The position numbers were made by a program, and so were the translations under genes. The notes beneath the pieces were generated by a model. It saw only the letters and a program-made list of their open reading frames with translations, ran no database searches and was not told where the DNA came from. Shown in pieces: positions 1 through 51,805 of a stretch of 51,805 bases of DNA. Numbering within the stretch: the first letter of the stretch is position 1; each line of letters starts with the position of its first letter. Source of the stretch: Loigolactobacillus iwatensis (lineage in GTDB: Bacteria; Bacillota; Bacilli; Lactobacillales; Lactobacillaceae); assembly GCF_003950295.1 (NCBI RefSeq), contig NZ_RHNP01000018.1:1-51805 (forward strand), written 5' to 3'.

Positions 1-24
1 TGTAAATTCAAGGGCCCAAAAAAT

Positions 25-62
25 CCTGTTAATAGTTTACCACTTTGTAAACTATCAACAGG
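25..62 (-). terminator. Strong hairpin, terminator-like on the minus strand
   Basis: A 16-nt arm (25-40) pairs with 47-62 around a six-base loop, with one mismatch or bulge. Read on the minus strand it is followed by a run of six T, so it can end transcription arriving from the decayed UvrA-like gene to its right. Confidence 0.7.
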
Positions 63-105
63 AAAAAGTATAGAGCCATAAAAAAATAAGATTTTAAACA
101 AGTTC

Positions 106-152
106 AGCCCTGTAGTAACCCGTTAAAAGGTTATTGCAGAGCTGTTTTTTGT
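106..152 (+). terminator. Rho-independent terminator on the plus strand
   Basis: AGCCCTGTAGTAACC pairs imperfectly with GGTTATTGCAGAGCT and is followed by TTTTTT. It probably ends a gene lying left of the window. Confidence 0.65.
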
Positions 153-203
153 TTAAGTAAAAATGATATAAAATGATTGAAATTGGTTATTATCCGGTAC
201 ATT

Positions 204-240
204 AGACGGTACATTTTAATTTGCCCGTTTTGTACCGTCT
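204..240. other. Perfect 10-bp inverted repeat
   Basis: AGACGGTACA (204-213) is exactly complementary to TGTACCGTCT (231-240), with a 17-base loop. There is no T-run, so it is not a standard terminator. It is the third of four hairpins in the first 315 bases. Confidence 0.6.
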
Positions 241-268
241 ATAACTTTGAGGCTGGTTTTATTTCATT

Positions 269-317
269 AAAAAGGGTAATGGTCACTGAAAAATTAAATG
301 GCCATTACCTTTTCTAT
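269..317. terminator. Long hairpin, possible bidirectional terminator
   Basis: AAAAAGGGTAATGGTC (269-284) pairs with GGCCATTACCTTTT (300-313). A- and T-rich flanks would allow termination on either strand. It lies just past the natural 3' end of the UvrA-like pseudogene. A 60-codon frame over this region is only a by-product of the hairpins. Confidence 0.55.
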
Positions 318-339
318 TTTGCGTGTGCCTTAAATGAGT

Positions 340-910
340 CTATAAAAATGGACCAGTAATAGAGTGAATGCTATTTACAGAGTCAGAAGGTATTCTCGAA
401 AAAATAATTTTACCGCTATTTCTACCGGATTCTGGGCTAAAATCGGCCATCCAATCGGTCTGTTTTATAAATTACAAGTTATGTTCAATGACGATCAGGG
501 TATTTTGCCTAGTTAATATATTGTCGACGGCGGATAAAAGTCCATTCACGTCTGAATTGCTTAAGCCTGTGGTGTGTTCATTAAGAATAATCGATTTATT
601 TCTGAGATTGAGATTTAAAGATAATTTCAATCTTTGCAATTCACCTCCAGAGAGTGAGCTTGTGGTCTGGTCCAAGGTCAAATAATTGAGGCCGATTTGT
701 TGTAAGGTTAGGAGTGGACCTGCAATAGTTGAATTGGACCTAAAGAGATTAAAAGCCTGATCCACATTCATATCCAAAATATTTTTTGGCCCAAAGTATA
801 TTTTAAAACCTTAGGATCATATTTACAGCCTTGACAATATTCACAAGTGCTAACGCTATCGTCTGGAAAGGTCATGTTGATTTTGACACAGCCTTTTCCA
901 CTAAATAATC
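340..910 (-). pseudogene. Decayed UvrA-like ABC ATPase (C-terminal part)
   Basis: The minus strand carries the end of a UvrA-family protein: half of a zinc-finger insert (CEYCQGC, about 820-845), the ABC signature LSGGELQRLKL and the Walker B/His region LIVIEHNL. Three lesions are visible. An in-frame TAA follows HNL (472-474), and homologous-looking sequence continues past it to a natural stop at 340-342. A frameshift lies near the A-run at about 777-785. The first zinc-knuckle segment is missing, with a stop upstream. The N-terminal half is absent. The family includes the repair protein UvrA and UvrA2-like drug-resistance paralogues. I infer a degraded paralogue, not the housekeeping repair gene. 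Confidence 0.8.
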
Positions 911-1086
911 CCTACCCAACCTTATTTTATTAACTATAGTACGCCCTAAATTATACCTAAAAGACTGTTACCCTTGGGCATCAAAGCCTGTCAAAATACA
1001 GTAAATAAAAATATTGGTTAGGCGTATATTCTTTACCATCTGAATGAGCCAATTTTGGCGACTGGCCGGTGAATGTAAAAAGATCC

Positions 1087-1117
1087 TTGCGCTCAAGTAT
1101 ACTTGAGGTAGTAGAAT
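1087..1117 (+). promoter_or_regulatory. MerR-type promoter with 19-bp spacer and perfect dyad
   Basis: A -35 TTGCGC (1087-1092) and a -10 TAGAAT (1112-1117) are 19 bp apart. The spacer region holds the perfect 16-bp palindrome CTCAAGTATACTTGAG (1092-1107). Overlong spacing with a central dyad is the hallmark of promoters activated by MerR proteins through DNA distortion. It drives the merR-SDR operon starting at 1142. Confidence 0.8.
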
Positions 1118-1141
1118 GTTTAGTCGAGGAGGACTTTTATT

Positions 1142-1504
1142 ATGCGAATATCCAGAATTGCCAAATTAACTGATACACCAATTTCCACCATTCGTTATTA
1201 TGATGATTTGGGGTTGTTGTGTTCAGTGCAACGTAATCAACAGCGGCAACGAGAATTTAGCGAAGAAGATGTGGTGTGGTTGAAAAGATTAAAGAAGTTG
1301 CATGCCAGTGGTTTAACGCTAAGAACGTTGGCACGATACGTTTGTATTTCAGATCAAGATAAAAGTGCTCGCATTAAAAGACAGAAGTTGTTGTTACAAC
1401 AAAAAGATAGAATTTCGGCCGATATTGAAAAATTAACGGATGCATTGAACGTGATTGATGCCGAGATTGAGGCTCCAACATTTTTTACAAAAATAGGAGG
1501 ATAG
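1142..1504 (+). CDS. MerR family transcriptional regulator
   Basis: This 120-residue protein has an N-terminal winged helix-turn-helix of MerR type (residues 1-70, with ISTIRYYDDLGLL), then a dimerising coiled coil (about 75-112). There is no cysteine cluster for metal or redox sensing, so the signal is probably an organic or electrophilic compound. The start follows GAGGAGGA at good distance. It is the first gene of an operon with the reductase at 1507. The reductase's ribosome binding site overlaps its last codons and the gap is two bases, which implies translational coupling. The 19-bp-spacer promoter just upstream suggests autoactivation. Confidence 0.93.
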   Translation: MRISRIAKLTDTPISTIRYYDDLGLLCSVQRNQQRQREFSEEDVVWLKRLKKLHASGLTLRTLARYVCISDQDKSARIKRQKLLLQQKDRISADIEKLTDALNVIDAEIEAPTFFTKIGG

Positions 1505-1506
1505 TT

Positions 1507-2151
1507 ATGGCGGTTTTAGTAATGGGTGGAACGGGTAAAACTGGATTTCAAATTGTAGAACAGTTAGTAAACAAAAAAAGAAAAGTTATAATTGGTAATC
1601 ACAGCGGAAAAAGTAAGTTAGCGGTATCTCAATTAAATGTGAATCTTCGTAAATTTGATTTGATTAAAGAAGATGTGAGCCAGATTGCTAGTAAGTTAGG
1701 CGATGTTGATGTGATTATTTTTGCTGCAGGGGCCAGTCAATCCCATCCGGAACAGGCTGAGTGGTTGGATTTAGATGGGGCCGTTAAGCTCATGGACGCC
1801 GCAAAAGAAGTTGGGATCAAACGCTACTTGATGGTCTCTGCTGCTGGAGCGGCGGATCGGGCAACCTGGAACATTTATGATATTCCTGAATATTATATTG
1901 CTAAATATTACGCGGAAAAAGAACTCAAAAATAGTGGGTTAACTTATACCGTAGTACGGCCACCAATCTTATCTGATGGCCCGAAAACCGGGAAAGCTTC
2001 GTTAAGTAAGACGGGAAATAATGAGATTATTTCACGAGCCGATGTCGCAAATATGGTAGTTTTATCCATTGATGATGTTAGGGCATTAAATCGTTCGTTT
2101 GACCTGTATAGTGGGATTGAACCAATGGATGACTTATTAAATCGGTTATAG
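1507..2151 (+). CDS. NAD(P)-binding atypical SDR (NmrA / SDR_a5-like)
   Basis: This 214-residue protein begins with the dinucleotide-binding motif GGTGKTG (residues 7-13) of a Rossmann fold and contains AAGASQSHPE and LMVSAAGAADR, as in biliverdin-reductase-B/YwnB-like atypical short-chain dehydrogenases. A YxxxK-type segment (YYAEKELKNSG) follows at about 135-145. The substrate is unknown; relatives act as NAD(P)H-dependent reductases or redox sensors. Its tight coupling to a MerR gene suggests induction by a toxic or electrophilic compound. It resembles the reductase at 9858 in fold class but is not a close copy. Confidence 0.85.
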   Translation: MAVLVMGGTGKTGFQIVEQLVNKKRKVIIGNHSGKSKLAVSQLNVNLRKFDLIKEDVSQIASKLGDVDVIIFAAGASQSHPEQAEWLDLDGAVKLMDAAKEVGIKRYLMVSAAGAADRATWNIYDIPEYYIAKYYAEKELKNSGLTYTVVRPPILSDGPKTGKASLSKTGNNEIISRADVANMVVLSIDDVRALNRSFDLYSGIEPMDDLLNRL

Positions 2152-2327
2152 CTAAAATATGCCCGCCACTTTTAATTGATAACTGTGAATATATTACGGT
2201 AAATAAAGTGTTTAGTTAATATTTCTCCATCATTCTCTTCAGTTGGTTTGATGTTATTAACTATGCTGATTAAATACTTTAACAACCACCAAATCGTCTG
2301 CCTCACAGATACTTCGTTAATCTAGAT

Positions 2328-2380
2328 TGTGATTTGGGCTTCGATTTATTTTAGTCCGATCGATAACCTTAGTAATGATG
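2328..2380. repeat. Dispersed repeat family B, copy 1
   Basis: This copy holds a GGGCTTCG....TTAGTCCGATCGATAACC segment followed by AGTAATGATG. It matches copies near 17352, 23530 and 36051: a short GGACT/AGTCC stem followed by ATCGA. The rest of the 2152-2400 gap shows no gene. Confidence 0.6.
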
Positions 2381-2407
2381 CTCGGAACCTGGGCACTCCC
2401 GTTAGGC

Positions 2408-2451
2408 GCGTGAACTTAGACTTTTAGTGCACGTTCTAGAGTAATACTCGA
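2408..2451 (+). repeat. Dispersed repeat family C, copy 1
   Basis: The segment GCGTGAACTTAGACTTTTAG followed by TGCACGTTCTAGAGTAAT recurs near 21479 and 33118, and inverted near 39570. It sits directly before a terminator at the 3' end of an operon. Confidence 0.75.
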
Positions 2452-2460
2452 AAAGGGAAA

Positions 2461-2494
2461 AAGGCTGGGACTTTTGTCCCAGCCTTTTTTTCTT
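2461..2494. terminator. Bidirectional terminator between convergent operons
   Basis: AAGGCTGGGAC pairs with GTCCCAGCCTT around a TTTT loop, and the stem is flanked by A and T runs. It separates the MerR/SDR operon from the convergent rhodanese gene. Confidence 0.9.
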
Positions 2495-2855
2495 AAAGCT
2501 TTTCAATTGGTAAATTCATACCCTTCCAGCCTTCAAGGGCACCAGCTAACTCATATGCTTCAAATCCGTTTGAAAGCAGGATTAACAGGGCCGTTTTTCC
2601 GAGTGTTGTTCCGCCAGTCCAGTCGTAAACGACGTATTGCTTATTCTTATCAAGTTCACCCAAATGTTCGGTTAAATCCTTCGCCGGCATTGCAAGGGCG
2701 CCCTTAATCTGATCTTGCTTTACTTGAGCAGGTGCATTTCGAACGTCTAAAATGACGTAGGGGGAATCTGGTTTCTCTAAACTGTTAAGTACCTGATGAT
2801 GGTCAATGTAAAGACTAAGGTAGGTTTTTAGTAATTCGATTTTTTTGTTATTCAT
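2493..2855 (-). CDS. Rhodanese-like domain protein lacking the catalytic Cys
   Basis: This 120-residue protein is a single rhodanese domain: VILDVRNAPA (about 34-43), IKGALAMPAKDL and a C-terminal YELAGALEGWKGMNLPI. In active sulfurtransferases the loop after the central strand begins with Cys (VVYCxxGxRS). Here it reads VVYDWTGGTTLGKTAL, so the cysteine is replaced and thiosulfate:cyanide sulfurtransferase activity is unlikely. It overlaps the upstream marR gene by 8 nt and is probably translationally coupled to it. It may act as a sensor, binding or scaffold domain working with the MarR protein. Confidence 0.88.
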   Translation of the reverse strand: MNNKKIELLKTYLSLYIDHHQVLNSLEKPDSPYVILDVRNAPAQVKQDQIKGALAMPAKDLTEHLGELDKNKQYVVYDWTGGTTLGKTALLILLSNGFEAYELAGALEGWKGMNLPIEKL

Positions 2856-3390
2856 CGTGCGCGGACTCCATTTCTTGTTTTAAATTTTGAGTTCCAAGTT
2901 TTATTTTTTGAAAAAGTGAAAATAGTTGTTGAATTTCACTAGCAGACAAATTAGCCATAATCGTATTTACCGCGTCAAAGTTTTTAGGTAAGAAGGCCTT
3001 CAAAATTTGTGCTCCCTTAGCGGTCATTTGAATGGTTACGCTTCGTTTATCAACTTTTGAATGCTGCTTGGCGACTAAACCATCCTTTTGCATGTGGTTG
3101 ACAAGTTTAGTGATTGTTGCTCGTGAACTACCTAATCGATCTGCCAACTCGGAAGGGAGATGGGCGTGATTAGGGGCCTTCTCTAAAAACATTAAAATGA
3201 TAAATTGCGATTCAGATAAGTGAAACTGACCAAGCAGTTGGTTGTACTGTTGCTGCATGGTTCGGTAAGTCCATTGCAGTTCGAGAAATAAACCAACCAT
3301 CTGGGCATTGGCCGTGTTCTCATCCGTAAATTGCTCTAATGTTTGTTGAATTCGATGCTGGTTTGGTTTGTCATTAAATGTGAAATCCAA
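2848..3390 (-). CDS. MarR family transcriptional regulator
   Basis: A 180-residue winged-helix protein: dimerisation helices lie at both ends and the HTH at about 75-125 contains LADRLGSSRATITKLVNHMQKDGLV, followed by the beta-wing (HSKVDKRSVTIQMT). It is somewhat longer than typical MarR proteins (about 140-150) because of an N-terminal extension. The start codon is TTG, preceded by AAGGAG at a rather long 11-nt spacing. It is first in an operon with the rhodanese-like gene. A perfect 12-bp palindrome about 27 bp upstream is a likely operator, implying autoregulation. Confidence 0.92.
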   Translation of the reverse strand: MDFTFNDKPNQHRIQQTLEQFTDENTANAQMVGLFLELQWTYRTMQQQYNQLLGQFHLSESQFIILMFLEKAPNHAHLPSELADRLGSSRATITKLVNHMQKDGLVAKQHSKVDKRSVTIQMTAKGAQILKAFLPKNFDAVNTIMANLSASEIQQLFSLFQKIKLGTQNLKQEMESAHDE

Positions 3391-3416
3391 TATTAATAAT
3401 GCTCCTTAAAATTTAA

Positions 3417-3428
3417 TTAGCCGGCTAA
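3417..3428. promoter_or_regulatory. Palindromic operator candidate (TTAGCCGGCTAA)
   Basis: A perfect 12-bp palindrome lies 27 bp upstream of the MarR start, within an AT-rich promoter region. MarR dimers bind such symmetric sites, usually in their own promoters. Confidence 0.6.
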
Positions 3429-3845
3429 CTATATTTTAAGTATAATAATTCTTTCGGTAAAGTCAATCAAAATATTAAATTATTTTACTTTTTGGGGGTG
3501 CTCAAATAAGTAACGTTGGCCGCTTTTTATTAGTTTCAATTGAAAAATTGTCATACAGTCTATTCTTTCATTGAATTTTGCGTAACTAAACACTAAGTTT
3601 TGATTGATAAATACGTCAATCAATATTTCTCTGACTAATTTATTCTAAAAATATTTGAAGAGGTCGATTCCTATATTTATAAACTAAGTCCCGACAATTT
3701 TGGGTACTTCAAATTATCGAGGCTCAGTTTATTTTAGTTGTAAAGGCCATTTTTGTTACAGTAAGTTAGTTACTTTGTATCCGATTGAAATCAAATGTTT
3801 GGCCTGATTTTTATTGAGCCATGAAGTTATATGTAATTGCTTTAA
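3429..3845. other. Gap without a gene
   Basis: About 415 AT-rich bases between the MarR promoter and the 3' end of the DUF554 gene. I see no reading frame with a credible start and no strong terminator. A weak stem (AAACTAAGTC near 3680 with GGCTCAGTTT near 3721) and the word GATTGAAATCAA (3783-3794) are the only features noted. Confidence 0.5.
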
Positions 3846-4578
3846 TCAAACGTATGCCACATACAGCACAACCACAATCAGCGCCGGCAACATATTGGCC
3901 ACCCGAATTTTCATATCAAAAAGCAGGTTCACCCCAATACAAAAAATCATCATTGAACCAACTAACGAAATCCCGTTAGTCATGGCAGTTGATAGAAATT
4001 GATTGATTAATACTGCTAATAATGTGATTACCATCTGAAAAATAAAAACAGGTAACGCACTGAAAATAGCGCCAAGGCCAAAAGCTGACGCATAGATGGC
4101 CACAATCACGGCATCTAAAATTGCCTTTGTAAAAAGCATGGTTGGATCATGCTGCAGTGCATCTTGCAATGGGCCGATGACGGCCATTGCCCCCACGCAA
4201 ACGGTTAATGAGGCACTGACAAAGCCGTCCACAAATTTAGAATCATTAGCAGAACCAACGTGCCGCCGTAACCATTTACCAAATTTGACGAATTGACTGT
4301 CAATGTCGATTAACTCGCCAATTAAAGTCCCTAGTACTAGTGAGATGGTGGCCATAATTGTTCCGGTTGTACTAATTTTAGTTCCGTGAATCACCAAAAT
4401 TTGGGCCAGCGCACCTGCAAAACCAATAAAAATTACGGCAACGGCCAATAGCCTGCATAATTGCCGTTTTCAGCTTTTCATTGAGTAACCGTTGAAAGAT
4501 GTACCCAATAATACCGCCACCGACAATTGCGCCTGTGTTGACGAAGGTTCCAGTTCCCACTATGTAAATAACGCTCAC
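3846..4578 (-). pseudogene. DUF554 membrane protein, frameshifted
   Basis: Two overlapping minus-strand frames together make one DUF554 (YqgA/YdfK-like) membrane protein of about 243 residues. The N-terminal part (GTFVNTGAIVGGGIIGYIF through TAIMQAIG) is out of frame with the rest, which begins LAVAVIFIGFAGALAQILVI and carries the typical GTLIGELIDID segment and several more membrane helices. The junction lies near 4440-4455, around ATGCAGGCTATTGGCC. The function of the family is unknown. The start is probably the GTG at 4578, or another GTG slightly downstream. The break is either a real inactivation or a base-calling error. Confidence 0.75.
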
Positions 4579-4692
4579 TCCCTTTAACTAATAGCGTTAT
4601 TATACTATACCGTTTGGGATATGGTTTAAAGGCACCACTAATAGGTACCGAAAGTTACAAGGAAAGCGACTACCAAACGAGAATGGAATCGT

Positions 4693-4854
4693 TTGACCAT
4701 TGGTGTGATAATAGTGGTGGTTATTGTTAACGGCATTGCCATTTGGCGGCAGGGATTAACTAGTTTTACATCTGGGCTAATGGTTGGTAGCATTTTGTGT
4801 GGTGTTTTAATACTGAAATGGGTTCACAATGACGTAGATAAGCAGAAAGAATAA
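4693..4854 (+). CDS. Small two-helix membrane protein (hypothetical, perhaps a relic)
   Basis: From a TTG start at 4693 this frame encodes about 53 residues forming two hydrophobic segments (IGVIIVVVIVNGIAIW and FTSGLMVGSILCGVLILKW) with a charged tail ending DKQKE. The frame is open back to 4648 and upstream codons read TTKREWNR, which looks like the real N-terminus without its ATG. The ribosome binding site is weak for every possible start. It may therefore be a degraded gene. I do not recognise the family. Confidence 0.4.
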   Translation: MTIGVIIVVVIVNGIAIWRQGLTSFTSGLMVGSILCGVLILKWVHNDVDKQKE

Positions 4855-5018
4855 TTTATAAATTGTTTTATCAGTGTTAGGCTTCTGAAGTAGAGCCAAT
4901 CTGACCGATTGATGGCAAAGGATTGGGGCCGTTCACTATTTTTAAGACCTCATTTTATTGTATAATAGCTGGTGTATACAGAAAGGTTTTCTAAAATAAA
5001 TGGATGGAGGTCATTAAC

Positions 5019-5960
5019 ATGACGCAACCAATATTGGATCACGAAAGCAATGTCTTTAAGCAGGCCGAGGCGGCGGAAACAAAACTGCTCAGCGATTACG
5101 GGCTGAAGGGTGAAAATCGCTGGCTGACGTATCAAGGCCTTCAAGTACGAATCCTAATTATTGGGGAAGGCACTCCAGTTTTAGTGGTTCCAGGAAATAC
5201 TGGTGACCCATACCCGTGGATTCCACTGTTTTCTAAACTACCTGGTTATAAATTTTACGTAATGGCACGTCCAGGTGGCGGCCTAAGTGATGGTATGGAT
5301 CACAATCAAGTGGAAGTCCACGATTTTGCCATCAATCTATTCACTAGTGTATTGGATCAACTAAAATTGGATCGGGTCCCACTGCTTGCTCACTCGATGG
5401 GGGCCCATTGGAGTACTTGGTATGCGTTGGCCCACCCGGAGCGGATTACGCAAGTGATCACAACCGGTAATCCAGGCCGCATACTAATGGACAAAACACC
5501 AGGATTCTTGAAGGCGATGGCACTACCTGGTGTATCAAAATTGGCGGATAAACTTGTAGTGCCGAAAGATGCTGATCACGCATTGCGCAACCAGAAGTTG
5601 ATGGGAACTGATCCGGATGCTGTGGCTAAACTGCCGCATTCATTCGCTGAAGCAACTTTTGCTTTTGATCAGTTGCCAAATTTTGGCTTGTCCACTATTA
5701 GTTTGCTGCAGGCAATGAACGATCCAAAGAAACATAATGGAATTACTGCTGAACAGCTCGCAACATTGCAAGTTCCTATGACCTTGTTGTGGGGCAGTAA
5801 TGATACTTTTGAGAAACCTGAACTGGGAGAAAAGATTGCCCAAGCGTCCCCCCATGGTAGGTTGGAAGAAATCAAAGGAGCAGGTCACATGCCGTGGTTG
5901 GATCGGCCGGAAGAGGTTGCTAGCATAATTTTGAAACAATTGGCGGCTGTAGCGGAATGA
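5019..5960 (+). CDS. Alpha/beta hydrolase
   Basis: This 313-residue serine hydrolase has the nucleophile elbow AHSMGAHWS (Ser about residue 126), the acid in LLWGSNDTFEKP and the catalytic His in GAGHMPWLDRP near the C-terminus, in the right order for the fold. The oxyanion region is VPGNTGDPYPW. ATG 5019 is chosen because GGAGG lies seven bases before it; an in-frame ATG at 5004 overlaps that site. A TATAAT-like -10 lies near 4966. The substrate cannot be inferred; relatives include esterases, haloperoxidase-like and lactonase-like enzymes. It is monocistronic. Confidence 0.88.
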   Translation: MTQPILDHESNVFKQAEAAETKLLSDYGLKGENRWLTYQGLQVRILIIGEGTPVLVVPGNTGDPYPWIPLFSKLPGYKFYVMARPGGGLSDGMDHNQVEVHDFAINLFTSVLDQLKLDRVPLLAHSMGAHWSTWYALAHPERITQVITTGNPGRILMDKTPGFLKAMALPGVSKLADKLVVPKDADHALRNQKLMGTDPDAVAKLPHSFAEATFAFDQLPNFGLSTISLLQAMNDPKKHNGITAEQLATLQVPMTLLWGSNDTFEKPELGEKIAQASPHGRLEEIKGAGHMPWLDRPEEVASIILKQLAAVAE

Positions 5961-6058
5961 GATTAGATCTGTAGTGTGGTTGTTTTCGGTGATAAATTTG
6001 AAAAATTGACTTAGATTGCTAATGTTCTAAAAAATTGAGTACAATATCTTATGAAATA

Positions 6059-6190
6059 TTGATTCAGTGGCATTTTAGAATATAATAAAAATATGAATTA
6101 GCTAAAATATGAGGTTTTTATAACAAAAATACTCGTCAAGATTTGGACTACACGCATATGTGCGGCCAGATTTTGACGGGTGTTTTTGTA
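6059..6190 (+). ncRNA. Candidate small RNA or leader: promoter plus terminator without a gene
   Basis: A promoter-like TTGATT (6059-6064), 16 bp, TATAAT (6081-6086) is followed within about 40 bases by a long hairpin. Its arms, 6125-6146 and 6166-6187, pair along about 22 positions with a few G-U pairs or mismatches and end in TTTTTGT. The predicted transcript is about 100 nt and holds no credible frame. It could be a small RNA, or an attenuated leader of the ATPase gene at 6550. The rest of the 5961-6549 gap shows no gene. Confidence 0.45.
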
Positions 6191-6549
6191 TGGCAATTAG
6201 CAGGAGTGAATAGATAAGTAATTGAGTTCCGTTTTTTGTTCAACTGATTACTGTCTTTCAACTATGATTTAGGTCTTTATACCGGTTGATAAAGTATACC
6301 GAATGAATTGCAGAAGCACAGCTTTAATGTAAATAATAATTGACTTGTTGATAGTGAATACTTATATTAAAATTAGTGAAGTGCTTAAAATTTAATGAAA
6401 AGATTAGGGAAATATAGTCCAAAGTTATTGTCGCGATTATGTGCTCCGACTTATTAAGTCTGAACTGTTGCGGTAAATATGGCCTAAATTTACTCAGTAA
6501 ATTATCATTTTTAGGTATAAAAGAATAGTCACTATATGTGGGGGACAAC

Positions 6550-8370
6550 ATGCAATATAAGATTGGTAGACTGTTAGGTAATAAGCCTAAGGAAGCCGCC
6601 TTTATGGCGATAGAGAATAAACTGCAAAACGGCGATACCGTGGTACTGAATTCAGATATTATCGATTCCGTCACGATTAATGCGGCCATTACGCTTGATG
6701 GTCAGGGGCACACGTTCCATGTTGAGGATGAAACAGTAGGAATTAATTTACATAATCATTGCCAAATTGTGAATTGTAATTTTGACATTGGTGAAAAGGC
6801 AAATGGTATTTCGGTTAGAGAAACAGGTATAGAGTTGTCCTTGCAAGACTGTACATTACTACATCACTCGGGCGATAATGTTTATGAGTCGTTATTTATG
6901 AAGTCGCCGCTACATAAGTTAATGGTAGATAACGCAAAGATTGATTATTGCACGTTGAATACAAAACAAATAGAAGGTTCTACTCTGTACTTGGGACATT
7001 CGGATCTTCCTAGATTCAATCTCGGATTTCGAGAAAATAGTAAATGGTCGGCAACTGAAATAAATGTTGCTAATCTTTATGCCGTAAATATAAACGCGGC
7101 AATTTATGGCAAGATTCAGACGTTGAATGCCCTAGACGTTAGCTTATTTACTTATGGTCGGCAGATTACTATCGCTAATTTCACGATGGATCTGGGACTT
7201 GATCCTGAACAAGCTATCACTGATAAGCAGATCTATGGGTTAAAGATATTTGGCAATACGACGCTAAAGAATGTCTTTAGTTCTGAAGCAGATCAAAAAT
7301 TGCTAGACAGATACGGTAAAGTTGCCCAGTTGTTTATAATTAATCCAAAAGATGCGGGGACTATTGTCAACATAAGTGGTGACTGGCGGATAGCAAACAA
7401 CTGGTTAAATCAAATTTGGAACGGTAACGTTAATTTTATAAACTATAAAGATGTTAATCAGTGGCGTTTTAAGAGCGAAGAATCAAAAATTACATGGAAA
7501 AGCAGTAATTTTAGATACAAAAAAGATTATACGCCGAAGCCTAAACAAAAATCGGCACAAGAGAAGCTTGACGAGATGATTGGTCTCGAAGATGTGAAGA
7601 AGAAGGTTAAGGCTTATATTGCTACCAGCATTGTCAACAAGAAACGTAAAGAACTGGGGCAAAATGTTGCTGCGAATAGTTTACACTTAATTTTTAGCGG
7701 TGCAGCGGGGACGGGTAAAACACAGGTGGCACGGCTCCTGGCACAAATTCTATCTGACAATGGGATCATTAAAAAAGCAGAACTTAAAGAAGTCACCGCA
7801 AAAGATATGGTGGCGGAATATCTTGGCCAAACATCACTAAAAACACACAAATTAATTCTATCGGCTAAAGGTGGCGTCCTCTTTATTGATGAAGCATACG
7901 AGTTAGACCCAACTAGTGAAAGTGATGGGTATAAGAAAGAAGCCATCACTACTTTAGTCAAGGATATGGACGACTATCGTTCAGATTTAATCGTGATCAT
8001 GGCCGGTTATACTGCCGAAATGGAACATTTACTACAAGCAAACTCAGGGTTACCCAGTCGGTTTGTCAATAAAATTGAATTTCCTGATTATAGTGAACAA
8101 GAGTTGATCGAGATTTCTAATTTGCAGTTGAAACAGCAGAAACAAAGGCTTGATGATGAAGGTCTTCACGAACTTGGAACCTTCATTAGCCAAGCAAAGA
8201 AGGCCGAAAAGGTGGATGGTAATGGTCGCTGGGTCCGGAACGTTTTGCAATTTATCGGCCAGGCCCGCGATCTTAGGATTGTGGCTGATGGTTCAGTGGA
8301 CTCAAATCCAGAGGCCCTCAACATGATTACCGCCGCGGATGTACGTGAGGGGATTGTAAACTTTAAATAA
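6550..8370 (+). CDS. Beta-helix / AAA+ ATPase fusion (CbxX/SpoVK-like)
   Basis: This 606-residue protein has two parts. Residues 1 to about 330 are repetitive beta-strand units (ITLDGQGHTFHVEDE, CQIVNCNFDIG, ISVRETGIELSLQDCTLL) resembling a right-handed parallel beta-helix, without a signal peptide. After a charged linker (KPKQKSAQEKLDEMIGLEDVKKKVKAY) comes an AAA+ domain of the CbxX/CfqX/SpoVK/EccA group: Walker A GAAGTGKT (about 383-390), Walker B GGVLFIDEA (about 440-448), and an arginine-finger/sensor region LPSRFVNKIEFPDYS. ATG 6550 follows GGGGG. Membrane and small-protein genes follow. AAA+ proteins of this group remodel or assemble protein complexes. The beta-helix presumably recognises the client. 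No T7SS genes are visible here. Confidence 0.85.
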   Translation: MQYKIGRLLGNKPKEAAFMAIENKLQNGDTVVLNSDIIDSVTINAAITLDGQGHTFHVEDETVGINLHNHCQIVNCNFDIGEKANGISVRETGIELSLQDCTLLHHSGDNVYESLFMKSPLHKLMVDNAKIDYCTLNTKQIEGSTLYLGHSDLPRFNLGFRENSKWSATEINVANLYAVNINAAIYGKIQTLNALDVSLFTYGRQITIANFTMDLGLDPEQAITDKQIYGLKIFGNTTLKNVFSSEADQKLLDRYGKVAQLFIINPKDAGTIVNISGDWRIANNWLNQIWNGNVNFINYKDVNQWRFKSEESKITWKSSNFRYKKDYTPKPKQKSAQEKLDEMIGLEDVKKKVKAYIATSIVNKKRKELGQNVAANSLHLIFSGAAGTGKTQVARLLAQILSDNGIIKKAELKEVTAKDMVAEYLGQTSLKTHKLILSAKGGVLFIDEAYELDPTSESDGYKKEAITTLVKDMDDYRSDLIVIMAGYTAEMEHLLQANSGLPSRFVNKIEFPDYSEQELIEISNLQLKQQKQRLDDEGLHELGTFISQAKKAEKVDGNGRWVRNVLQFIGQARDLRIVADGSVDSNPEALNMITAADVREGIVNFK

Positions 8371-8388
8371 AAGAGGAGTGGACGAAGA

Positions 8389-8970
8389 ATGGCAACTGGG
8401 AAAGTTTATCGCCATGCTGATGGTACAGAAGAATTTGTGGAGGATACGGATACTGGTGGGACAGGTCTGGCAGTTGGTTTAGTGATTTTAATTTTTGCAC
8501 TGCCAGTTGCAATCCTATGGTGGATTTTATTTCATGTTTCCAAAAAGCGCTACGGCTGGATTCACCACTCACTCAGTAAGTTTAAGCGAGTTGTGCTGTT
8601 ATTATGGGCAACGGCGCTGTGGTGGACGGTATTGTCTGTTTCGATGGACTCTTGGATGAATAGTTCTAACGTATCAAATCCTGCTATGCACACCCACACC
8701 GCACAGGGTTCTGCTTTCGTGGGGTATAGCGTTATTGCTCTTTTACTGATTGGTTTTAATTACTTCCGATTAAAATCGAAAGGCTTGAATCCTTGGAGTG
8801 GAACGCGCAAAGTTCGTTCGAAATCGGTCACACATGCCATTGGGATGGCGGTGCTGATTCTTTTGATAGCGTTCAGTATCTTGAGCTTTTTCATGGGTTT
8901 AACTGCCTCAATTGGTATTGCGCTGATCATTGCACTTATTGGTTATTTTTTGATTGAGAATTTCTTGTAG
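8389..8970 (+). CDS. Multi-pass membrane protein, partner of the AAA+ ATPase (unknown)
   Basis: This 193-residue protein has a short acidic, cytoplasm-like N-terminus (GKVYRHADGTEEFVEDTDTGGTG), then about five hydrophobic segments (roughly residues 25-48, 64-82, 108-125, 145-168 and 172-192). The middle loops are rich in Ser, Asn and His. Its ATG lies 18 nt after the ATPase stop with GAGGAGTGG before it, so both are cotranscribed. A terminator follows at 8987. I do not recognise the family. Position suggests it is the membrane anchor or target of the ATPase. Confidence 0.8.
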   Translation: MATGKVYRHADGTEEFVEDTDTGGTGLAVGLVILIFALPVAILWWILFHVSKKRYGWIHHSLSKFKRVVLLLWATALWWTVLSVSMDSWMNSSNVSNPAMHTHTAQGSAFVGYSVIALLLIGFNYFRLKSKGLNPWSGTRKVRSKSVTHAIGMAVLILLIAFSILSFFMGLTASIGIALIIALIGYFLIENFL

Positions 8971-8986
8971 TGTACCGACTAAAAAT

Positions 8987-9043
8987 AATGAAGTGTCCCA
9001 CTCTTAGTAGACTTGGCTGTTGAATAGGGGGCACTTCATATTT
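8987..9043 (+). terminator. Terminator after the AAA+/membrane operon
   Basis: AATGAAGTGTCCCA pairs with GGGGCACTTCATATT, giving a 12-bp stem with a long loop, followed by TTTG. Confidence 0.7.
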
Positions 9044-9186
9044 GTCTAATGGGAAAAGAGTTCTATATCCTTACTGCAAAAAGCGTTGTATTTTGATGGA
9101 AAATAAATGATTTCTATGCATACATTACAACAAAGCTAAACACTTTCTGAATTAACCGACAAACAATTGGAAAAGGATGGTCAAAT

Positions 9187-9582
9187 ATGTTTAACTATGA
9201 CGAATATTTGAAAAATCAGGATAGTTTATCCTTCGAAGAAGCAGTCGCTATTTACAATGAAATAATGAGGAGCGCTGATATCAATGATTCGACCTTTAAA
9301 GAGTTATGGAATGATGTAATAGAAAGTGCTAGCAAATATATACAAATTCGGAATGAATGGCTTTTCTTATCACAAGGTGAGAAAGTGGCAAAGGATTCTT
9401 TACGCACGGCGCAGCATAATTCGTTTATGGCAACCTTGTCTCCACTGGAAAGATACGTGGAAATGCAAAGTTGGGATACGACATGGGTTGCTGACCTAGG
9501 CAAAATCGAAAATGAAAACAGAAAGCGACTTGGCGATTTTGCAGGCTATTTACTGTGTATAGGCTCGTTAAAGGCGCGCTAA
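9187..9582 (+). CDS. Small acidic protein of unknown function
   Basis: A 131-residue soluble, probably all-helical protein: an N-terminal acidic helical part (FNYDEYLKNQDSLSFEEA), a central segment (YIQIRNEWLFLSQGEKVAKD) and a conserved-looking C-terminus (SFMATLSPLERYVEMQSWDT, then RKRLGDFAGYLLCIGSLKAR). Similar short proteins seem to occur in other lactobacilli and related Firmicutes, but I know no function. The start follows AAAAGGATGG. It lies 216 bp after the AAA+ operon, behind that operon's terminator, so it has its own promoter; any link to the ATPase is by position only. Confidence 0.75.
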   Translation: MFNYDEYLKNQDSLSFEEAVAIYNEIMRSADINDSTFKELWNDVIESASKYIQIRNEWLFLSQGEKVAKDSLRTAQHNSFMATLSPLERYVEMQSWDTTWVADLGKIENENRKRLGDFAGYLLCIGSLKAR

Positions 9583-9692
9583 GATCAATGTGCCGCTAAA
9601 CTTGCAATCTACGTTAATGCAATAACTAAATCAAAATATTTCACCAGTGAGTGTAAATTCACTGAACGGTTAATCTAAATTCTTATTTTTTC

Positions 9693-9723
9693 TTGCTATG
9701 GAGTACACACGATGGTTTACACT
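9693..9723 (+). promoter_or_regulatory. Possible MerR-type promoter, degenerate
   Basis: TTGCTA (9693-9698) and TACACT (9718-9723) are 19 bp apart. The spacer TGGAGTACACACGATGGTT resembles the spacer of the ADH promoter at 20321-20339 but is only weakly symmetric. It lies 135 bp upstream of the reductase at 9858. Confidence 0.4.
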
Positions 9724-9747
9724 ACAGTCGTAGTCGAAATAAAAAGA

Positions 9748-9792
9748 ACTACTGGCCTTGAGAAAAGTGGATTTTTTAAGGTGATCAGTAGT
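9748..9792 (+). other. Leader hairpin upstream of the reductase gene
   Basis: ACTACTG (9748-9754) is complementary to CAGTAGT (9786-9792). The loop contains a TTTTTT run. It lies in the 5' leader and might affect expression. No other feature is seen in the 9583-9857 gap. Confidence 0.35.
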
Positions 9793-9857
9793 GAGACGAA
9801 AGAAAATAATGGTTATCATCATTATTTTTATTATTCTTAAAAATGGAGGAATTTAAA

Positions 9858-10511
9858 ATGACCAAAAATGTTTTAATTATTGCAGCCAATGGGCAAATCG
9901 CTCGGCTAGTTGAAGAACGAATTTTGAATGAAGATAAGTTTGCCGATGTTCGCTTGACGCTTTTCTTACGTAATAAGTCTCGGTTGTCTAATCTGGCCAA
10001 CAATTCACGTGTTACATTGGTTGAGGGCAGCTTGGATAGTTTAGACGATCTCAAGCAGGCGGTTGAGGGCCAAGACATTGTCTTTGTTGGAGTGGTGGAT
10101 CACACTAGTGACAACCATCAGACGCAAAACGTTGTTGCCGCAATGCAGGCCGCTGGTGTTAAACGGTTAGTCTACACTAACGTACTGGGTATTTATGACG
10201 AAGTACCTGGTGCTTTTGGCAAGTGGAATCAACAAACGATTGGTGCGGGATTGTCGTCGGCATTGAAGTCCGATCAAATCATGGAACAATCAGGATTAGA
10301 TTACACAACACTGCGTTTGCCTTGGTTAAATGATCGTGAAGTTAAGTATGAGATCACCCATAAAAATGAGCGGTACCTTGGTGTTTCGGGTTCACGGAAA
10401 AGTGTTGCCGATGTTGTTTTACGAATAATTACTGAACCAGAATTTCTGAAAAATGATAGTGTTGGGATTGCTGATCCGGCAACCCAAGGAGAAACTCAAC
10501 CAGTTTATTAA
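9858..10511 (+). CDS. NAD(P)H-binding reductase (NmrA / SDR_a5-like)
   Basis: This 217-residue Rossmann-fold protein starts NVLIIAANGQIARLVEERIL, a variant of the GxxGxxG dinucleotide site, and contains VFVGVVDHTSDNHQTQNVVAAMQ and VKRLVYTNVLGIYDE, as in atypical SDRs of the NmrA/biliverdin-reductase-B type. ATG 9858 is chosen because GGAGG lies just before it; a GTG/ATG-type extension upstream would overlap that site. It is monocistronic with a strong terminator at 10632. Substrate unknown. Confidence 0.85.
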   Translation: MTKNVLIIAANGQIARLVEERILNEDKFADVRLTLFLRNKSRLSNLANNSRVTLVEGSLDSLDDLKQAVEGQDIVFVGVVDHTSDNHQTQNVVAAMQAAGVKRLVYTNVLGIYDEVPGAFGKWNQQTIGAGLSSALKSDQIMEQSGLDYTTLRLPWLNDREVKYEITHKNERYLGVSGSRKSVADVVLRIITEPEFLKNDSVGIADPATQGETQPVY

Positions 10512-10631
10512 GGCAACTGATAGACTGATTTGTGGTTTAAATTTACTCACTTTTTTACTTATATAATTAGGGGAGTTCGGCCCTTAGAGATACATTGTAC
10601 AAAAATAATAGCCGCAAAAGGTTAGACTAAA

Positions 10632-10688
10632 TATGAAGCACCTCATAATCACTAGACTTTTGTCTAATAATTATGAGGTGCTTCAATG
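10632..10688. terminator. Large hairpin, bidirectional terminator
   Basis: TGAAGCACCTCATAAT pairs perfectly with ATTATGAGGTGCTTCA, and an inner TAGAC/GTCTA stem extends it. It separates the reductase from the convergent XRE operon. T-runs are short, so efficiency is uncertain. Confidence 0.7.
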
Positions 10689-10740
10689 TCTTACTTTTTG
10701 AGGTTATTTTTAGTAAATTCGATAATTTAGCAATCGTGCC

Positions 10741-10848
10741 TTAAATTCGGCTGTTAAGTGTCTTAGCAAAATTATCGCCAATAATTGCATTACCTGCAAC
10801 AACAGCATTTTTACCCAGTGGCGCCAAGCAAAATAGCGATCCGGACAT
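10741..10848 (-). CDS. 35-residue frame, probably a gene relic
   Basis: An ATG five bases past the stop of the XRE gene opens a 35-residue frame ending in APLGKNAVVAGNAIIGDNFA and KTLNSRI. It has no ribosome binding site. The composition looks like former coding sequence and weakly recalls the C-terminal end of a larger enzyme, perhaps glutaminase, but I do not assert this. Confidence 0.25.
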   Translation of the reverse strand: MSGSLFCLAPLGKNAVVAGNAIIGDNFAKTLNSRI

Positions 10849-10852
10849 TATT

Positions 10853-11062
10853 TTACTTAGGTGCGCGATATTCGAGAATGTCTCCGGGCTGACAATCTAA
10901 AGCGGCACAAATCGCCTCTAGTGTAGAAAAACGAATTGCTTTGGCCTTGCCGTTTTTTAAAATGGAAAGATTGGCCATGGTGATGCCGACGTGCTGCGAT
11001 AACTCGGTAACGCTCATTTTACGTTTGGCCAGCATGACGTCTAGATTAATAATTATTGCCAT
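10853..11062 (-). CDS. XRE/Cro-CI family small regulator (YozG-like)
   Basis: This 69-residue protein is a single HTH: LDVMLAKRKMSVTELSQHVGITMANLSILKNGKAKAIRFSTL is continuous with EAICAALDCQPGDILEYR (given in two pieces of one domain, about residues 7-66). Small Cro/CI proteins of this type are regularly encoded next to DUF2975 membrane proteins. Here the DUF2975 gene lies directly upstream with a 9-nt gap. The pair may form a membrane-linked regulatory unit of unknown signal. Confidence 0.88.
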   Translation of the reverse strand: MAIIINLDVMLAKRKMSVTELSQHVGITMANLSILKNGKAKAIRFSTLEAICAALDCQPGDILEYRAPK

Positions 11063-11071
11063 AGGCGCACC

Positions 11072-11551
11072 TCAGACCGTTAAGTCGTTTTCGCGTTTTA
11101 ACGCGATGGCATGAGTTAATAGTTTTTGTAAAACGGCAGCGAAAACTGCAATTGTACCGGCGGCAATCGCGAACAGGCAACAAACAACAATGATTCCAGG
11201 GGCCTCTTGCTCTTGCGCGGCGAGGTAGGACATGGGTAAGCCGAGAAAATACAACCCGCTCATTACTGCCGCACTCACTTTAATTCTACGTAAGGCGTGA
11301 ATCGACAACTCGGAAAAGGCACTGTCGTTGTCAATGTAACTGAGCAGCAACAAACCTTGCCATAAGGCAACATAAAATGCCGCGGCACTAGCGTATAAGC
11401 CAATCGAAGTGGCAGCATACATTAATTTAAGGTTCCAGTGCGGGGCCGTAATCGCGCTAGAAACTAAGGGCAGTGCCACGATACATAGCCCTAAAACGAA
11501 TAAGGCCATTAAATAAATTACGGATTTAAGAAAAAGTGTTTCACGTTTCAT
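11072..11551 (-). CDS. DUF2975 family membrane protein
   Basis: This 159-residue protein has four hydrophobic segments (about residues 11-33, 42-68, 92-112 and 118-145), with charged loops such as SIHALRRIKVSAA and a KRENDLTV tail. This is the DUF2975 layout. The gene precedes the XRE regulator in one operon. The function is unknown; the conserved pairing suggests the membrane protein modulates the regulator or is its target. Upstream, on the minus strand, the near-direct repeat GATAAACGATAAA may serve as operator. Confidence 0.82.
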   Translation of the reverse strand: MKRETLFLKSVIYLMALFVLGLCIVALPLVSSAITAPHWNLKLMYAATSIGLYASAAAFYVALWQGLLLLSYIDNDSAFSELSIHALRRIKVSAAVMSGLYFLGLPMSYLAAQEQEAPGIIVVCCLFAIAAGTIAVFAAVLQKLLTHAIALKRENDLTV

Positions 11552-11844
11552 CAGCGTTCACCTCATAATTAAGTTGATTTTATTTTACCATAAATTTATC
11601 GTTTATCAATAAAAATATATTCTTTTTCAATATAATTATTGCGCTGATGACAGTTTTAACTAGTGGTTTAGTGACTTAATTGAAAGAATTTAATAAGGGT
11701 AACTTTAGTTCGTGCTATTCATTTTATAAATAACACGGTATTCATAAAATGAGTATCCAGAAAAACGATTGTACTTCTACAATGTTGGCCGATATACTTC
11801 AAAGTAGTTAATCACTTAGACATATTTAATTGGAGGTAATACGA

Positions 11845-13614
11845 ATGACAGCAAAAATTACTGAAAAAATGAAATTTAGCCCATCTTTTGATTACATTGA
11901 TAATGGCGTTGAACATGGTGTTCTTAGTCCGTTTGAAACAAAAGAAATGATTTTAAAAAAGGGTCAACAAATTGCTAAAGGATTCAAACCATTGGCTTGT
12001 GATATTAAAATGTTAAAGGACGTCCCGGTTAAATTACGCGATGGCGTCACAATTTATACAGATATTTATCTACCAACGACTGGCGAAAAGGTACCAACAT
12101 TGATTGCTTGGAGTCCTTATGGTAAGAGCGCTGGTACGGCACCACGTTACGTCAATCTTTTCAATATGCTTGGGATGGGCGAAAAATGGAATTCAGGTTT
12201 AACTAAGTTTGAAGCGCCAGATCCTGCCTATTGGGTATCGAAAGGCTACGCTGTTTGTAATCCTGACATGCGTGGTATCGCCCATAGTGAAGGTAATACA
12301 ACTATGCTCGGTTCACAAGAAGCAGAAGATGGCTACGACTTAATTGAATGGTTGGCCGCCCAATCATGGTCTAATGGCAAAACTGCATTGACGGGTACAT
12401 CTTATCTGGCTTTTTCTCAATGGTATATTGCCGCCGCAAAGCCGCCGCATTTAACTTGTATTAATCCTACTGAAGGACTTGCTGATGGGTACCGCGATTT
12501 GGCCTATATTGGCGGTATTCCAGACGAAAACTTTATTGAACGTTTGGCGGTTAATCATGTTAGTGCAACTGGCGCAAAACGTGAAGATTTGACGAAGGAA
12601 TTGCAGGCCGAACCTTTAGCGTCAGCTGATATTTGGCAAGATAAAGTTGCCCATCCAAGTGAAATTACTGTACCTGCTTTTGTTATTGCCAGCTATTCAA
12701 ATACTTTGCACACAATGGGAACATTCCGTTCGTGGCGGACATTAGGTTCAAAGGAAAAATGGCTTCGAATTCATGATCGGCAAGAATGGCCATATTATTA
12801 CGATGAAGCTAATACCGAAGAATTACGTCGTTTCTTTGATTATTATCTTCTTGGCAAAGATAATAACTGGCCAGATACACCTAAAGTTCGTTACACGGTC
12901 ATTGATTTTGAAGGTCATAATAAAACTGATATACCAGCCGCTGCATTTCCACCGGCCGGTAGCAAAAATACGCGTTATTACATGAATGGTTTAGCACGAA
13001 CATTGCAAGATCAGCCTGAAGCAAAAGATTTTCCCATTAAATATGTGGCGGGCGGCCTTCCAGGACGGACTTCGTTCCAAATGACCTTTGCTAAAGATAC
13101 TCAGTTTGTCGGCTATCCTAAAGCGAAACTTTTCATGGAAGTTGACGGTTATAATGATATGGATGTCTTTGTTTGGATTCAAAAGCTGGATAAATTTGGT
13201 AATGTTTTAAGTGAATTTGTCGTACCTAATCACGGTGCCGCCCTCCAAGATTTCACGCAAGAAGGGGCATCTGCACTTCGTTATAAGGGTGCGTGGGGTC
13301 GTTTACGCGCCTCAGTGCGGCACCTGGATGATCAAGTCGCAACCGATGAGATTCCAGCATACACGTTTGATCGAGTAGAAAAACTTGAAAAAGGCGAAAT
13401 TGTTTCATTAGACATCGTTCTAAGTGCTATTGGCTTGGAATACAAAGCGGGTGAAACGTTAAGAGTTGTTGTCAGCTCTAAAGATGAACTTGGTGGTGTA
13501 ATGCCTGGAACACCAGGTGGTCAGGTTGATAATAAAGGTGTGCACATTCTTCATACTGGTGGCGAATATGCTTCATACCTTCAATTACCATTAATGACAA
13601 CTCCAGCAAATTAG
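11845..13614 (+). CDS. CocE/NonD-type hydrolase (S15 X-Pro dipeptidyl-peptidase superfamily)
   Basis: This 589-residue protein has the peptidase S15/CocE alpha/beta-hydrolase domain (DVPVKLRDGVTIYTDIYLP, then RGIAHSEG), the nucleophile motif GTSYLAFSQW (Ser about residue 186), the region RQEWPYYYDEANTEELRRFF and a C-terminal jelly-roll domain typical of X-Pro peptidases and CocE esterases. ATG 11845 follows GGAGG; no signal peptide is seen, so it is cytosolic. Relatives hydrolyse acyl esters or X-Pro peptides. The length fits CocE-like enzymes, not the longer lactobacillar PepX. A terminator separates it from the LysR gene downstream, which may regulate it. Confidence 0.88.
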   Translation: MTAKITEKMKFSPSFDYIDNGVEHGVLSPFETKEMILKKGQQIAKGFKPLACDIKMLKDVPVKLRDGVTIYTDIYLPTTGEKVPTLIAWSPYGKSAGTAPRYVNLFNMLGMGEKWNSGLTKFEAPDPAYWVSKGYAVCNPDMRGIAHSEGNTTMLGSQEAEDGYDLIEWLAAQSWSNGKTALTGTSYLAFSQWYIAAAKPPHLTCINPTEGLADGYRDLAYIGGIPDENFIERLAVNHVSATGAKREDLTKELQAEPLASADIWQDKVAHPSEITVPAFVIASYSNTLHTMGTFRSWRTLGSKEKWLRIHDRQEWPYYYDEANTEELRRFFDYYLLGKDNNWPDTPKVRYTVIDFEGHNKTDIPAAAFPPAGSKNTRYYMNGLARTLQDQPEAKDFPIKYVAGGLPGRTSFQMTFAKDTQFVGYPKAKLFMEVDGYNDMDVFVWIQKLDKFGNVLSEFVVPNHGAALQDFTQEGASALRYKGAWGRLRASVRHLDDQVATDEIPAYTFDRVEKLEKGEIVSLDIVLSAIGLEYKAGETLRVVVSSKDELGGVMPGTPGGQVDNKGVHILHTGGEYASYLQLPLMTTPAN

Positions 13615-13685
13615 TAGGCCGCAAAAATCTACTTTTTAAGTACGTTATTGTTAAATAAATAATAGATATTGTCGAACTAGTGTGT

Positions 13686-13727
13686 TTGTAGTAACTTTAA
13701 GCTAAAGTTACTACAAACATATTTTTT
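13686..13727 (+). terminator. Perfect 15-bp inverted repeat with T-run
   Basis: TTTGTAGTAACTTTA (13686-13700) and TAAAGTTACTACAAA (13704-13718) are exact complements around AGC, followed by a run of seven T. It ends the CocE-like gene. As the following LysR gene starts 27 bp later, the dyad could also influence that gene. Confidence 0.85.
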
Positions 13728-13744
13728 TGGAATGGAGCTATCTA

Positions 13745-14653
13745 TTGAAGCTATCAACGTTAAACTATTTTGTTGCGGTTGCGACTGAGAAAAGCTTTAC
13801 TAAGGCTTCAGAAAAGCTTTTCATCTCGCAACCAACGTTAAGTAGACGAATTCAGGAATTAGAAACTGAATTAGGCGTCACATTATTTATTCGCCAGAGC
13901 CACGCACTAAAATTATCGCGTGAAGGTGAAAGATTTTTAATTGAAACAACAGATGTTTTAGAACGAGTTGATCATTTAGCGCACATGTTTGACCAGCAAA
14001 CAAACTCTGGACAGACGGCAGTCATTTTAAAAATTGGTTATTTACCAAATTTTAATTTGGGGCACATGTATAAATTGTTGGATCGTTTTAAAGCTGAGCA
14101 TTCAAATGTTCAATTTTTAATGAATCAGGATATACCGCTGAATTTAGCAGACGGTCTCGATGATGGGCGCTATGATTTGGTTTTTGGACTAACTTCTTAT
14201 TTTAAGACCAACAAAAATATTAAGAAGTCGCTCTTTATGAAAAATCATTTACAAATTGCAATACCAATTCAGCACCCACTAAGTCAGCGGCAAAATATAG
14301 TTTTTGCTGATTTAAAGCAGGAAACGTTTATTTTACTTGAAAGACAGCAGTCGCCAGTGATTGTGGATTACGTTATTAATCAAGGCCTTAAAAATGGGTT
14401 TAACTTAAAGGCAAATTATTACGTCAAGGATCTAGATGAAGGGCTGTCCATGGTTTCAATGGGGAAGGGATTGGCCTTTTTATATTCAGGAATGAATGAT
14501 GGCACGTTAGAAGAAAAATATCACATCAAAATTAGTGATTTAGAAAACGTTGGCCGCGATCAAGATATTATTAGTGCCATTAATAAAAGTAATGATAATA
14601 AACTTCTTCAAGAACTGTTTGCATTTATAAAAAGGAATTCATCTGAGTTGTAA
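13745..14653 (+). CDS. LysR family transcriptional regulator
   Basis: This 302-residue protein has an N-terminal winged HTH (residues 1-60: LNYFVAVATEKSFTKASEKL, then SQPTLSRRIQELE) and an effector-binding domain (about 90-295). The TTG at 13745 is chosen because a TGGAG site lies seven bases before it and LysR proteins start at this point; an upstream ATG would lie on the terminator arm. It follows the CocE-like hydrolase on the same strand, whereas many LysR genes are divergent from their target. Target unproven. Confidence 0.92.
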   Translation: MKLSTLNYFVAVATEKSFTKASEKLFISQPTLSRRIQELETELGVTLFIRQSHALKLSREGERFLIETTDVLERVDHLAHMFDQQTNSGQTAVILKIGYLPNFNLGHMYKLLDRFKAEHSNVQFLMNQDIPLNLADGLDDGRYDLVFGLTSYFKTNKNIKKSLFMKNHLQIAIPIQHPLSQRQNIVFADLKQETFILLERQQSPVIVDYVINQGLKNGFNLKANYYVKDLDEGLSMVSMGKGLAFLYSGMNDGTLEEKYHIKISDLENVGRDQDIISAINKSNDNKLLQELFAFIKRNSSEL

Positions 14654-14751
14654 GCAATTTGGCACAACCTGAATTGTTGCTTTTGGGTTAGATTTCAATT
14701 ACGTAGGATCAGACAGTGATGAGTTAATTGTTTAAAGCTGAAAATAAATAG

Positions 14752-14812
14752 TCCCTTTATGGTTGCTGGATGAAATAGCGTTGTTCATCCATTAACCATA
14801 AAGGGATTTTTA
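14752..14812 (+). terminator. Terminator after the LysR gene
   Basis: TCCCTTTATGGTT pairs with AACCATAAAGGGA, followed by TTTTTAT. The loop contains a second small stem (GGATGAA/TTCATCC). The remaining 14654-14963 gap holds the PadR operator region and no gene. Confidence 0.85.
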
Positions 14813-14910
14813 TCTGTTTAGCGTTGTTCAATACTACCAAGAAGAAATTATCGCTTTCAGGGGAGTTTAAGACTTTAAATAAAATTACTGAAAATATTTA
14901 GCTTGCGTAA

Positions 14911-14953
14911 TATGTCGTACCGACGTATACTTAATCAGTCGTTACGACATATA
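14911..14953. promoter_or_regulatory. Paired inverted GTCGT sites upstream of padR
   Basis: TATGTCGTACCGACGTAT (14911-14928) and AGTCGTTACGACATATA (14937-14953) share the core ATGTCGTNNCGAC in opposite orientation. The second contains the perfect dyad GTCGT-T-ACGAC. They straddle the expected -10/start region of the PadR operon, a position fitting a repressor. Confidence 0.65.
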
Positions 14954-14963
14954 GGAGGCAAAC

Positions 14964-15530
14964 ATGTATGAATTATTGATTTTGGGTATTTTAAGAACCC
15001 ATAAAATGTCGGGTTACAAGCTTGGCCAAGTGCTGGAGAGTAGCTTGGTGCCGCGACGTGTAATTTCTAATGGGGTTATGTACCCGTTACTTAATCGCCT
15101 TACAAAACAAGGTTATATTGAAGAGATAGCCAGCCGGGATGAGTCTCGAAATAAAAAGATGATGCAGATTACTGAATTAGGTAAACAGCGTTTTCAAGAA
15201 TTAATGTTGCTACCTGTGGCAATGGATGCCAAACGTGAATCGATCTATCGCTTTAAATTTCGGGGAATGTCTGGGGTGGATATCGCAACGCAGCGGGCAA
15301 TTCTGAATGAATACGCTACGGCAACGCAGACTGATTTAGATGTTTACCGGCATTTTCAGGCACATTTACAAGCCCAGTTAACGAATGAAGAACCCACAAT
15401 TGCTGCTTCGTTTGAGGCGGGATTGCGGGCGCTGGATTTAAGCATTGCCATTTGTAAAACTACACAGGGTTGGATCAAGCAATATCAGGCTGATCTAAAA
15501 CAAAAGGAGAATCTTAATGCAACAGAATGA
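14964..15530 (+). CDS. PadR family transcriptional regulator
   Basis: This 188-residue protein has the N-terminal PadR winged helix (residues 1-80: YELLILGILRTHKMSGYKLG, then NGVMYPLLNRLTKQGYIEE) and a C-terminal helical Vir-like dimerisation domain (about 95-180). The start follows AGGAGG. The gene overlaps the MFS exporter gene by 14 nt, so the two are cotranscribed and probably translationally coupled. PadR regulators next to drug exporters normally repress the pair until the exported compound binds. The dyads at 14911-14953 are the likely operators. Confidence 0.93.
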   Translation: MYELLILGILRTHKMSGYKLGQVLESSLVPRRVISNGVMYPLLNRLTKQGYIEEIASRDESRNKKMMQITELGKQRFQELMLLPVAMDAKRESIYRFKFRGMSGVDIATQRAILNEYATATQTDLDVYRHFQAHLQAQLTNEEPTIAASFEAGLRALDLSIAICKTTQGWIKQYQADLKQKENLNATE

Positions 15531-17097
15531 GAGTAAAGTAAGACAGTGGATTGCACTGGCAGCAATGAGTTTAGGTGTTTTTATGGGTCTACTTGATGTG
15601 ACCGTTGTTAATGTGGCCCTGCCAACAATGGTGCGCAGTTTTAAAACAACTTTTACTAATCTACAGTGGGTGTTGAACGCCTACACTTTGGTCTACGCAG
15701 TAACCTTGTTGATTATGTCAAAATTAGGCGATATGTACGGCCGCAAAAAGATTTTTCTTGGTTCATTAATTTTGTTTGTGATCGCTTCGGCCGCGAATGG
15801 CATGGCGCCAAGTTTGTTGGCTCTGGATATTGGCCGTGGGATACAGGCAATTGGTGGCGCCGGAATGATGTCACTGTCAATGGCGTTAGTTGCCTCTAAC
15901 TTTAGTGGGCGCAATCGCGGTTTAGCACTCGGTATTTTAGGTTCGATTATGGGAATCTCAACGGCTTCAGGACCGCTGATTGGTGGTTACTTGGTCGAGC
16001 ATTTTGGTTGGTCGGCGATTTTTTACGTTAATGTGCCATTTGGTATTTTAGCGGTAATCATGACGATTATTTTTGTCAAGGAAACACCAAGTTATGGTAA
16101 GAACCAGCGAATTGATTTAGGTGGAATGCTCCTTTCGGCCGCTGGTTTATTTGCCATTATTTATGGCCTGATTGTTAAAGAAGGACGGCCCCATTTAAGT
16201 TGGACAAGCATCCAAGTTAGTGGTTGGCTAGTAAGTGGTGTCGTTTTATTGGTTGTTTTTGTGATCGTTGAGCTGCACGTCGCTGATCCGATGGTTGATG
16301 TTGGCATGTTTAAACGGCCCCATTTTATTGGTATTATCCTTGTCGCCTTTGTTTTAGGCGCAGGTCTCTATGCCTTCAACGCTTATTTAACACCATTGAT
16401 GCAAAATTACATTGGCTATTCGGCCATCCAAACGGGTGTCCGTCAGTTAACGATTAGTGGCTGGTCATTAATTTTGGGTCCAATCGTTGGTATTCTTAGT
16501 TCGCGTTATTCTAAAAAATGGATGATTGTCATCAGTTTATTTATTGGTGGGGCTGGCTTTTTATTGATTGCTCGGGCAATCAGTCCTGGAGTCAGCTTTG
16601 TTGATCTGTGGCCCGGTATGGTTCTGATTGGGTTTACCAACGGGATGGTTAATCCATTACTGAATACTACCGGCATGGAAGGCGTTATTCCTAGTGAAAT
16701 GGGGATGGCCTCAGGGCTTTTAAATGTCTTCCGTCAATTGGGCACAACAGTTGGGGTTGTTGGTTTAGGCCTAATTCAAAATTCACAGTATGAAACTTAT
16801 CTCAATGGCCATCTTGGTCGGATCAACATGCCAGTTGCGGCAATGAATGGTTTGAAGCAGGCGTTGATCAAGGCCGGACCATTTTCTGGTCATGGAATTG
16901 CTTTTTCTCATCGTGTCAGTCAAGCACCATTTGCCCAAGCATTTCAGCGTGTTGTGGTCAAGGCTTATGATAATGGGATGGTTGCTGTGTGTGTAACTAC
17001 AGCTGGAATTGTTATTTTTGGCGGTATCGGTTCTATGCTATTATTGCATAATCATGTCGCCGCACCAGAGATCTCGGAACGGCCAAAAAATCAATAA
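15517..17097 (+). CDS. MFS drug exporter, DHA2 (EmrB/QacA) type
   Basis: This 526-residue protein has 14 predicted membrane helices. Motif D1 is present in helix 1 (GLLDVTVVNVALPTM), motif A in the 2-3 loop (SKLGDMYGRKKIF), and motif C in helix 5 (GSIMGISTASGPLIGG). This is the proton-coupled DHA2 family exporting drugs, dyes or organic cations. AAGGAG precedes the ATG inside the end of padR. Helix 14 is followed by a short cytoplasmic tail. Substrate unknown; the PadR partner suggests a phenolic or antimicrobial compound. Confidence 0.93.
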   Translation: MQQNESKVRQWIALAAMSLGVFMGLLDVTVVNVALPTMVRSFKTTFTNLQWVLNAYTLVYAVTLLIMSKLGDMYGRKKIFLGSLILFVIASAANGMAPSLLALDIGRGIQAIGGAGMMSLSMALVASNFSGRNRGLALGILGSIMGISTASGPLIGGYLVEHFGWSAIFYVNVPFGILAVIMTIIFVKETPSYGKNQRIDLGGMLLSAAGLFAIIYGLIVKEGRPHLSWTSIQVSGWLVSGVVLLVVFVIVELHVADPMVDVGMFKRPHFIGIILVAFVLGAGLYAFNAYLTPLMQNYIGYSAIQTGVRQLTISGWSLILGPIVGILSSRYSKKWMIVISLFIGGAGFLLIARAISPGVSFVDLWPGMVLIGFTNGMVNPLLNTTGMEGVIPSEMGMASGLLNVFRQLGTTVGVVGLGLIQNSQYETYLNGHLGRINMPVAAMNGLKQALIKAGPFSGHGIAFSHRVSQAPFAQAFQRVVVKAYDNGMVAVCVTTAGIVIFGGIGSMLLLHNHVAAPEISERPKNQ

Positions 17098-17102
17098 AAA
17101 AG

Positions 17103-17142
17103 GTCTGGAAAATCAGACTATTTTCAAACGGCAATTGAAAAT
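17103..17142 (+). other. Two small hairpins after the exporter gene
   Basis: GTCTG..CAGAC (17103-17117) and ATTTTCA..TGAAAAT (17119-17142) lie directly after the stop codon and precede the strong terminator at 17166. They may help stabilise or end the transcript. Confidence 0.4.
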
Positions 17143-17165
17143 GGATTTTAAGTAATCGCTAAAAT

Positions 17166-17220
17166 AAAGGTTCTCGCAAACAAAAGTGTGGTTACACTTC
17201 TGGCTTGGAGAACCTTTTAT
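17166..17220 (+). terminator. Terminator of the padR-MFS operon
   Basis: AAAGGTTCTC pairs with GAGAACCTTT, and an inner AAGTGT/ACACTT stem extends the structure. Confidence 0.8.
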
Positions 17221-17351
17221 TAATTATTAGGTTATTTGGCAGACTAATGGTTACTGGAGTTAATTAAGATTGAGATATAAGCAATCAATTTGAATAAAAA
17301 TTAATTTAGCAATAAGCCGTGAATAGGATAATAATTGTTTCGGCCACTATC

Positions 17352-17400
17352 TGGACTTTGGTTCACCTAAGTACAATTGATCGCATCAATAAAGCCAGTA
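17352..17400. repeat. Dispersed repeat family B, copy 2
   Basis: GGACTTTGGTTCACCTAAG followed by TACAATTGATCG and, later, AGTAATGAT. It is a diverged copy of the element at 23530 and 36051. No gene lies in 17221-17443. Confidence 0.5.
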
Positions 17401-17443
17401 ATGATTTTCAATGGTGAAATAGACTCTAAAGTGTTTTTAAACA

Positions 17444-18427
17444 CTAGTTTACTTCATTGAATTGTTGGTGTGCTTGTAATTCAAATTCTACAGGCGCTTC
17501 ACTGTTCAAAAGGGCCTCTGTCAATTTAACCTTCGTAATTGTTTGGTCGGCGTAAGGTTGCATGTAAAATGTTGGTGTCGCCAAATTCATATAACCGCGG
17601 TACTGTGTATAATCAAAGCCGCCATCTGCTTGGATTTTAAGTCCCTTTGGAATTTCAACGTTATTCAAAATGTGGGTCAAAGTATTGATGGCTGAGTCTG
17701 TATCCTTTGCAACCTCAGTATGTTGTCGGGTAAACGCAGTCCGAATAAAACGTGAAACGGACGTATAATCACCAGGTAATCCAAGTGCACCTGTTCCTGC
17801 ACCAAAACCGTTGGCAACGAGCGTACCGTATGATTTATCACTGTGTAATGCAGGGTTTAATTGAACATAGTTGTTTAAATTTTTTAAATGCCAATCGAAT
17901 TCCGGCGAATTGGCCATCACACCAACTGGATTATCGGTAATTTTTACCCCATCCGCTTGTTGTTCAATGACAACGCTAGCCCCGGTGTTATCGGCAACGA
18001 TCCAGTGAAGGGGAACAACAATTTTTAAGAGACTATTGGGCACGGCCATAATGTTGATTTTTTTAAATTTCTCCTTTAAATCGAGAATGCTGGTTACATT
18101 ACCCAAAATCCAGTTAAGGACTTCGTGAGAAGCAAGGTTAGTTGCACCATTTTGGGGCTGATCAGCATAAACAGATTCGTTGAAGTATAGGGCCGCCGCG
18201 CCAACACCTTTTTCGTTGACGCCATCCACGAGAATATAACCGTTTAGATTTCGGCCTGCGCCGACAAAACCGTAGTTAGTAGTAAAACCCTCTGCAGAAG
18301 CATCACTTGTAAAATGATGCCGGCGGGGAATCGCCACCGGCCGGCCACCCAGTTCAAATCCGAAATCCATTGTTCGCGCTAAAAACCAATCATCATTGGC
18401 ATTTTTGTAGGTTAGACTTGTACACAC
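17444..18427 (-). CDS. Choloylglycine hydrolase family enzyme, penicillin-acylase-like
   Basis: This 327-residue protein starts MCTSLTY: after Met removal Cys2 is the N-terminal nucleophile of Ntn hydrolases. The other family residues are present: Arg18, Asp21 (ARTMDFG), Asn in GVMANSPEFDWHL and Arg in DYTSVSRFIRTAF. The family cleaves linear amides such as conjugated bile salts and penicillin V. At the position where bile salt hydrolases usually have Asn (LNF), this enzyme reads LYF, a Tyr as in penicillin V acylases, so I favour acylase over BSH; recent relatives also cleave acyl-homoserine lactones. The start is GTG behind GGGAG. No signal peptide. Confidence 0.88.
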   Translation of the reverse strand: MCTSLTYKNANDDWFLARTMDFGFELGGRPVAIPRRHHFTSDASAEGFTTNYGFVGAGRNLNGYILVDGVNEKGVGAAALYFNESVYADQPQNGATNLASHEVLNWILGNVTSILDLKEKFKKINIMAVPNSLLKIVVPLHWIVADNTGASVVIEQQADGVKITDNPVGVMANSPEFDWHLKNLNNYVQLNPALHSDKSYGTLVANGFGAGTGALGLPGDYTSVSRFIRTAFTRQHTEVAKDTDSAINTLTHILNNVEIPKGLKIQADGGFDYTQYRGYMNLATPTFYMQPYADQTITKVKLTEALLNSEAPVEFELQAHQQFNEVN

Positions 18428-18597
18428 ACTGCATCACACTCCCTAATAATTTGTTTAAGTTTAGCACGCAAAATCAATATAAAAAAGTCCTTACCTTATG
18501 CTGGTCCATGATTGTTGGACAATTAGATCGACTGAGCATCGGTTTTTATGATCAAATTGAATGGTTGGGTTGATTTATTTTTAAGCCAACTAATTAG

Positions 18598-18637
18598 TTG
18601 CGTGCGCAAGTATTATGGTACATAATGTATTTTACCT
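18598..18637. promoter_or_regulatory. Two small dyads in the MarR promoter
   Basis: TTGCG-TG-CGCAA (18598-18609) and TTATG-GTA-CATAA lie just upstream of the perfect AGGAGGTGA ribosome binding site of the MarR gene. Either could be its operator. Confidence 0.4.
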
Positions 18638-18653
18638 GCAAGGAGGTGAAACT

Positions 18654-19094
18654 TTGTCAGGATCACGTGAAAATTCAATTCATAAATGGCTGCTAATTGC
18701 CGGCCGCCAAGTTAGTCGGCAGCTTGATCGGCAATTGGCCAGAATTGGACTTAGTACCAGCCAGTATTTTTATATTCTGAAGATCCATGATCATCCGGGA
18801 CTGACGCAGAAGGCCCTTGGGGAAACAGAGTTTATTGATCCTAGCAATGTCACGCGGGCAGTCAAACAACTTATTGGCCAAGGTTTGATTGAACGACGTC
18901 AAAATTTGCAGGATAAGCGAGCCTATCAACTTGTTTTGACCGCAAAAGGAAAAGCAATCTACCCACAAATTCTTCAGATTCTTGATGCTGAGGAAGTTGC
19001 GTTAACTAAGATCGTTACGGCACAAAAAGATAGTTCTGATCGGCAAAATTTTGTTAATTCATTGCACAGTATGAGTCGGATACCAGATAAGTGA
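18654..19094 (+). CDS. MarR family transcriptional regulator
   Basis: This 146-residue winged-helix protein has flanking dimerisation helices and a HTH at about 45-85 (FIDPSNVTRAVKQLIGQGLI) with a wing (RRQNLQDKRAYQLVLT). The start is TTG 18654, directly behind the near-perfect AGGAGGTGA; an upstream ATG at 18615 lacks such a site. It lies 58 bp before the decarboxylase-like gene on the same strand with no terminator between, so it probably controls that gene and itself. Confidence 0.9.
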   Translation: MSGSRENSIHKWLLIAGRQVSRQLDRQLARIGLSTSQYFYILKIHDHPGLTQKALGETEFIDPSNVTRAVKQLIGQGLIERRQNLQDKRAYQLVLTAKGKAIYPQILQILDAEEVALTKIVTAQKDSSDRQNFVNSLHSMSRIPDK

Positions 19095-19152
19095 GACGAT
19101 CACTAAGTTATGTCCTTGTGTCTTTAGTAAATAAATTAGAGGAGCTAATATT

Positions 19153-20127
19153 TTGAAAATAATTACAGTCGAAGAGCATTTTGATACACCAGCCAATATT
19201 AAGCAGTTTAACGCCTATTCAAAAGTAAAAAATAATAATCCGCAACAAGAAAAGTTAAGCGCCGTTTTAACTAATTTCGACAAACGGATTGAATATATGG
19301 ACAAGTATGGTATTGATATGCAAGTAATTTCTGACGCCGGTAATTCACCACAGGTATTACCTGATGAACTTACGGTGGATGCCTGTCGTGCGCAAAATGA
19401 TACGTTGGCGGAAGCAGTGGCGGCACATTCGGATCGTTTAGCCGGTTTAGCCGCCTTACCAGTTAACGTGCCGGATGCCGCGGCCAAAGAACTTGAAAGG
19501 GCCGTTAAAACACTTGGTCTAAAGGGCGCAATAATTAGTGGTACGGTGGACGGTCAGTTTTTGGACGATCCGAAATTTGAAACAATTTTTGCTATGGCTT
19601 CTAAATTAGATGTGCCATTGTATTTGCATCCTGGTGTCATTAAGGATGAACAAAAGGCAATTTTATATGACAGTAAAGCATATTCGCCTGCACTTGCCAC
19701 ATTTATGGGCGGTGCTGCTTGGGGCTGGCACATGGAGCAAGGTATTCAGATGGTACGTTTAATCATTTCCGGTTTACTGGAAAAATACCCAAATCTTAAA
19801 TTAGCTTCTGGTCATTGGGGCGAATTTGTGCCAATGTTTATGGAACGGCTAAGTGAGTTTTTACCTTTTTCTGGTTTAGATCTACCGCACTCATTTGAGT
19901 ACTACTACAAGCGTAACGTCTACGTGACGCCATCTGGTATGTTTACTGATCCACAATTGAAATTAGTACTTACTGAGATGGGCGCCGATCATTTAATGTA
20001 TTCGGAGGATTACCCGTACATTAATCGCAAGGACAAAGTTGGTCAATTCATCACCCAAGCTGACCTCAGTGACCAGGAACGTGAACAATTTGCCCACGGA
20101 ACGGCCGAAAAATTATTTAAACTATAA
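19153..20127 (+). CDS. Amidohydrolase-2 family, hydroxybenzoate (gamma-resorcylate) decarboxylase-like
   Basis: This 324-residue TIM-barrel protein has the metal-binding pattern of the ACMSD/gamma-resorcylate decarboxylase group: Glu7-x-His9 at the N-terminus (ITVEEHFDTP), His about 159 (LYLHPGV), His about 221 (ASGHWGEFVP) and Asp about 286 (YSEDYPY). These positions and the length match gamma-resorcylate decarboxylases (327 residues). Such enzymes remove CO2 from hydroxybenzoates without cofactors other than a divalent metal. The start is TTG behind GAGGAGC. The MarR partner, a class that often senses phenolics, supports an aromatic substrate. An isomerising or hydrolytic role is not excluded. 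Confidence 0.85.
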   Translation: MKIITVEEHFDTPANIKQFNAYSKVKNNNPQQEKLSAVLTNFDKRIEYMDKYGIDMQVISDAGNSPQVLPDELTVDACRAQNDTLAEAVAAHSDRLAGLAALPVNVPDAAAKELERAVKTLGLKGAIISGTVDGQFLDDPKFETIFAMASKLDVPLYLHPGVIKDEQKAILYDSKAYSPALATFMGGAAWGWHMEQGIQMVRLIISGLLEKYPNLKLASGHWGEFVPMFMERLSEFLPFSGLDLPHSFEYYYKRNVYVTPSGMFTDPQLKLVLTEMGADHLMYSEDYPYINRKDKVGQFITQADLSDQEREQFAHGTAEKLFKL

Positions 20128-20173
20128 AATATTCCAAGAAAAATATTTTTCTAAATTAGGCGTTGCTTACCAC

Positions 20174-20240
20174 TAAAAATGGACATTGCGTGTTTACTTT
20201 CGGTTGAGAAGGTAAATAACGTAATGTCTATTTTGGCTTA
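20174..20240 (+). terminator. Terminator-like hairpin after the decarboxylase gene
   Basis: AAAATGGACATTGCGTGTTTAC pairs, with some mismatches, with GTAAATAACGTAATGTCTATTTT (arms given in shortened sense: about 20 paired positions between 20176 and 20236). The last T-rich part can end transcription. Confidence 0.6.
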
Positions 20241-20314
20241 ACGAGTTTCGCGCAAACAATATGAATCATTGACGGAGTAATAGCTCGCCAGGGAAAGCTT
20301 ATTTAATAAAATAC

Positions 20315-20345
20315 TTGCTATGAAGTGCACTTCAAGGTTTAGAAT
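20315..20345 (+). promoter_or_regulatory. MerR-type promoter of the zinc ADH
   Basis: TTGCTA (20315-20320) and TAGAAT (20340-20345) are 19 bp apart, and the spacer TGAAGTGCACTTCAAGGTT carries the dyad TTGAAGTGCACTTCAA-like core GAAGTGCACTTC. The same core lies in the promoter at 23278-23308, whose operon encodes a MerR regulator. Confidence 0.8.
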
Positions 20346-20381
20346 AACTTGGGTGAAAAAATAAATTTAGGAGATGTTTCT

Positions 20382-21422
20382 TTGAAAGCAGCAGTATTTA
20401 TGGAACCTGGCAAAATGGCAGTTCAAGAAGTTGAAAAGCCTAAAATTGAAAAGGCAACTGACGCTATTATTCGTATCGTTAGAGCATGTGTCTGTGGTTC
20501 CGATTTATGGTGGTATCGTGGAATTTCAAAACGTGATCCGAATTCGTTAGTCGGTCATGAAGCAATTGGGGTCGTTGAAGAAGTTGGTGCCGAGGTGACT
20601 GATATCAAAACTGGTGATTTTGTGATTGCGCCATTTACGCATGGCTGTGGTCATTGTGCTGCTTGTTTAGCAGGCTTTGATGGCGACTGTATGAATCAGG
20701 AGGCGGGTGGAAACGCTGGGTACCAAGGTGAGTACTTACGCTTCATTAACGCTAATTGGGCTTTAGTCAAAATTCCTGGTGCTCCCAAATCTTATTCTGA
20801 TGAGATGTTAAACTCATTGTTAACCCTGGCTGATGTTATGGCAACCGGCTATCATGCAGCTGCAAGTGCTGAGGTTAAAAAGGGCGATACAGTTGTTGTT
20901 ATGGGCGATGGTGCGGTTGGCCTATGTGGTGTGATTGCCGCTAAGTTACGTGGCGCTAAACGTATTATTGCAATGAGCCGGCATGAAGATCGGCAAAAAC
21001 TTGCCCGTGAATTTGGTGCAACCGATATTGTCCCCGAACGTGGTGCTGAAGCGGTTGAAAAGGTTATGAAATTAACAAATGGCGGCGCTGATGCCGTCCT
21101 TGAATGTGTTGGAACAGAACAATCGGTTGCGACAGCAGTTAAAGTTGGTCGCCCGGGAGCGATTGTTGGCCGGGTAGGTGTTCCGCAAAAGGCCGAAATG
21201 AATACCAATGATCTTTTCTGGCGTAATATTGGGTTACGCGGTGGCGTTGCCTCGGTACCCACTTATGATAAAAAAATATTACTAGATGCCGTGCTGAGTG
21301 GCAAAATTAATCCAGGCAGGGTCTTCACACAACGGTTTGATCTTGATCATATTCAGGCTGCCTATGAGGCAATGGATCAGCGAACGGCCATCAAGTCATT
21401 GATTACGGTTAGCGCGGTTTAA
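20382..21422 (+). CDS. Zinc-dependent alcohol dehydrogenase (MDR superfamily)
   Basis: This 346-residue protein is a medium-chain dehydrogenase: catalytic zinc ligands in ACVCGSDLWW and GHEAIGVVEEVG, structural-zinc cysteines in HGCGHCAACLAGFDGDC, and the Rossmann motif VVMGDGAVGLCG (about 175). TTG 20382 is chosen because AGGAGA lies before it and MDR proteins start here (KAAVFMEPG). Probable role: NAD(P)-dependent reduction of aldehydes or oxidation of alcohols. The 19-bp-spacer MerR promoter suggests induction by aldehydes or thiol stress, as known for AdhR-type regulators. Confidence 0.92.
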   Translation: MKAAVFMEPGKMAVQEVEKPKIEKATDAIIRIVRACVCGSDLWWYRGISKRDPNSLVGHEAIGVVEEVGAEVTDIKTGDFVIAPFTHGCGHCAACLAGFDGDCMNQEAGGNAGYQGEYLRFINANWALVKIPGAPKSYSDEMLNSLLTLADVMATGYHAAASAEVKKGDTVVVMGDGAVGLCGVIAAKLRGAKRIIAMSRHEDRQKLAREFGATDIVPERGAEAVEKVMKLTNGGADAVLECVGTEQSVATAVKVGRPGAIVGRVGVPQKAEMNTNDLFWRNIGLRGGVASVPTYDKKILLDAVLSGKINPGRVFTQRFDLDHIQAAYEAMDQRTAIKSLITVSAV

Positions 21423-21478
21423 ATAAAAAAGCAACGGAAGTAGGACAAAAAAGTCGGTTTTGGGATTAGCTGTAGTTG

Positions 21479-21526
21479 GCACGTGAACTCAGACTTTTGG
21501 CGTACGTTCTAAAGTAATGTTCGAAA
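21479..21526 (+). repeat. Dispersed repeat family C, copy 2
   Basis: The segment CACGTGAACTCAGACTTTTG followed by GCGTACGTTCTAAAGTAAT matches the copy at 2408 closely and is again followed by a terminator. An AAAAGTCGGTTTTGGGATTAG-like lead-in (21449-21470) is shared with the copy at 33090. Confidence 0.75.
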
Positions 21527-21527
21527 A

Positions 21528-21574
21528 TAATGAGCGGCTAGGACAAAAGTCCTAGCCGCTCATTATTTTATTAT
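21528..21574. terminator. Strong bidirectional terminator
   Basis: AATAATGAGCGGCTAGGAC pairs perfectly with GTCCTAGCCGCTCATTATT around AAAA. It ends the ADH gene and can also serve the convergent flavodoxin operon. Confidence 0.92.
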
Positions 21575-21664
21575 GCAGGAATCGTTGGCCGTGATCTTGT
21601 TTGGGAACCACTTTTGCCAATGTTTTTAACCTCTTACATTTAACTTTAAATTACTTTATTAGTA

Positions 21665-22117
21665 CTATTTACCGTTTAGTAATTGTTTATGCAACTGCCT
21701 TGCTTCTTGATCTGAGGTCGCGACACCAACAAATTGCATTTCAAATACATCACAAAAACGTTGAATAACGTGAGTGACTGGTTGAAGGGCATCGGTTGGG
21801 TCACTGCCTTGTAAAATTAGATAGAGTTTTTTACCACGTAATTTTTCGACCTGATCGCTAGCGGAAAGACGTTCAATTAAAGTTTTAAGCGTGGCGCTCA
21901 TATCGTGCCAATACACTGGCGTTCCCCAGATCAAAGTATCGTTTGTGATAATCTGGTCTAAGATTTGCCCAAATTGGTCAGTTGGAAAAGTTTGCCCGAC
22001 CTGATTAATTTGATAATCAATCATATTAATTTGGTCATAGGGAAGATCATTTAATAATATTTTTGCCATGGCATTTGTATTTCCAGATTTGCGTTTACTG
22101 GTGTTAATAAATAGCAT
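21665..22117 (-). CDS. Flavodoxin-fold NAD(P)H-dependent oxidoreductase
   Basis: This 150-residue flavodoxin-fold protein has an N-terminal phosphate-binding loop for FMN (FINTSKRKSGNTNAMAK) and the segment LIWGTPVYWHDMSATLKTLIER typical of NADPH-dependent FMN reductases and quinone reductases. It is the third gene of an operon SDR-merR-flavodoxin, 12 nt behind the regulator. Probable role: reduction of quinones or other electrophiles using NAD(P)H. Cytosolic, no signal peptide. Confidence 0.85.
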   Translation of the reverse strand: MLFINTSKRKSGNTNAMAKILLNDLPYDQINMIDYQINQVGQTFPTDQFGQILDQIITNDTLIWGTPVYWHDMSATLKTLIERLSASDQVEKLRGKKLYLILQGSDPTDALQPVTHVIQRFCDVFEMQFVGVATSDQEARQLHKQLLNGK

Positions 22118-22129
22118 ATTTATACTTCC

Positions 22130-22504
22130 TTATATTAGATGCTTGGCATCACTCATATGATCATCATAGTGTGCTATTTTGTAGTCTAATTGTTCAATTG
22201 CGGATTGGGTCACCGCTACTTTTTGCTGTAATAAATCACGCTGTTCTGTTAGAAGCGCTATTCGAGCAGCGCGAGTTTGATCGCCTTGTTGAATTAACGT
22301 TGCGTATTCGAGTAGTGCAGAAATGTTTAAGCCGGCCGTCCGCATGTGCCGCATAAATTTAATTCGGCGAAGATCACGTTCTGAGAATTGGCGAAAACCA
22401 TTTTTATCACGCTTAATTGGTGCAATAATACCAATCTTTTCGTAATAGCGAATTGTATCCGGCGCAGTATTGGTTAATTGACCGGCCCGTTTAATATTGA
22501 TCAT
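22130..22504 (-). CDS. MerR family transcriptional regulator (AdhR/NmlR-like context)
   Basis: This 124-residue protein has an N-terminal MerR winged HTH (INIKRAGQLTNTAPDTIRYYEKIGII, continuing GFRQFSERDLRRIKFMRHM) and a C-terminal coiled coil (about 80-115). No Cys is found in the HTH-proximal part, unlike cysteine-switch AdhR/NmlR proteins, so sensing is probably by another route. It lies 5 nt downstream of the SDR gene. Its likely operators are the two dyads with core GAAGTGCAC at 20321 and 23290, so it would control its own operon and the ADH gene. Confidence 0.9.
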   Translation of the reverse strand: MINIKRAGQLTNTAPDTIRYYEKIGIIAPIKRDKNGFRQFSERDLRRIKFMRHMRTAGLNISALLEYATLIQQGDQTRAARIALLTEQRDLLQQKVAVTQSAIEQLDYKIAHYDDHMSDAKHLI

Positions 22505-22509
22505 CTTAA

Positions 22510-23247
22510 TTAGGCCTGCTGTTTACTTGGTCGAATAATTAATTCATTGATACTTGCGGCTTCAGGAGTATTGATTGCGAACGCAATGGAAGCGGCAATT
22601 TGGTCAGGATTAATGGCAACTTGGTCGTAAAATTGTGCCGTTCCCTTTTTCACATTTGGATCAGTAATACTATTGACCAGCTCTGTATTAATTGCGCCAG
22701 GTGATACTACGGTTACACGAACATTACTTTGCGCCTGGACCTCTTCTTGCCGTAGTGCATCACTGATCATTAAAACACCAGCCTTAGTAGCACTATAAAC
22801 ACCACCACCTGGATGGGTTGCGTGGGCGGCAATTGAGGCCGTATTGATAAAATGACCGGCTTTTTGTTTACGCATTGTCGGTAATGCGGCATCAATACCA
22901 TTTAAAACGCCACGTAAATTAACATCAATCATGCGATTCCAGTCATCAACCCGGCCATCAATGAAGTTTGATTGAGGCATTAAACCAGCATTATTCATCC
23001 AAACATCAATCCGACCGTAGTGTTCAATTGCAGTTTGGGCCAGGTTTTTGACGCTTGCTAGATCTGTTACATCGGTCACTGCATAGATTGCGTCACCATT
23101 TGCGGCCTTAATTCTTTTAACGAGATCTTGAAGGCGCGCTTCTCTGCGTGCGCCTAAGACCAATTGATTGCCTTGTTGGGCCAATAGTTCGGCCGTTGCT
23201 TGACCGATACCGCTTGAAGCACCTGTAATTACGATTACTTTACTCAT
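22510..23247 (-). CDS. Short-chain dehydrogenase/reductase (classical SDR)
   Basis: This 245-residue classical SDR has TGASSGIGQATAELL (cofactor site, about residues 6-20), NNAGLMPQS, the catalytic Ser in NTASIAAHATHPGG and YSATKAG (YxxxK). An Arg-rich segment after strand 2 (GARREARLQDL) points to NADP(H). ATG 23247 is chosen because GGAGG lies eight bases before it. First gene of the SDR-merR-flavodoxin operon, driven by the 19-bp-spacer promoter at 23278-23308. Substrate unknown, probably a carbonyl compound. Confidence 0.92.
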   Translation of the reverse strand: MSKVIVITGASSGIGQATAELLAQQGNQLVLGARREARLQDLVKRIKAANGDAIYAVTDVTDLASVKNLAQTAIEHYGRIDVWMNNAGLMPQSNFIDGRVDDWNRMIDVNLRGVLNGIDAALPTMRKQKAGHFINTASIAAHATHPGGGVYSATKAGVLMISDALRQEEVQAQSNVRVTVVSPGAINTELVNSITDPNVKKGTAQFYDQVAINPDQIAASIAFAINTPEAASINELIIRPSKQQA

Positions 23248-23277
23248 AAATAAAACCTCCATTTTTGATCTGCCCTG

Positions 23278-23308
23278 AGTATATACCCTGGAGTGCACTT
23301 CAAGCCAA
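23278..23308 (-). promoter_or_regulatory. MerR-type promoter of the SDR-merR-flavodoxin operon
   Basis: On the minus strand TTGGCT (23308-23303) and TATACT (23283-23278) are 19 bp apart with spacer TGAAGTGCACTCCAGGGTA. The first 11 spacer bases are identical to those of the ADH promoter at 20321. Confidence 0.82.
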
Positions 23309-23404
23309 GCTCTTTATTTTTTATTTTCTAAAAATTGTTTTTAGTCTAATAATTATTCGGCCGATCATCCGCTGTACGTTTCTTTTCGCCTAGCTGCCAT
23401 GTTT

Positions 23405-23480
23405 CTTGCGGTGACCGAGACAAGCTTAGTCGAGGAAACACAGTTATGGACTTTATAACTGTGCTCCCTAGCCTGCGCCA
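23405..23480. repeat. Hairpin shared with the element at 29703
   Basis: The core CACAGTTATGGACTTTATAA followed by CTGTGCTCC is identical to that inside the hairpin at 29730-29758. Outside this core the two places diverge. No gene lies in 23309-23683. Confidence 0.65.
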
Positions 23481-23524
23481 CAAGAATGGTCAATGTCCGT
23501 AGCATCAAAGAATATTAGCGTTCT

Positions 23525-23592
23525 TTGCTGCGATTCGGACTTCGGTTCATCTTAGTCCGATCGACATCGTAAGCGAAGCTAGTAATATTCCT
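23525..23592. repeat. Dispersed repeat family B, copy 3
   Basis: GATTCGGACTTCGGTTCATC followed by TTAGTCCGATCGACATCG and AGCTAGTAATATTCC. A GGACT/AGTCC stem with a 12-base loop is visible. It is the best-preserved copy of the family. Confidence 0.65.
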
Positions 23593-23629
23593 CTTCTGTT
23601 GCGGAGTAGTAGGCTATCCACCATAATCT

Positions 23630-23652
23630 AACCGCTTTTTCAAACACTCTCT
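23630..23652. repeat. Dispersed repeat family A, one end
   Basis: AACCGCTTTTTCAAACACTC followed by TCT. It is the same end sequence as at 35916-35932 and, inverted, at 29703-29722 and 42555-42575. Confidence 0.6.
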
Positions 23653-23683
23653 ATGTTAACCTTAAGTTGTTAAAGGGGGACTA

Positions 23684-24700
23684 ATGATGAGTAAAATGAT
23701 GCAAGCCATGCAGATTAAAACATACGGCCAAGTGCCTGTGCAGTTGGTCTCAGTTCCAGTACCAGCAATTGACCCAACCGATGTTTTGGTGGCAGTTAAG
23801 GCCGCCGGGGTAAATCCAATCGATTTTAAAACGCGAAACGGAGAAGTTAAATTGCTGGCTAAACACCAAATGCCCTTGACGTTAGGTCATGAATTTGCTG
23901 GTGTGATTGTGAAAGTGGGTGGCCAGGTCAAACAGTTTAAAGTTGGGGATGAGGTTTATGGTCGGCCACGGGATTCGCGAATTGGGACGTTTGCCGAATA
24001 TTTAGCAGTGGATACTGGCGACATTGCGCTAAAACCACGGAATTTATCATTCATTGAGGCGGCAGGTTTACCATTGGTTAGTTTAACCAGCTATCAGGCA
24101 TTGGTAGATATTGCCCAAATCCAGTCGGGTCAAAAGGTTCTGATCCAGGCCGGTGCCGGAGGAGTAGGTTCAATTGCCATCCAATTGGCCAAAAGCTTAG
24201 GAGCTTATGTTGCCACCACGGCCAGTCCCACCAGCACAACGTTAGTGAAACGGCTTGGCGCAGATAAGGTGATTAATTATCATCAGCAGGATTTCAGCCA
24301 AGTATTACACGGCTATGATTTGGTTTTCGATACTTTAGGTCACACCAATTTAAAGAAGGCCTTCCGTATTTTAAAATCAGGTGGTCGGATTGTCTCGGTC
24401 AGTGGACTACCCAATGCCCGCTTTGCCCTCCAGACACACCGCAGTTGGTGGAAGGTGCTACTTTTTGGACTGGCTACGTTGAATTTGACTTGGTGGGAAC
24501 GGAAATATCACGTTCGTTATGATTTTTTGTTTATGAAAGCTAACGGAGCGGAGTTGACCAGACTGACAAATCTAATTGAGCAGGGTAAAATTAGGCCGTT
24601 GGTCGACCAAGTATTTCCGCTGGCGAAAACGCAGGCGGCACTAGATTATTCAGAAAAAGGTCGGGCTCACGGCAAAATCATTGTGAAAGTGGCTGATTAG
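23684..24700 (+). CDS. NADP-dependent quinone-oxidoreductase-like MDR protein
   Basis: This 338-residue protein is a zinc-free medium-chain reductase: GROES-like N-domain (VAVKAAGVNPIDFKTRNG, LGHEFAGVIVKVG), Rossmann motif AGAGGVGSIAIQLAK (about 155-170) and a C-terminal KIIVKV end. The zinc-ligand cysteines of the ADH type are missing, as in quinone reductases and zeta-crystallins. AAAGGGGG precedes the ATG. It probably reduces quinones or alpha,beta-unsaturated carbonyls with NADPH. Monocistronic. Confidence 0.9.
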   Translation: MMSKMMQAMQIKTYGQVPVQLVSVPVPAIDPTDVLVAVKAAGVNPIDFKTRNGEVKLLAKHQMPLTLGHEFAGVIVKVGGQVKQFKVGDEVYGRPRDSRIGTFAEYLAVDTGDIALKPRNLSFIEAAGLPLVSLTSYQALVDIAQIQSGQKVLIQAGAGGVGSIAIQLAKSLGAYVATTASPTSTTLVKRLGADKVINYHQQDFSQVLHGYDLVFDTLGHTNLKKAFRILKSGGRIVSVSGLPNARFALQTHRSWWKVLLFGLATLNLTWWERKYHVRYDFLFMKANGAELTRLTNLIEQGKIRPLVDQVFPLAKTQAALDYSEKGRAHGKIIVKVAD

Positions 24701-24809
24701 GCGTTGAATTACTTCAATTTAAAATACGTCCTAAATTTCAGTAGGAAAACATTTTTATGTTTCAAAGTCGTATAATGACCTTATTAATAAGATGATGAGA
24801 GGTAAATTT

Positions 24810-27344
24810 ATGACAGAATTAACACGTTTCTACAATACGTTTCAACCAAGCCACTATGATATTTTTTTGGACATTAACCGTAAAAGTAAACAATATACTG
24901 GTAAGACAACGATCAGCGGTGACGCCAAGACGCAAACAATTGCTGTGCACCAAAAAGATTTAACGATCGAGTCCATTCAAGTAGACGGGCAAAACAGACC
25001 TTTTACGATTGATGCCAAGACCGATGCCATTCGAATTGAACTGGCAAATACAGGTGACGTGACGTTAACAATCAATTATAAGGCGGCGTTAACGGATTCT
25101 ATGATGGGCATTTATCCGTCCTATTACGAATTAAACGGGGTAAAAAAACAAATTATCGGGACCCAGTTTGAAACTAATTTTGCCCGGCAAGCCTTTCCAT
25201 GTATTGATGAACCGGAAGCCAAGGCAACTTTTGCTTTAGCCATCAAATTCGATGAACATCCTGGTGAAACAATCATTAGCAATATGCCAGAAGTTCGGAA
25301 TGAAAATGGGGTTCACTATTTTGACACGACGGTGCGGATGTCAACGTACCTGATTGCTTTTGCCTTTGGTGAGTTGCAAAGTAAGCAAACAACTACTAAA
25401 AGTGGTGTGCAAGTTGGTGTTTTTGCGACCAAGGCACATCAAGCCAATGAATTGGATTTTGCGTTGGATATTGCTAAACGGTCGATTGAATTTTATGAGG
25501 ATTTCTATCAAACGCCATATCCGTTACCACACTCTTGGCAATTGGCCTTACCAGACTTTTCGGCCGGAGCGATGGAAAATTTGGGCTTAGTAACTTACCG
25601 CGAGGCGTATCTATTACTTGATCCTGAAAACACGGCACTAGATATGAAACAACTTATTGCAACGGTAATTGCCCACGAGTTGGCTCATCAATGGTTTGGT
25701 GATTTGGTCACGATGAAATGGTGGGATGATCTATGGTTAAACGAAAGTTTTGCCAATATGATGGAATACGTTGCCATTGATGCGCTTGAACCAAATTGGC
25801 ATATTTGGGAGATGTTTCAGACATCAGAGGCCTCGGCCGCTTTGCAACGAGATGCTATTGATGGTGTGCAGTCAGTGCACGTTCAAGTTGAGAATCCAGC
25901 AGAAATTGATGCGTTATTTGATAGTGCAATTGTTTACGCAAAAGGGGCACGAATGCTGGTCATGGTACGGGCCTTAATCGGTGATGATGCGCTACGTGCT
26001 GGCTTAAAAGATTACCTTGGAACTCATAAGTATAACAACGCAACTGGCGCCGATCTATGGTCTGCTTTAGGAGCAGCATCTAAGATGGATTTAGGCACCA
26101 TTATGAAATCATGGTTGGAACAACCTGGCTATCCAGTAGTGACCGCGGCGGTTGTTGCTGGTAAATTGACTTTAACCCAACAACAATTTTTCAGTGGCAA
26201 AGGTCAGGAAGTTGGCCGAAAGTGGCAAATCCCGTTGAACAGTAATTATGTTGCTGCACCGGCAATAATGGCCGAAAAGACTTTAACGCTGGGGGACTAC
26301 GCACAATTACGGGCGGCCAATGGCAAACCGTTCCGCTTAAATTTAGGTAATAATTCACACTTCATCGTTAAATACGATCGTACATTATTGACGGATATTT
26401 TGAACAATCTTACGACGTTGGACGCTATTTCACAGTTGCAAGTATTACAGGATCTCCGTTTACTAGCGGAAGGACGCCAAATAGCATACGCTGATATCGT
26501 GCCGCTGTTGGCCCGGTTTGCGGACAGTCATTCGAACGTCGTCAATGCTGCCTTATACCAAGTTGCAAGTAATTTGAAGAAATTCGTAACGCCTAATTCT
26601 GTTGAAGAAAAAGACTTACAAACCTTCTTTAACCAATTAAGTAGTGCGCAAGTTACGCGTTTGGGGTGGGCACCTAAGGCTAGTGAAGTAAATGATGATC
26701 AGCTAACGCGGCCAGTTGTTTTAAACGCGGCGTTATACGCACAAAATAAAAATGCAGTTAAAACAGCACATGATTTATTCACGGCTAGTAAGGATCACCT
26801 TGCAACTTTACCGGCTGCGACGCGGGTTTTCATTTTGAAAAATGAAGTTAAGAATTTCGGTAGCGCCGAATTGTTTGATCAATTGTTGGCGGCGTACCGA
26901 CAAACCGCCGATGGGAGCTATAAGTCTGATTTGTGTGCGACCTTAACAAGTACACCAGATGCGAGGTTAATTGGACGGTTAATTGAGAAGTTTGAAGATG
27001 CAGACACGATTAAGCCCCAGGATTTGCGTGCTTGGTTCCGTGGCGTTTTAGCAACTAATGAGGGTGAACAGGCTGCCTGGGACTGGATTCGCCGTGATTG
27101 GCAGTGGCTAGAAGAGACTGTTGGCGGTGATATGGAATTCACCACGTACATCACCGTTATTGCTAGTATTTTCCGGACGCCTGAACGTTTGGATGAATTC
27201 AAAGCTTTCTTTGAACCTAAGTTAAACACGCCTGGATTAACCCGGGAAATCACGATGGATACCAAAATGATTGAAAGTCGTGTTGATTTAATTGAGGCAG
27301 AGAAAAATGCCGTAAATGGTGCTATTACTGAGGTTATTGGGTAA
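24810..27344 (+). CDS. pepN: Aminopeptidase N (M1 metallopeptidase)
   Basis: This 844-residue enzyme matches the length of lactobacillar PepN. The exopeptidase motif GAMENLG lies at about 253-259, and the zinc site HELAHQWF at about 289-296, with the third ligand in NESFAN about 20 residues later. The C-terminal helical ERAP-like domain is present. ATG 24810 is chosen because GAGAGG lies before it, and TELTRFYNTF is the family N-terminus; an earlier ATG at 24792 overlaps that site. It is cytosolic and removes N-terminal residues from peptides taken up during growth on protein. A TATAAT-like -10 is seen near 24770. Full length, no lesions. Confidence 0.97.
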   Translation: MTELTRFYNTFQPSHYDIFLDINRKSKQYTGKTTISGDAKTQTIAVHQKDLTIESIQVDGQNRPFTIDAKTDAIRIELANTGDVTLTINYKAALTDSMMGIYPSYYELNGVKKQIIGTQFETNFARQAFPCIDEPEAKATFALAIKFDEHPGETIISNMPEVRNENGVHYFDTTVRMSTYLIAFAFGELQSKQTTTKSGVQVGVFATKAHQANELDFALDIAKRSIEFYEDFYQTPYPLPHSWQLALPDFSAGAMENLGLVTYREAYLLLDPENTALDMKQLIATVIAHELAHQWFGDLVTMKWWDDLWLNESFANMMEYVAIDALEPNWHIWEMFQTSEASAALQRDAIDGVQSVHVQVENPAEIDALFDSAIVYAKGARMLVMVRALIGDDALRAGLKDYLGTHKYNNATGADLWSALGAASKMDLGTIMKSWLEQPGYPVVTAAVVAGKLTLTQQQFFSGKGQEVGRKWQIPLNSNYVAAPAIMAEKTLTLGDYAQLRAANGKPFRLNLGNNSHFIVKYDRTLLTDILNNLTTLDAISQLQVLQDLRLLAEGRQIAYADIVPLLARFADSHSNVVNAALYQVASNLKKFVTPNSVEEKDLQTFFNQLSSAQVTRLGWAPKASEVNDDQLTRPVVLNAALYAQNKNAVKTAHDLFTASKDHLATLPAATRVFILKNEVKNFGSAELFDQLLAAYRQTADGSYKSDLCATLTSTPDARLIGRLIEKFEDADTIKPQDLRAWFRGVLATNEGEQAAWDWIRRDWQWLEETVGGDMEFTTYITVIASIFRTPERLDEFKAFFEPKLNTPGLTREITMDTKMIESRVDLIEAEKNAVNGAITEVIG

Positions 27345-27383
27345 TTCAGTCAATTAACAAGGAAGCAGCAGTTATTTTGATGC

Positions 27384-27404
27384 TGATTTTCCAACACTCT
27401 CTAG
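27384..27404. repeat. Dispersed repeat family A, end fragment
   Basis: GATTTTCCAACACTCTCTAG between pepN and the Nudix gene recalls the TTTTTCAAACACTCTC end seen at 23637 and 35916. Confidence 0.4.
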
Positions 27405-27443
27405 TTTCACGGGATAATTTAATAATAAGGAAGTTCATAAATT

Positions 27444-27965
27444 ATGGTATATAAATATTGTCCCACTTGCGGTACAAAGCTAACCAAGAAAATGGCCGGC
27501 GATGATGGGTTAACGCCATTTTGTCCAAACTGTGAGCGTTACTGGTTTCCGACCTTTTCGGATTGCGTGATTGTTCTAGTTGCAAATGAACTTAACGAGA
27601 TTGTTTTGGCAAAGATGCCTTATTTATCACATCAATATGCTTCGTTGATTTCTGGTTACATGCAGCCAGGCGAGTCCGCCGAAACAAGTGCAAAACGAGA
27701 AGTTGAAGAAGAACTGGGCATTACTTTGGGCAACATTGAATACGCAGGGACTTACTGGTTTGGAAAAAGTGAGGCCTTGATGCATGGTTTTATTAGTCGG
27801 ACGACCAATCAGGATTTGAAATTATCTAGGGAGTTAGCTTCTGCAAAATGGGTTTCAGTCAGAGAAGCGCCTAAATATATGTTTCCCGATAGTCCCGGCA
27901 ATGCAGCTGCGGCCGTTTACCATAAATTTGTTCACGAAATTACTGGTCAACAGACTAATCGTTAG
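27444..27965 (+). CDS. Nudix hydrolase with zinc ribbon (NudC-like)
   Basis: This 173-residue protein starts with a zinc ribbon (Cys6, Cys9, Cys27, Cys30), followed by a Nudix domain with the full signature: GYMQPGE, then REVEEELGI (about residues 71-93). The arrangement of a ribbon before the Nudix box, with the family element FPDSPGN later (close to the SQPWPFPxS motif of NADH pyrophosphatases), suggests a pyrophosphatase acting on NADH, dinucleotide or capped-RNA ends. It is shorter than NudC (about 260) as it lacks the N-terminal domain. Monocistronic with a strong terminator after it. Confidence 0.88.
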   Translation: MVYKYCPTCGTKLTKKMAGDDGLTPFCPNCERYWFPTFSDCVIVLVANELNEIVLAKMPYLSHQYASLISGYMQPGESAETSAKREVEEELGITLGNIEYAGTYWFGKSEALMHGFISRTTNQDLKLSRELASAKWVSVREAPKYMFPDSPGNAAAAVYHKFVHEITGQQTNR

Positions 27966-28016
27966 GCTTATGGGTAATGGTTTAAAATTTTATTGTAAAA
28001 GTATAATTAAGTGTGA

Positions 28017-28070
28017 AAAAGGAGCCAAATGAGTTAGACAAAAAGCTAACTCATTTGGCTCCTTTTTGTG
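28017..28070. terminator. Very strong bidirectional terminator
   Basis: A 22-bp perfect stem: 28017-28038 (AAAAAGGAGCCAAATGAG...) pairs with 28047-28068 (...CTCATTTGGCTCCTTTTT). It separates the Nudix gene from the convergent epimerase gene. Confidence 0.95.
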
Positions 28071-28121
28071 TAGATTTTATGTTTGACTATTTTTTTAGAT
28101 TCAGAGTTGACGATCCTCAAA

Positions 28122-29148
28122 TCAATGTAAAAGGTCGTATTTTAAAAAGGTATCAACTGTGGCTAAAATGGCAGTTTCATTATTACTTAGTGGTTGCCAG
28201 CCCAATACCTGTTTAGCTTTTTGATTACTAACGTTGCGGTTGATATCCAAGAGCAACTTGCCTTCTTGTGCTTGCTTATTGACCAATGCGCCAGTCCGAA
28301 TTATCCAATCGGGCAGCACTTTTGTGGAAATTTGGTTGGCAAGTTGCGGCCGTTTTTGTCTGATCAGGGCACCAATTTCGGGTAGTGAAATTTGACCATC
28401 TTCACTAGCAATGAATCGCTGGCCCTTAGCCTGAGGAGTGATCATTGCCCGAATGTGCAGATCAACAACATCCCGGACATCAACAACATTTAAGGGAATG
28501 TTAGGAATTCTTTTAAGTGACCCATCGATTAGGTTTTTGATCAAACCAAAGCTGTCGGAAACGTGCTCGTTAAGCGCTGAACCTAAAATGGCCACGGGAT
28601 TAACGGTTGTAAATTCAAGCCTACTGTTTGCAGTTTTGAGGTATTGCCAAGCTGCTTTTTCAGCAAGTAATTTTGATTTTTCGTAGGCGGACAGGCCTTT
28701 TTGGTTTGGGTTCGTCCAATCTGCCTCGGTAGTTAATGACTGTTTATCGTTTATCTTTATTACTGAAACCAACGGCGCCAAAATTGGCAGTCATAACGAC
28801 ACGTTTGACGTGAGCAGTTTGGGCCTGCTTAAGGATTCGTAAAATGCCTTCCGTTGCACCGCCTTTATTCTTTGAGCTAGCTGAAAACATGGGTGAAGCG
28901 ACACTTAAAACGTAGGTCACGTTGCGCATTGCTTCTTCCCAACCAGCATCACTTGTTAGGTCGGCCTTCACAAAACTTAACTTATCAAGATTAATACCGT
29001 TATTGGCTTTGAGTGTAGTGACAATCGTTGCCTTCTTTTCTAAAGTACGTAAAGTCGCCCGTACATTGTAGCCCTGTTTTAAAAGTTGCAGAATAAGTTG
29101 CATGCTTAAAAAACCATTACCACCAGTTACTAAGACGTTATTATTCAT
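28122..29148 (-). pseudogene. NAD(P)-dependent epimerase/aldehyde reductase, frameshifted by a 7-bp duplication
   Basis: Two minus-strand frames form one extended SDR of 339 residues (dihydroflavonol-reductase/aldehyde-reductase type): TGGNGFLSMQLILQLL cofactor site, VVMTANFGAVGF, then, in the other frame, DKQSLTTEADWTNPN and YEKSK (YxxxK). The break is the exact tandem duplication of GATAAAC (minus strand; 28742-28755). Removing one copy restores SNKDKQSLTTE, and the length (1027-7=1020) becomes a multiple of three. ATG 29148 follows GGAGG. The rest is intact, so the loss looks recent. The divergent MerR gene is also broken. Confidence 0.9.
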
Positions 29149-29197
29149 AATTGCCTCCACATGATTGCTTAATTGTTGTTATTTGTTCATAATGATC

Positions 29198-29228
29198 ACA
29201 GTAAACTATCGACAATACTCTAGGGCAA
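29198..29228 (-). promoter_or_regulatory. Possible MerR-type promoter of the epimerase gene
   Basis: On the minus strand TTGCCC (29228-29223) and TACTGT (29203-29198) are 19 bp apart. The spacer has only weak symmetry. It lies between the epimerase gene and the divergent MerR gene. Confidence 0.45.
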
Positions 29229-29264
29229 GAATAAATCATTAAAAGTTTAGGAAAGAGTTGGCAT

Positions 29265-29677
29265 ATGACTTATACAATTAAAGAGGTCGCACAGAAGGTA
29301 GGTTTATCGATTTATACGTTGAGGTTTTATGATAAGCAAGGTTTGTTACCGTTTGTTATGCGAAATACGGCTGGTTACCGCACCTTTACGGACTCGGATC
29401 TTAGCATTATCCATACGATTTGCTGCCTAAAAAATACAGATATGAAGATTAGTGATATTCGGCAGTATTGATGGCGGGACCGGCCACAATTGATAAAAGG
29501 GCCAAGTTGCTTTCAGAACAACGCAATAAAGTTTTGGTCAAACAAAAGCAATTAACTGAAAGCCTGGGGGAAATTGACTATAAACTTAATATTTATAATT
29601 CTCCGGAGGCCGAACAAATCATTAAACAGGCAAGAGCATACGTCAAAAATGAAAAACAACTTAGTGATCATTTTTAG
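29265..29677 (+). pseudogene. MerR family regulator, frameshifted
   Basis: The first frame encodes the MerR HTH (YTIKEVAQKVGLSIYTLRFY, continuing RTFTDSDLSIIHTICCLKNT and ISDIRQY) and stops at 29469-29471. The coiled coil continues in another frame (LMAGPATIDKRAKLLSEQRN through QARAYVKNEKQLSDHF). The joined length (413) is two more than a multiple of three. In relatives a few residues such as a Trp stand between RQY and LMAGP, so a small deletion near 29468 is likely. The regulator would have a DNA-binding domain without dimer helices. Divergent from the epimerase pseudogene, its presumed target. Confidence 0.82.
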
Positions 29678-29702
29678 TTGTAGAGTAAAGGGCGCACGTT
29701 CT

Positions 29703-29811
29703 AGAGAGTGTTTAGAAAAGCGCCGAGGAGCACAGTTATGGACTTTATAACTGTGCTCCTTGGCGCTTCAATTCGTCTCAGTCACTGTAGAAAGCTGCCT
29801 TTCAAACACGT
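29703..29811. repeat. Dispersed repeat family A, full copy with inner hairpin
   Basis: The ends AGAGTGTTTAGAAAAGCGCC and GCCTTTCAAACACG are inverted relative to each other. Between them, AAGCGCCGAGGAGCACAGTT pairs with AACTGTGCTCCTTGGCGCTT, a 20-bp stem with two mismatches. The hairpin can terminate transcription between MerR and the convergent MFS gene. A fragment of family C (GCACGTTCTAGAG, 29694-29706) is fused to its left end. Confidence 0.75.
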
Positions 29812-29882
29812 TTACACAAAAGTGGCCAGAGGAGAAACTAGTTAAGGTATTTTCCAAACATAGTCCCTTGGATTATTTCCCC

Positions 29883-31121
29883 TTAATTTTCAGTTTTAGG
29901 GTGCAACCACTTAGTCACAAGTGGTCTATTTTTGATTAGGACTGGTGCCAGTAGCAGCAACGCTAGAAAGCCACAGGCAGGAAAGCCCCAGAAACCTGAG
30001 CTAACATCCATAATGCCACCAACAAATAGACTGCCCACCGGGGTTGTCCCTTGATTAAGTAGAACGTAAACGCTCATAATCCGGCCGCGTAATTCATTTG
30101 GAATTGAGAATTGGAACGAAGCATTAGATTGATTTAAGAAAATCATATTACAAAAGCCGATTAATACCATCATCAGCATTGCCATCCAATACGTGTGTAC
30201 GAAGATCATTGCGGCCTGCAAAGCGGCCGTACCAACGCCGACGTACAAGTAGATGTTACGTTGCAGGCCAAAGCGGGAAAGGTAACTCATTAAAAATGCG
30301 GCAATTAACGAACCAATTCCGGTTGCCGATAGTAGATTGGCGTAAGTTTGTGCACCGGAATGGAGTACCGTCTTCGCAAAAATGGGAATGATGACGTTAT
30401 TATTATAGTTCAGTGTACAAACAACCAACATCAACTCCGCACTTAGTCGGACCGCACTATGACGCCAAACATAAGATAATCCGTCTTTGACATCACTCCA
30501 AATGCGTTCGTGGGAGTGTGAAGCAACGACATTCTTTTGTTGAATTAAAAATAAACCAAATAAAACGGCAACGTAACTGATCGTGTCAACTAAGAAGCAA
30601 AAACTAACACTGAATTGAACCATGAGCAGACCCGCCAACGATGGTCCGGCAATTTTTGCCAGGTTAAAGATGGTTGAGTTTAGCGAAATACCGTTCATTA
30701 GGTTTTTCTGGCCCACTAATTCAACCACAAATGACTGTCGGGTTGGGGTATCAAAACTTTGTAGAATTCCGTAGCCTAACGCGATCAATAAAATTTCCCA
30801 GTATTGAACAATTTTAAGGTAAACCAAGGTAGTCATGATGGCACCTAAAATTAGAAAACCAAATTGAGTGACGAGCAAAATTGTACGTTTGGGGAAACGG
30901 TCGATTAAAGTTCCCGCTACTAGCGTTAGCGCGAGAATGGGGATGAACTGAAAGGCTGATGGAAGACCAACCTTGAAGGCAGATTTGGTCATTTGGTAGA
31001 CTAGCCAGGTCTGCGCGGTCCGTTGTACCCAAGTTCCCATAACGGAGATACACTGACCAATCCAGAAGTAACGAAAATTTTTCTCACTTAATGATGAAAA
31101 GGTACTGCGTAAAAAATTCAT
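29883..31121 (-). CDS. MFS exporter, DHA3/MFS_3 type
   Basis: This 412-residue protein has about 11-12 membrane helices. It starts NFRYFWIGQCISVMGTWVQR, the typical N-terminus of the MFS_3 (enterobactin-exporter/TMS-effector) family, and has motif A-like LIDRFPKRTILL in the 2-3 loop. Substrate unknown; relatives export siderophores, macrolides or other drugs. GAAGGA precedes the ATG. It is divergent from the antiporter at 31458. The dyad ATAGTTA..TAACTAT (31304-31320) in the shared region may be an operator. Full length. Confidence 0.88.
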   Translation of the reverse strand: MNFLRSTFSSLSEKNFRYFWIGQCISVMGTWVQRTAQTWLVYQMTKSAFKVGLPSAFQFIPILALTLVAGTLIDRFPKRTILLVTQFGFLILGAIMTTLVYLKIVQYWEILLIALGYGILQSFDTPTRQSFVVELVGQKNLMNGISLNSTIFNLAKIAGPSLAGLLMVQFSVSFCFLVDTISYVAVLFGLFLIQQKNVVASHSHERIWSDVKDGLSYVWRHSAVRLSAELMLVVCTLNYNNNVIIPIFAKTVLHSGAQTYANLLSATGIGSLIAAFLMSYLSRFGLQRNIYLYVGVGTAALQAAMIFVHTYWMAMLMMVLIGFCNMIFLNQSNASFQFSIPNELRGRIMSVYVLLNQGTTPVGSLFVGGIMDVSSGFWGFPACGFLALLLLAPVLIKNRPLVTKWLHPKTEN

Positions 31122-31457
31122 AGCCAGACGTCCTTCAAAAAATTTTTCGAAAAAATATAACTTTACCTACTTTAGACTTTATTTATCGGTTGTCAATTGA
31201 GGTAAACAGTGAAATTATTGCTACTATTTTAAACTGGAAATTTCAAAAAACAATTCTAAAATACTTCTAATTGGCGGCCCAGATGTCCATTGCGTCACAT
31301 GCTAATAATAGTTAGTATAATAACTATGGAAGATTTATTAACAAATTCGTGTTTAAAAATCACTTTTAATAGTGTGTATCTGACTAATTCAGTGTGAACG
31401 TGGCAAGCACAGGAACCTGGGCGCTTTTCCAAACATTTTTTAAGGGAGGCTTGATCT
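31122..31457. promoter_or_regulatory. Divergent promoter region with a 7-bp dyad
   Basis: ATAGTTAGTATAATAACTAT (31302-31321) has symmetric arms and contains TATAAT. At 31418-31437, GGGCGCTTTTCCAAACATTT resembles the end of repeat family A. No gene is seen between the divergent MFS and antiporter genes. Confidence 0.45.
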
Positions 31458-33041
31458 ATGGGGCTTTTAATCTCGTCGTTTGTCATTTTGGTGGCAGTAG
31501 CCGCCAGTAATATTATTGCTAAATATATTCCTGGTATTTCGCGAACCTACATTAACCTTGCTGTTGGTGTACTCGTGGGATTAATTCCAATGACTAATCA
31601 CTTGGTTTTAGATTTTAACGATAACGTCTTTATGATTTTAATTTTAGCACCACTATTATTTTTTGAAGGACAAACAACACCATTACTAACGGTGCGAAAA
31701 AAAGTTAAAAGCATTGTGGGAACGGCGGTTGTTTTGGCCGTTCTGTCAGCAATTTTAGTGGCAATTGTCATTCATAAAACATTTAATTTGATTATTCCAG
31801 TGGCCCTTATTATTGTGGCCATTAGTACACCAACTGATGCAACGGCTTTTGATTCGGTGGTTGAAGGACGTAAAATATCACAATCATTAAAAAATAATTT
31901 AAAAATGGAATCACTATTTAATGACGCTACTGGCATTATTCTCCTTCAGGCAGCAACTTTGTGGTTAAGCACCGGCCATTTATCCTTGTGGGGTAACGTG
32001 ACTGCCTTTTTGGTTTCGGCAATTGGGGGAATTGTTGTTGGTTCAATTCTGGCCTTTGCGTTTATGGCCTTTCGCCAATATTTTGTTCGTTCAACCAACA
32101 ATGTCATTTCGTCACAAACCTTGATTTACATACTCACGCCATTTTGCATTTATTTTTTGGCCGAGAAATTAGGCGTGTCTGGGATAATTGCCGTTGTTTC
32201 GGCCGGTTTAGTCCATAATAGCGAGGCCAATCGTAGTCGTTTTTCCTCGCCGCGGCAAATGCATTTAGGGCTTCAAATGATTAATTTTGCGAATGAAGTA
32301 CTAAATAGTTTTGTTTTTGTGGTCCTAGGAATCAGTTTGGAGCGAATCTTTTTCAGTCGCTATAATATAATGATCAGTTCATTAAAGTGGCTTGCAGTGG
32401 GGATTGTCGTCTACGTTTTGTTACTGGGCTGTCGTTATGTTTACGCGCGTTTCTTCATTGGTGATAAACGGCGCCTAACTGCGAGTCTGTTTGCGCTAGG
32501 TGGTGTTCACGGGACCGTTACCTTGGCAATGACTTTTTCGATTGGTAGTGAAATTCCGCGTTCAACCTTTCATTTCATTATTATTGTGGAAACCGTTGTT
32601 ATTATTTTGAGTATGCTAGTACCAACTATTGTCTTTAAATTTATTTTACCAATTGATGCGGACGAGCAAAATCGTGCTGATGAATTGCAAAGATTACGTC
32701 ACGAAATGGTTATTGTTGGTATCAATCAAGTAAAATCAATGACGTTGACGGCAGAGGTCAGTGCTAGTGTCATTTACGACCTGCGCGATCAAACACAGAA
32801 AAACACGCTTAAATCCTTTTACCGCCAATGGCATGCAGTAACCTCGAATAAGGCAATGCTAACGGGATTACAAAGCGTTGAAGAACGCCGTGCTTTGATG
32901 CATGCTTTGGATGCTGAACGGCAATATTTGTACACTTTAGCAAAAAGGCACATGGTTAGTTCAGATTATGTTTATGAAATCTATAGTGAAATATTATTGT
33001 CTGAATCACTAGTACTTGATCCTAAAAATCAAATGATTTGA
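31458..33041 (+). CDS. CPA1 family Na+(K+)/H+ antiporter
   Basis: This 527-residue protein has about 12 membrane helices and a cytoplasmic C-terminal tail (about residues 395-527). CPA1 signatures are visible: APLLFFEGQ in an early helix, STPTDATAFDSV, and MESLFNDATGI with the ion-binding Asp pair region. HGTVTLAMTFS is the conserved C-terminal core helix. It exchanges cytosolic Na+ or K+ for H+, serving pH and salt homeostasis. GGGAGG precedes the ATG. Monocistronic. Confidence 0.92.
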   Translation: MGLLISSFVILVAVAASNIIAKYIPGISRTYINLAVGVLVGLIPMTNHLVLDFNDNVFMILILAPLLFFEGQTTPLLTVRKKVKSIVGTAVVLAVLSAILVAIVIHKTFNLIIPVALIIVAISTPTDATAFDSVVEGRKISQSLKNNLKMESLFNDATGIILLQAATLWLSTGHLSLWGNVTAFLVSAIGGIVVGSILAFAFMAFRQYFVRSTNNVISSQTLIYILTPFCIYFLAEKLGVSGIIAVVSAGLVHNSEANRSRFSSPRQMHLGLQMINFANEVLNSFVFVVLGISLERIFFSRYNIMISSLKWLAVGIVVYVLLLGCRYVYARFFIGDKRRLTASLFALGGVHGTVTLAMTFSIGSEIPRSTFHFIIIVETVVIILSMLVPTIVFKFILPIDADEQNRADELQRLRHEMVIVGINQVKSMTLTAEVSASVIYDLRDQTQKNTLKSFYRQWHAVTSNKAMLTGLQSVEERRALMHALDAERQYLYTLAKRHMVSSDYVYEIYSEILLSESLVLDPKNQMI

Positions 33042-33078
33042 TTCTTTTCAAGCATCGTCCAATTGAAAGGTGGCAAGC

Positions 33079-33192
33079 TGGGAGTGGGACAAAAGTCCAT
33101 TTTGAATTGGCCGTAGTTAGATACGTGAACCCAGGCTTTTGGTGCACGTTCTAGAGTAATAATCTAGAATCTGAACGCTTTTTCCGGCACGC
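33079..33192 (+). repeat. Dispersed repeat family C (copy 3) joined to a family A end
   Basis: GGGAGTGGGACAAAAGTCC lead-in, GCCGTAGTTAGATACGTGAA, then CCCAGGCTTTTGGTGCACGT and TCTAGAGTAAT; next AACGCTTTTTCCGGCACGCT, a family A-like end. So two repeat families lie side by side here. Confidence 0.7.
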
Positions 33193-33206
33193 TAGATTTA
33201 AACGTA

Positions 33207-33262
33207 AAAAAGTCCACTGTGTATCCGGCAATTAAGTCTGATACGCAGTGGACCTTTCAATT
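33207..33262. terminator. Bidirectional terminator between convergent genes
   Basis: GTCCACTGTGTATC pairs with GATACGCAGTGGAC (one G-T mismatch pair), flanked by AAAAAA and TTTC. It lies between the antiporter and the ABC operon. Confidence 0.8.
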
Positions 33263-33284
33263 ATAATCGTGACTGTTTTTATAA

Positions 33285-34036
33285 TTAAGCGTTTTGTTTG
33301 GTTTCCACCCAATTCTTTAACAAGTAGATGTTGATTAGTGAGAAGACGATTGTTATTAAGAAAAGTATCCCGCTAAAGCTTAGTAAGCCCGGATTAATGG
33401 TCGCATTATATTGACCTGTGAAGAGTGGGGCAACAAATTTACCTAGCAAATTGCTCACCATGGATAAAATCTTCAAAAGAAGAATACCAACTACAACGTA
33501 CAACACGAAGTAAATGAATCTGGAGCGCATTTCGGGTAGCCAAGTGCTAATCGTTATCCCTAACAAATGGACTAAACTAATGAATGCCCAGCCGTATAAG
33601 GTCAGTGCCAGAATGGTCGTTAGACTAGTGGCGATATAGGGGAAAATTTGTTGGAAAGAGGAGTGGATGTCTGATAAAGCACCGATACTGCAGATTCCGC
33701 CGATTATTAGTTCCAGTACAAAAAAGTAAACAAAACTGAGTAACGTTGAACCCAGATTAGCTAAGTATAGTTTGGTGTCAGTGGTAGGTAATAACCGCGC
33801 TGAACTGCTGGTCCAAACGTGTTCGGTTCGGCGTGCCAAGAGGATAAATAAAATTAAACCGGCAAGAAAACCATAAGAAAGCGTTAGTCCGAATGGGTCC
33901 ATTCGGTCAAAAGTGTGCTTCCATAGTGAGTTGATCAATGTGATCACTAATGCCAGTAGCTGCAGGCCGACAATGGCGTGCACGCTGTTACTTTTTTGCG
34001 AAATAAATTTGTCGTTAATGCCAATATTTTAGTCAT
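33285..34036 (-). pseudogene. ABC transporter membrane subunit, frameshifted in an A6 tract
   Basis: Six hydrophobic segments mark a small permease of about 250 residues. The start ATG (34036) overlaps the ATPase stop and follows GGGAGG; the N-terminus reads MTKILALTTNLFRKK. It then leaves frame at a run of six A (minus strand; 33992-33997). With one additional A the frame continues KKSNSVHAIVGLQLLALVIT, and the total length becomes a multiple of three (753). Starting internally at GTG 33983 would lack a ribosome binding site. Causes: one-base deletion, polymerase slippage, or a sequencing error. It is third in the GntR-ATPase-permease operon. Confidence 0.8.
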
Positions 34037-34742
34037 CATTCTCGCCTCCCGTATAAAGATTTTCGTAATAGTCCTCGATACTTTCGCCGTATTTTTCACG
34101 AATGGTGTCGGCCTGTTCTTGAGCAACAACGTGCTTATCTTTGACAATAACCACTGAGTCCAATAAATTAGCGATATCGTTAACGTGATGATCACTGATG
34201 AGAATTGTGGCCGTTTCTGATTTCCACTTTAGAATACTGGCAATAATCTTTTTGCGGCTCATGACGTCAATACCATCAAATGGTTCATCCAACAAATAAA
34301 GGGGAACTTGACGTGCCAAAGTTAATGCAACGATAAATTTGTTGCGGTTACCCTTAGATAACTTACTGAGGCGTTGGTGCAAATCAAGCTCAAGAAAATC
34401 TGCCAATTGTTGAAATTGCGTCGCCGAGAAATCAGGGTAAAGTAACGTGTAGTCATGGACAATTTGTGCTAAACGAGCTCGTTTATCGCTACCATCTAAT
34501 TGATGACTAAAGCTGATCTGTTGCTTTCGATTAACGACACTGGTTTGTTGATTAACACTGATTTCACCATGGAAACCTTTGGCAACACCACTAATCAAAC
34601 GCATTAACGTTGTTTTGCCGGCACCATTTGCACCCAATAAACCAACAATGCTGCCTGCCGGTATAGTACAGGTGAGATCGTCAAGAATGCTAACTAGATT
34701 TAATTTATAAGTTAGATTTTTAATTTGTAGAACTTCAGTCAT
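34029..34742 (-). CDS. ABC transporter ATP-binding protein (YtrB-like)
   Basis: This 237-residue ATPase has Walker A GANGAGKTT (about residues 34-42), an ABC signature written LSKLSKGNRNKF (variant of LSGGQ), Walker B PLYLLDEPFDGID and the H-loop ISDHH. It follows a YtrA-type GntR gene (8-nt overlap) and is followed by a membrane subunit gene. Such operons belong to the YtrABC-like group, induced by cell-wall-active agents in Bacillus. ATG 34742 follows AAAGGAAG. Probably energises export or immunity; substrate unknown. Confidence 0.92.
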   Translation of the reverse strand: MTEVLQIKNLTYKLNLVSILDDLTCTIPAGSIVGLLGANGAGKTTLMRLISGVAKGFHGEISVNQQTSVVNRKQQISFSHQLDGSDKRARLAQIVHDYTLLYPDFSATQFQQLADFLELDLHQRLSKLSKGNRNKFIVALTLARQVPLYLLDEPFDGIDVMSRKKIIASILKWKSETATILISDHHVNDIANLLDSVVIVKDKHVVAQEQADTIREKYGESIEDYYENLYTGGENDD

Positions 34743-35112
34743 GTTGTACTTCCTTTCGTTGGTCAATGTAGTTTTTTAAATATTGCACCATTTCTGCAGG
34801 AGTGATTTTGAGGGCAAGCATTTTATCATACAATTCACTAAATTGTTCCGTAACTATGCGTTTTTTTAACGCCTGCAGGAGCTGAGTATCGTTAGTCACA
34901 AAATTACCCTTACCACGTTGGGTGATAATGATACCTTCCGTCGTTAACTCACTCAGTGCTCGTTGGATCGTGTTGACGTTAACCGTCAACGTTACCGCCA
35001 ATTGCCGAATTGCTGGCAGCTTCTGCCCGGCCTTGAGATGTCCTAGAATAATTTCCTGATAAACGTACTGTTTAATTTGGTAATAAATTGGTACCTTATC
35101 GTTGAATTTCAT
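34735..35112 (-). CDS. GntR family regulator, YtrA subfamily
   Basis: This 125-residue protein is a GntR winged HTH (residues 10-75: YYQIKQYVYQEIILGHLKAG, LPAIRQLAVTLTVNVNTIQR) with only a short C-terminal helical tail, as in YtrA-type regulators. AAGGAGG precedes the ATG. First gene of the operon with the ABC ATPase. The dyad at 35126-35153 lies directly upstream and is the likely operator of autorepression. Confidence 0.93.
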   Translation of the reverse strand: MKFNDKVPIYYQIKQYVYQEIILGHLKAGQKLPAIRQLAVTLTVNVNTIQRALSELTTEGIIITQRGKGNFVTNDTQLLQALKKRIVTEQFSELYDKMLALKITPAEMVQYLKNYIDQRKEVQHD

Positions 35113-35125
35113 GTGGCCCTCCTTA

Positions 35126-35153
35126 ATAGTGTATTAGCTTTCTATTACACTAT
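35126..35153. promoter_or_regulatory. YtrA-type operator
   Basis: Arms ATAGTGTATTA and TATTACACTAT (10 of 11 positions symmetric) around GCTTTC, directly before the ribosome binding site of the GntR gene. The AGTGTA..TACACT arms resemble sites described for YtrA-type GntR proteins. Confidence 0.75.
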
Positions 35154-35245
35154 AGGACGTTTCGGGAAATTTGGCAAGGAATTTTTTGATAGCCGTTGTA
35201 CGAATATCCGCCCAGTTTACCGAGTTGGTAGTGGCACTGGGAAAA

Positions 35246-35815
35246 TTAATTTTGATAATGACGAACCTTAGGCGGAATATAAGCGGTCATGAAGGCTAAA
35301 ATCTCAGTTAATGAGTCAGAGAATAACAGCTTTTCCCGGTCAATTTGGGTAAGAAAATCATCCTGCACCATTTCATCGAACATAGCTTTCAATGGGTTAT
35401 AGTAGCCATTAATATTGTAAAAAACGCAGGGATTATCGTTATCACCAATTCGCGCCCAAGAGAATGCTTCCACAATTTCCTCCAAAGTTCCGGGGCCACC
35501 GGGTAAAGCAATACAGCCATCCGCTATCGTTAACATTTCCTGTTTGCGAATGGACATATTGGCTACCACTTCTAGGTCAGAGAGTTCGCTGAAAGCAGCG
35601 CCGTGATCGACCAGTTCTTGCGGCATAACGCCGTGTACCTTACCACCATTATGAAGCACTTCACTTGCTAGTATGCCCATTAAACCGACGCCGCCACCGC
35701 CATAAACTAGTTCGAGATTTTCACGCACTAACCAGCGGCCTAATTTGCGAGCGGCAGCCTGATAGATTTTATTATTACCGGAGGAGGCACCACAGTAAAC
35801 GGCAATTTTTTTCAT
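35246..35815 (-). CDS. LOG family protein (TIGR00730; nucleoside-monophosphate phosphoribohydrolase-like)
   Basis: This 189-residue protein has the LOG-family motif PGGPGTLEE (about residues 103-111), a preceding GGGGVGLMG and the N-terminus KKIAVYCGASSG. Enzymes of this family cleave the N-glycosidic bond of adenosine or cytokinin riboside monophosphates and are often misnamed lysine decarboxylases. ATG 35815 is chosen because relatives start here; the ribosome binding site is poor for both this and the ATG at 35833. Monocistronic, role in lactobacilli unknown. Confidence 0.88.
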   Translation of the reverse strand: MKKIAVYCGASSGNNKIYQAAARKLGRWLVRENLELVYGGGGVGLMGILASEVLHNGGKVHGVMPQELVDHGAAFSELSDLEVVANMSIRKQEMLTIADGCIALPGGPGTLEEIVEAFSWARIGDNDNPCVFYNINGYYNPLKAMFDEMVQDDFLTQIDREKLLFSDSLTEILAFMTAYIPPKVRHYQN

Positions 35816-35850
35816 TTTAAAACCAACTTTCATTTTTAAATTTAATCAAG

Positions 35851-35933
35851 GCGTGTTGAAAAAGGATTAAGTTTCTACGCCGTAATTGGTGGTCAAGTAA
35901 GGGAAGTTGAGTAGTTTTTTAAACACTCTCCTA
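35851..35933. repeat. Dispersed repeat family A, full copy
   Basis: GGCGTGTTGAAAAAGGATTA at the left and AGTTTTTTAAACACTCTCC at the right form inverted ends about 80 bp apart. Confidence 0.6.
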
Positions 35934-36039
35934 GTGGCGTGTAGCGCTCATATTTAAAACTATTAGCTAGTTTTTAGAACGCCAAAACCTAACTGGAACG
36001 AGCCAGAACAGATTAGATTCCATTCCGGGGCGCGAGGAC

Positions 36040-36100
36040 GGAACACGTGCGACTTGGACTTGCCGGGCTTCAGCTTAAGTCCAATCGACAACGGGAAACA
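36040..36100. repeat. Dispersed repeat family B, copy 4
   Basis: CTTGGACTTGCCGGGCTTCA followed by GCTTAAGTCCAATCGACAAC. The GGACTT/AAGTCC stem and the ATCGAC tail match the copy at 23530. AGAACA words at 36006 and TTCTGT at 36104 could form an outer stem. Confidence 0.55.
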
Positions 36101-36160
36101 AGTTCTGTTTAGTGAATATGTTCTAGTAATTAATATTTGCTAAAATTGGGTGTTAAGAAT

Positions 36161-36885
36161 GAGCGACAGTGGCGGGTTGGCGAGCTAACTTTTACCAGAT
36201 AAAAGCAAAGCTGGAGTAAAAATGGATCTCGCCAAGCCCGCATGGCTCTACTCCACAATAGTGGATGATTTTCGAAACGAGAATCTTAGATGTTACGGAC
36301 GATGACCATTTAACTAAGGCATAAGGCGCCAAGTTGAAACATGGCTCTAAATGGCCCAAACCGCCATTAATAATCATCGACACAGCTGACCCTCGCGCCC
36401 CTTCACTCCATCAGGCCGCGTGGAACATTCAAGCGTTGTTTGTGTATTCGGCAGCTACTGTAAAACAGCTTGTTGCAAGTAGGTGAAAATTACTTTCATC
36501 AGTGTTGATAGCTAATTAAGATCACTTATAAAGTGTAAAGTCTTAAGGCCATGGTTCCGACTCAATTGTACTAACTAAACGATTAAATTAATTAATAATC
36601 AGAGCTCAACCACTGCCAAGGTGAAATGGAGGCGCTGGCGTATCAGCCGTGTCGAAGGTACTTGATGACCGAATTGTGGTCATTTAGTACCTTGCGTGAT
36701 TGACAAGATCCATTTTCTTTTCCGGTGGGTTTAATCGGAAAGAAAATTAGCTTGTCAACGCGCCACGCGTTCCATACGCCAGCGCCGGAATGGAACCTAA
36801 CCAAATCTGACCAGTGCAATTCAGTGGCCAAGCGGCATAAGCATTATTTTTAGTAGCGATATAATTTAATTTAAATATGGGCGCT
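36161..36885 (+). ncRNA. Candidate large structured non-coding RNA
   Basis: About 700 bases without a credible gene but with many stems. 36172-36184 pairs with 36228-36241 (GCGGGTTGGCGAG with CTCGCCAAGCCCGC, one bulge), enclosing TTTTACCAG/CTGGAGTAAAA. 36631-36643 pairs perfectly with 36774-36786 (GGCGCTGGCGTAT with ATACGCCAGCGCC), enclosing two long hairpins (36655-36693 and 36701-36758). An outer helix joins 36560-36571 to 36814-36825, and GGTTCC (36553-36558) with GGAACC (36792-36797) would make a pseudoknot. GTAGCG..CGCTAC (36853-36886) closes the 3' side. Strand is not proven. It resembles large ornate RNAs such as ROOL, GOLLD or OLE in scale; identity not established. Confidence 0.6.
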
Positions 36886-37078
36886 ACGATGCACTAGGAT
36901 TGTCTATCTACAGTGAAATAATAGGTTATAACCAAACTAACGCTTTAATTTTACAGCAATAAATTTCAGAAAGAAGAATAGAATTTAAATTAAGAACTAT
37001 TTTTTTAATATCGTCCGAATTATTTTAGCGATAGTTTATACTTGTCCTACAAAACTAATAGAAACTAAGGGGCTTAAT

Positions 37079-37399
37079 ATGACTTTACAAGAACACCAAC
37101 AATGGTTAGTCGCTTTTTATAAACAGCGTAATTGGTACCAGTATTCGCCGTTTATTCGGTTAAATTTTCTAATTGAAGAAGTAGGAGAACTTTCCTGGGC
37201 GATTCGGGCGTTAGAAATTGGGCGCGATCATCCCGGGGAGAAACCAGGAACAGATGCCAGTAAACGCGCAAATCTACAAGAAGAATTAGCGGATATTTTA
37301 GATCAAGTGTTGATTATTAGTGCAAAATACAATATTGCTCCAGAAAATCTGTTAACTGCTAGTGAAACCAAATTAAGCCAACGATTTAAAAATAGTTAA
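37079..37399 (+). CDS. MazG-like nucleotide pyrophosphohydrolase
   Basis: This 106-residue all-helical protein has the metal-binding pattern of the MazG/dUTPase-like NTP pyrophosphatase fold: LIEEVGELSWAIRA (EExxE, about residues 31-44) and NLQEELADILDQVLII (ExxD, about 69-84). Such single-domain enzymes hydrolyse non-canonical nucleoside triphosphates. The start follows AAGGGGC. Monocistronic, directly 3' of the structured region. Confidence 0.85.
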   Translation: MTLQEHQQWLVAFYKQRNWYQYSPFIRLNFLIEEVGELSWAIRALEIGRDHPGEKPGTDASKRANLQEELADILDQVLIISAKYNIAPENLLTASETKLSQRFKNS

Positions 37400-37706
37400 T
37401 GATCGGTTATTTTTGATGATGCGCTTTAGATTAGATCTTAAAGTTAGAAACGCATTGCCTAATAAATCATGTGGTCGACTTGTCGACTAATTTTCGTAAA
37501 TTATCCGGATTGTTCTGGGTCGTATTTGAAAAATACTTTTACTAGTATTTCCCTAGCCAATTAGTCCAAGCCGTCATTTATCTAACTAATGCGGCGGATA
37601 TTAAATGAAATTTGGCGGAGTTTTTAAGTAGTGTCATTGGCAGTTGAAACTTAAATGGTTGCCGCTTAAAATAGAGGGATCAGTAAAAACGGAAAGTGAG
37701 CGAAAT
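37400..37706. other. Gap without a gene
   Basis: About 305 bases between the MazG-like gene and recQ. A small hairpin TTTAGAT..ATCTTAAA (37430) and the repeat GTCGACTTGTCGAC (37473-37486) are seen; nothing that I can interpret as a gene or clear terminator. Confidence 0.4.
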
Positions 37707-39488
37707 ATGCAACTAACAGCAACGACTCTTTTAAAAACAAAATTTGGTTATGATCATTTTCGCCGCGGGCAAAAGACAGCAATTGATAAAGTACTTGCTG
37801 GTGAAAATAGCTTAGCGTTAATGCCAACTGGTGGTGGTAAATCCCTTTGTTACCAAATACCAGCGTTATTGTTGCCGGGTATCACTTTAGTAATCTCGCC
37901 ACTGATTTCGCTAATGAAGGACCAAGTGGATGCCTTACATGAAAATGATATTCCAGCGACCTTTATTAATAGTACTTTGGATTATGCTGAAATTAATGAG
38001 CATTTGCGCCTGGCGGCTAGTGGTGAGGTTAAGCTGCTCTACTTAGCACCAGAGCGCTTGGATTCCAGTTCTTTTTTGGCCGAACTTGGTCGACTTAATA
38101 TTTCATTAATTGCAGTTGATGAGGCTCACTGTATTTCGCAGTGGGGTCACGATTTTCGGCCTAGTTATTTAAATTTAACGACAAGTTTGGCACAACTACC
38201 AAGTCAGCCACCAATTATAGCCTTGACGGCTACCGCCACCGTCCAAGTTGCAGACGATATTTGCCAGCGCTTAGAAATTCCGACCGAAAATGTTATTCGA
38301 ACTGGGTTTGCCCGGGATAATTTGGCTTTTCAGGTAATTAAGAACCAAGATCGTGATCGTTTTTTGCTAGATTACTTAAAATTGAATCATGATCAGTCTG
38401 GCATTATTTACGCGAGTACACGTAAAGAAGTGCAACGCCTGACTCACTTACTGCAACAGCGCAAAATTAAGGCAACGCAGTATCATGGAGGTCTGTCAGA
38501 GCAAGAGCGGCGCCAGAACCAAGAGGATTTTTTGTACGATCGGGTTCAAGTGATGGTAGCAACCAATGCTTTTGGTATGGGGATTGATAAAAGTAATGTT
38601 CGCTTTGTGATTCACGCCCAGGTGCCAGGAAGTTTAGAGGCTTATTATCAAGAGGCTGGTCGGGCCGGGCGGGATGGTCTGCCTAGTGAGGCCATTCTAA
38701 TCTTTAGAGCACAGGACACACAAATTCAACATTTTTTCATTGATCAGTCAGAAATGGACGATGAACATAAACAAAAGGAGTACCGCAAGCTACAAGAAAT
38801 GGCGCAGTACGCCAATACACAGACGTGTTTGCAACAATTTATTTTGCGTTATTTTGGGGACGAACCTGGTGAGCCGTGCGGGCGTTGCAGTAATTGCCTA
38901 GATCAACGAGAAGAACAAGATATTACTGTTGATGCACAAAAGGTATTATCTTGCGTGATTCGAATGCACGAGCGTTTCGGTAAAGCCGTAATTGCGCAGG
39001 TTTTAACGGGTGCCAATACGTTGCGCGTTCGGCAGCAACATTTTCAAGAGCTATCTACTTATGGACTATTAAAACGGCAGTCACAGAAAAATGTGATTGG
39101 GTTAATTGATTTTTTAACGGCGTCCGGCTTTTTACGCGTTAGTGGTGGAAAATTTCCGCTAGTTCAGGTGACGGCGGCGGGGGAGCAAGTCTTACGTGGA
39201 AAGCAGCAGGTGTTGCGTAAAACGGCAGTGAAAGCACAGCAATCCTTACCCGAAGATGATGAATTATTTCAAAAATTACGTCAGTTACGGCGTGAGTTGG
39301 CTGAAAAACAGCAAGTTCCCCCGTTTGTTATTTTTTCGGATAAGACGCTTCACGCTTTGGCAGGCGAGTTACCAACTAATTTAACCGAAATGCTGGAGGT
39401 CAAGGGGATTGGCCAAAATAAGCTAGACAAGTACGGGCAACAATTTCTTGATGCGATTAATGCTGCAACGACAACTCAAAAAGGTTAG
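37707..39488 (+). CDS. recQ: RecQ family ATP-dependent DNA helicase
   Basis: This 593-residue SF2 helicase has the order helicase core - zinc-binding - winged helix - HRDC. Walker A is MPTGGGKSLCYQ (about 38-49), motif II DEAHCISQWGHDFRP (about 138-152), and motif VI EAGRAGRDGLPS. The zinc cysteines are in QTCLQQ and PCGRCSNC (about 372-397), and HRDC covers about 515-590. It unwinds DNA 3'-5' in recombination and repair. ATG 37707 is chosen because GGAAAG lies before it and relatives start here; an earlier frame to 37644 lacks a site. Full length. Confidence 0.95.
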   Translation: MQLTATTLLKTKFGYDHFRRGQKTAIDKVLAGENSLALMPTGGGKSLCYQIPALLLPGITLVISPLISLMKDQVDALHENDIPATFINSTLDYAEINEHLRLAASGEVKLLYLAPERLDSSSFLAELGRLNISLIAVDEAHCISQWGHDFRPSYLNLTTSLAQLPSQPPIIALTATATVQVADDICQRLEIPTENVIRTGFARDNLAFQVIKNQDRDRFLLDYLKLNHDQSGIIYASTRKEVQRLTHLLQQRKIKATQYHGGLSEQERRQNQEDFLYDRVQVMVATNAFGMGIDKSNVRFVIHAQVPGSLEAYYQEAGRAGRDGLPSEAILIFRAQDTQIQHFFIDQSEMDDEHKQKEYRKLQEMAQYANTQTCLQQFILRYFGDEPGEPCGRCSNCLDQREEQDITVDAQKVLSCVIRMHERFGKAVIAQVLTGANTLRVRQQHFQELSTYGLLKRQSQKNVIGLIDFLTASGFLRVSGGKFPLVQVTAAGEQVLRGKQQVLRKTAVKAQQSLPEDDELFQKLRQLRRELAEKQQVPPFVIFSDKTLHALAGELPTNLTEMLEVKGIGQNKLDKYGQQFLDAINAATTTQKG

Positions 39489-39525
39489 GTATAATTTTCG
39501 CGACTATAATATTGGAAGATACAAA

Positions 39526-39556
39526 AAGGGTTGACGCTTTTGCGTCAACCCCTACT
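39526..39556. terminator. Terminator after recQ
   Basis: GGGTTGACGC pairs perfectly with GCGTCAACCC around TTTT, preceded by AAAAA. Confidence 0.85.
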
Positions 39557-39569
39557 ATTTCCGTGCATT

Positions 39570-39652
39570 ACTTCAAAATGTGTGCCAAAAGCCTGGGCTA
39601 GCTGTAGTTATGTAGTAAACCCAAAGCGAACTTTTGTTCCACGCTAAAGTGG
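39570..39652 (-). repeat. Dispersed repeat family C, inverted copy
   Basis: On the minus strand: GTGGAACAAAAGTTC, then AACTACAGCTAGCCCAGGCT followed by TTTGGCACACA. The order of words matches the copies at 21449 and 33090. Confidence 0.6.
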
Positions 39653-39666
39653 TTAATGAATTTTAA

Positions 39667-39945
39667 TTAAAAATAAGCATAATCTTTGTAGTCTTGATCA
39701 TCGACAACTTCGAAATGACTCGGATCAATTCCGGTCTCCTTAGCAATAACTGCTGTAAAATCAGCCTTACTAATGTGACTCCAGAAACGGTAATCAGTGT
39801 CACCGTAAGCCATCCAGTCACCTAATTTAGTGACACGTGGAAAAGCCTTTAGATCTGGTCGTGGGATATCAATAAAATGGAGAACAAAGTCAGAAGCATC
39901 ATCATTAAATGCTGGTCTGAGTTGAAAATAGTTGCGTACTGCCAT
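39667..39945 (-). CDS. Small hypothetical protein
   Basis: This 92-residue protein (AVRNYFQLRPAFNDDASDFV..) is rich in aromatic and acidic residues and ends VVDDQDYKDYAYF. No membrane segment, signal peptide or known motif is visible. ATG 39945 is chosen because GAGGG lies nine bases before it; a longer frame to 39999 has a basic, unlikely N-terminus. I do not recognise the family; it is soluble and probably cytosolic. Confidence 0.7.
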   Translation of the reverse strand: MAVRNYFQLRPAFNDDASDFVLHFIDIPRPDLKAFPRVTKLGDWMAYGDTDYRFWSHISKADFTAVIAKETGIDPSHFEVVDDQDYKDYAYF

Positions 39946-40210
39946 GGTCGTTTCCCTCTTTCTAAATCGTGGCGGAAATACGAAAGTAACCTTTAACACT
40001 GTATTAAGTATACCGTAAAATGAGAATTTGACAAGTAATTAGCATCCTAGATAACGTAATCAGGCTATACCATTTCATTTAAAAAGGGCTTGAACTATGA
40101 TTAGTAGTCTATTTTGTAAAGAATTTATAATGATTAGTTGCGGTCAGTTAGCTAGACCATTTAGTGATCGAAATTAATGTGCCTTTAAGTCATTAAGTGG
40201 GCCTGCAATT

Positions 40211-41044
40211 TTAGGAAAGGTTTAAGGCTAAGGTTTCATTTAACCATTCAATCGTTAAGTCAACCCAATGTGCGACGTGTGGTTGATTAGCGTCTGTCTT
40301 CCAGGCCGTTTGCCGATTAGCAAGTGCTAAACCGTGGGGACCATGATGGAAAAAGTGGGCCTCAACGGGAACCTTTTGTTGATAAAGTGCAGCTAAATAA
40401 CGCAGACTATTACTTGCGGGTACCATTGGGTCATCCATCGTGTGCCAGATAAAAGTCGCGGGGTTAGCGGTAGTAACTGCTTCATCGGCCGCAAACTTTG
40501 TCGGCTGATCAGTTATTTTGGCCAACTGTTCTTGACTGGTCGGAAAGCCTGTATCTAAACGAATAACCGGATAACTAAGAATGGCCGCCGCTAATTTGAG
40601 TTGTTCTGGTTGGGCATTGAGTGTTTGCGTTAACCACTTTGATTGCCAATAATCAGCGTAAAGGCTGACAATGTGGCCACCTACAGAGAAACCGGCGGCA
40701 ATAATTTGTGTAGGATTGATCCGAAACTCGCTAGCGTGCTGGCGTAAGGTCAAGACGGCGGCCCCTAAATCAATAATTGGTTGAGGTAATAGTGGTTTTG
40801 GTGCGACATCTTTTATAAAGTGGTACCGTAAATAAAAGACTTGTAGGCCGCGGGCAGCAAATGTTAGCGCCATAGTTTCTGCCTGTTCTTCAGGAATATG
40901 GGTATACGAACCGCCAGGAACGATTATCAAGGCTGGGTACGCCGGTTGGGTTATTTTTGGATCTAGCTCACGCACGTACCCGCGTAAATACGCACTGGCC
41001 ACTCGTTCACCTATCTGAGGTAAGGGTAAAGTTAGAGTTTTCAT
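40211..41044 (-). CDS. Alpha/beta hydrolase, acyl esterase (BD-FAE/acetyl-esterase-like)
   Basis: This 277-residue hydrolase has an oxyanion-hole motif VPGGSYTHIPEE (about residues 44-55), a nucleophile elbow AAGFSVGGHIVS (Ser about 122), the acid in HTMDDPMVP and His in HHGPHGLALA. This is the layout of carboxylesterases and acetylxylan esterase-like lipases. ATG 41044 follows GGGAGATG. No signal peptide. Substrate unknown. It is divergent from the acetyltransferase gene at 41140. Confidence 0.88.
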   Translation of the reverse strand: MKTLTLPLPQIGERVASAYLRGYVRELDPKITQPAYPALIIVPGGSYTHIPEEQAETMALTFAARGLQVFYLRYHFIKDVAPKPLLPQPIIDLGAAVLTLRQHASEFRINPTQIIAAGFSVGGHIVSLYADYWQSKWLTQTLNAQPEQLKLAAAILSYPVIRLDTGFPTSQEQLAKITDQPTKFAADEAVTTANPATFIWHTMDDPMVPASNSLRYLAALYQQKVPVEAHFFHHGPHGLALANRQTAWKTDANQPHVAHWVDLTIEWLNETLALNLS

Positions 41045-41139
41045 AAGATCATCTCCCACAAGTAAGTTTATAATGATTAAATTGATTTTACAGCGCAAAA
41101 TAATGAATTTAAACTAAAAATAAGAAAGAGGTTAGCAGA

Positions 41140-41703
41140 GTGGCACGTTTAGAAACGAAACGATTGATTCTTCGCTCGTTTGCAGAAAACGATCTGGATG
41201 ATTTACATCATTTTGCACAGAATCCCAAACTAGGTAAAATGGCTGGCTGGCAACCACATAGTGGGCTTGGTGAAAGTCAGGCAATTTTAACGTTATTTAT
41301 TCGTAGTGACGAGGTTTTTGCACTTGAATTAAAGGAAACGCACCATGTAATCGGTAGTATTGGCCTACACCGCAGAGCACCGTCAGGTTCAACACCTGAG
41401 GATAGTGAGCGTGAGTTAGGCTTTGTTTTGGATGAAGACTATTGGGGGCAGGGCATAATGCCGGAAGCCATCATGGGTATACTTGCTTTTGGGTTTAATC
41501 ACTTACATTTAATGACAATTTGGGTGGGTCATTTTGCAAGTAACCGCCAGTCAAAACGTGTAATTGAAAAAACAGGTTTTCATTTTGAATATGAATTAGA
41601 ACGACCAAAGTTATTTGCCGATGATGCACCGGTAACGGAATGTTATTATAAATTAACGGTGACTGATTACCGCTCCCAACAGGCCAAATTAGAGAATTCT
41701 TAG
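41140..41703 (+). CDS. GNAT family N-acetyltransferase (RimJ/RimL-like)
   Basis: This 187-residue protein starts ARLETKRLILRSFAENDLDD, the standard RimJ/RimL-type N-terminus. It has the GNAT core ELGFVLDEDYWGQGIMPEAI with the acetyl-CoA-binding loop and NRQSKRVIEKTGFHFE (motif B). Members acetylate ribosomal proteins, amino acids or drugs; no substrate can be named. The start is GTG behind AAAGAGG. Confidence 0.9.
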   Translation: MARLETKRLILRSFAENDLDDLHHFAQNPKLGKMAGWQPHSGLGESQAILTLFIRSDEVFALELKETHHVIGSIGLHRRAPSGSTPEDSERELGFVLDEDYWGQGIMPEAIMGILAFGFNHLHLMTIWVGHFASNRQSKRVIEKTGFHFEYELERPKLFADDAPVTECYYKLTVTDYRSQQAKLENS

Positions 41704-41826
41704 TTTTGAAGTAATTCTAATGGGGCTTTGATGAAAACAGTATGAAAATCTCTCTCCCATAATGATTATCCATTAAAGACGTAGTTGGTTATGGTATAAT
41801 AAATTTGATTATGGATAGGGGGAACT

Positions 41827-42390
41827 ATGATGGATGAGCAAAAAGAGCGTGAAAATGCAATAAAAAAGGCTTACACTGAACGCTTAACCGCAATTGAAGC
41901 TGATGCTGATTTAACGATACTTGAAAAACAAGATAGAATTGATGCACAACCGAAGAAAATTACGCCATATATTGTTTACACGAATCTAAATCGTGAACGA
42001 TTTAATGAACGGAGCTGTTCGGTATTTGTGTATACCCCGTACGCAAATGTTGATAAGTACGGCCACTCTAAAACAGATTATCAAAGTGAGTTACTTTTTG
42101 AATATAGCGCGTGGGACAATGAGATTCACATGACCGTTTTAGAGACGCTTGGTTCCGAGAGTCAACTTGCTTTTTACGATTTTCAAAATCACGGGATGGC
42201 ACAATTAGCAATTATTAATTTACTTAAAATTGCACGCAAAATAAACGTTACTGAAATTGAGGGTAATGTCAGTTCCTTTGATGGTGAGGGTTTAAAAAAG
42301 GTTATTTACCTATTGAGTAAGTTTGGTTTTACGTTTGATATTCAAGATAAAAAGCAAGGCCTAGCCAGTTTTAAGTTGAAACTCGAATAG
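41827..42390 (+). CDS. Hypothetical protein, possibly GNAT-like
   Basis: This 187-residue protein has a charged helical N-terminus (DEQKERENAIKKAYTERLTA) and an alpha/beta body. The C-terminal part (LAIINLLKIARKINVTEIEG, then GLKKVIYLLSKFGFTFDI) has the pattern of a GNAT C-terminal half, where a helix-strand pair describes a neighbour with altered rank. No acetyl-CoA loop is evident, so this is only a guess. No signal peptide or membrane segment. GGGGGA precedes the ATG. Confidence 0.7.
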   Translation: MMDEQKERENAIKKAYTERLTAIEADADLTILEKQDRIDAQPKKITPYIVYTNLNRERFNERSCSVFVYTPYANVDKYGHSKTDYQSELLFEYSAWDNEIHMTVLETLGSESQLAFYDFQNHGMAQLAIINLLKIARKINVTEIEGNVSSFDGEGLKKVIYLLSKFGFTFDIQDKKQGLASFKLKLE

Positions 42391-42554
42391 GCAGTTGGCT
42401 TGGCAGTTAGTTTAGATTGCAGTACAATTGAGAAACACCCTTGGCAGGAGGAACGTGTTGTAATGGGTCTAGCAACCTTTTACAAGCGTTCTTTTTTGAT
42501 ATGTTGGCAAAGTTGATGATGAATATGCTATGATAACTTTGAGTGGCAATCTAG

Positions 42555-42629
42555 GGAGTGTCCGAAAAAGCGTTCAGATGCGATTTCTTAATTATGGGGA
42601 AAATTCGAACGCCCTTTTAGGACACACTC
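42555..42629. repeat. Dispersed repeat family A, full compact copy
   Basis: GGAGTGTCCGAAAAAGCGTT and AACGCCCTTTTAGGACAC form inverted ends (about 17 of 21 positions), and the whole 75-bp unit folds as one hairpin. It lies just before the Rrf2 gene. Confidence 0.75.
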
Positions 42630-42658
42630 TAATTTTGTAGAAAAAAGGTGTATCAGTC

Positions 42659-43174
42659 ATGCAATTGACGCGAGGCTTCGAACAGGCGGCTTGTATTATT
42701 ACATTATTAGCAACGCAAGACCCAGACTTTCCGATCTCATCAGAAGTTATTCATCATCGGTTAAACGGCTCCCAAACGTATTTACGTAAAATTATGCGCA
42801 AATTAGTGGTAGCAGGGTTAGTGAAGTCGGTTTCAGGGAATAATGGTGGTTTTACAATTGCTCGGCCTGCCAAGAATATTAGTCTTTATGACGTTGTCCA
42901 AGCGACTGAAGGGGATATTCATACTTATCCTGATTCAGGCCTAATTGATATTGTTTTTAAAGATTTTCAACCAGTCGCAAGGCAGGGAACATCGGTGGTT
43001 AATTCAGTTTTTAGCCGTGCGGATTCGCTGTGGGAAGATTCATTAAAAAAACAGAGTGTTTACCAACTGATTAGCGAGACTTTAGGTGAATCTGAAATTC
43101 CGTTGATTAATTGGAATGAGACTGATGAAAAGCGTGAACTATTGATTCAACGATTACTGCATAATCTTCATTAA
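42659..43174 (+). CDS. Rrf2 family transcriptional regulator (cluster-free type)
   Basis: This 171-residue winged-helix protein has the Rrf2 HTH (FEQAACIITLLATQ; HHRLNGSQTYLRKIMRKLVV; VSGNNGGFTIARPAKNISLYD). The Fe-S-ligating cysteines of IscR/NsrR proteins are missing; only one Cys is present, so it is of the YwnA/CymR type without a cluster. AAGGTG precedes the ATG. It lies 334 bp upstream of alsS in the same direction, with a terminator between. Its target is not shown. Confidence 0.88.
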   Translation: MQLTRGFEQAACIITLLATQDPDFPISSEVIHHRLNGSQTYLRKIMRKLVVAGLVKSVSGNNGGFTIARPAKNISLYDVVQATEGDIHTYPDSGLIDIVFKDFQPVARQGTSVVNSVFSRADSLWEDSLKKQSVYQLISETLGESEIPLINWNETDEKRELLIQRLLHNLH

Positions 43175-43183
43175 AATCCAAAT

Positions 43184-43215
43184 TAAAGCTGAAGCCCAGT
43201 GGCCTCAGCTTTTTT
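43184..43215 (+). terminator. Terminator after the Rrf2 gene
   Basis: AAAGCTGAAGCC pairs with GGCCTCAGCTTT (one mismatch), followed by TTT. The remaining 43216-43508 shows only an AT-rich promoter region for alsS. Confidence 0.85.
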
Positions 43216-43508
43216 AGATGAATCTTTGTCAGGTAAAAGAAGATTCGGCATAAAACCGTGCTTAAAAGGACTCCCAAATTAAATGCTGCACACATGTGGT
43301 GTAATTTTACAGTTTGTGAAAAGAAGCCAAGCATATAAAGAGTGATTTAGCAAGATTGAAATTGAATTCACAAAATAAATTGCACAAGCTTTTTGCGGTT
43401 AGATATGCTATGATAAAAAACGGTTTTTGGTACACATTAGAGTTAGATACGTTTGATAAAACTTGGATCAAAATATAATAGACCTTAAAGAACCGAGGAG
43501 GAGACTTT

Positions 43509-45185
43509 TTGACAGAAAAACGATATGGTGCGGATATTATTTTAGAAAGCCTAATTAATCATGATGTTAAGTACGTATTTGGGATTCCGGGGGCTAAGAT
43601 CGACCGTTTATTTGATCGCTTGAGTCATAGTAAAAACCCGAAAACGCCACAATTAATTGTTACCCGGCACGAACAGGATGCCGCTTTTATGGCCGCAGGA
43701 ATTGGCCGGATTACTGGCAAACCTGGTGTAGTCGCAACAACGTCTGGTCCTGGGGTAAGTAATTTGGCCACTGGGCTAGTAACGGCAACTGCTGAAGGTG
43801 ATCCAGTATTGGCCATTTCGGGGCAAGTTCAGCGAACCGATTTACTGCGCCTGACACACCAAAGTATGGCCAACGCCGCTATGATGGCACCAATTACTAA
43901 ATATAGTGCTGAGGTTCAGGAACCAGAGAACGTTTCTGAAGTTTTGGCCAATGCCTATCGAGAAGCAACTTCGGCTAAGCAAGGCGCTAGTTTTATTAGT
44001 GTGCCGCAAGATGTAGTTGATTCTGAGGTTAAAAGTTCCGCAATCATGCCATTGCAGGATCCAAAGTTAGGCCCGGCCAGCCCGGCTAATATCACTGTTT
44101 TAGCTCGGGAAATCAAAGAGGCTCAGCTACCGGTTTTGTTAGTTGGTATGCGTGCCTCCTCGGAAGAAGTAACCCAAGCAATCCGAAATATTTTAGAAGT
44201 TTCAGATTTACCAGTTGTTGAAACCTTCCAGGCAGCGGGGATTATTTCGCATGATTTAGAGAAAAATTTCTTTGGTCGGGTAGGGTTATTCCGTAATCAA
44301 CCTGGTGATATGTTGTTGAAACACAGCGATTTAGTCATTGCGGTGGGCTACGATCCAATCGAGTATGAGCCGCGAAATTGGAATGCCGAAAGTGACGCCC
44401 GAATTATCGTTATTGATGATATGAAGGCACAAATTGACCACAACTATCAACCTGAGCAGGAGCTTGTTGGTGATATTGCCCAGACGTTGGAATTCCTGTT
44501 ACCCTATTTGAAGGGGCTCAAGATTAAAGAAACTTCGCAACATTACTTGGCGCAATTACACACAAAATTAGAACAACGTGATTTACCGCCAGTTGTGACA
44601 CCAGAAACAAAATTAATCCATCCGTTGGCAGTTATTTCAGCCTTACAGAAACGGGTTGATGATTCAATGACGGTCACAGTTGATGTGGGAAGTCACTATA
44701 TTTGGATGGCCCGCCATTTTCGCAGTTATGAACCACGTCATTTGTTATTCAGTAACGGAATGCAAACGCTGGGAGTGGCTTTACCCTGGGCGATTTCTGC
44801 TGCGTTGTTGCGGCCAAATACTCAGATTATTTCAGTTTCCGGTGACGGTGGTTTCTTATTTTCTGGTGAAGAATTGGAAACGGCCGTACGACTTAATTTG
44901 AATATTGTTCAACTGATTTGGGATGATGGCCATTATGATATGGTTAAATTCCAAGAGGAAATGAAGTACGGCGAGTCCGCCGGGGTTGACTTTGGTAAAG
45001 TTGATTTTGTGAAATATGCTGAAAGCTTTGGTGCAACTGGGTTACGGGTTAACCAATCCAGTGACCTGAATCAAGTCTTGGATCAGGCATTTGCAACTGA
45101 AGGGCCTGTGATTGTTGATATTCCAATTGATTACAGTGATAATAAAAATTTGGGTGAGACGATTTTACCTGATCAGTTCTATTAA
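43509..45185 (+). CDS. alsS: Acetolactate synthase, catabolic
   Basis: This 558-residue ThDP enzyme has three domains: the N-terminal PYR domain ([15 protein letters not shown]; catalytic Glu in [17 protein letters not shown]), a middle domain without FAD-dependent regulation and the ThDP-binding motif [20 protein letters not shown] (start about residue 457). The following alsD gene shows it is the catabolic type, condensing two pyruvates to 2-acetolactate with CO2 release. The start is TTG behind GAGGAG. Operon alsS-alsD, gap 23 nt. Serves pyruvate overflow, pH homeostasis and flavour formation (acetoin/diacetyl). Confidence 0.96.
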
Positions 45186-45208
45186 GATTTAATCAAAGGA
45201 GCAAAAAA

Positions 45209-45928
45209 ATGGCAGTAATAGATAAATCAGTATTGTACCAACACGGCACGTTGAGTTTATTAGTTCCCGGTCTATTTGAAGGGACAATGACTATCGGTGA
45301 ATTGTTGCAACACGGAGATTCCGGCATTGGAACCGTCCAAGATTTTAATGGTGAAATGGTTGTTTTGGACGGCCGCGCCTATCAAGTTGTTGAAACAGGT
45401 GAGGTACATGAGTTGACGGCCGAACAATCGGTTCCTTTTGCAACGGTCCACTTTGATAATCCCAAGGCAACAACTCACGAAACTGGGCTAACCAAGGCTG
45501 ATGTTGAACAAAAGTTATTAACGGATTATCCTTACAAAAACGTTTTTTACGCGGTTAAAATCCAAGGCACATTCAGTCACATGTTGACCCGAGTTGTTCA
45601 AAAACAGGAAAAGCCGTACCCTAATTTAACTGAATCGACGAAAACGCAGCCAAAATTTAAGCAAGAAAACGTTAAGGGAACGTTAATTGGTTATTACGCA
45701 CCAGAATTATTTCAGGGGGTTGCTGTTGCCGGTTACCACGTCCATTTTTTGAGCAATGATCATTCTATTGGCGGCCACGTGCTTGATTACACTTTGGCCG
45801 AAGGGGACGTTTCGATTCAGCCCTTTGCATCATTGCAGCAACATTTCCCGTTAGAAGATCCAGCTTTCTTGAAGGAAGATTTTAATTACGCCGGAATGAG
45901 TACGTCAATTAATAAGGCAGAAAAATAA
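45209..45928 (+). CDS. alsD: Alpha-acetolactate decarboxylase
   Basis: This 239-residue protein has the family's zinc ligands in GYHVHFLSNDHSIGGHVLDY (about residues 171-190), and substrate-binding Glu/Arg residues in the N-terminal LFEGTMTIGELLQHGDSGIG. It turns 2-acetolactate into acetoin. AAAGGAGC precedes the ATG. Second gene of the als operon; cytosolic. Full length. Confidence 0.96.
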   Translation: MAVIDKSVLYQHGTLSLLVPGLFEGTMTIGELLQHGDSGIGTVQDFNGEMVVLDGRAYQVVETGEVHELTAEQSVPFATVHFDNPKATTHETGLTKADVEQKLLTDYPYKNVFYAVKIQGTFSHMLTRVVQKQEKPYPNLTESTKTQPKFKQENVKGTLIGYYAPELFQGVAVAGYHVHFLSNDHSIGGHVLDYTLAEGDVSIQPFASLQQHFPLEDPAFLKEDFNYAGMSTSINKAEK

Positions 45929-45934
45929 ATGAAC

Positions 45935-45963
45935 TTGTTTCTAGCGTAGAAGTTAGCTATAAT
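45935..45963 (+). promoter_or_regulatory. Promoter of the lysine riboswitch / lysP
   Basis: TTGTTT (45935-45940) and TATAAT (45958-45963) are 17 bp apart. The aptamer starts about 15 bases downstream. Confidence 0.75.
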
Positions 45964-45973
45964 AAAACAATAT

Positions 45974-46208
45974 AAGATTGAGGTTGCGGAGATCAAGAGT
46001 CACAAACTGGAAGCGAAAAGCGCTGGTGAAGGTTTGTAAAAGGGTGATCCGCCGAAGTCATAACTTGCTTTTTCAAGTTGTGGTTGGGACTTGGTTTAAA
46101 AGGCCAAGAACTGTCGTAACAATAGTTACGGAGCGCTATCGACTGACTGTGAAGACTAATCGTCTTTTTTGCCGTTGTAGTAGCTTGGGCAAAAAGGGCG
46201 TTTTTTAT
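45974..46208 (+). promoter_or_regulatory. Lysine riboswitch (L box) with expression platform
   Basis: The aptamer 45974-46145 contains the conserved core words of the L box: GAGGTTGCGGAGATCAAGAG, GTGATCCGCCGAAGTC, TTGGGACTTGGTTTAAAAGG, AACTGTCG and GGAGCGCTATC. These match the order in the B. subtilis lysC L box. The platform has AAGAC/GTCTT then TTTTTT and a second stem TTTTTGCC/GGCAAAAA before TTTTTTATTT. Binding of lysine should favour termination and so shut off the lysine permease gene. Confidence 0.92.
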
Positions 46209-46353
46209 TTGTTCTAAAGTGTGGGTAAGAATGAATGACGCAACAGGAGAAAGCGACCTCTAAAAATTTAAAGTCTAGCTAGTGACACTTGGCCAGTAGT
46301 TTAAAGGGTATTGGTTTTGGTGTGGTTAGGTTAGGCAGAGGAGGATTTTTTAG

Positions 46354-47805
46354 ATGGCGCAGGAGAATAATGGTGGGGTTAAGCGTGAGCTAAAGACGCG
46401 ACACCTATCGATGATTGCTTTAGGTGGTAGTATTGGAACTGGGCTTTTTGTTGCCTCAGGGTCAGCTATTTCTACCGCTGGACCAGGTGGTGCCTTAGTT
46501 GCCTATATTGGCATTGGGTTAATGGTTTACTTTTTAATGACGAGTTTAGGGGAGATGGCAACTTACATTCCAGTTTCCGGTTCGTTTGCCACTTATGCTG
46601 GGCGCTTTGTTGACCCAGCGCTAGGCTTTGCAATGGGGTGGAATTATTGGTTTAACTGGGCAATTACCTTGGCAGTTGACGTTTCTACCACTGGGATTGT
46701 CATGCATTTTTGGTTGCCGCACGTTCCTGGTTGGATTTTTAGCGCTTTTTTTCTGGCAGTGATTTTTGTGATTAATGCGCTGTCCGTGCGAACTTTCGGT
46801 GAGACCGAGTATTGGCTGTCGATTATTAAAGTTGTCACGGTAATTGTGTTCTTGATTGTTGGTTTCTTAACTATCTTTGGCATTATGGGCGGTAATGGGC
46901 CAGCGATTGGGCTGAAAAACTTCTCAATCGGTAAGGCACCTTTTGTTGGTGGAATCCCTAGTATTCTCAGTGTTTTCGTTGTAGCCGGATTTTCTTTCCA
47001 AGGAACGGAATTGATTGGGATTACTGCTGGTGAGTCAGAAACACCAGAGACAAGTATTCCCAAGGCAATTAAACAAGTATTCTGGCGGATCCTATTATTC
47101 TATATTTTAGCTATTTTTGTGATTGCCGCTATTTTACCTTATACAAGTAAAGACTTATTAGGTTCAAGTGCCAGTGATGTTGCTATTAGTCCCTTTACGC
47201 TAGTTTTCCAGCGAGTTGGGTTAGCATCTGCAGCTAGTGTAATCAACGCAGTTATTCTAACGTCAGTTATTTCGGCCGCAAATTCAGGAATGTACGCATC
47301 AACACGGATGTTATGGGCAATGTCAAAACAGCACATTGCGCCAAAAGCATTCGGGCGGGTTAATAGTCATGGTGTTCCGATTCCGGCTTTGTTGTTAACA
47401 ACAGTTGTTGGGCTATTTACCTTTATGACCGGTATCTGGGGACCACGGATCTATATGTTTCTTGTGTCGGCTTCTGGTTTAACCGGCTTTATTGCCTGGT
47501 TAGGGATCGCCATCTCGCATTATCGTTTCCGTAAGGCCTTTATTGCTCAAGGCCATTCGTTGAGCGAGTTAAAATATCACGCCAAACTATTTCCGTTTGG
47601 TCCAATTTTGGCAATGGTGTTAGGTGTTTTAGTTATTGTTGGCCAGGATTTAAACGCTGTAAAAACGTTAGATTGGCAAGCACTTGGCATTAGTTACATG
47701 AGTGTGCCCCTGTTTATAATTTTGTATGGTTATTATAAAATTCGACATAAAACACACGTTATTCCGCTAGAAAAAGTTGATTTAAGCAAAATACGGGATG
47801 ATTAA
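46354..47805 (+). CDS. lysP: Lysine permease (APC superfamily)
   Basis: This 483-residue protein has 12 membrane helices and the APC-family N-terminus RELKTRHLSMIALGGSIGTG plus SGSFATYAGRFVDPALGFAMGW-like segment (amino-acid permease signature, about 70-92, in pieces). The lysine specificity follows from its position 3' of the lysine riboswitch; sequence agrees with LysP. It imports lysine with protons. GAGGAGGA precedes the ATG. Terminator at 47816. No lysine biosynthesis genes are near. Confidence 0.93.
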   Translation: MAQENNGGVKRELKTRHLSMIALGGSIGTGLFVASGSAISTAGPGGALVAYIGIGLMVYFLMTSLGEMATYIPVSGSFATYAGRFVDPALGFAMGWNYWFNWAITLAVDVSTTGIVMHFWLPHVPGWIFSAFFLAVIFVINALSVRTFGETEYWLSIIKVVTVIVFLIVGFLTIFGIMGGNGPAIGLKNFSIGKAPFVGGIPSILSVFVVAGFSFQGTELIGITAGESETPETSIPKAIKQVFWRILLFYILAIFVIAAILPYTSKDLLGSSASDVAISPFTLVFQRVGLASAASVINAVILTSVISAANSGMYASTRMLWAMSKQHIAPKAFGRVNSHGVPIPALLLTTVVGLFTFMTGIWGPRIYMFLVSASGLTGFIAWLGIAISHYRFRKAFIAQGHSLSELKYHAKLFPFGPILAMVLGVLVIVGQDLNAVKTLDWQALGISYMSVPLFIILYGYYKIRHKTHVIPLEKVDLSKIRDD

Positions 47806-47815
47806 ATAAAAAAAT

Positions 47816-47860
47816 AAAAAGGTTGTTGGCAAAAAATATTTTGTCAACAACCTTTTTTAA
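47816..47860. terminator. Bidirectional terminator between lysP and the Mga-like gene
   Basis: AAAAAGGTTGTTG pairs with CAACAACCTTTTT, with a 20-base AT-rich loop that can pair further. Confidence 0.9.
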
Positions 47861-47868
47861 TTTTAATG

Positions 47869-49365
47869 CTAAGTAAGCTTATTAAGGTAAGTATGTTTGA
47901 TTTTCGTATATAAACTATAAAAATCGCTGTCTTGTGCGTCTAAATTCCAGTGCACAATTTCCGTACCGGCCGGAAATTTAAAGCCAAGGTAATGAGAAAC
48001 GTCATCAATAGTTGTTACAATAAGATCTGCGTCGTTAAAATTAGCCCGATTGTCCAAGACTTGGACAATACTGATATCACGTAAAAAAATCGACATATCG
48101 CGGGTCAGTAAATCGTTATTTTCCATAAGCAGTTTGATTTTAACAATTTGTTTTTCCTCAAATTGGCGTAGATAAGGGATTAACAGGTAATAGAGGTAAT
48201 GTGCCAAGCTCTTATGGCAGCTATAGATAATTTTAAATTCTGGGTTTGTTTTAATCGTTTGGAAAAAATCCTTAATAATCTGGTATAGGTTGGATTGCTC
48301 GTATTCGGGATGTTCATGGGAATAAAAATCCATCAATTTTGGATGATCTTCTTGTAAAACTTCCGCTGCAATGGCCAAGCGTAAGACGTTGGTTGTCAAT
48401 TGGCGGTCGTTTATAATTTTATCCTGTTTGTCAGGCGCTAAATATTGAATCAAGTAGGTCATGAAGCTTTGAGTGAATTTCCAAACTGTATTGTTTTCGG
48501 TTGCGAAGTGTTTATAAAATTCCTGCGATTGATCGCTGAATTCTGAAGAAAATGAAATCGTGATGTATCGTGAAAAAAAGAAAAATTTATATTCGTTTAA
48601 TGACTGATTTTTTGAAAGCCCAGGAATTACATCTTCAGTGAAAGATAATTTTTCAAAAGTAGCATTGTTGTGGGTTAGTGGGTCGAAATCAGAGCCATTA
48701 TGGATTAAATAGCCATGTTCAATACGGGTGCGGCAAATACCTAACATCAGAACTTCTTGCAGTTCAACAATGATATCATCACTTTCAAGCCCCATTTTTT
48801 GGTAGCTATGGAACATATCTTTAAATGAAAATTCATTAATCGGCCACTCGATACCGTGAAAACCAATCCAATAAAAAGTAAATAGAAGTAGGCGAATATT
48901 ACGTTCATCACCAATGATTCTTAGATGTGTGTAAGAAAAGCGTAATGAATAACGATTCATGAATTTTTTAAGTGCCGCCGTTTTACGCAGTAAAGTTGAT
49001 TTACTGACAAATTGTGTCTCACAAAAATTGTCGATTGTTGGATTCGCCTGTTGAACTAGATAGTCAACAAATTGAAACACCAATGAGTGCTTTAACAAAA
49101 ATAAGCGATAGCGATCAAGTGTAACGTGAAAGGAATCCTGGGACATTAACTTATGCCGACCAACATTTTTATCAATGTTTTTATCCAGAACTCGCATATC
49201 CGTCAATAAATCTTGAAAAGCATTGTAGGTTTGTTGATAAGATAGATTTAACGCAGTGCTAATATCGTTTATCGTAAACGAATTGGCGTCGATGGTCTTT
49301 AGAACACGAAACATTAAGAATTTTTGGAGGTCCGTTTTTTCTAAAAATAACTCTTCGAATAACAT
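47869..49365 (-). CDS. Mga/AtxA-like PRD-type transcriptional regulator
   Basis: This 498-residue protein has two N-terminal HTH domains (about 10-60: FTINDISTALNLSYQQTYNA; and 95-150: TIDNFCETQFVSKSTLLRKT), then a long helical region resembling PRD domains and a C-terminal EIIB-like part (about 400-498). This is the Mga-type family of Streptococcus and Enterococcus. Such proteins are sugar-responsive activators, often phosphorylated by the PTS. No target operon is next to it. Minus strand, monocistronic. Confidence 0.82.
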   Translation of the reverse strand: MLFEELFLEKTDLQKFLMFRVLKTIDANSFTINDISTALNLSYQQTYNAFQDLLTDMRVLDKNIDKNVGRHKLMSQDSFHVTLDRYRLFLLKHSLVFQFVDYLVQQANPTIDNFCETQFVSKSTLLRKTAALKKFMNRYSLRFSYTHLRIIGDERNIRLLLFTFYWIGFHGIEWPINEFSFKDMFHSYQKMGLESDDIIVELQEVLMLGICRTRIEHGYLIHNGSDFDPLTHNNATFEKLSFTEDVIPGLSKNQSLNEYKFFFFSRYITISFSSEFSDQSQEFYKHFATENNTVWKFTQSFMTYLIQYLAPDKQDKIINDRQLTTNVLRLAIAAEVLQEDHPKLMDFYSHEHPEYEQSNLYQIIKDFFQTIKTNPEFKIIYSCHKSLAHYLYYLLIPYLRQFEEKQIVKIKLLMENNDLLTRDMSIFLRDISIVQVLDNRANFNDADLIVTTIDDVSHYLGFKFPAGTEIVHWNLDAQDSDFYSLYTKIKHTYLNKLT

Positions 49366-49496
49366 CCGCTTACCCCCATTTATAACCTGTTTAATTTTAT
49401 TTTACTATTATGGCAAAGATTTGCAACAGCAATAATCTTTTAAAAGTCCGTTAAACCAACTGTTTTGATTAGATTGGTGCACTTTTTGGCGAAAAA

Positions 49497-49545
49497 AGAC
49501 CCGCTCAAAATCTAGAAGAAATCCTTCAAAATTTAAACGGGCATT
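49497..49545 (-). terminator. Terminator of the deoxynucleoside kinase gene
   Basis: On the minus strand GCCCG pairs with GCGGGT, an inner GAAG/CTTC stem extends it and TTTTTT follows. Confidence 0.75.
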
Positions 49546-49552
49546 AAGTTAT

Positions 49553-50224
49553 TTAATTGTGGTTACCAACGGCGTCCAATTGATTTAACTGTGGTAAAGT
49601 ACTTAATTTTTGTTCAATGAGCGTTAGGACTTTTTTGCGTGCTAACTCATCTTCAACAAAATCAAGACGATCACCATTAATCTGCATCTTCGGGCTTTCA
49701 TGATAGTCCTCATACCAGGTGTTGTAGCGCTGATTTAGTTTGAGATAGTAATTATAGAGGGTAGGATCTTGGTCAATTTGTTCGTAAGGACGATTACGTT
49801 TTTGAATCCGCGTTAACATTGTTTCGAAAGAAATGTTGATGTGAATCAGTAGGTCCGGTTTCTTCTTATAAGTTGTGTGCGGTAATTCCTGCATCATGTT
49901 TTTCATCAGTGAATCATAGACACCAACCTCTGTTTCAGTAGCACGCCCTAGATCTGCGTTTAAGTGAAAAAGCAGTGAATCTTCAAAAATAGAGCGATCC
50001 ATTACACTCTCACTTTGTTGATCTGCCAATTTAAGCTGAGCAAGACGTTTATTTAGAAAGTAAATTTGCAGTAGAAATGCATACTTTTTAGGATCCTTAT
50101 AAAAATATGGTAAAACGGGGTTGTCATCGACAGATTCATAAAATGCTTTAGTGTGGAGACGTTGAGCCAATAGGGTAGTAAGACTAGTTTTACCCGCTCC
50201 AATAGTGCCTGCTAATACAATCAT
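49553..50224 (-). CDS. Deoxynucleoside kinase (dAK/dGK type)
   Basis: This 223-residue kinase has a P-loop GTIGAGKTS (residues 6-14), the DRS motif (VMDRSIFEDSLLFH, about 75-88) of deoxyribonucleoside kinases and the LID-type KRNRPYEQID. It phosphorylates purine deoxynucleosides (dA/dG) or dC in salvage. Lactobacilli have paired dAK/dGK genes; here there is only one. The ATG has a weak AAGGAG site. Monocistronic with its own terminator. Confidence 0.93.
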   Translation of the reverse strand: MIVLAGTIGAGKTSLTTLLAQRLHTKAFYESVDDNPVLPYFYKDPKKYAFLLQIYFLNKRLAQLKLADQQSESVMDRSIFEDSLLFHLNADLGRATETEVGVYDSLMKNMMQELPHTTYKKKPDLLIHINISFETMLTRIQKRNRPYEQIDQDPTLYNYYLKLNQRYNTWYEDYHESPKMQINGDRLDFVEDELARKKVLTLIEQKLSTLPQLNQLDAVGNHN

Positions 50225-50615
50225 AATTGCTAAACTCCTTAATTAATTGGTGTGCTACTAAAATTAGAATACTATATATTGTACCATCAACTGCGATGAT
50301 TGCAATATGTTGCTATTAGTATAATATCTAAGGTTGTGTTTGGTACATCCGTTTATGCGTGTTTTCCAAATACTCCTCCAGACAAATTTAGTGATGAAAC
50401 TTGATTGAAATCAATTCACTTTGATAATTAAATGTGTAAAATGATAATTAAACACTAGTGGTTAATGTAAAGTAGGCCAGTAGTGTGTGGTTAAACAAAG
50501 TAGATTTTTAAAAATTTAAGAGAAGCGGGTACATGATTGGTGCTAGGAATTATTTTGCAGTAGCAACATTTTGTGATGATGTGAAGTAGGTCTTTAAGAA
50601 TGAAGGAGGATAAAA
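50225..50615. promoter_or_regulatory. Divergent region between kinase and Crp genes, with FNR-type box
   Basis: About 390 bases without a gene. The perfect dyad TTGAT-TGAA-ATCAA lies at 50401-50414, about 200 bp upstream of the Crp/Fnr gene. This is the FNR/CRP-type consensus TTGATN4ATCAA. Confidence 0.7.
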
Positions 50616-51293
50616 ATGCATGCAACCCATGATTACACAGCGTGTTTAAGTTTAGTACCAATTTTCGAAGCATTACCGCATGCTGATTTAAAAACAATTG
50701 CAACAGTGATTCGACCAATGAAACAACCACGCGGAACCATTCTATATCAAGCGACTGATTTAGCCGATACACTTTATATTGTTGATTCGGGGCAAGTTAA
50801 AATCTATCAGCTGGCCGCGAATGGCCGTGAGCAGTTACTGCGTTTACTGAATCCAGGTGATTTTGATGGTGAGTATGCTTTGTTTAAGGAAAATCAGGCC
50901 CACCAATCTTACGCGGAAACTTTAACTGAGGCCACAGTTTGCGAGATTCGTCGGCAAGATTTTCAAAAGCTACTATTAGACTATCCGACAATTGCGTTAC
51001 GTATTTTAAATATATTAGCAAAACGAATTCAACTTTTAGAAAAACAAACAACACGGGTAACTACAGAAAGCATTGAAACCAGATTGGCGCTTTATTTATT
51101 GGATACGGCAGATGCAGATAAAACGGATGAGTTTAAACTACCAATGAAGAAAAAGGAATTGGCCACTTATTTAGGAACCACACCTGAAACGATATCACGA
51201 AAATTAACGGCCTTTGAAGATGCAGGATACATTAAACAGGTACCGCAGCGAATGATTCAAATTATTAACCGTGATGGCTTATTATTTGTTTGA
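50616..51293 (+). CDS. Crp/Fnr family transcriptional regulator
   Basis: This 225-residue protein has an N-terminal cyclic-nucleotide-binding-fold domain (about residues 15-125: GTILYQATDLADTLYIVDSG, LLNPGDFDGEYALF) and a C-terminal winged HTH (about 155-220: MKKKELATYLGTTPETISRK). It lacks the N-terminal Cys cluster of FNR, but has Cys at 10 and 102 in other places, as the FLP-type proteins of lactobacilli (redox through a disulfide). The cNMP-ligand residues of CRP are not conserved. GGAGG precedes the ATG. A perfect FNR box is upstream. Confidence 0.92.
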   Translation: MHATHDYTACLSLVPIFEALPHADLKTIATVIRPMKQPRGTILYQATDLADTLYIVDSGQVKIYQLAANGREQLLRLLNPGDFDGEYALFKENQAHQSYAETLTEATVCEIRRQDFQKLLLDYPTIALRILNILAKRIQLLEKQTTRVTTESIETRLALYLLDTADADKTDEFKLPMKKKELATYLGTTPETISRKLTAFEDAGYIKQVPQRMIQIINRDGLLFV

Positions 51294-51517
51294 CCTTAAT
51301 GTTATTTTAAATGATGAATAAATGAATATTTAGCGATTATTATACTGGATTTAAAATCGAAATCCGAATCCTAATTTTAAGTATAACTATAATTGTTCGT
51401 GCATAAGCTTTTTCCTGATTTATTTGTAAGATATGCTTGACCGTGGGATGTATTGTTGGTATAGTTATTTCTGTTGTTATAGCTGTTGTGAATCAATTCT
51501 GATTTACAGAAAAGTTC

Positions 51518-51546
51518 TTGACAACAAATTAGATTCTTGCTAAACT
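51518..51546 (+). promoter_or_regulatory. rRNA operon promoter P1
   Basis: TTGACA (51518-51523) and TAAACT (51541-51546) are 17 bp apart, preceded by AT-rich DNA that can act as an UP element. Confidence 0.85.
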
Positions 51547-51606
51547 ATAAAAGTTGTCGCGTTAAGTAAACTTGAATATTGATTGAATAAAAATTCAAAT
51601 TACTGC

Positions 51607-51636
51607 TTGACAAACAACCGCTTAATCTGCTATACT
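51607..51636 (+). promoter_or_regulatory. rRNA operon promoter P2
   Basis: TTGACA (51607-51612) and TATACT (51631-51636) are 18 bp apart, with the A/T-rich stretch TGAATAAAAATTCAAATTAC directly upstream. Confidence 0.88.
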
Positions 51637-51639
51637 GAC

Positions 51640-51805
51640 TGAGTTGTCGCTGACAATGATTTAACAGAGTAGACCTTTGAAAACTGAACAAAGTTTCGAC
51701 AAATCAAATGTGTAGGGTCTTTTTTTAACCGTTCTTCGGACCGGTTGGAAGAAGCAAACATTTGCGAAGTCAATTCAATTTGAATTATAACTCGCTAGCA
51801 ACAAA
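51640..51805 (+). other. rRNA operon leader, just upstream of the 16S gene
   Basis: AGACCTTTGAAAACTGAACA (51671-51690) is the box-A-like segment typical of Firmicutes rRNA leaders. AAATGTGTAGGGTC and GAAGCAAACATTTGCG belong to the processing stem around 16S rRNA. The 16S 5' end itself is not inside the window. Confidence 0.88.

Follow-up and report, generated by a model that had tools for sequence, protein, structure and literature searches.

Within the window, by which we mean the whole 51,805-nucleotide stretch of Loigolactobacillus iwatensis DNA analysed here, positions 36161–36885 pose a simple question: does this self-complementary block specify one large structured RNA of about 700 nt, as an earlier note had proposed, or is it part of something else? 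The block is gene-free, as had been claimed, in that no reading frame longer than 63 aa lies wholly within it (frames of at least 60 aa were listed). Its self-complementarity is also genuine, the 725 nt outperforming 20 of 20 shuffles with z-scores of −5.8 on the plus strand and −6.1 on the minus strand; however, because the two strands score alike, the shuffle test alone is uninformative on RNA. The block forms most of a composite interspersed repeat, but the latter extends farther, to about 35929–36899 (~971 bp). This repeat is defined by its inverted ends, by piecewise matches to other copies in the genome, and by an orthologous locus in genome G007, where the composite is retained with a different spacer and with one inserted module (D) missing.

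The element is bounded by two 30-nt terminal inverted repeats, at 35929–35958 on the plus strand and at 36870–36899 on the minus strand, which are 83% complementary; the end pattern has 12 + 3 occurrences in its own genome, against 0 for a control. Between these ends lie two outward-facing copies of a domain of ~180 nt, hereafter F, separated by a variable spacer (36413–36516). The core of the plus-strand copy, +F, spans 36620–36797, contains 58 bps and a single branch point (defined with the covariance models R1 and R2 and from pair counts), and scores 209.1 bits. The second, inverted copy, −F (36017–36412 on the minus strand, with outer limits set by eye), gives a covariance-model match at 36169–36384 (52.5 bits, E = 9.4 × 10−10) and is interrupted by modules B and D, since copies of F that lack inserts exist elsewhere among the copies compared. 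Module B (~119 bp; 36050–36168) is delimited by copies L035, L039 and L045, in which 36049 is joined directly to 36169. Module D (36251–36351, plus strand) is a degenerate member of a high-copy repeat family, for which 29 related places were aligned: in other copies 36250 is joined to 36340, although the exact limits are ambiguous owing to the 10-base repeat CATGGCTCTA. The 5' pairing described previously, between 36172 and 36228, is present, but it is part of −F; likewise, the alternative partner of the same strand at 36357 belongs to −F and not to a separate 5' RNA domain. Elsewhere, at L069:2429–2809, module B is present three times in a near-tandem array, repeating about every 122 bp. We also observed window-type elements at L036, L051 and L060 that occupy the same spot inside another repeated sequence (AGTAATG... 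/ ...AACGTG); with several elements at one spot in another repeat, the nesting of repeats is more than twofold.

Module D is a member of a separate structured repeat family, a high-copy hairpin of ~115 nt with strong covariation. The base hairpin matched 24 places when part of G000 and one contig of G007 were searched, and in an alignment of 17 complete copies (for example, L054:84–202 and L103:771–889) two-sided change is seen in 26 of 47 pairs; besides module D itself, the window holds a further place at ~23511 on the minus strand. Copies of D often contain additional hairpin modules, inserted after TA. In contig C35 of G007, a 3.6-kb stretch that is missing from the window near 4425 carries a D-type hairpin which, by eye, appears to break the frame of an XRE-like regulator.

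Further evidence concerns the fold of F. A 13-bp helix (36631–36643 with 36774–36786) enclosing two hairpins had been proposed from the sequence, and it is present at these positions both in the letters and in the predicted fold. When homologues were compared for covariation, as the earlier note had advised, the stem changes of the core helices proved to be compensated: among 26 distinct copies, drawn from the Loigolactobacillus genomes G000, G002, G003, G004 and G007 (with one row being a named L. backii record), 28 of the 58 pairs of +F show two-sided change while 99.1% of the cells remain paired, and none of 500 shuffles was as high for either measure. In a broader alignment, A3, compensatory two-sided change extends to 57 of 58 pairs, with 93.2% of cells paired and a covariation score of 0.676, compared with 0.191 for shuffled and at most 0.078 for slid alignments; these values derive from 100 matches at 63 chosen loci (99 distinct rows), which were fitted to the model, a procedure that favours structure. 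Not all of the proposed pairings fared so well. The outer helix (36560 with 36814) and the pseudoknot that was suggested to cross it (36553 with 36792) show two-sided change in none of 18 pairs across 9 copies, no better than shuffled; instead of forming the pseudoknot, the ACC of GGAACC pairs with GGT at 36620–36622 in a short covarying helix at the base of the domain. The F domain thus displays the compensatory base-pair changes expected of a structured RNA, and we regard it as a conserved structured element that most likely acts as a single strand.

The repeat is widely dispersed. Counting itself, a stretch encompassing it (35834–37078; 1245 bases) has 76 matching places in its own genome, as pieces in both orientations; in about 25 of these the match is to the module D part only. 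When the same stretch was searched against 60 genomes, matches were found in 8, namely its own, six others of the genus and one of another genus. The covariance model of +F, R1, finds the domain in seven of eight genus genomes (G000, 14 matches; G007, 26; G004, 45; G002, 19; G003, 12; G005, 2; G006, 3; G001, 0), and in at least 35 of 301 sampled Lactobacillaceae genomes, at least 28 of which belong to other genera (best E-value among these, 5.8 × 10−19). With the broader model R2 (62 rows), at least 20 of 395 genomes of the order were matched, all of them Lactobacillaceae, and of 398 genomes of the class only its own. Taken together, the family and order scans with R1 and R2 place the domain in nine genus codes (g1, g4, g5, g12, g15, g16, g21, g25 and g55); since 7 to 9 candidates were scored per genome under strict filters, carrier counts and copy numbers outside the genus are lower bounds. 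In these samples, therefore, the mobile structured repeat family is found in Lactobacillaceae alone. Using blastn, neither the window element nor one G317 element matched plasmids in PLSDB, and the window element matched no phage in INPHARED. Five stretches of Loigolactobacillus backii JCM 18665 contain a 23-base segment that matches the repeat exactly. One of them, L082, shares 200 identical bases with L059, a G007 copy; judging from this identity, G007 is probably L. backii and the window probably derives from a close relative.

The form of the repeated unit varies between carriers. In G151 it is a solo unit of about 135–170 bp with one domain, for which no terminal inverted repeats were seen; in G078, copy L257 is a 332-bp unit with short inverted ends; the G103 unit is about 530–720 bp, also with inverted ends; and inverted pairs of about 630 bp and 700–880 bp occur in G137 and G317, respectively. 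Terminal inverted repeats were found in the window element and in G317 and, by eye, in G078 and G103. The G317 end repeat has 135 + 133 occurrences (with up to 3 mismatches) against 1 + 0 for a control, many of them near contig ends, corresponding to ~130 copies by this count. The 15 complete G317 elements that were read are 699–883 bp long, with a longest frame of 124 aa. In the same genome, to which this test was confined, a terminator-like hairpin and T tract point at one end of the element from within 60 bp in 9 of 15 cases, compared with 1 of 294 control stretches. The family is thus dispersed, multi-copy and non-coding, in the manner of BOX- or MITE-type repeats. An exact 9-bp direct repeat flanks L257 at both ends; no consistent target duplication was detected in the 15 elements of G317, nor among eight from the genus of the window element (each of the latter being listed in both directions). 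No empty site for the window locus was obtained among the 8 genus genomes: a MazG-like gene is found in its own genome and in G007, G006 and G003 alone, and the stretches of G006 and G003 that were examined showed neither of the neighbouring genes (LOG-like and RecQ-like). A reverse transcriptase (PF00078) was considered as a general mover and rejected, being present in only 7 of 14 carriers.

Comparison with known RNA classes returned no match to the domain. The covariance models of ROOL, GOLLD, OLE and raiA, which the earlier note had suggested running, gave no hit at E ≤ 10 in 35800–37100, and Rfam 15 (including HEARO) gave nothing above threshold on the domain, either for the window block or for F regions of other genera. 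At E ≤ 10, the window block has just two sub-threshold matches, to a microRNA and a snoRNA family, and the sub-threshold matches of the other F regions are to eukaryotic or viral families only. No description of the F repeat family was found in an open literature library, judging by titles and the starts of abstracts. Adjoining one F copy, Rfam reports a RatA antitoxin (L170:3027–3117, minus strand; 50.6 bits against a threshold of 49), which may be a chance match. Elsewhere in the window, at 45970–46146, there is a lysine riboswitch (114.6 bits).

How, then, should the block be interpreted? The original reading is supported in part: there is a conserved structured element, it matches nothing in Rfam 15, and the low folding energy of the block would agree with one RNA of ~700 nt; against this, the block consists of two ~180-nt domains on opposite strands together with inserts that are missing from other copies, the two pairings needed to join these domains (outer helix and pseudoknot) are without support, and the sequence is interspersed through its own genome. 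We therefore rejected a single ~700-nt RNA, which now seems extremely improbable. A quite different proposal dispenses with selection on a single strand: F would be a set of nested palindromes, the arms of which are equalized by template switching (quasi-palindrome correction), such that the changes look compensatory. The whole block is indeed rich in palindromes on both strands and its modules are nested; moreover, conservation of the unpaired columns does not clearly exceed that of the paired ones (p = 0.17 outside the genus), and this lack of a significant excess argues against any strong claim on the loops. However, a strand-blind process should not yield 243 G.U cells against 44 A.C cells, as seen in the 100-row alignment (128 against 20 outside the genus). 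As the model was built on the very strand on which G.U cells were counted, which biases their excess, we also compared plain folding energies: these are lower on the F strand than on its complement in 80 of 85 copies (25 of 26 in the genus and 55 of 59 outside it, one of 60 rows having been dropped for unread bases), which is again unexpected for such a process. Furthermore, several unpaired positions are at least 90% fixed over all 100 rows despite the changes in the stems, the positions fixed to this degree including GUG, the AUCC / UAG internal loop and CCAC. Template switching is consequently an improbable source of the observed pattern.

A preference for one strand would equally be expected if F acted as single-stranded DNA, that is, as the folded end by which a single-strand transposition system similar to REP/BIME with RAYT or to derivatives of IS200/IS605 recognizes its element; in an inverted pair, one F lies towards the 3' end of each DNA strand. 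The solo units of G151 and the inverted pairs of G137 and G317 do resemble REP and BIME layouts, respectively; nevertheless, the Y1 transposase (PF01797) that such a system would use is encoded by only two of eight genus genomes and four of 12 chosen carriers (it is absent from G000, G004, G007, G078, G151, G103, G304 and G138), and it was rejected as the general mover. We consider this explanation unlikely, albeit the strongest competitor. A further possibility is that F is a cis-regulatory, riboswitch-like leader for the downstream gene, which at the window locus would be the mazG-like gene on the plus strand and the LOG-like gene on the minus strand. The orientation of the next gene was tallied for 103 of 104 typed copies by means of a crude frame caller, the remaining copy having no frame on one side. 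Of 72 copies outside the genus, 52 are followed by a gene on their own strand, and in g21 an orthologous locus retains the F pair between divergent genes; in the genus, by contrast, 25 of 31 copies are followed by a gene on the opposite strand and 6 by one on the same strand. Gene orientation around the copies is therefore inconsistent between genera, and the same-strand downstream gene that a leader would call for is not a regular feature. In addition, no neighbour gene recurs except at orthologous loci and for common families, such as those that we take, from their sequences, to be ABC and MFS transporters, and the G317 copies adjoin terminators. A leader function is thus very unlikely.

Given its dispersal, inverted-pair layout, nested modules, conservation of structure across genera, strand preference and, in one genome, high copy number, the F repeat is probably a BOX/MITE-like, non-autonomous mobile element of Lactobacillaceae, the cargo of which would be a three-way junction of ~180 nt under selection for its single-stranded fold. 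On balance we favour RNA as the acting strand: in any transcript leaving the element, the domain would lie close to the outgoing 3' end, where its fold may shield or cap transcript ends, or bind a host factor, and we propose that the element would therefore be tolerated beside genes. How the repeat moves is more finely poised: a DDE-type transposase might act in trans on the inverted ends, with a roughly even chance that this is so, a clear 9-bp target duplication being seen in one copy only. More tentatively still, the family could represent a new class of selfish structured RNA, in which an ornate ~180-nt RNA fold is the selected unit, transposed through many genera of one family, reaching up to ~130 copies per genome, lying beside terminators and acting on outgoing transcripts.

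The wider interest of the family lies in a 58-pair fold with no Rfam entry, which nine genus codes have in common even though almost all of its stem pairs have changed. If F does act as RNA, structured selfish RNAs would have in it a testable counterpart among bacteria; failing that, the covariance models still make it possible to annotate a repeat family that has been overlooked in lactobacilli of food and beverages. Small mobile repeats of bacteria are usually judged by their ends. With MITEs, the F repeat shares its non-coding nature, inverted ends and many copies, but it differs from them in that no consistent target duplication was found, a single 9-bp case aside, and in that its inside, and not the ends alone, is structurally conserved. 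It also shares with REP/BIME and RAYT systems a structured unit arranged solo or as an inverted pair, but the F domain is much larger and the Y1 transposase is missing from most of the carriers tested. Like GOLLD, ROOL and OLE, the first of which is named for Lactobacillales among others (PMC12286853), F is structured and non-coding; unlike them, it is a ~180-nt domain in many dispersed copies and not one large RNA. Judged by description, it appears closest in style to the BOX elements of Streptococcus (PMC3049150). These are intergenic repeats of modular build with variable internal modules; their families insert into one another, and on transcription they are predicted to fold. The F repeat is likewise modular and intergenic, with variable internal modules and nested families. 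No connection with any known insertion sequence was found for it, and it differs from BOX, as so described, in its ~180-nt branched domain, its strong covariation across genera and its occurrence singly or as outward-facing pairs.
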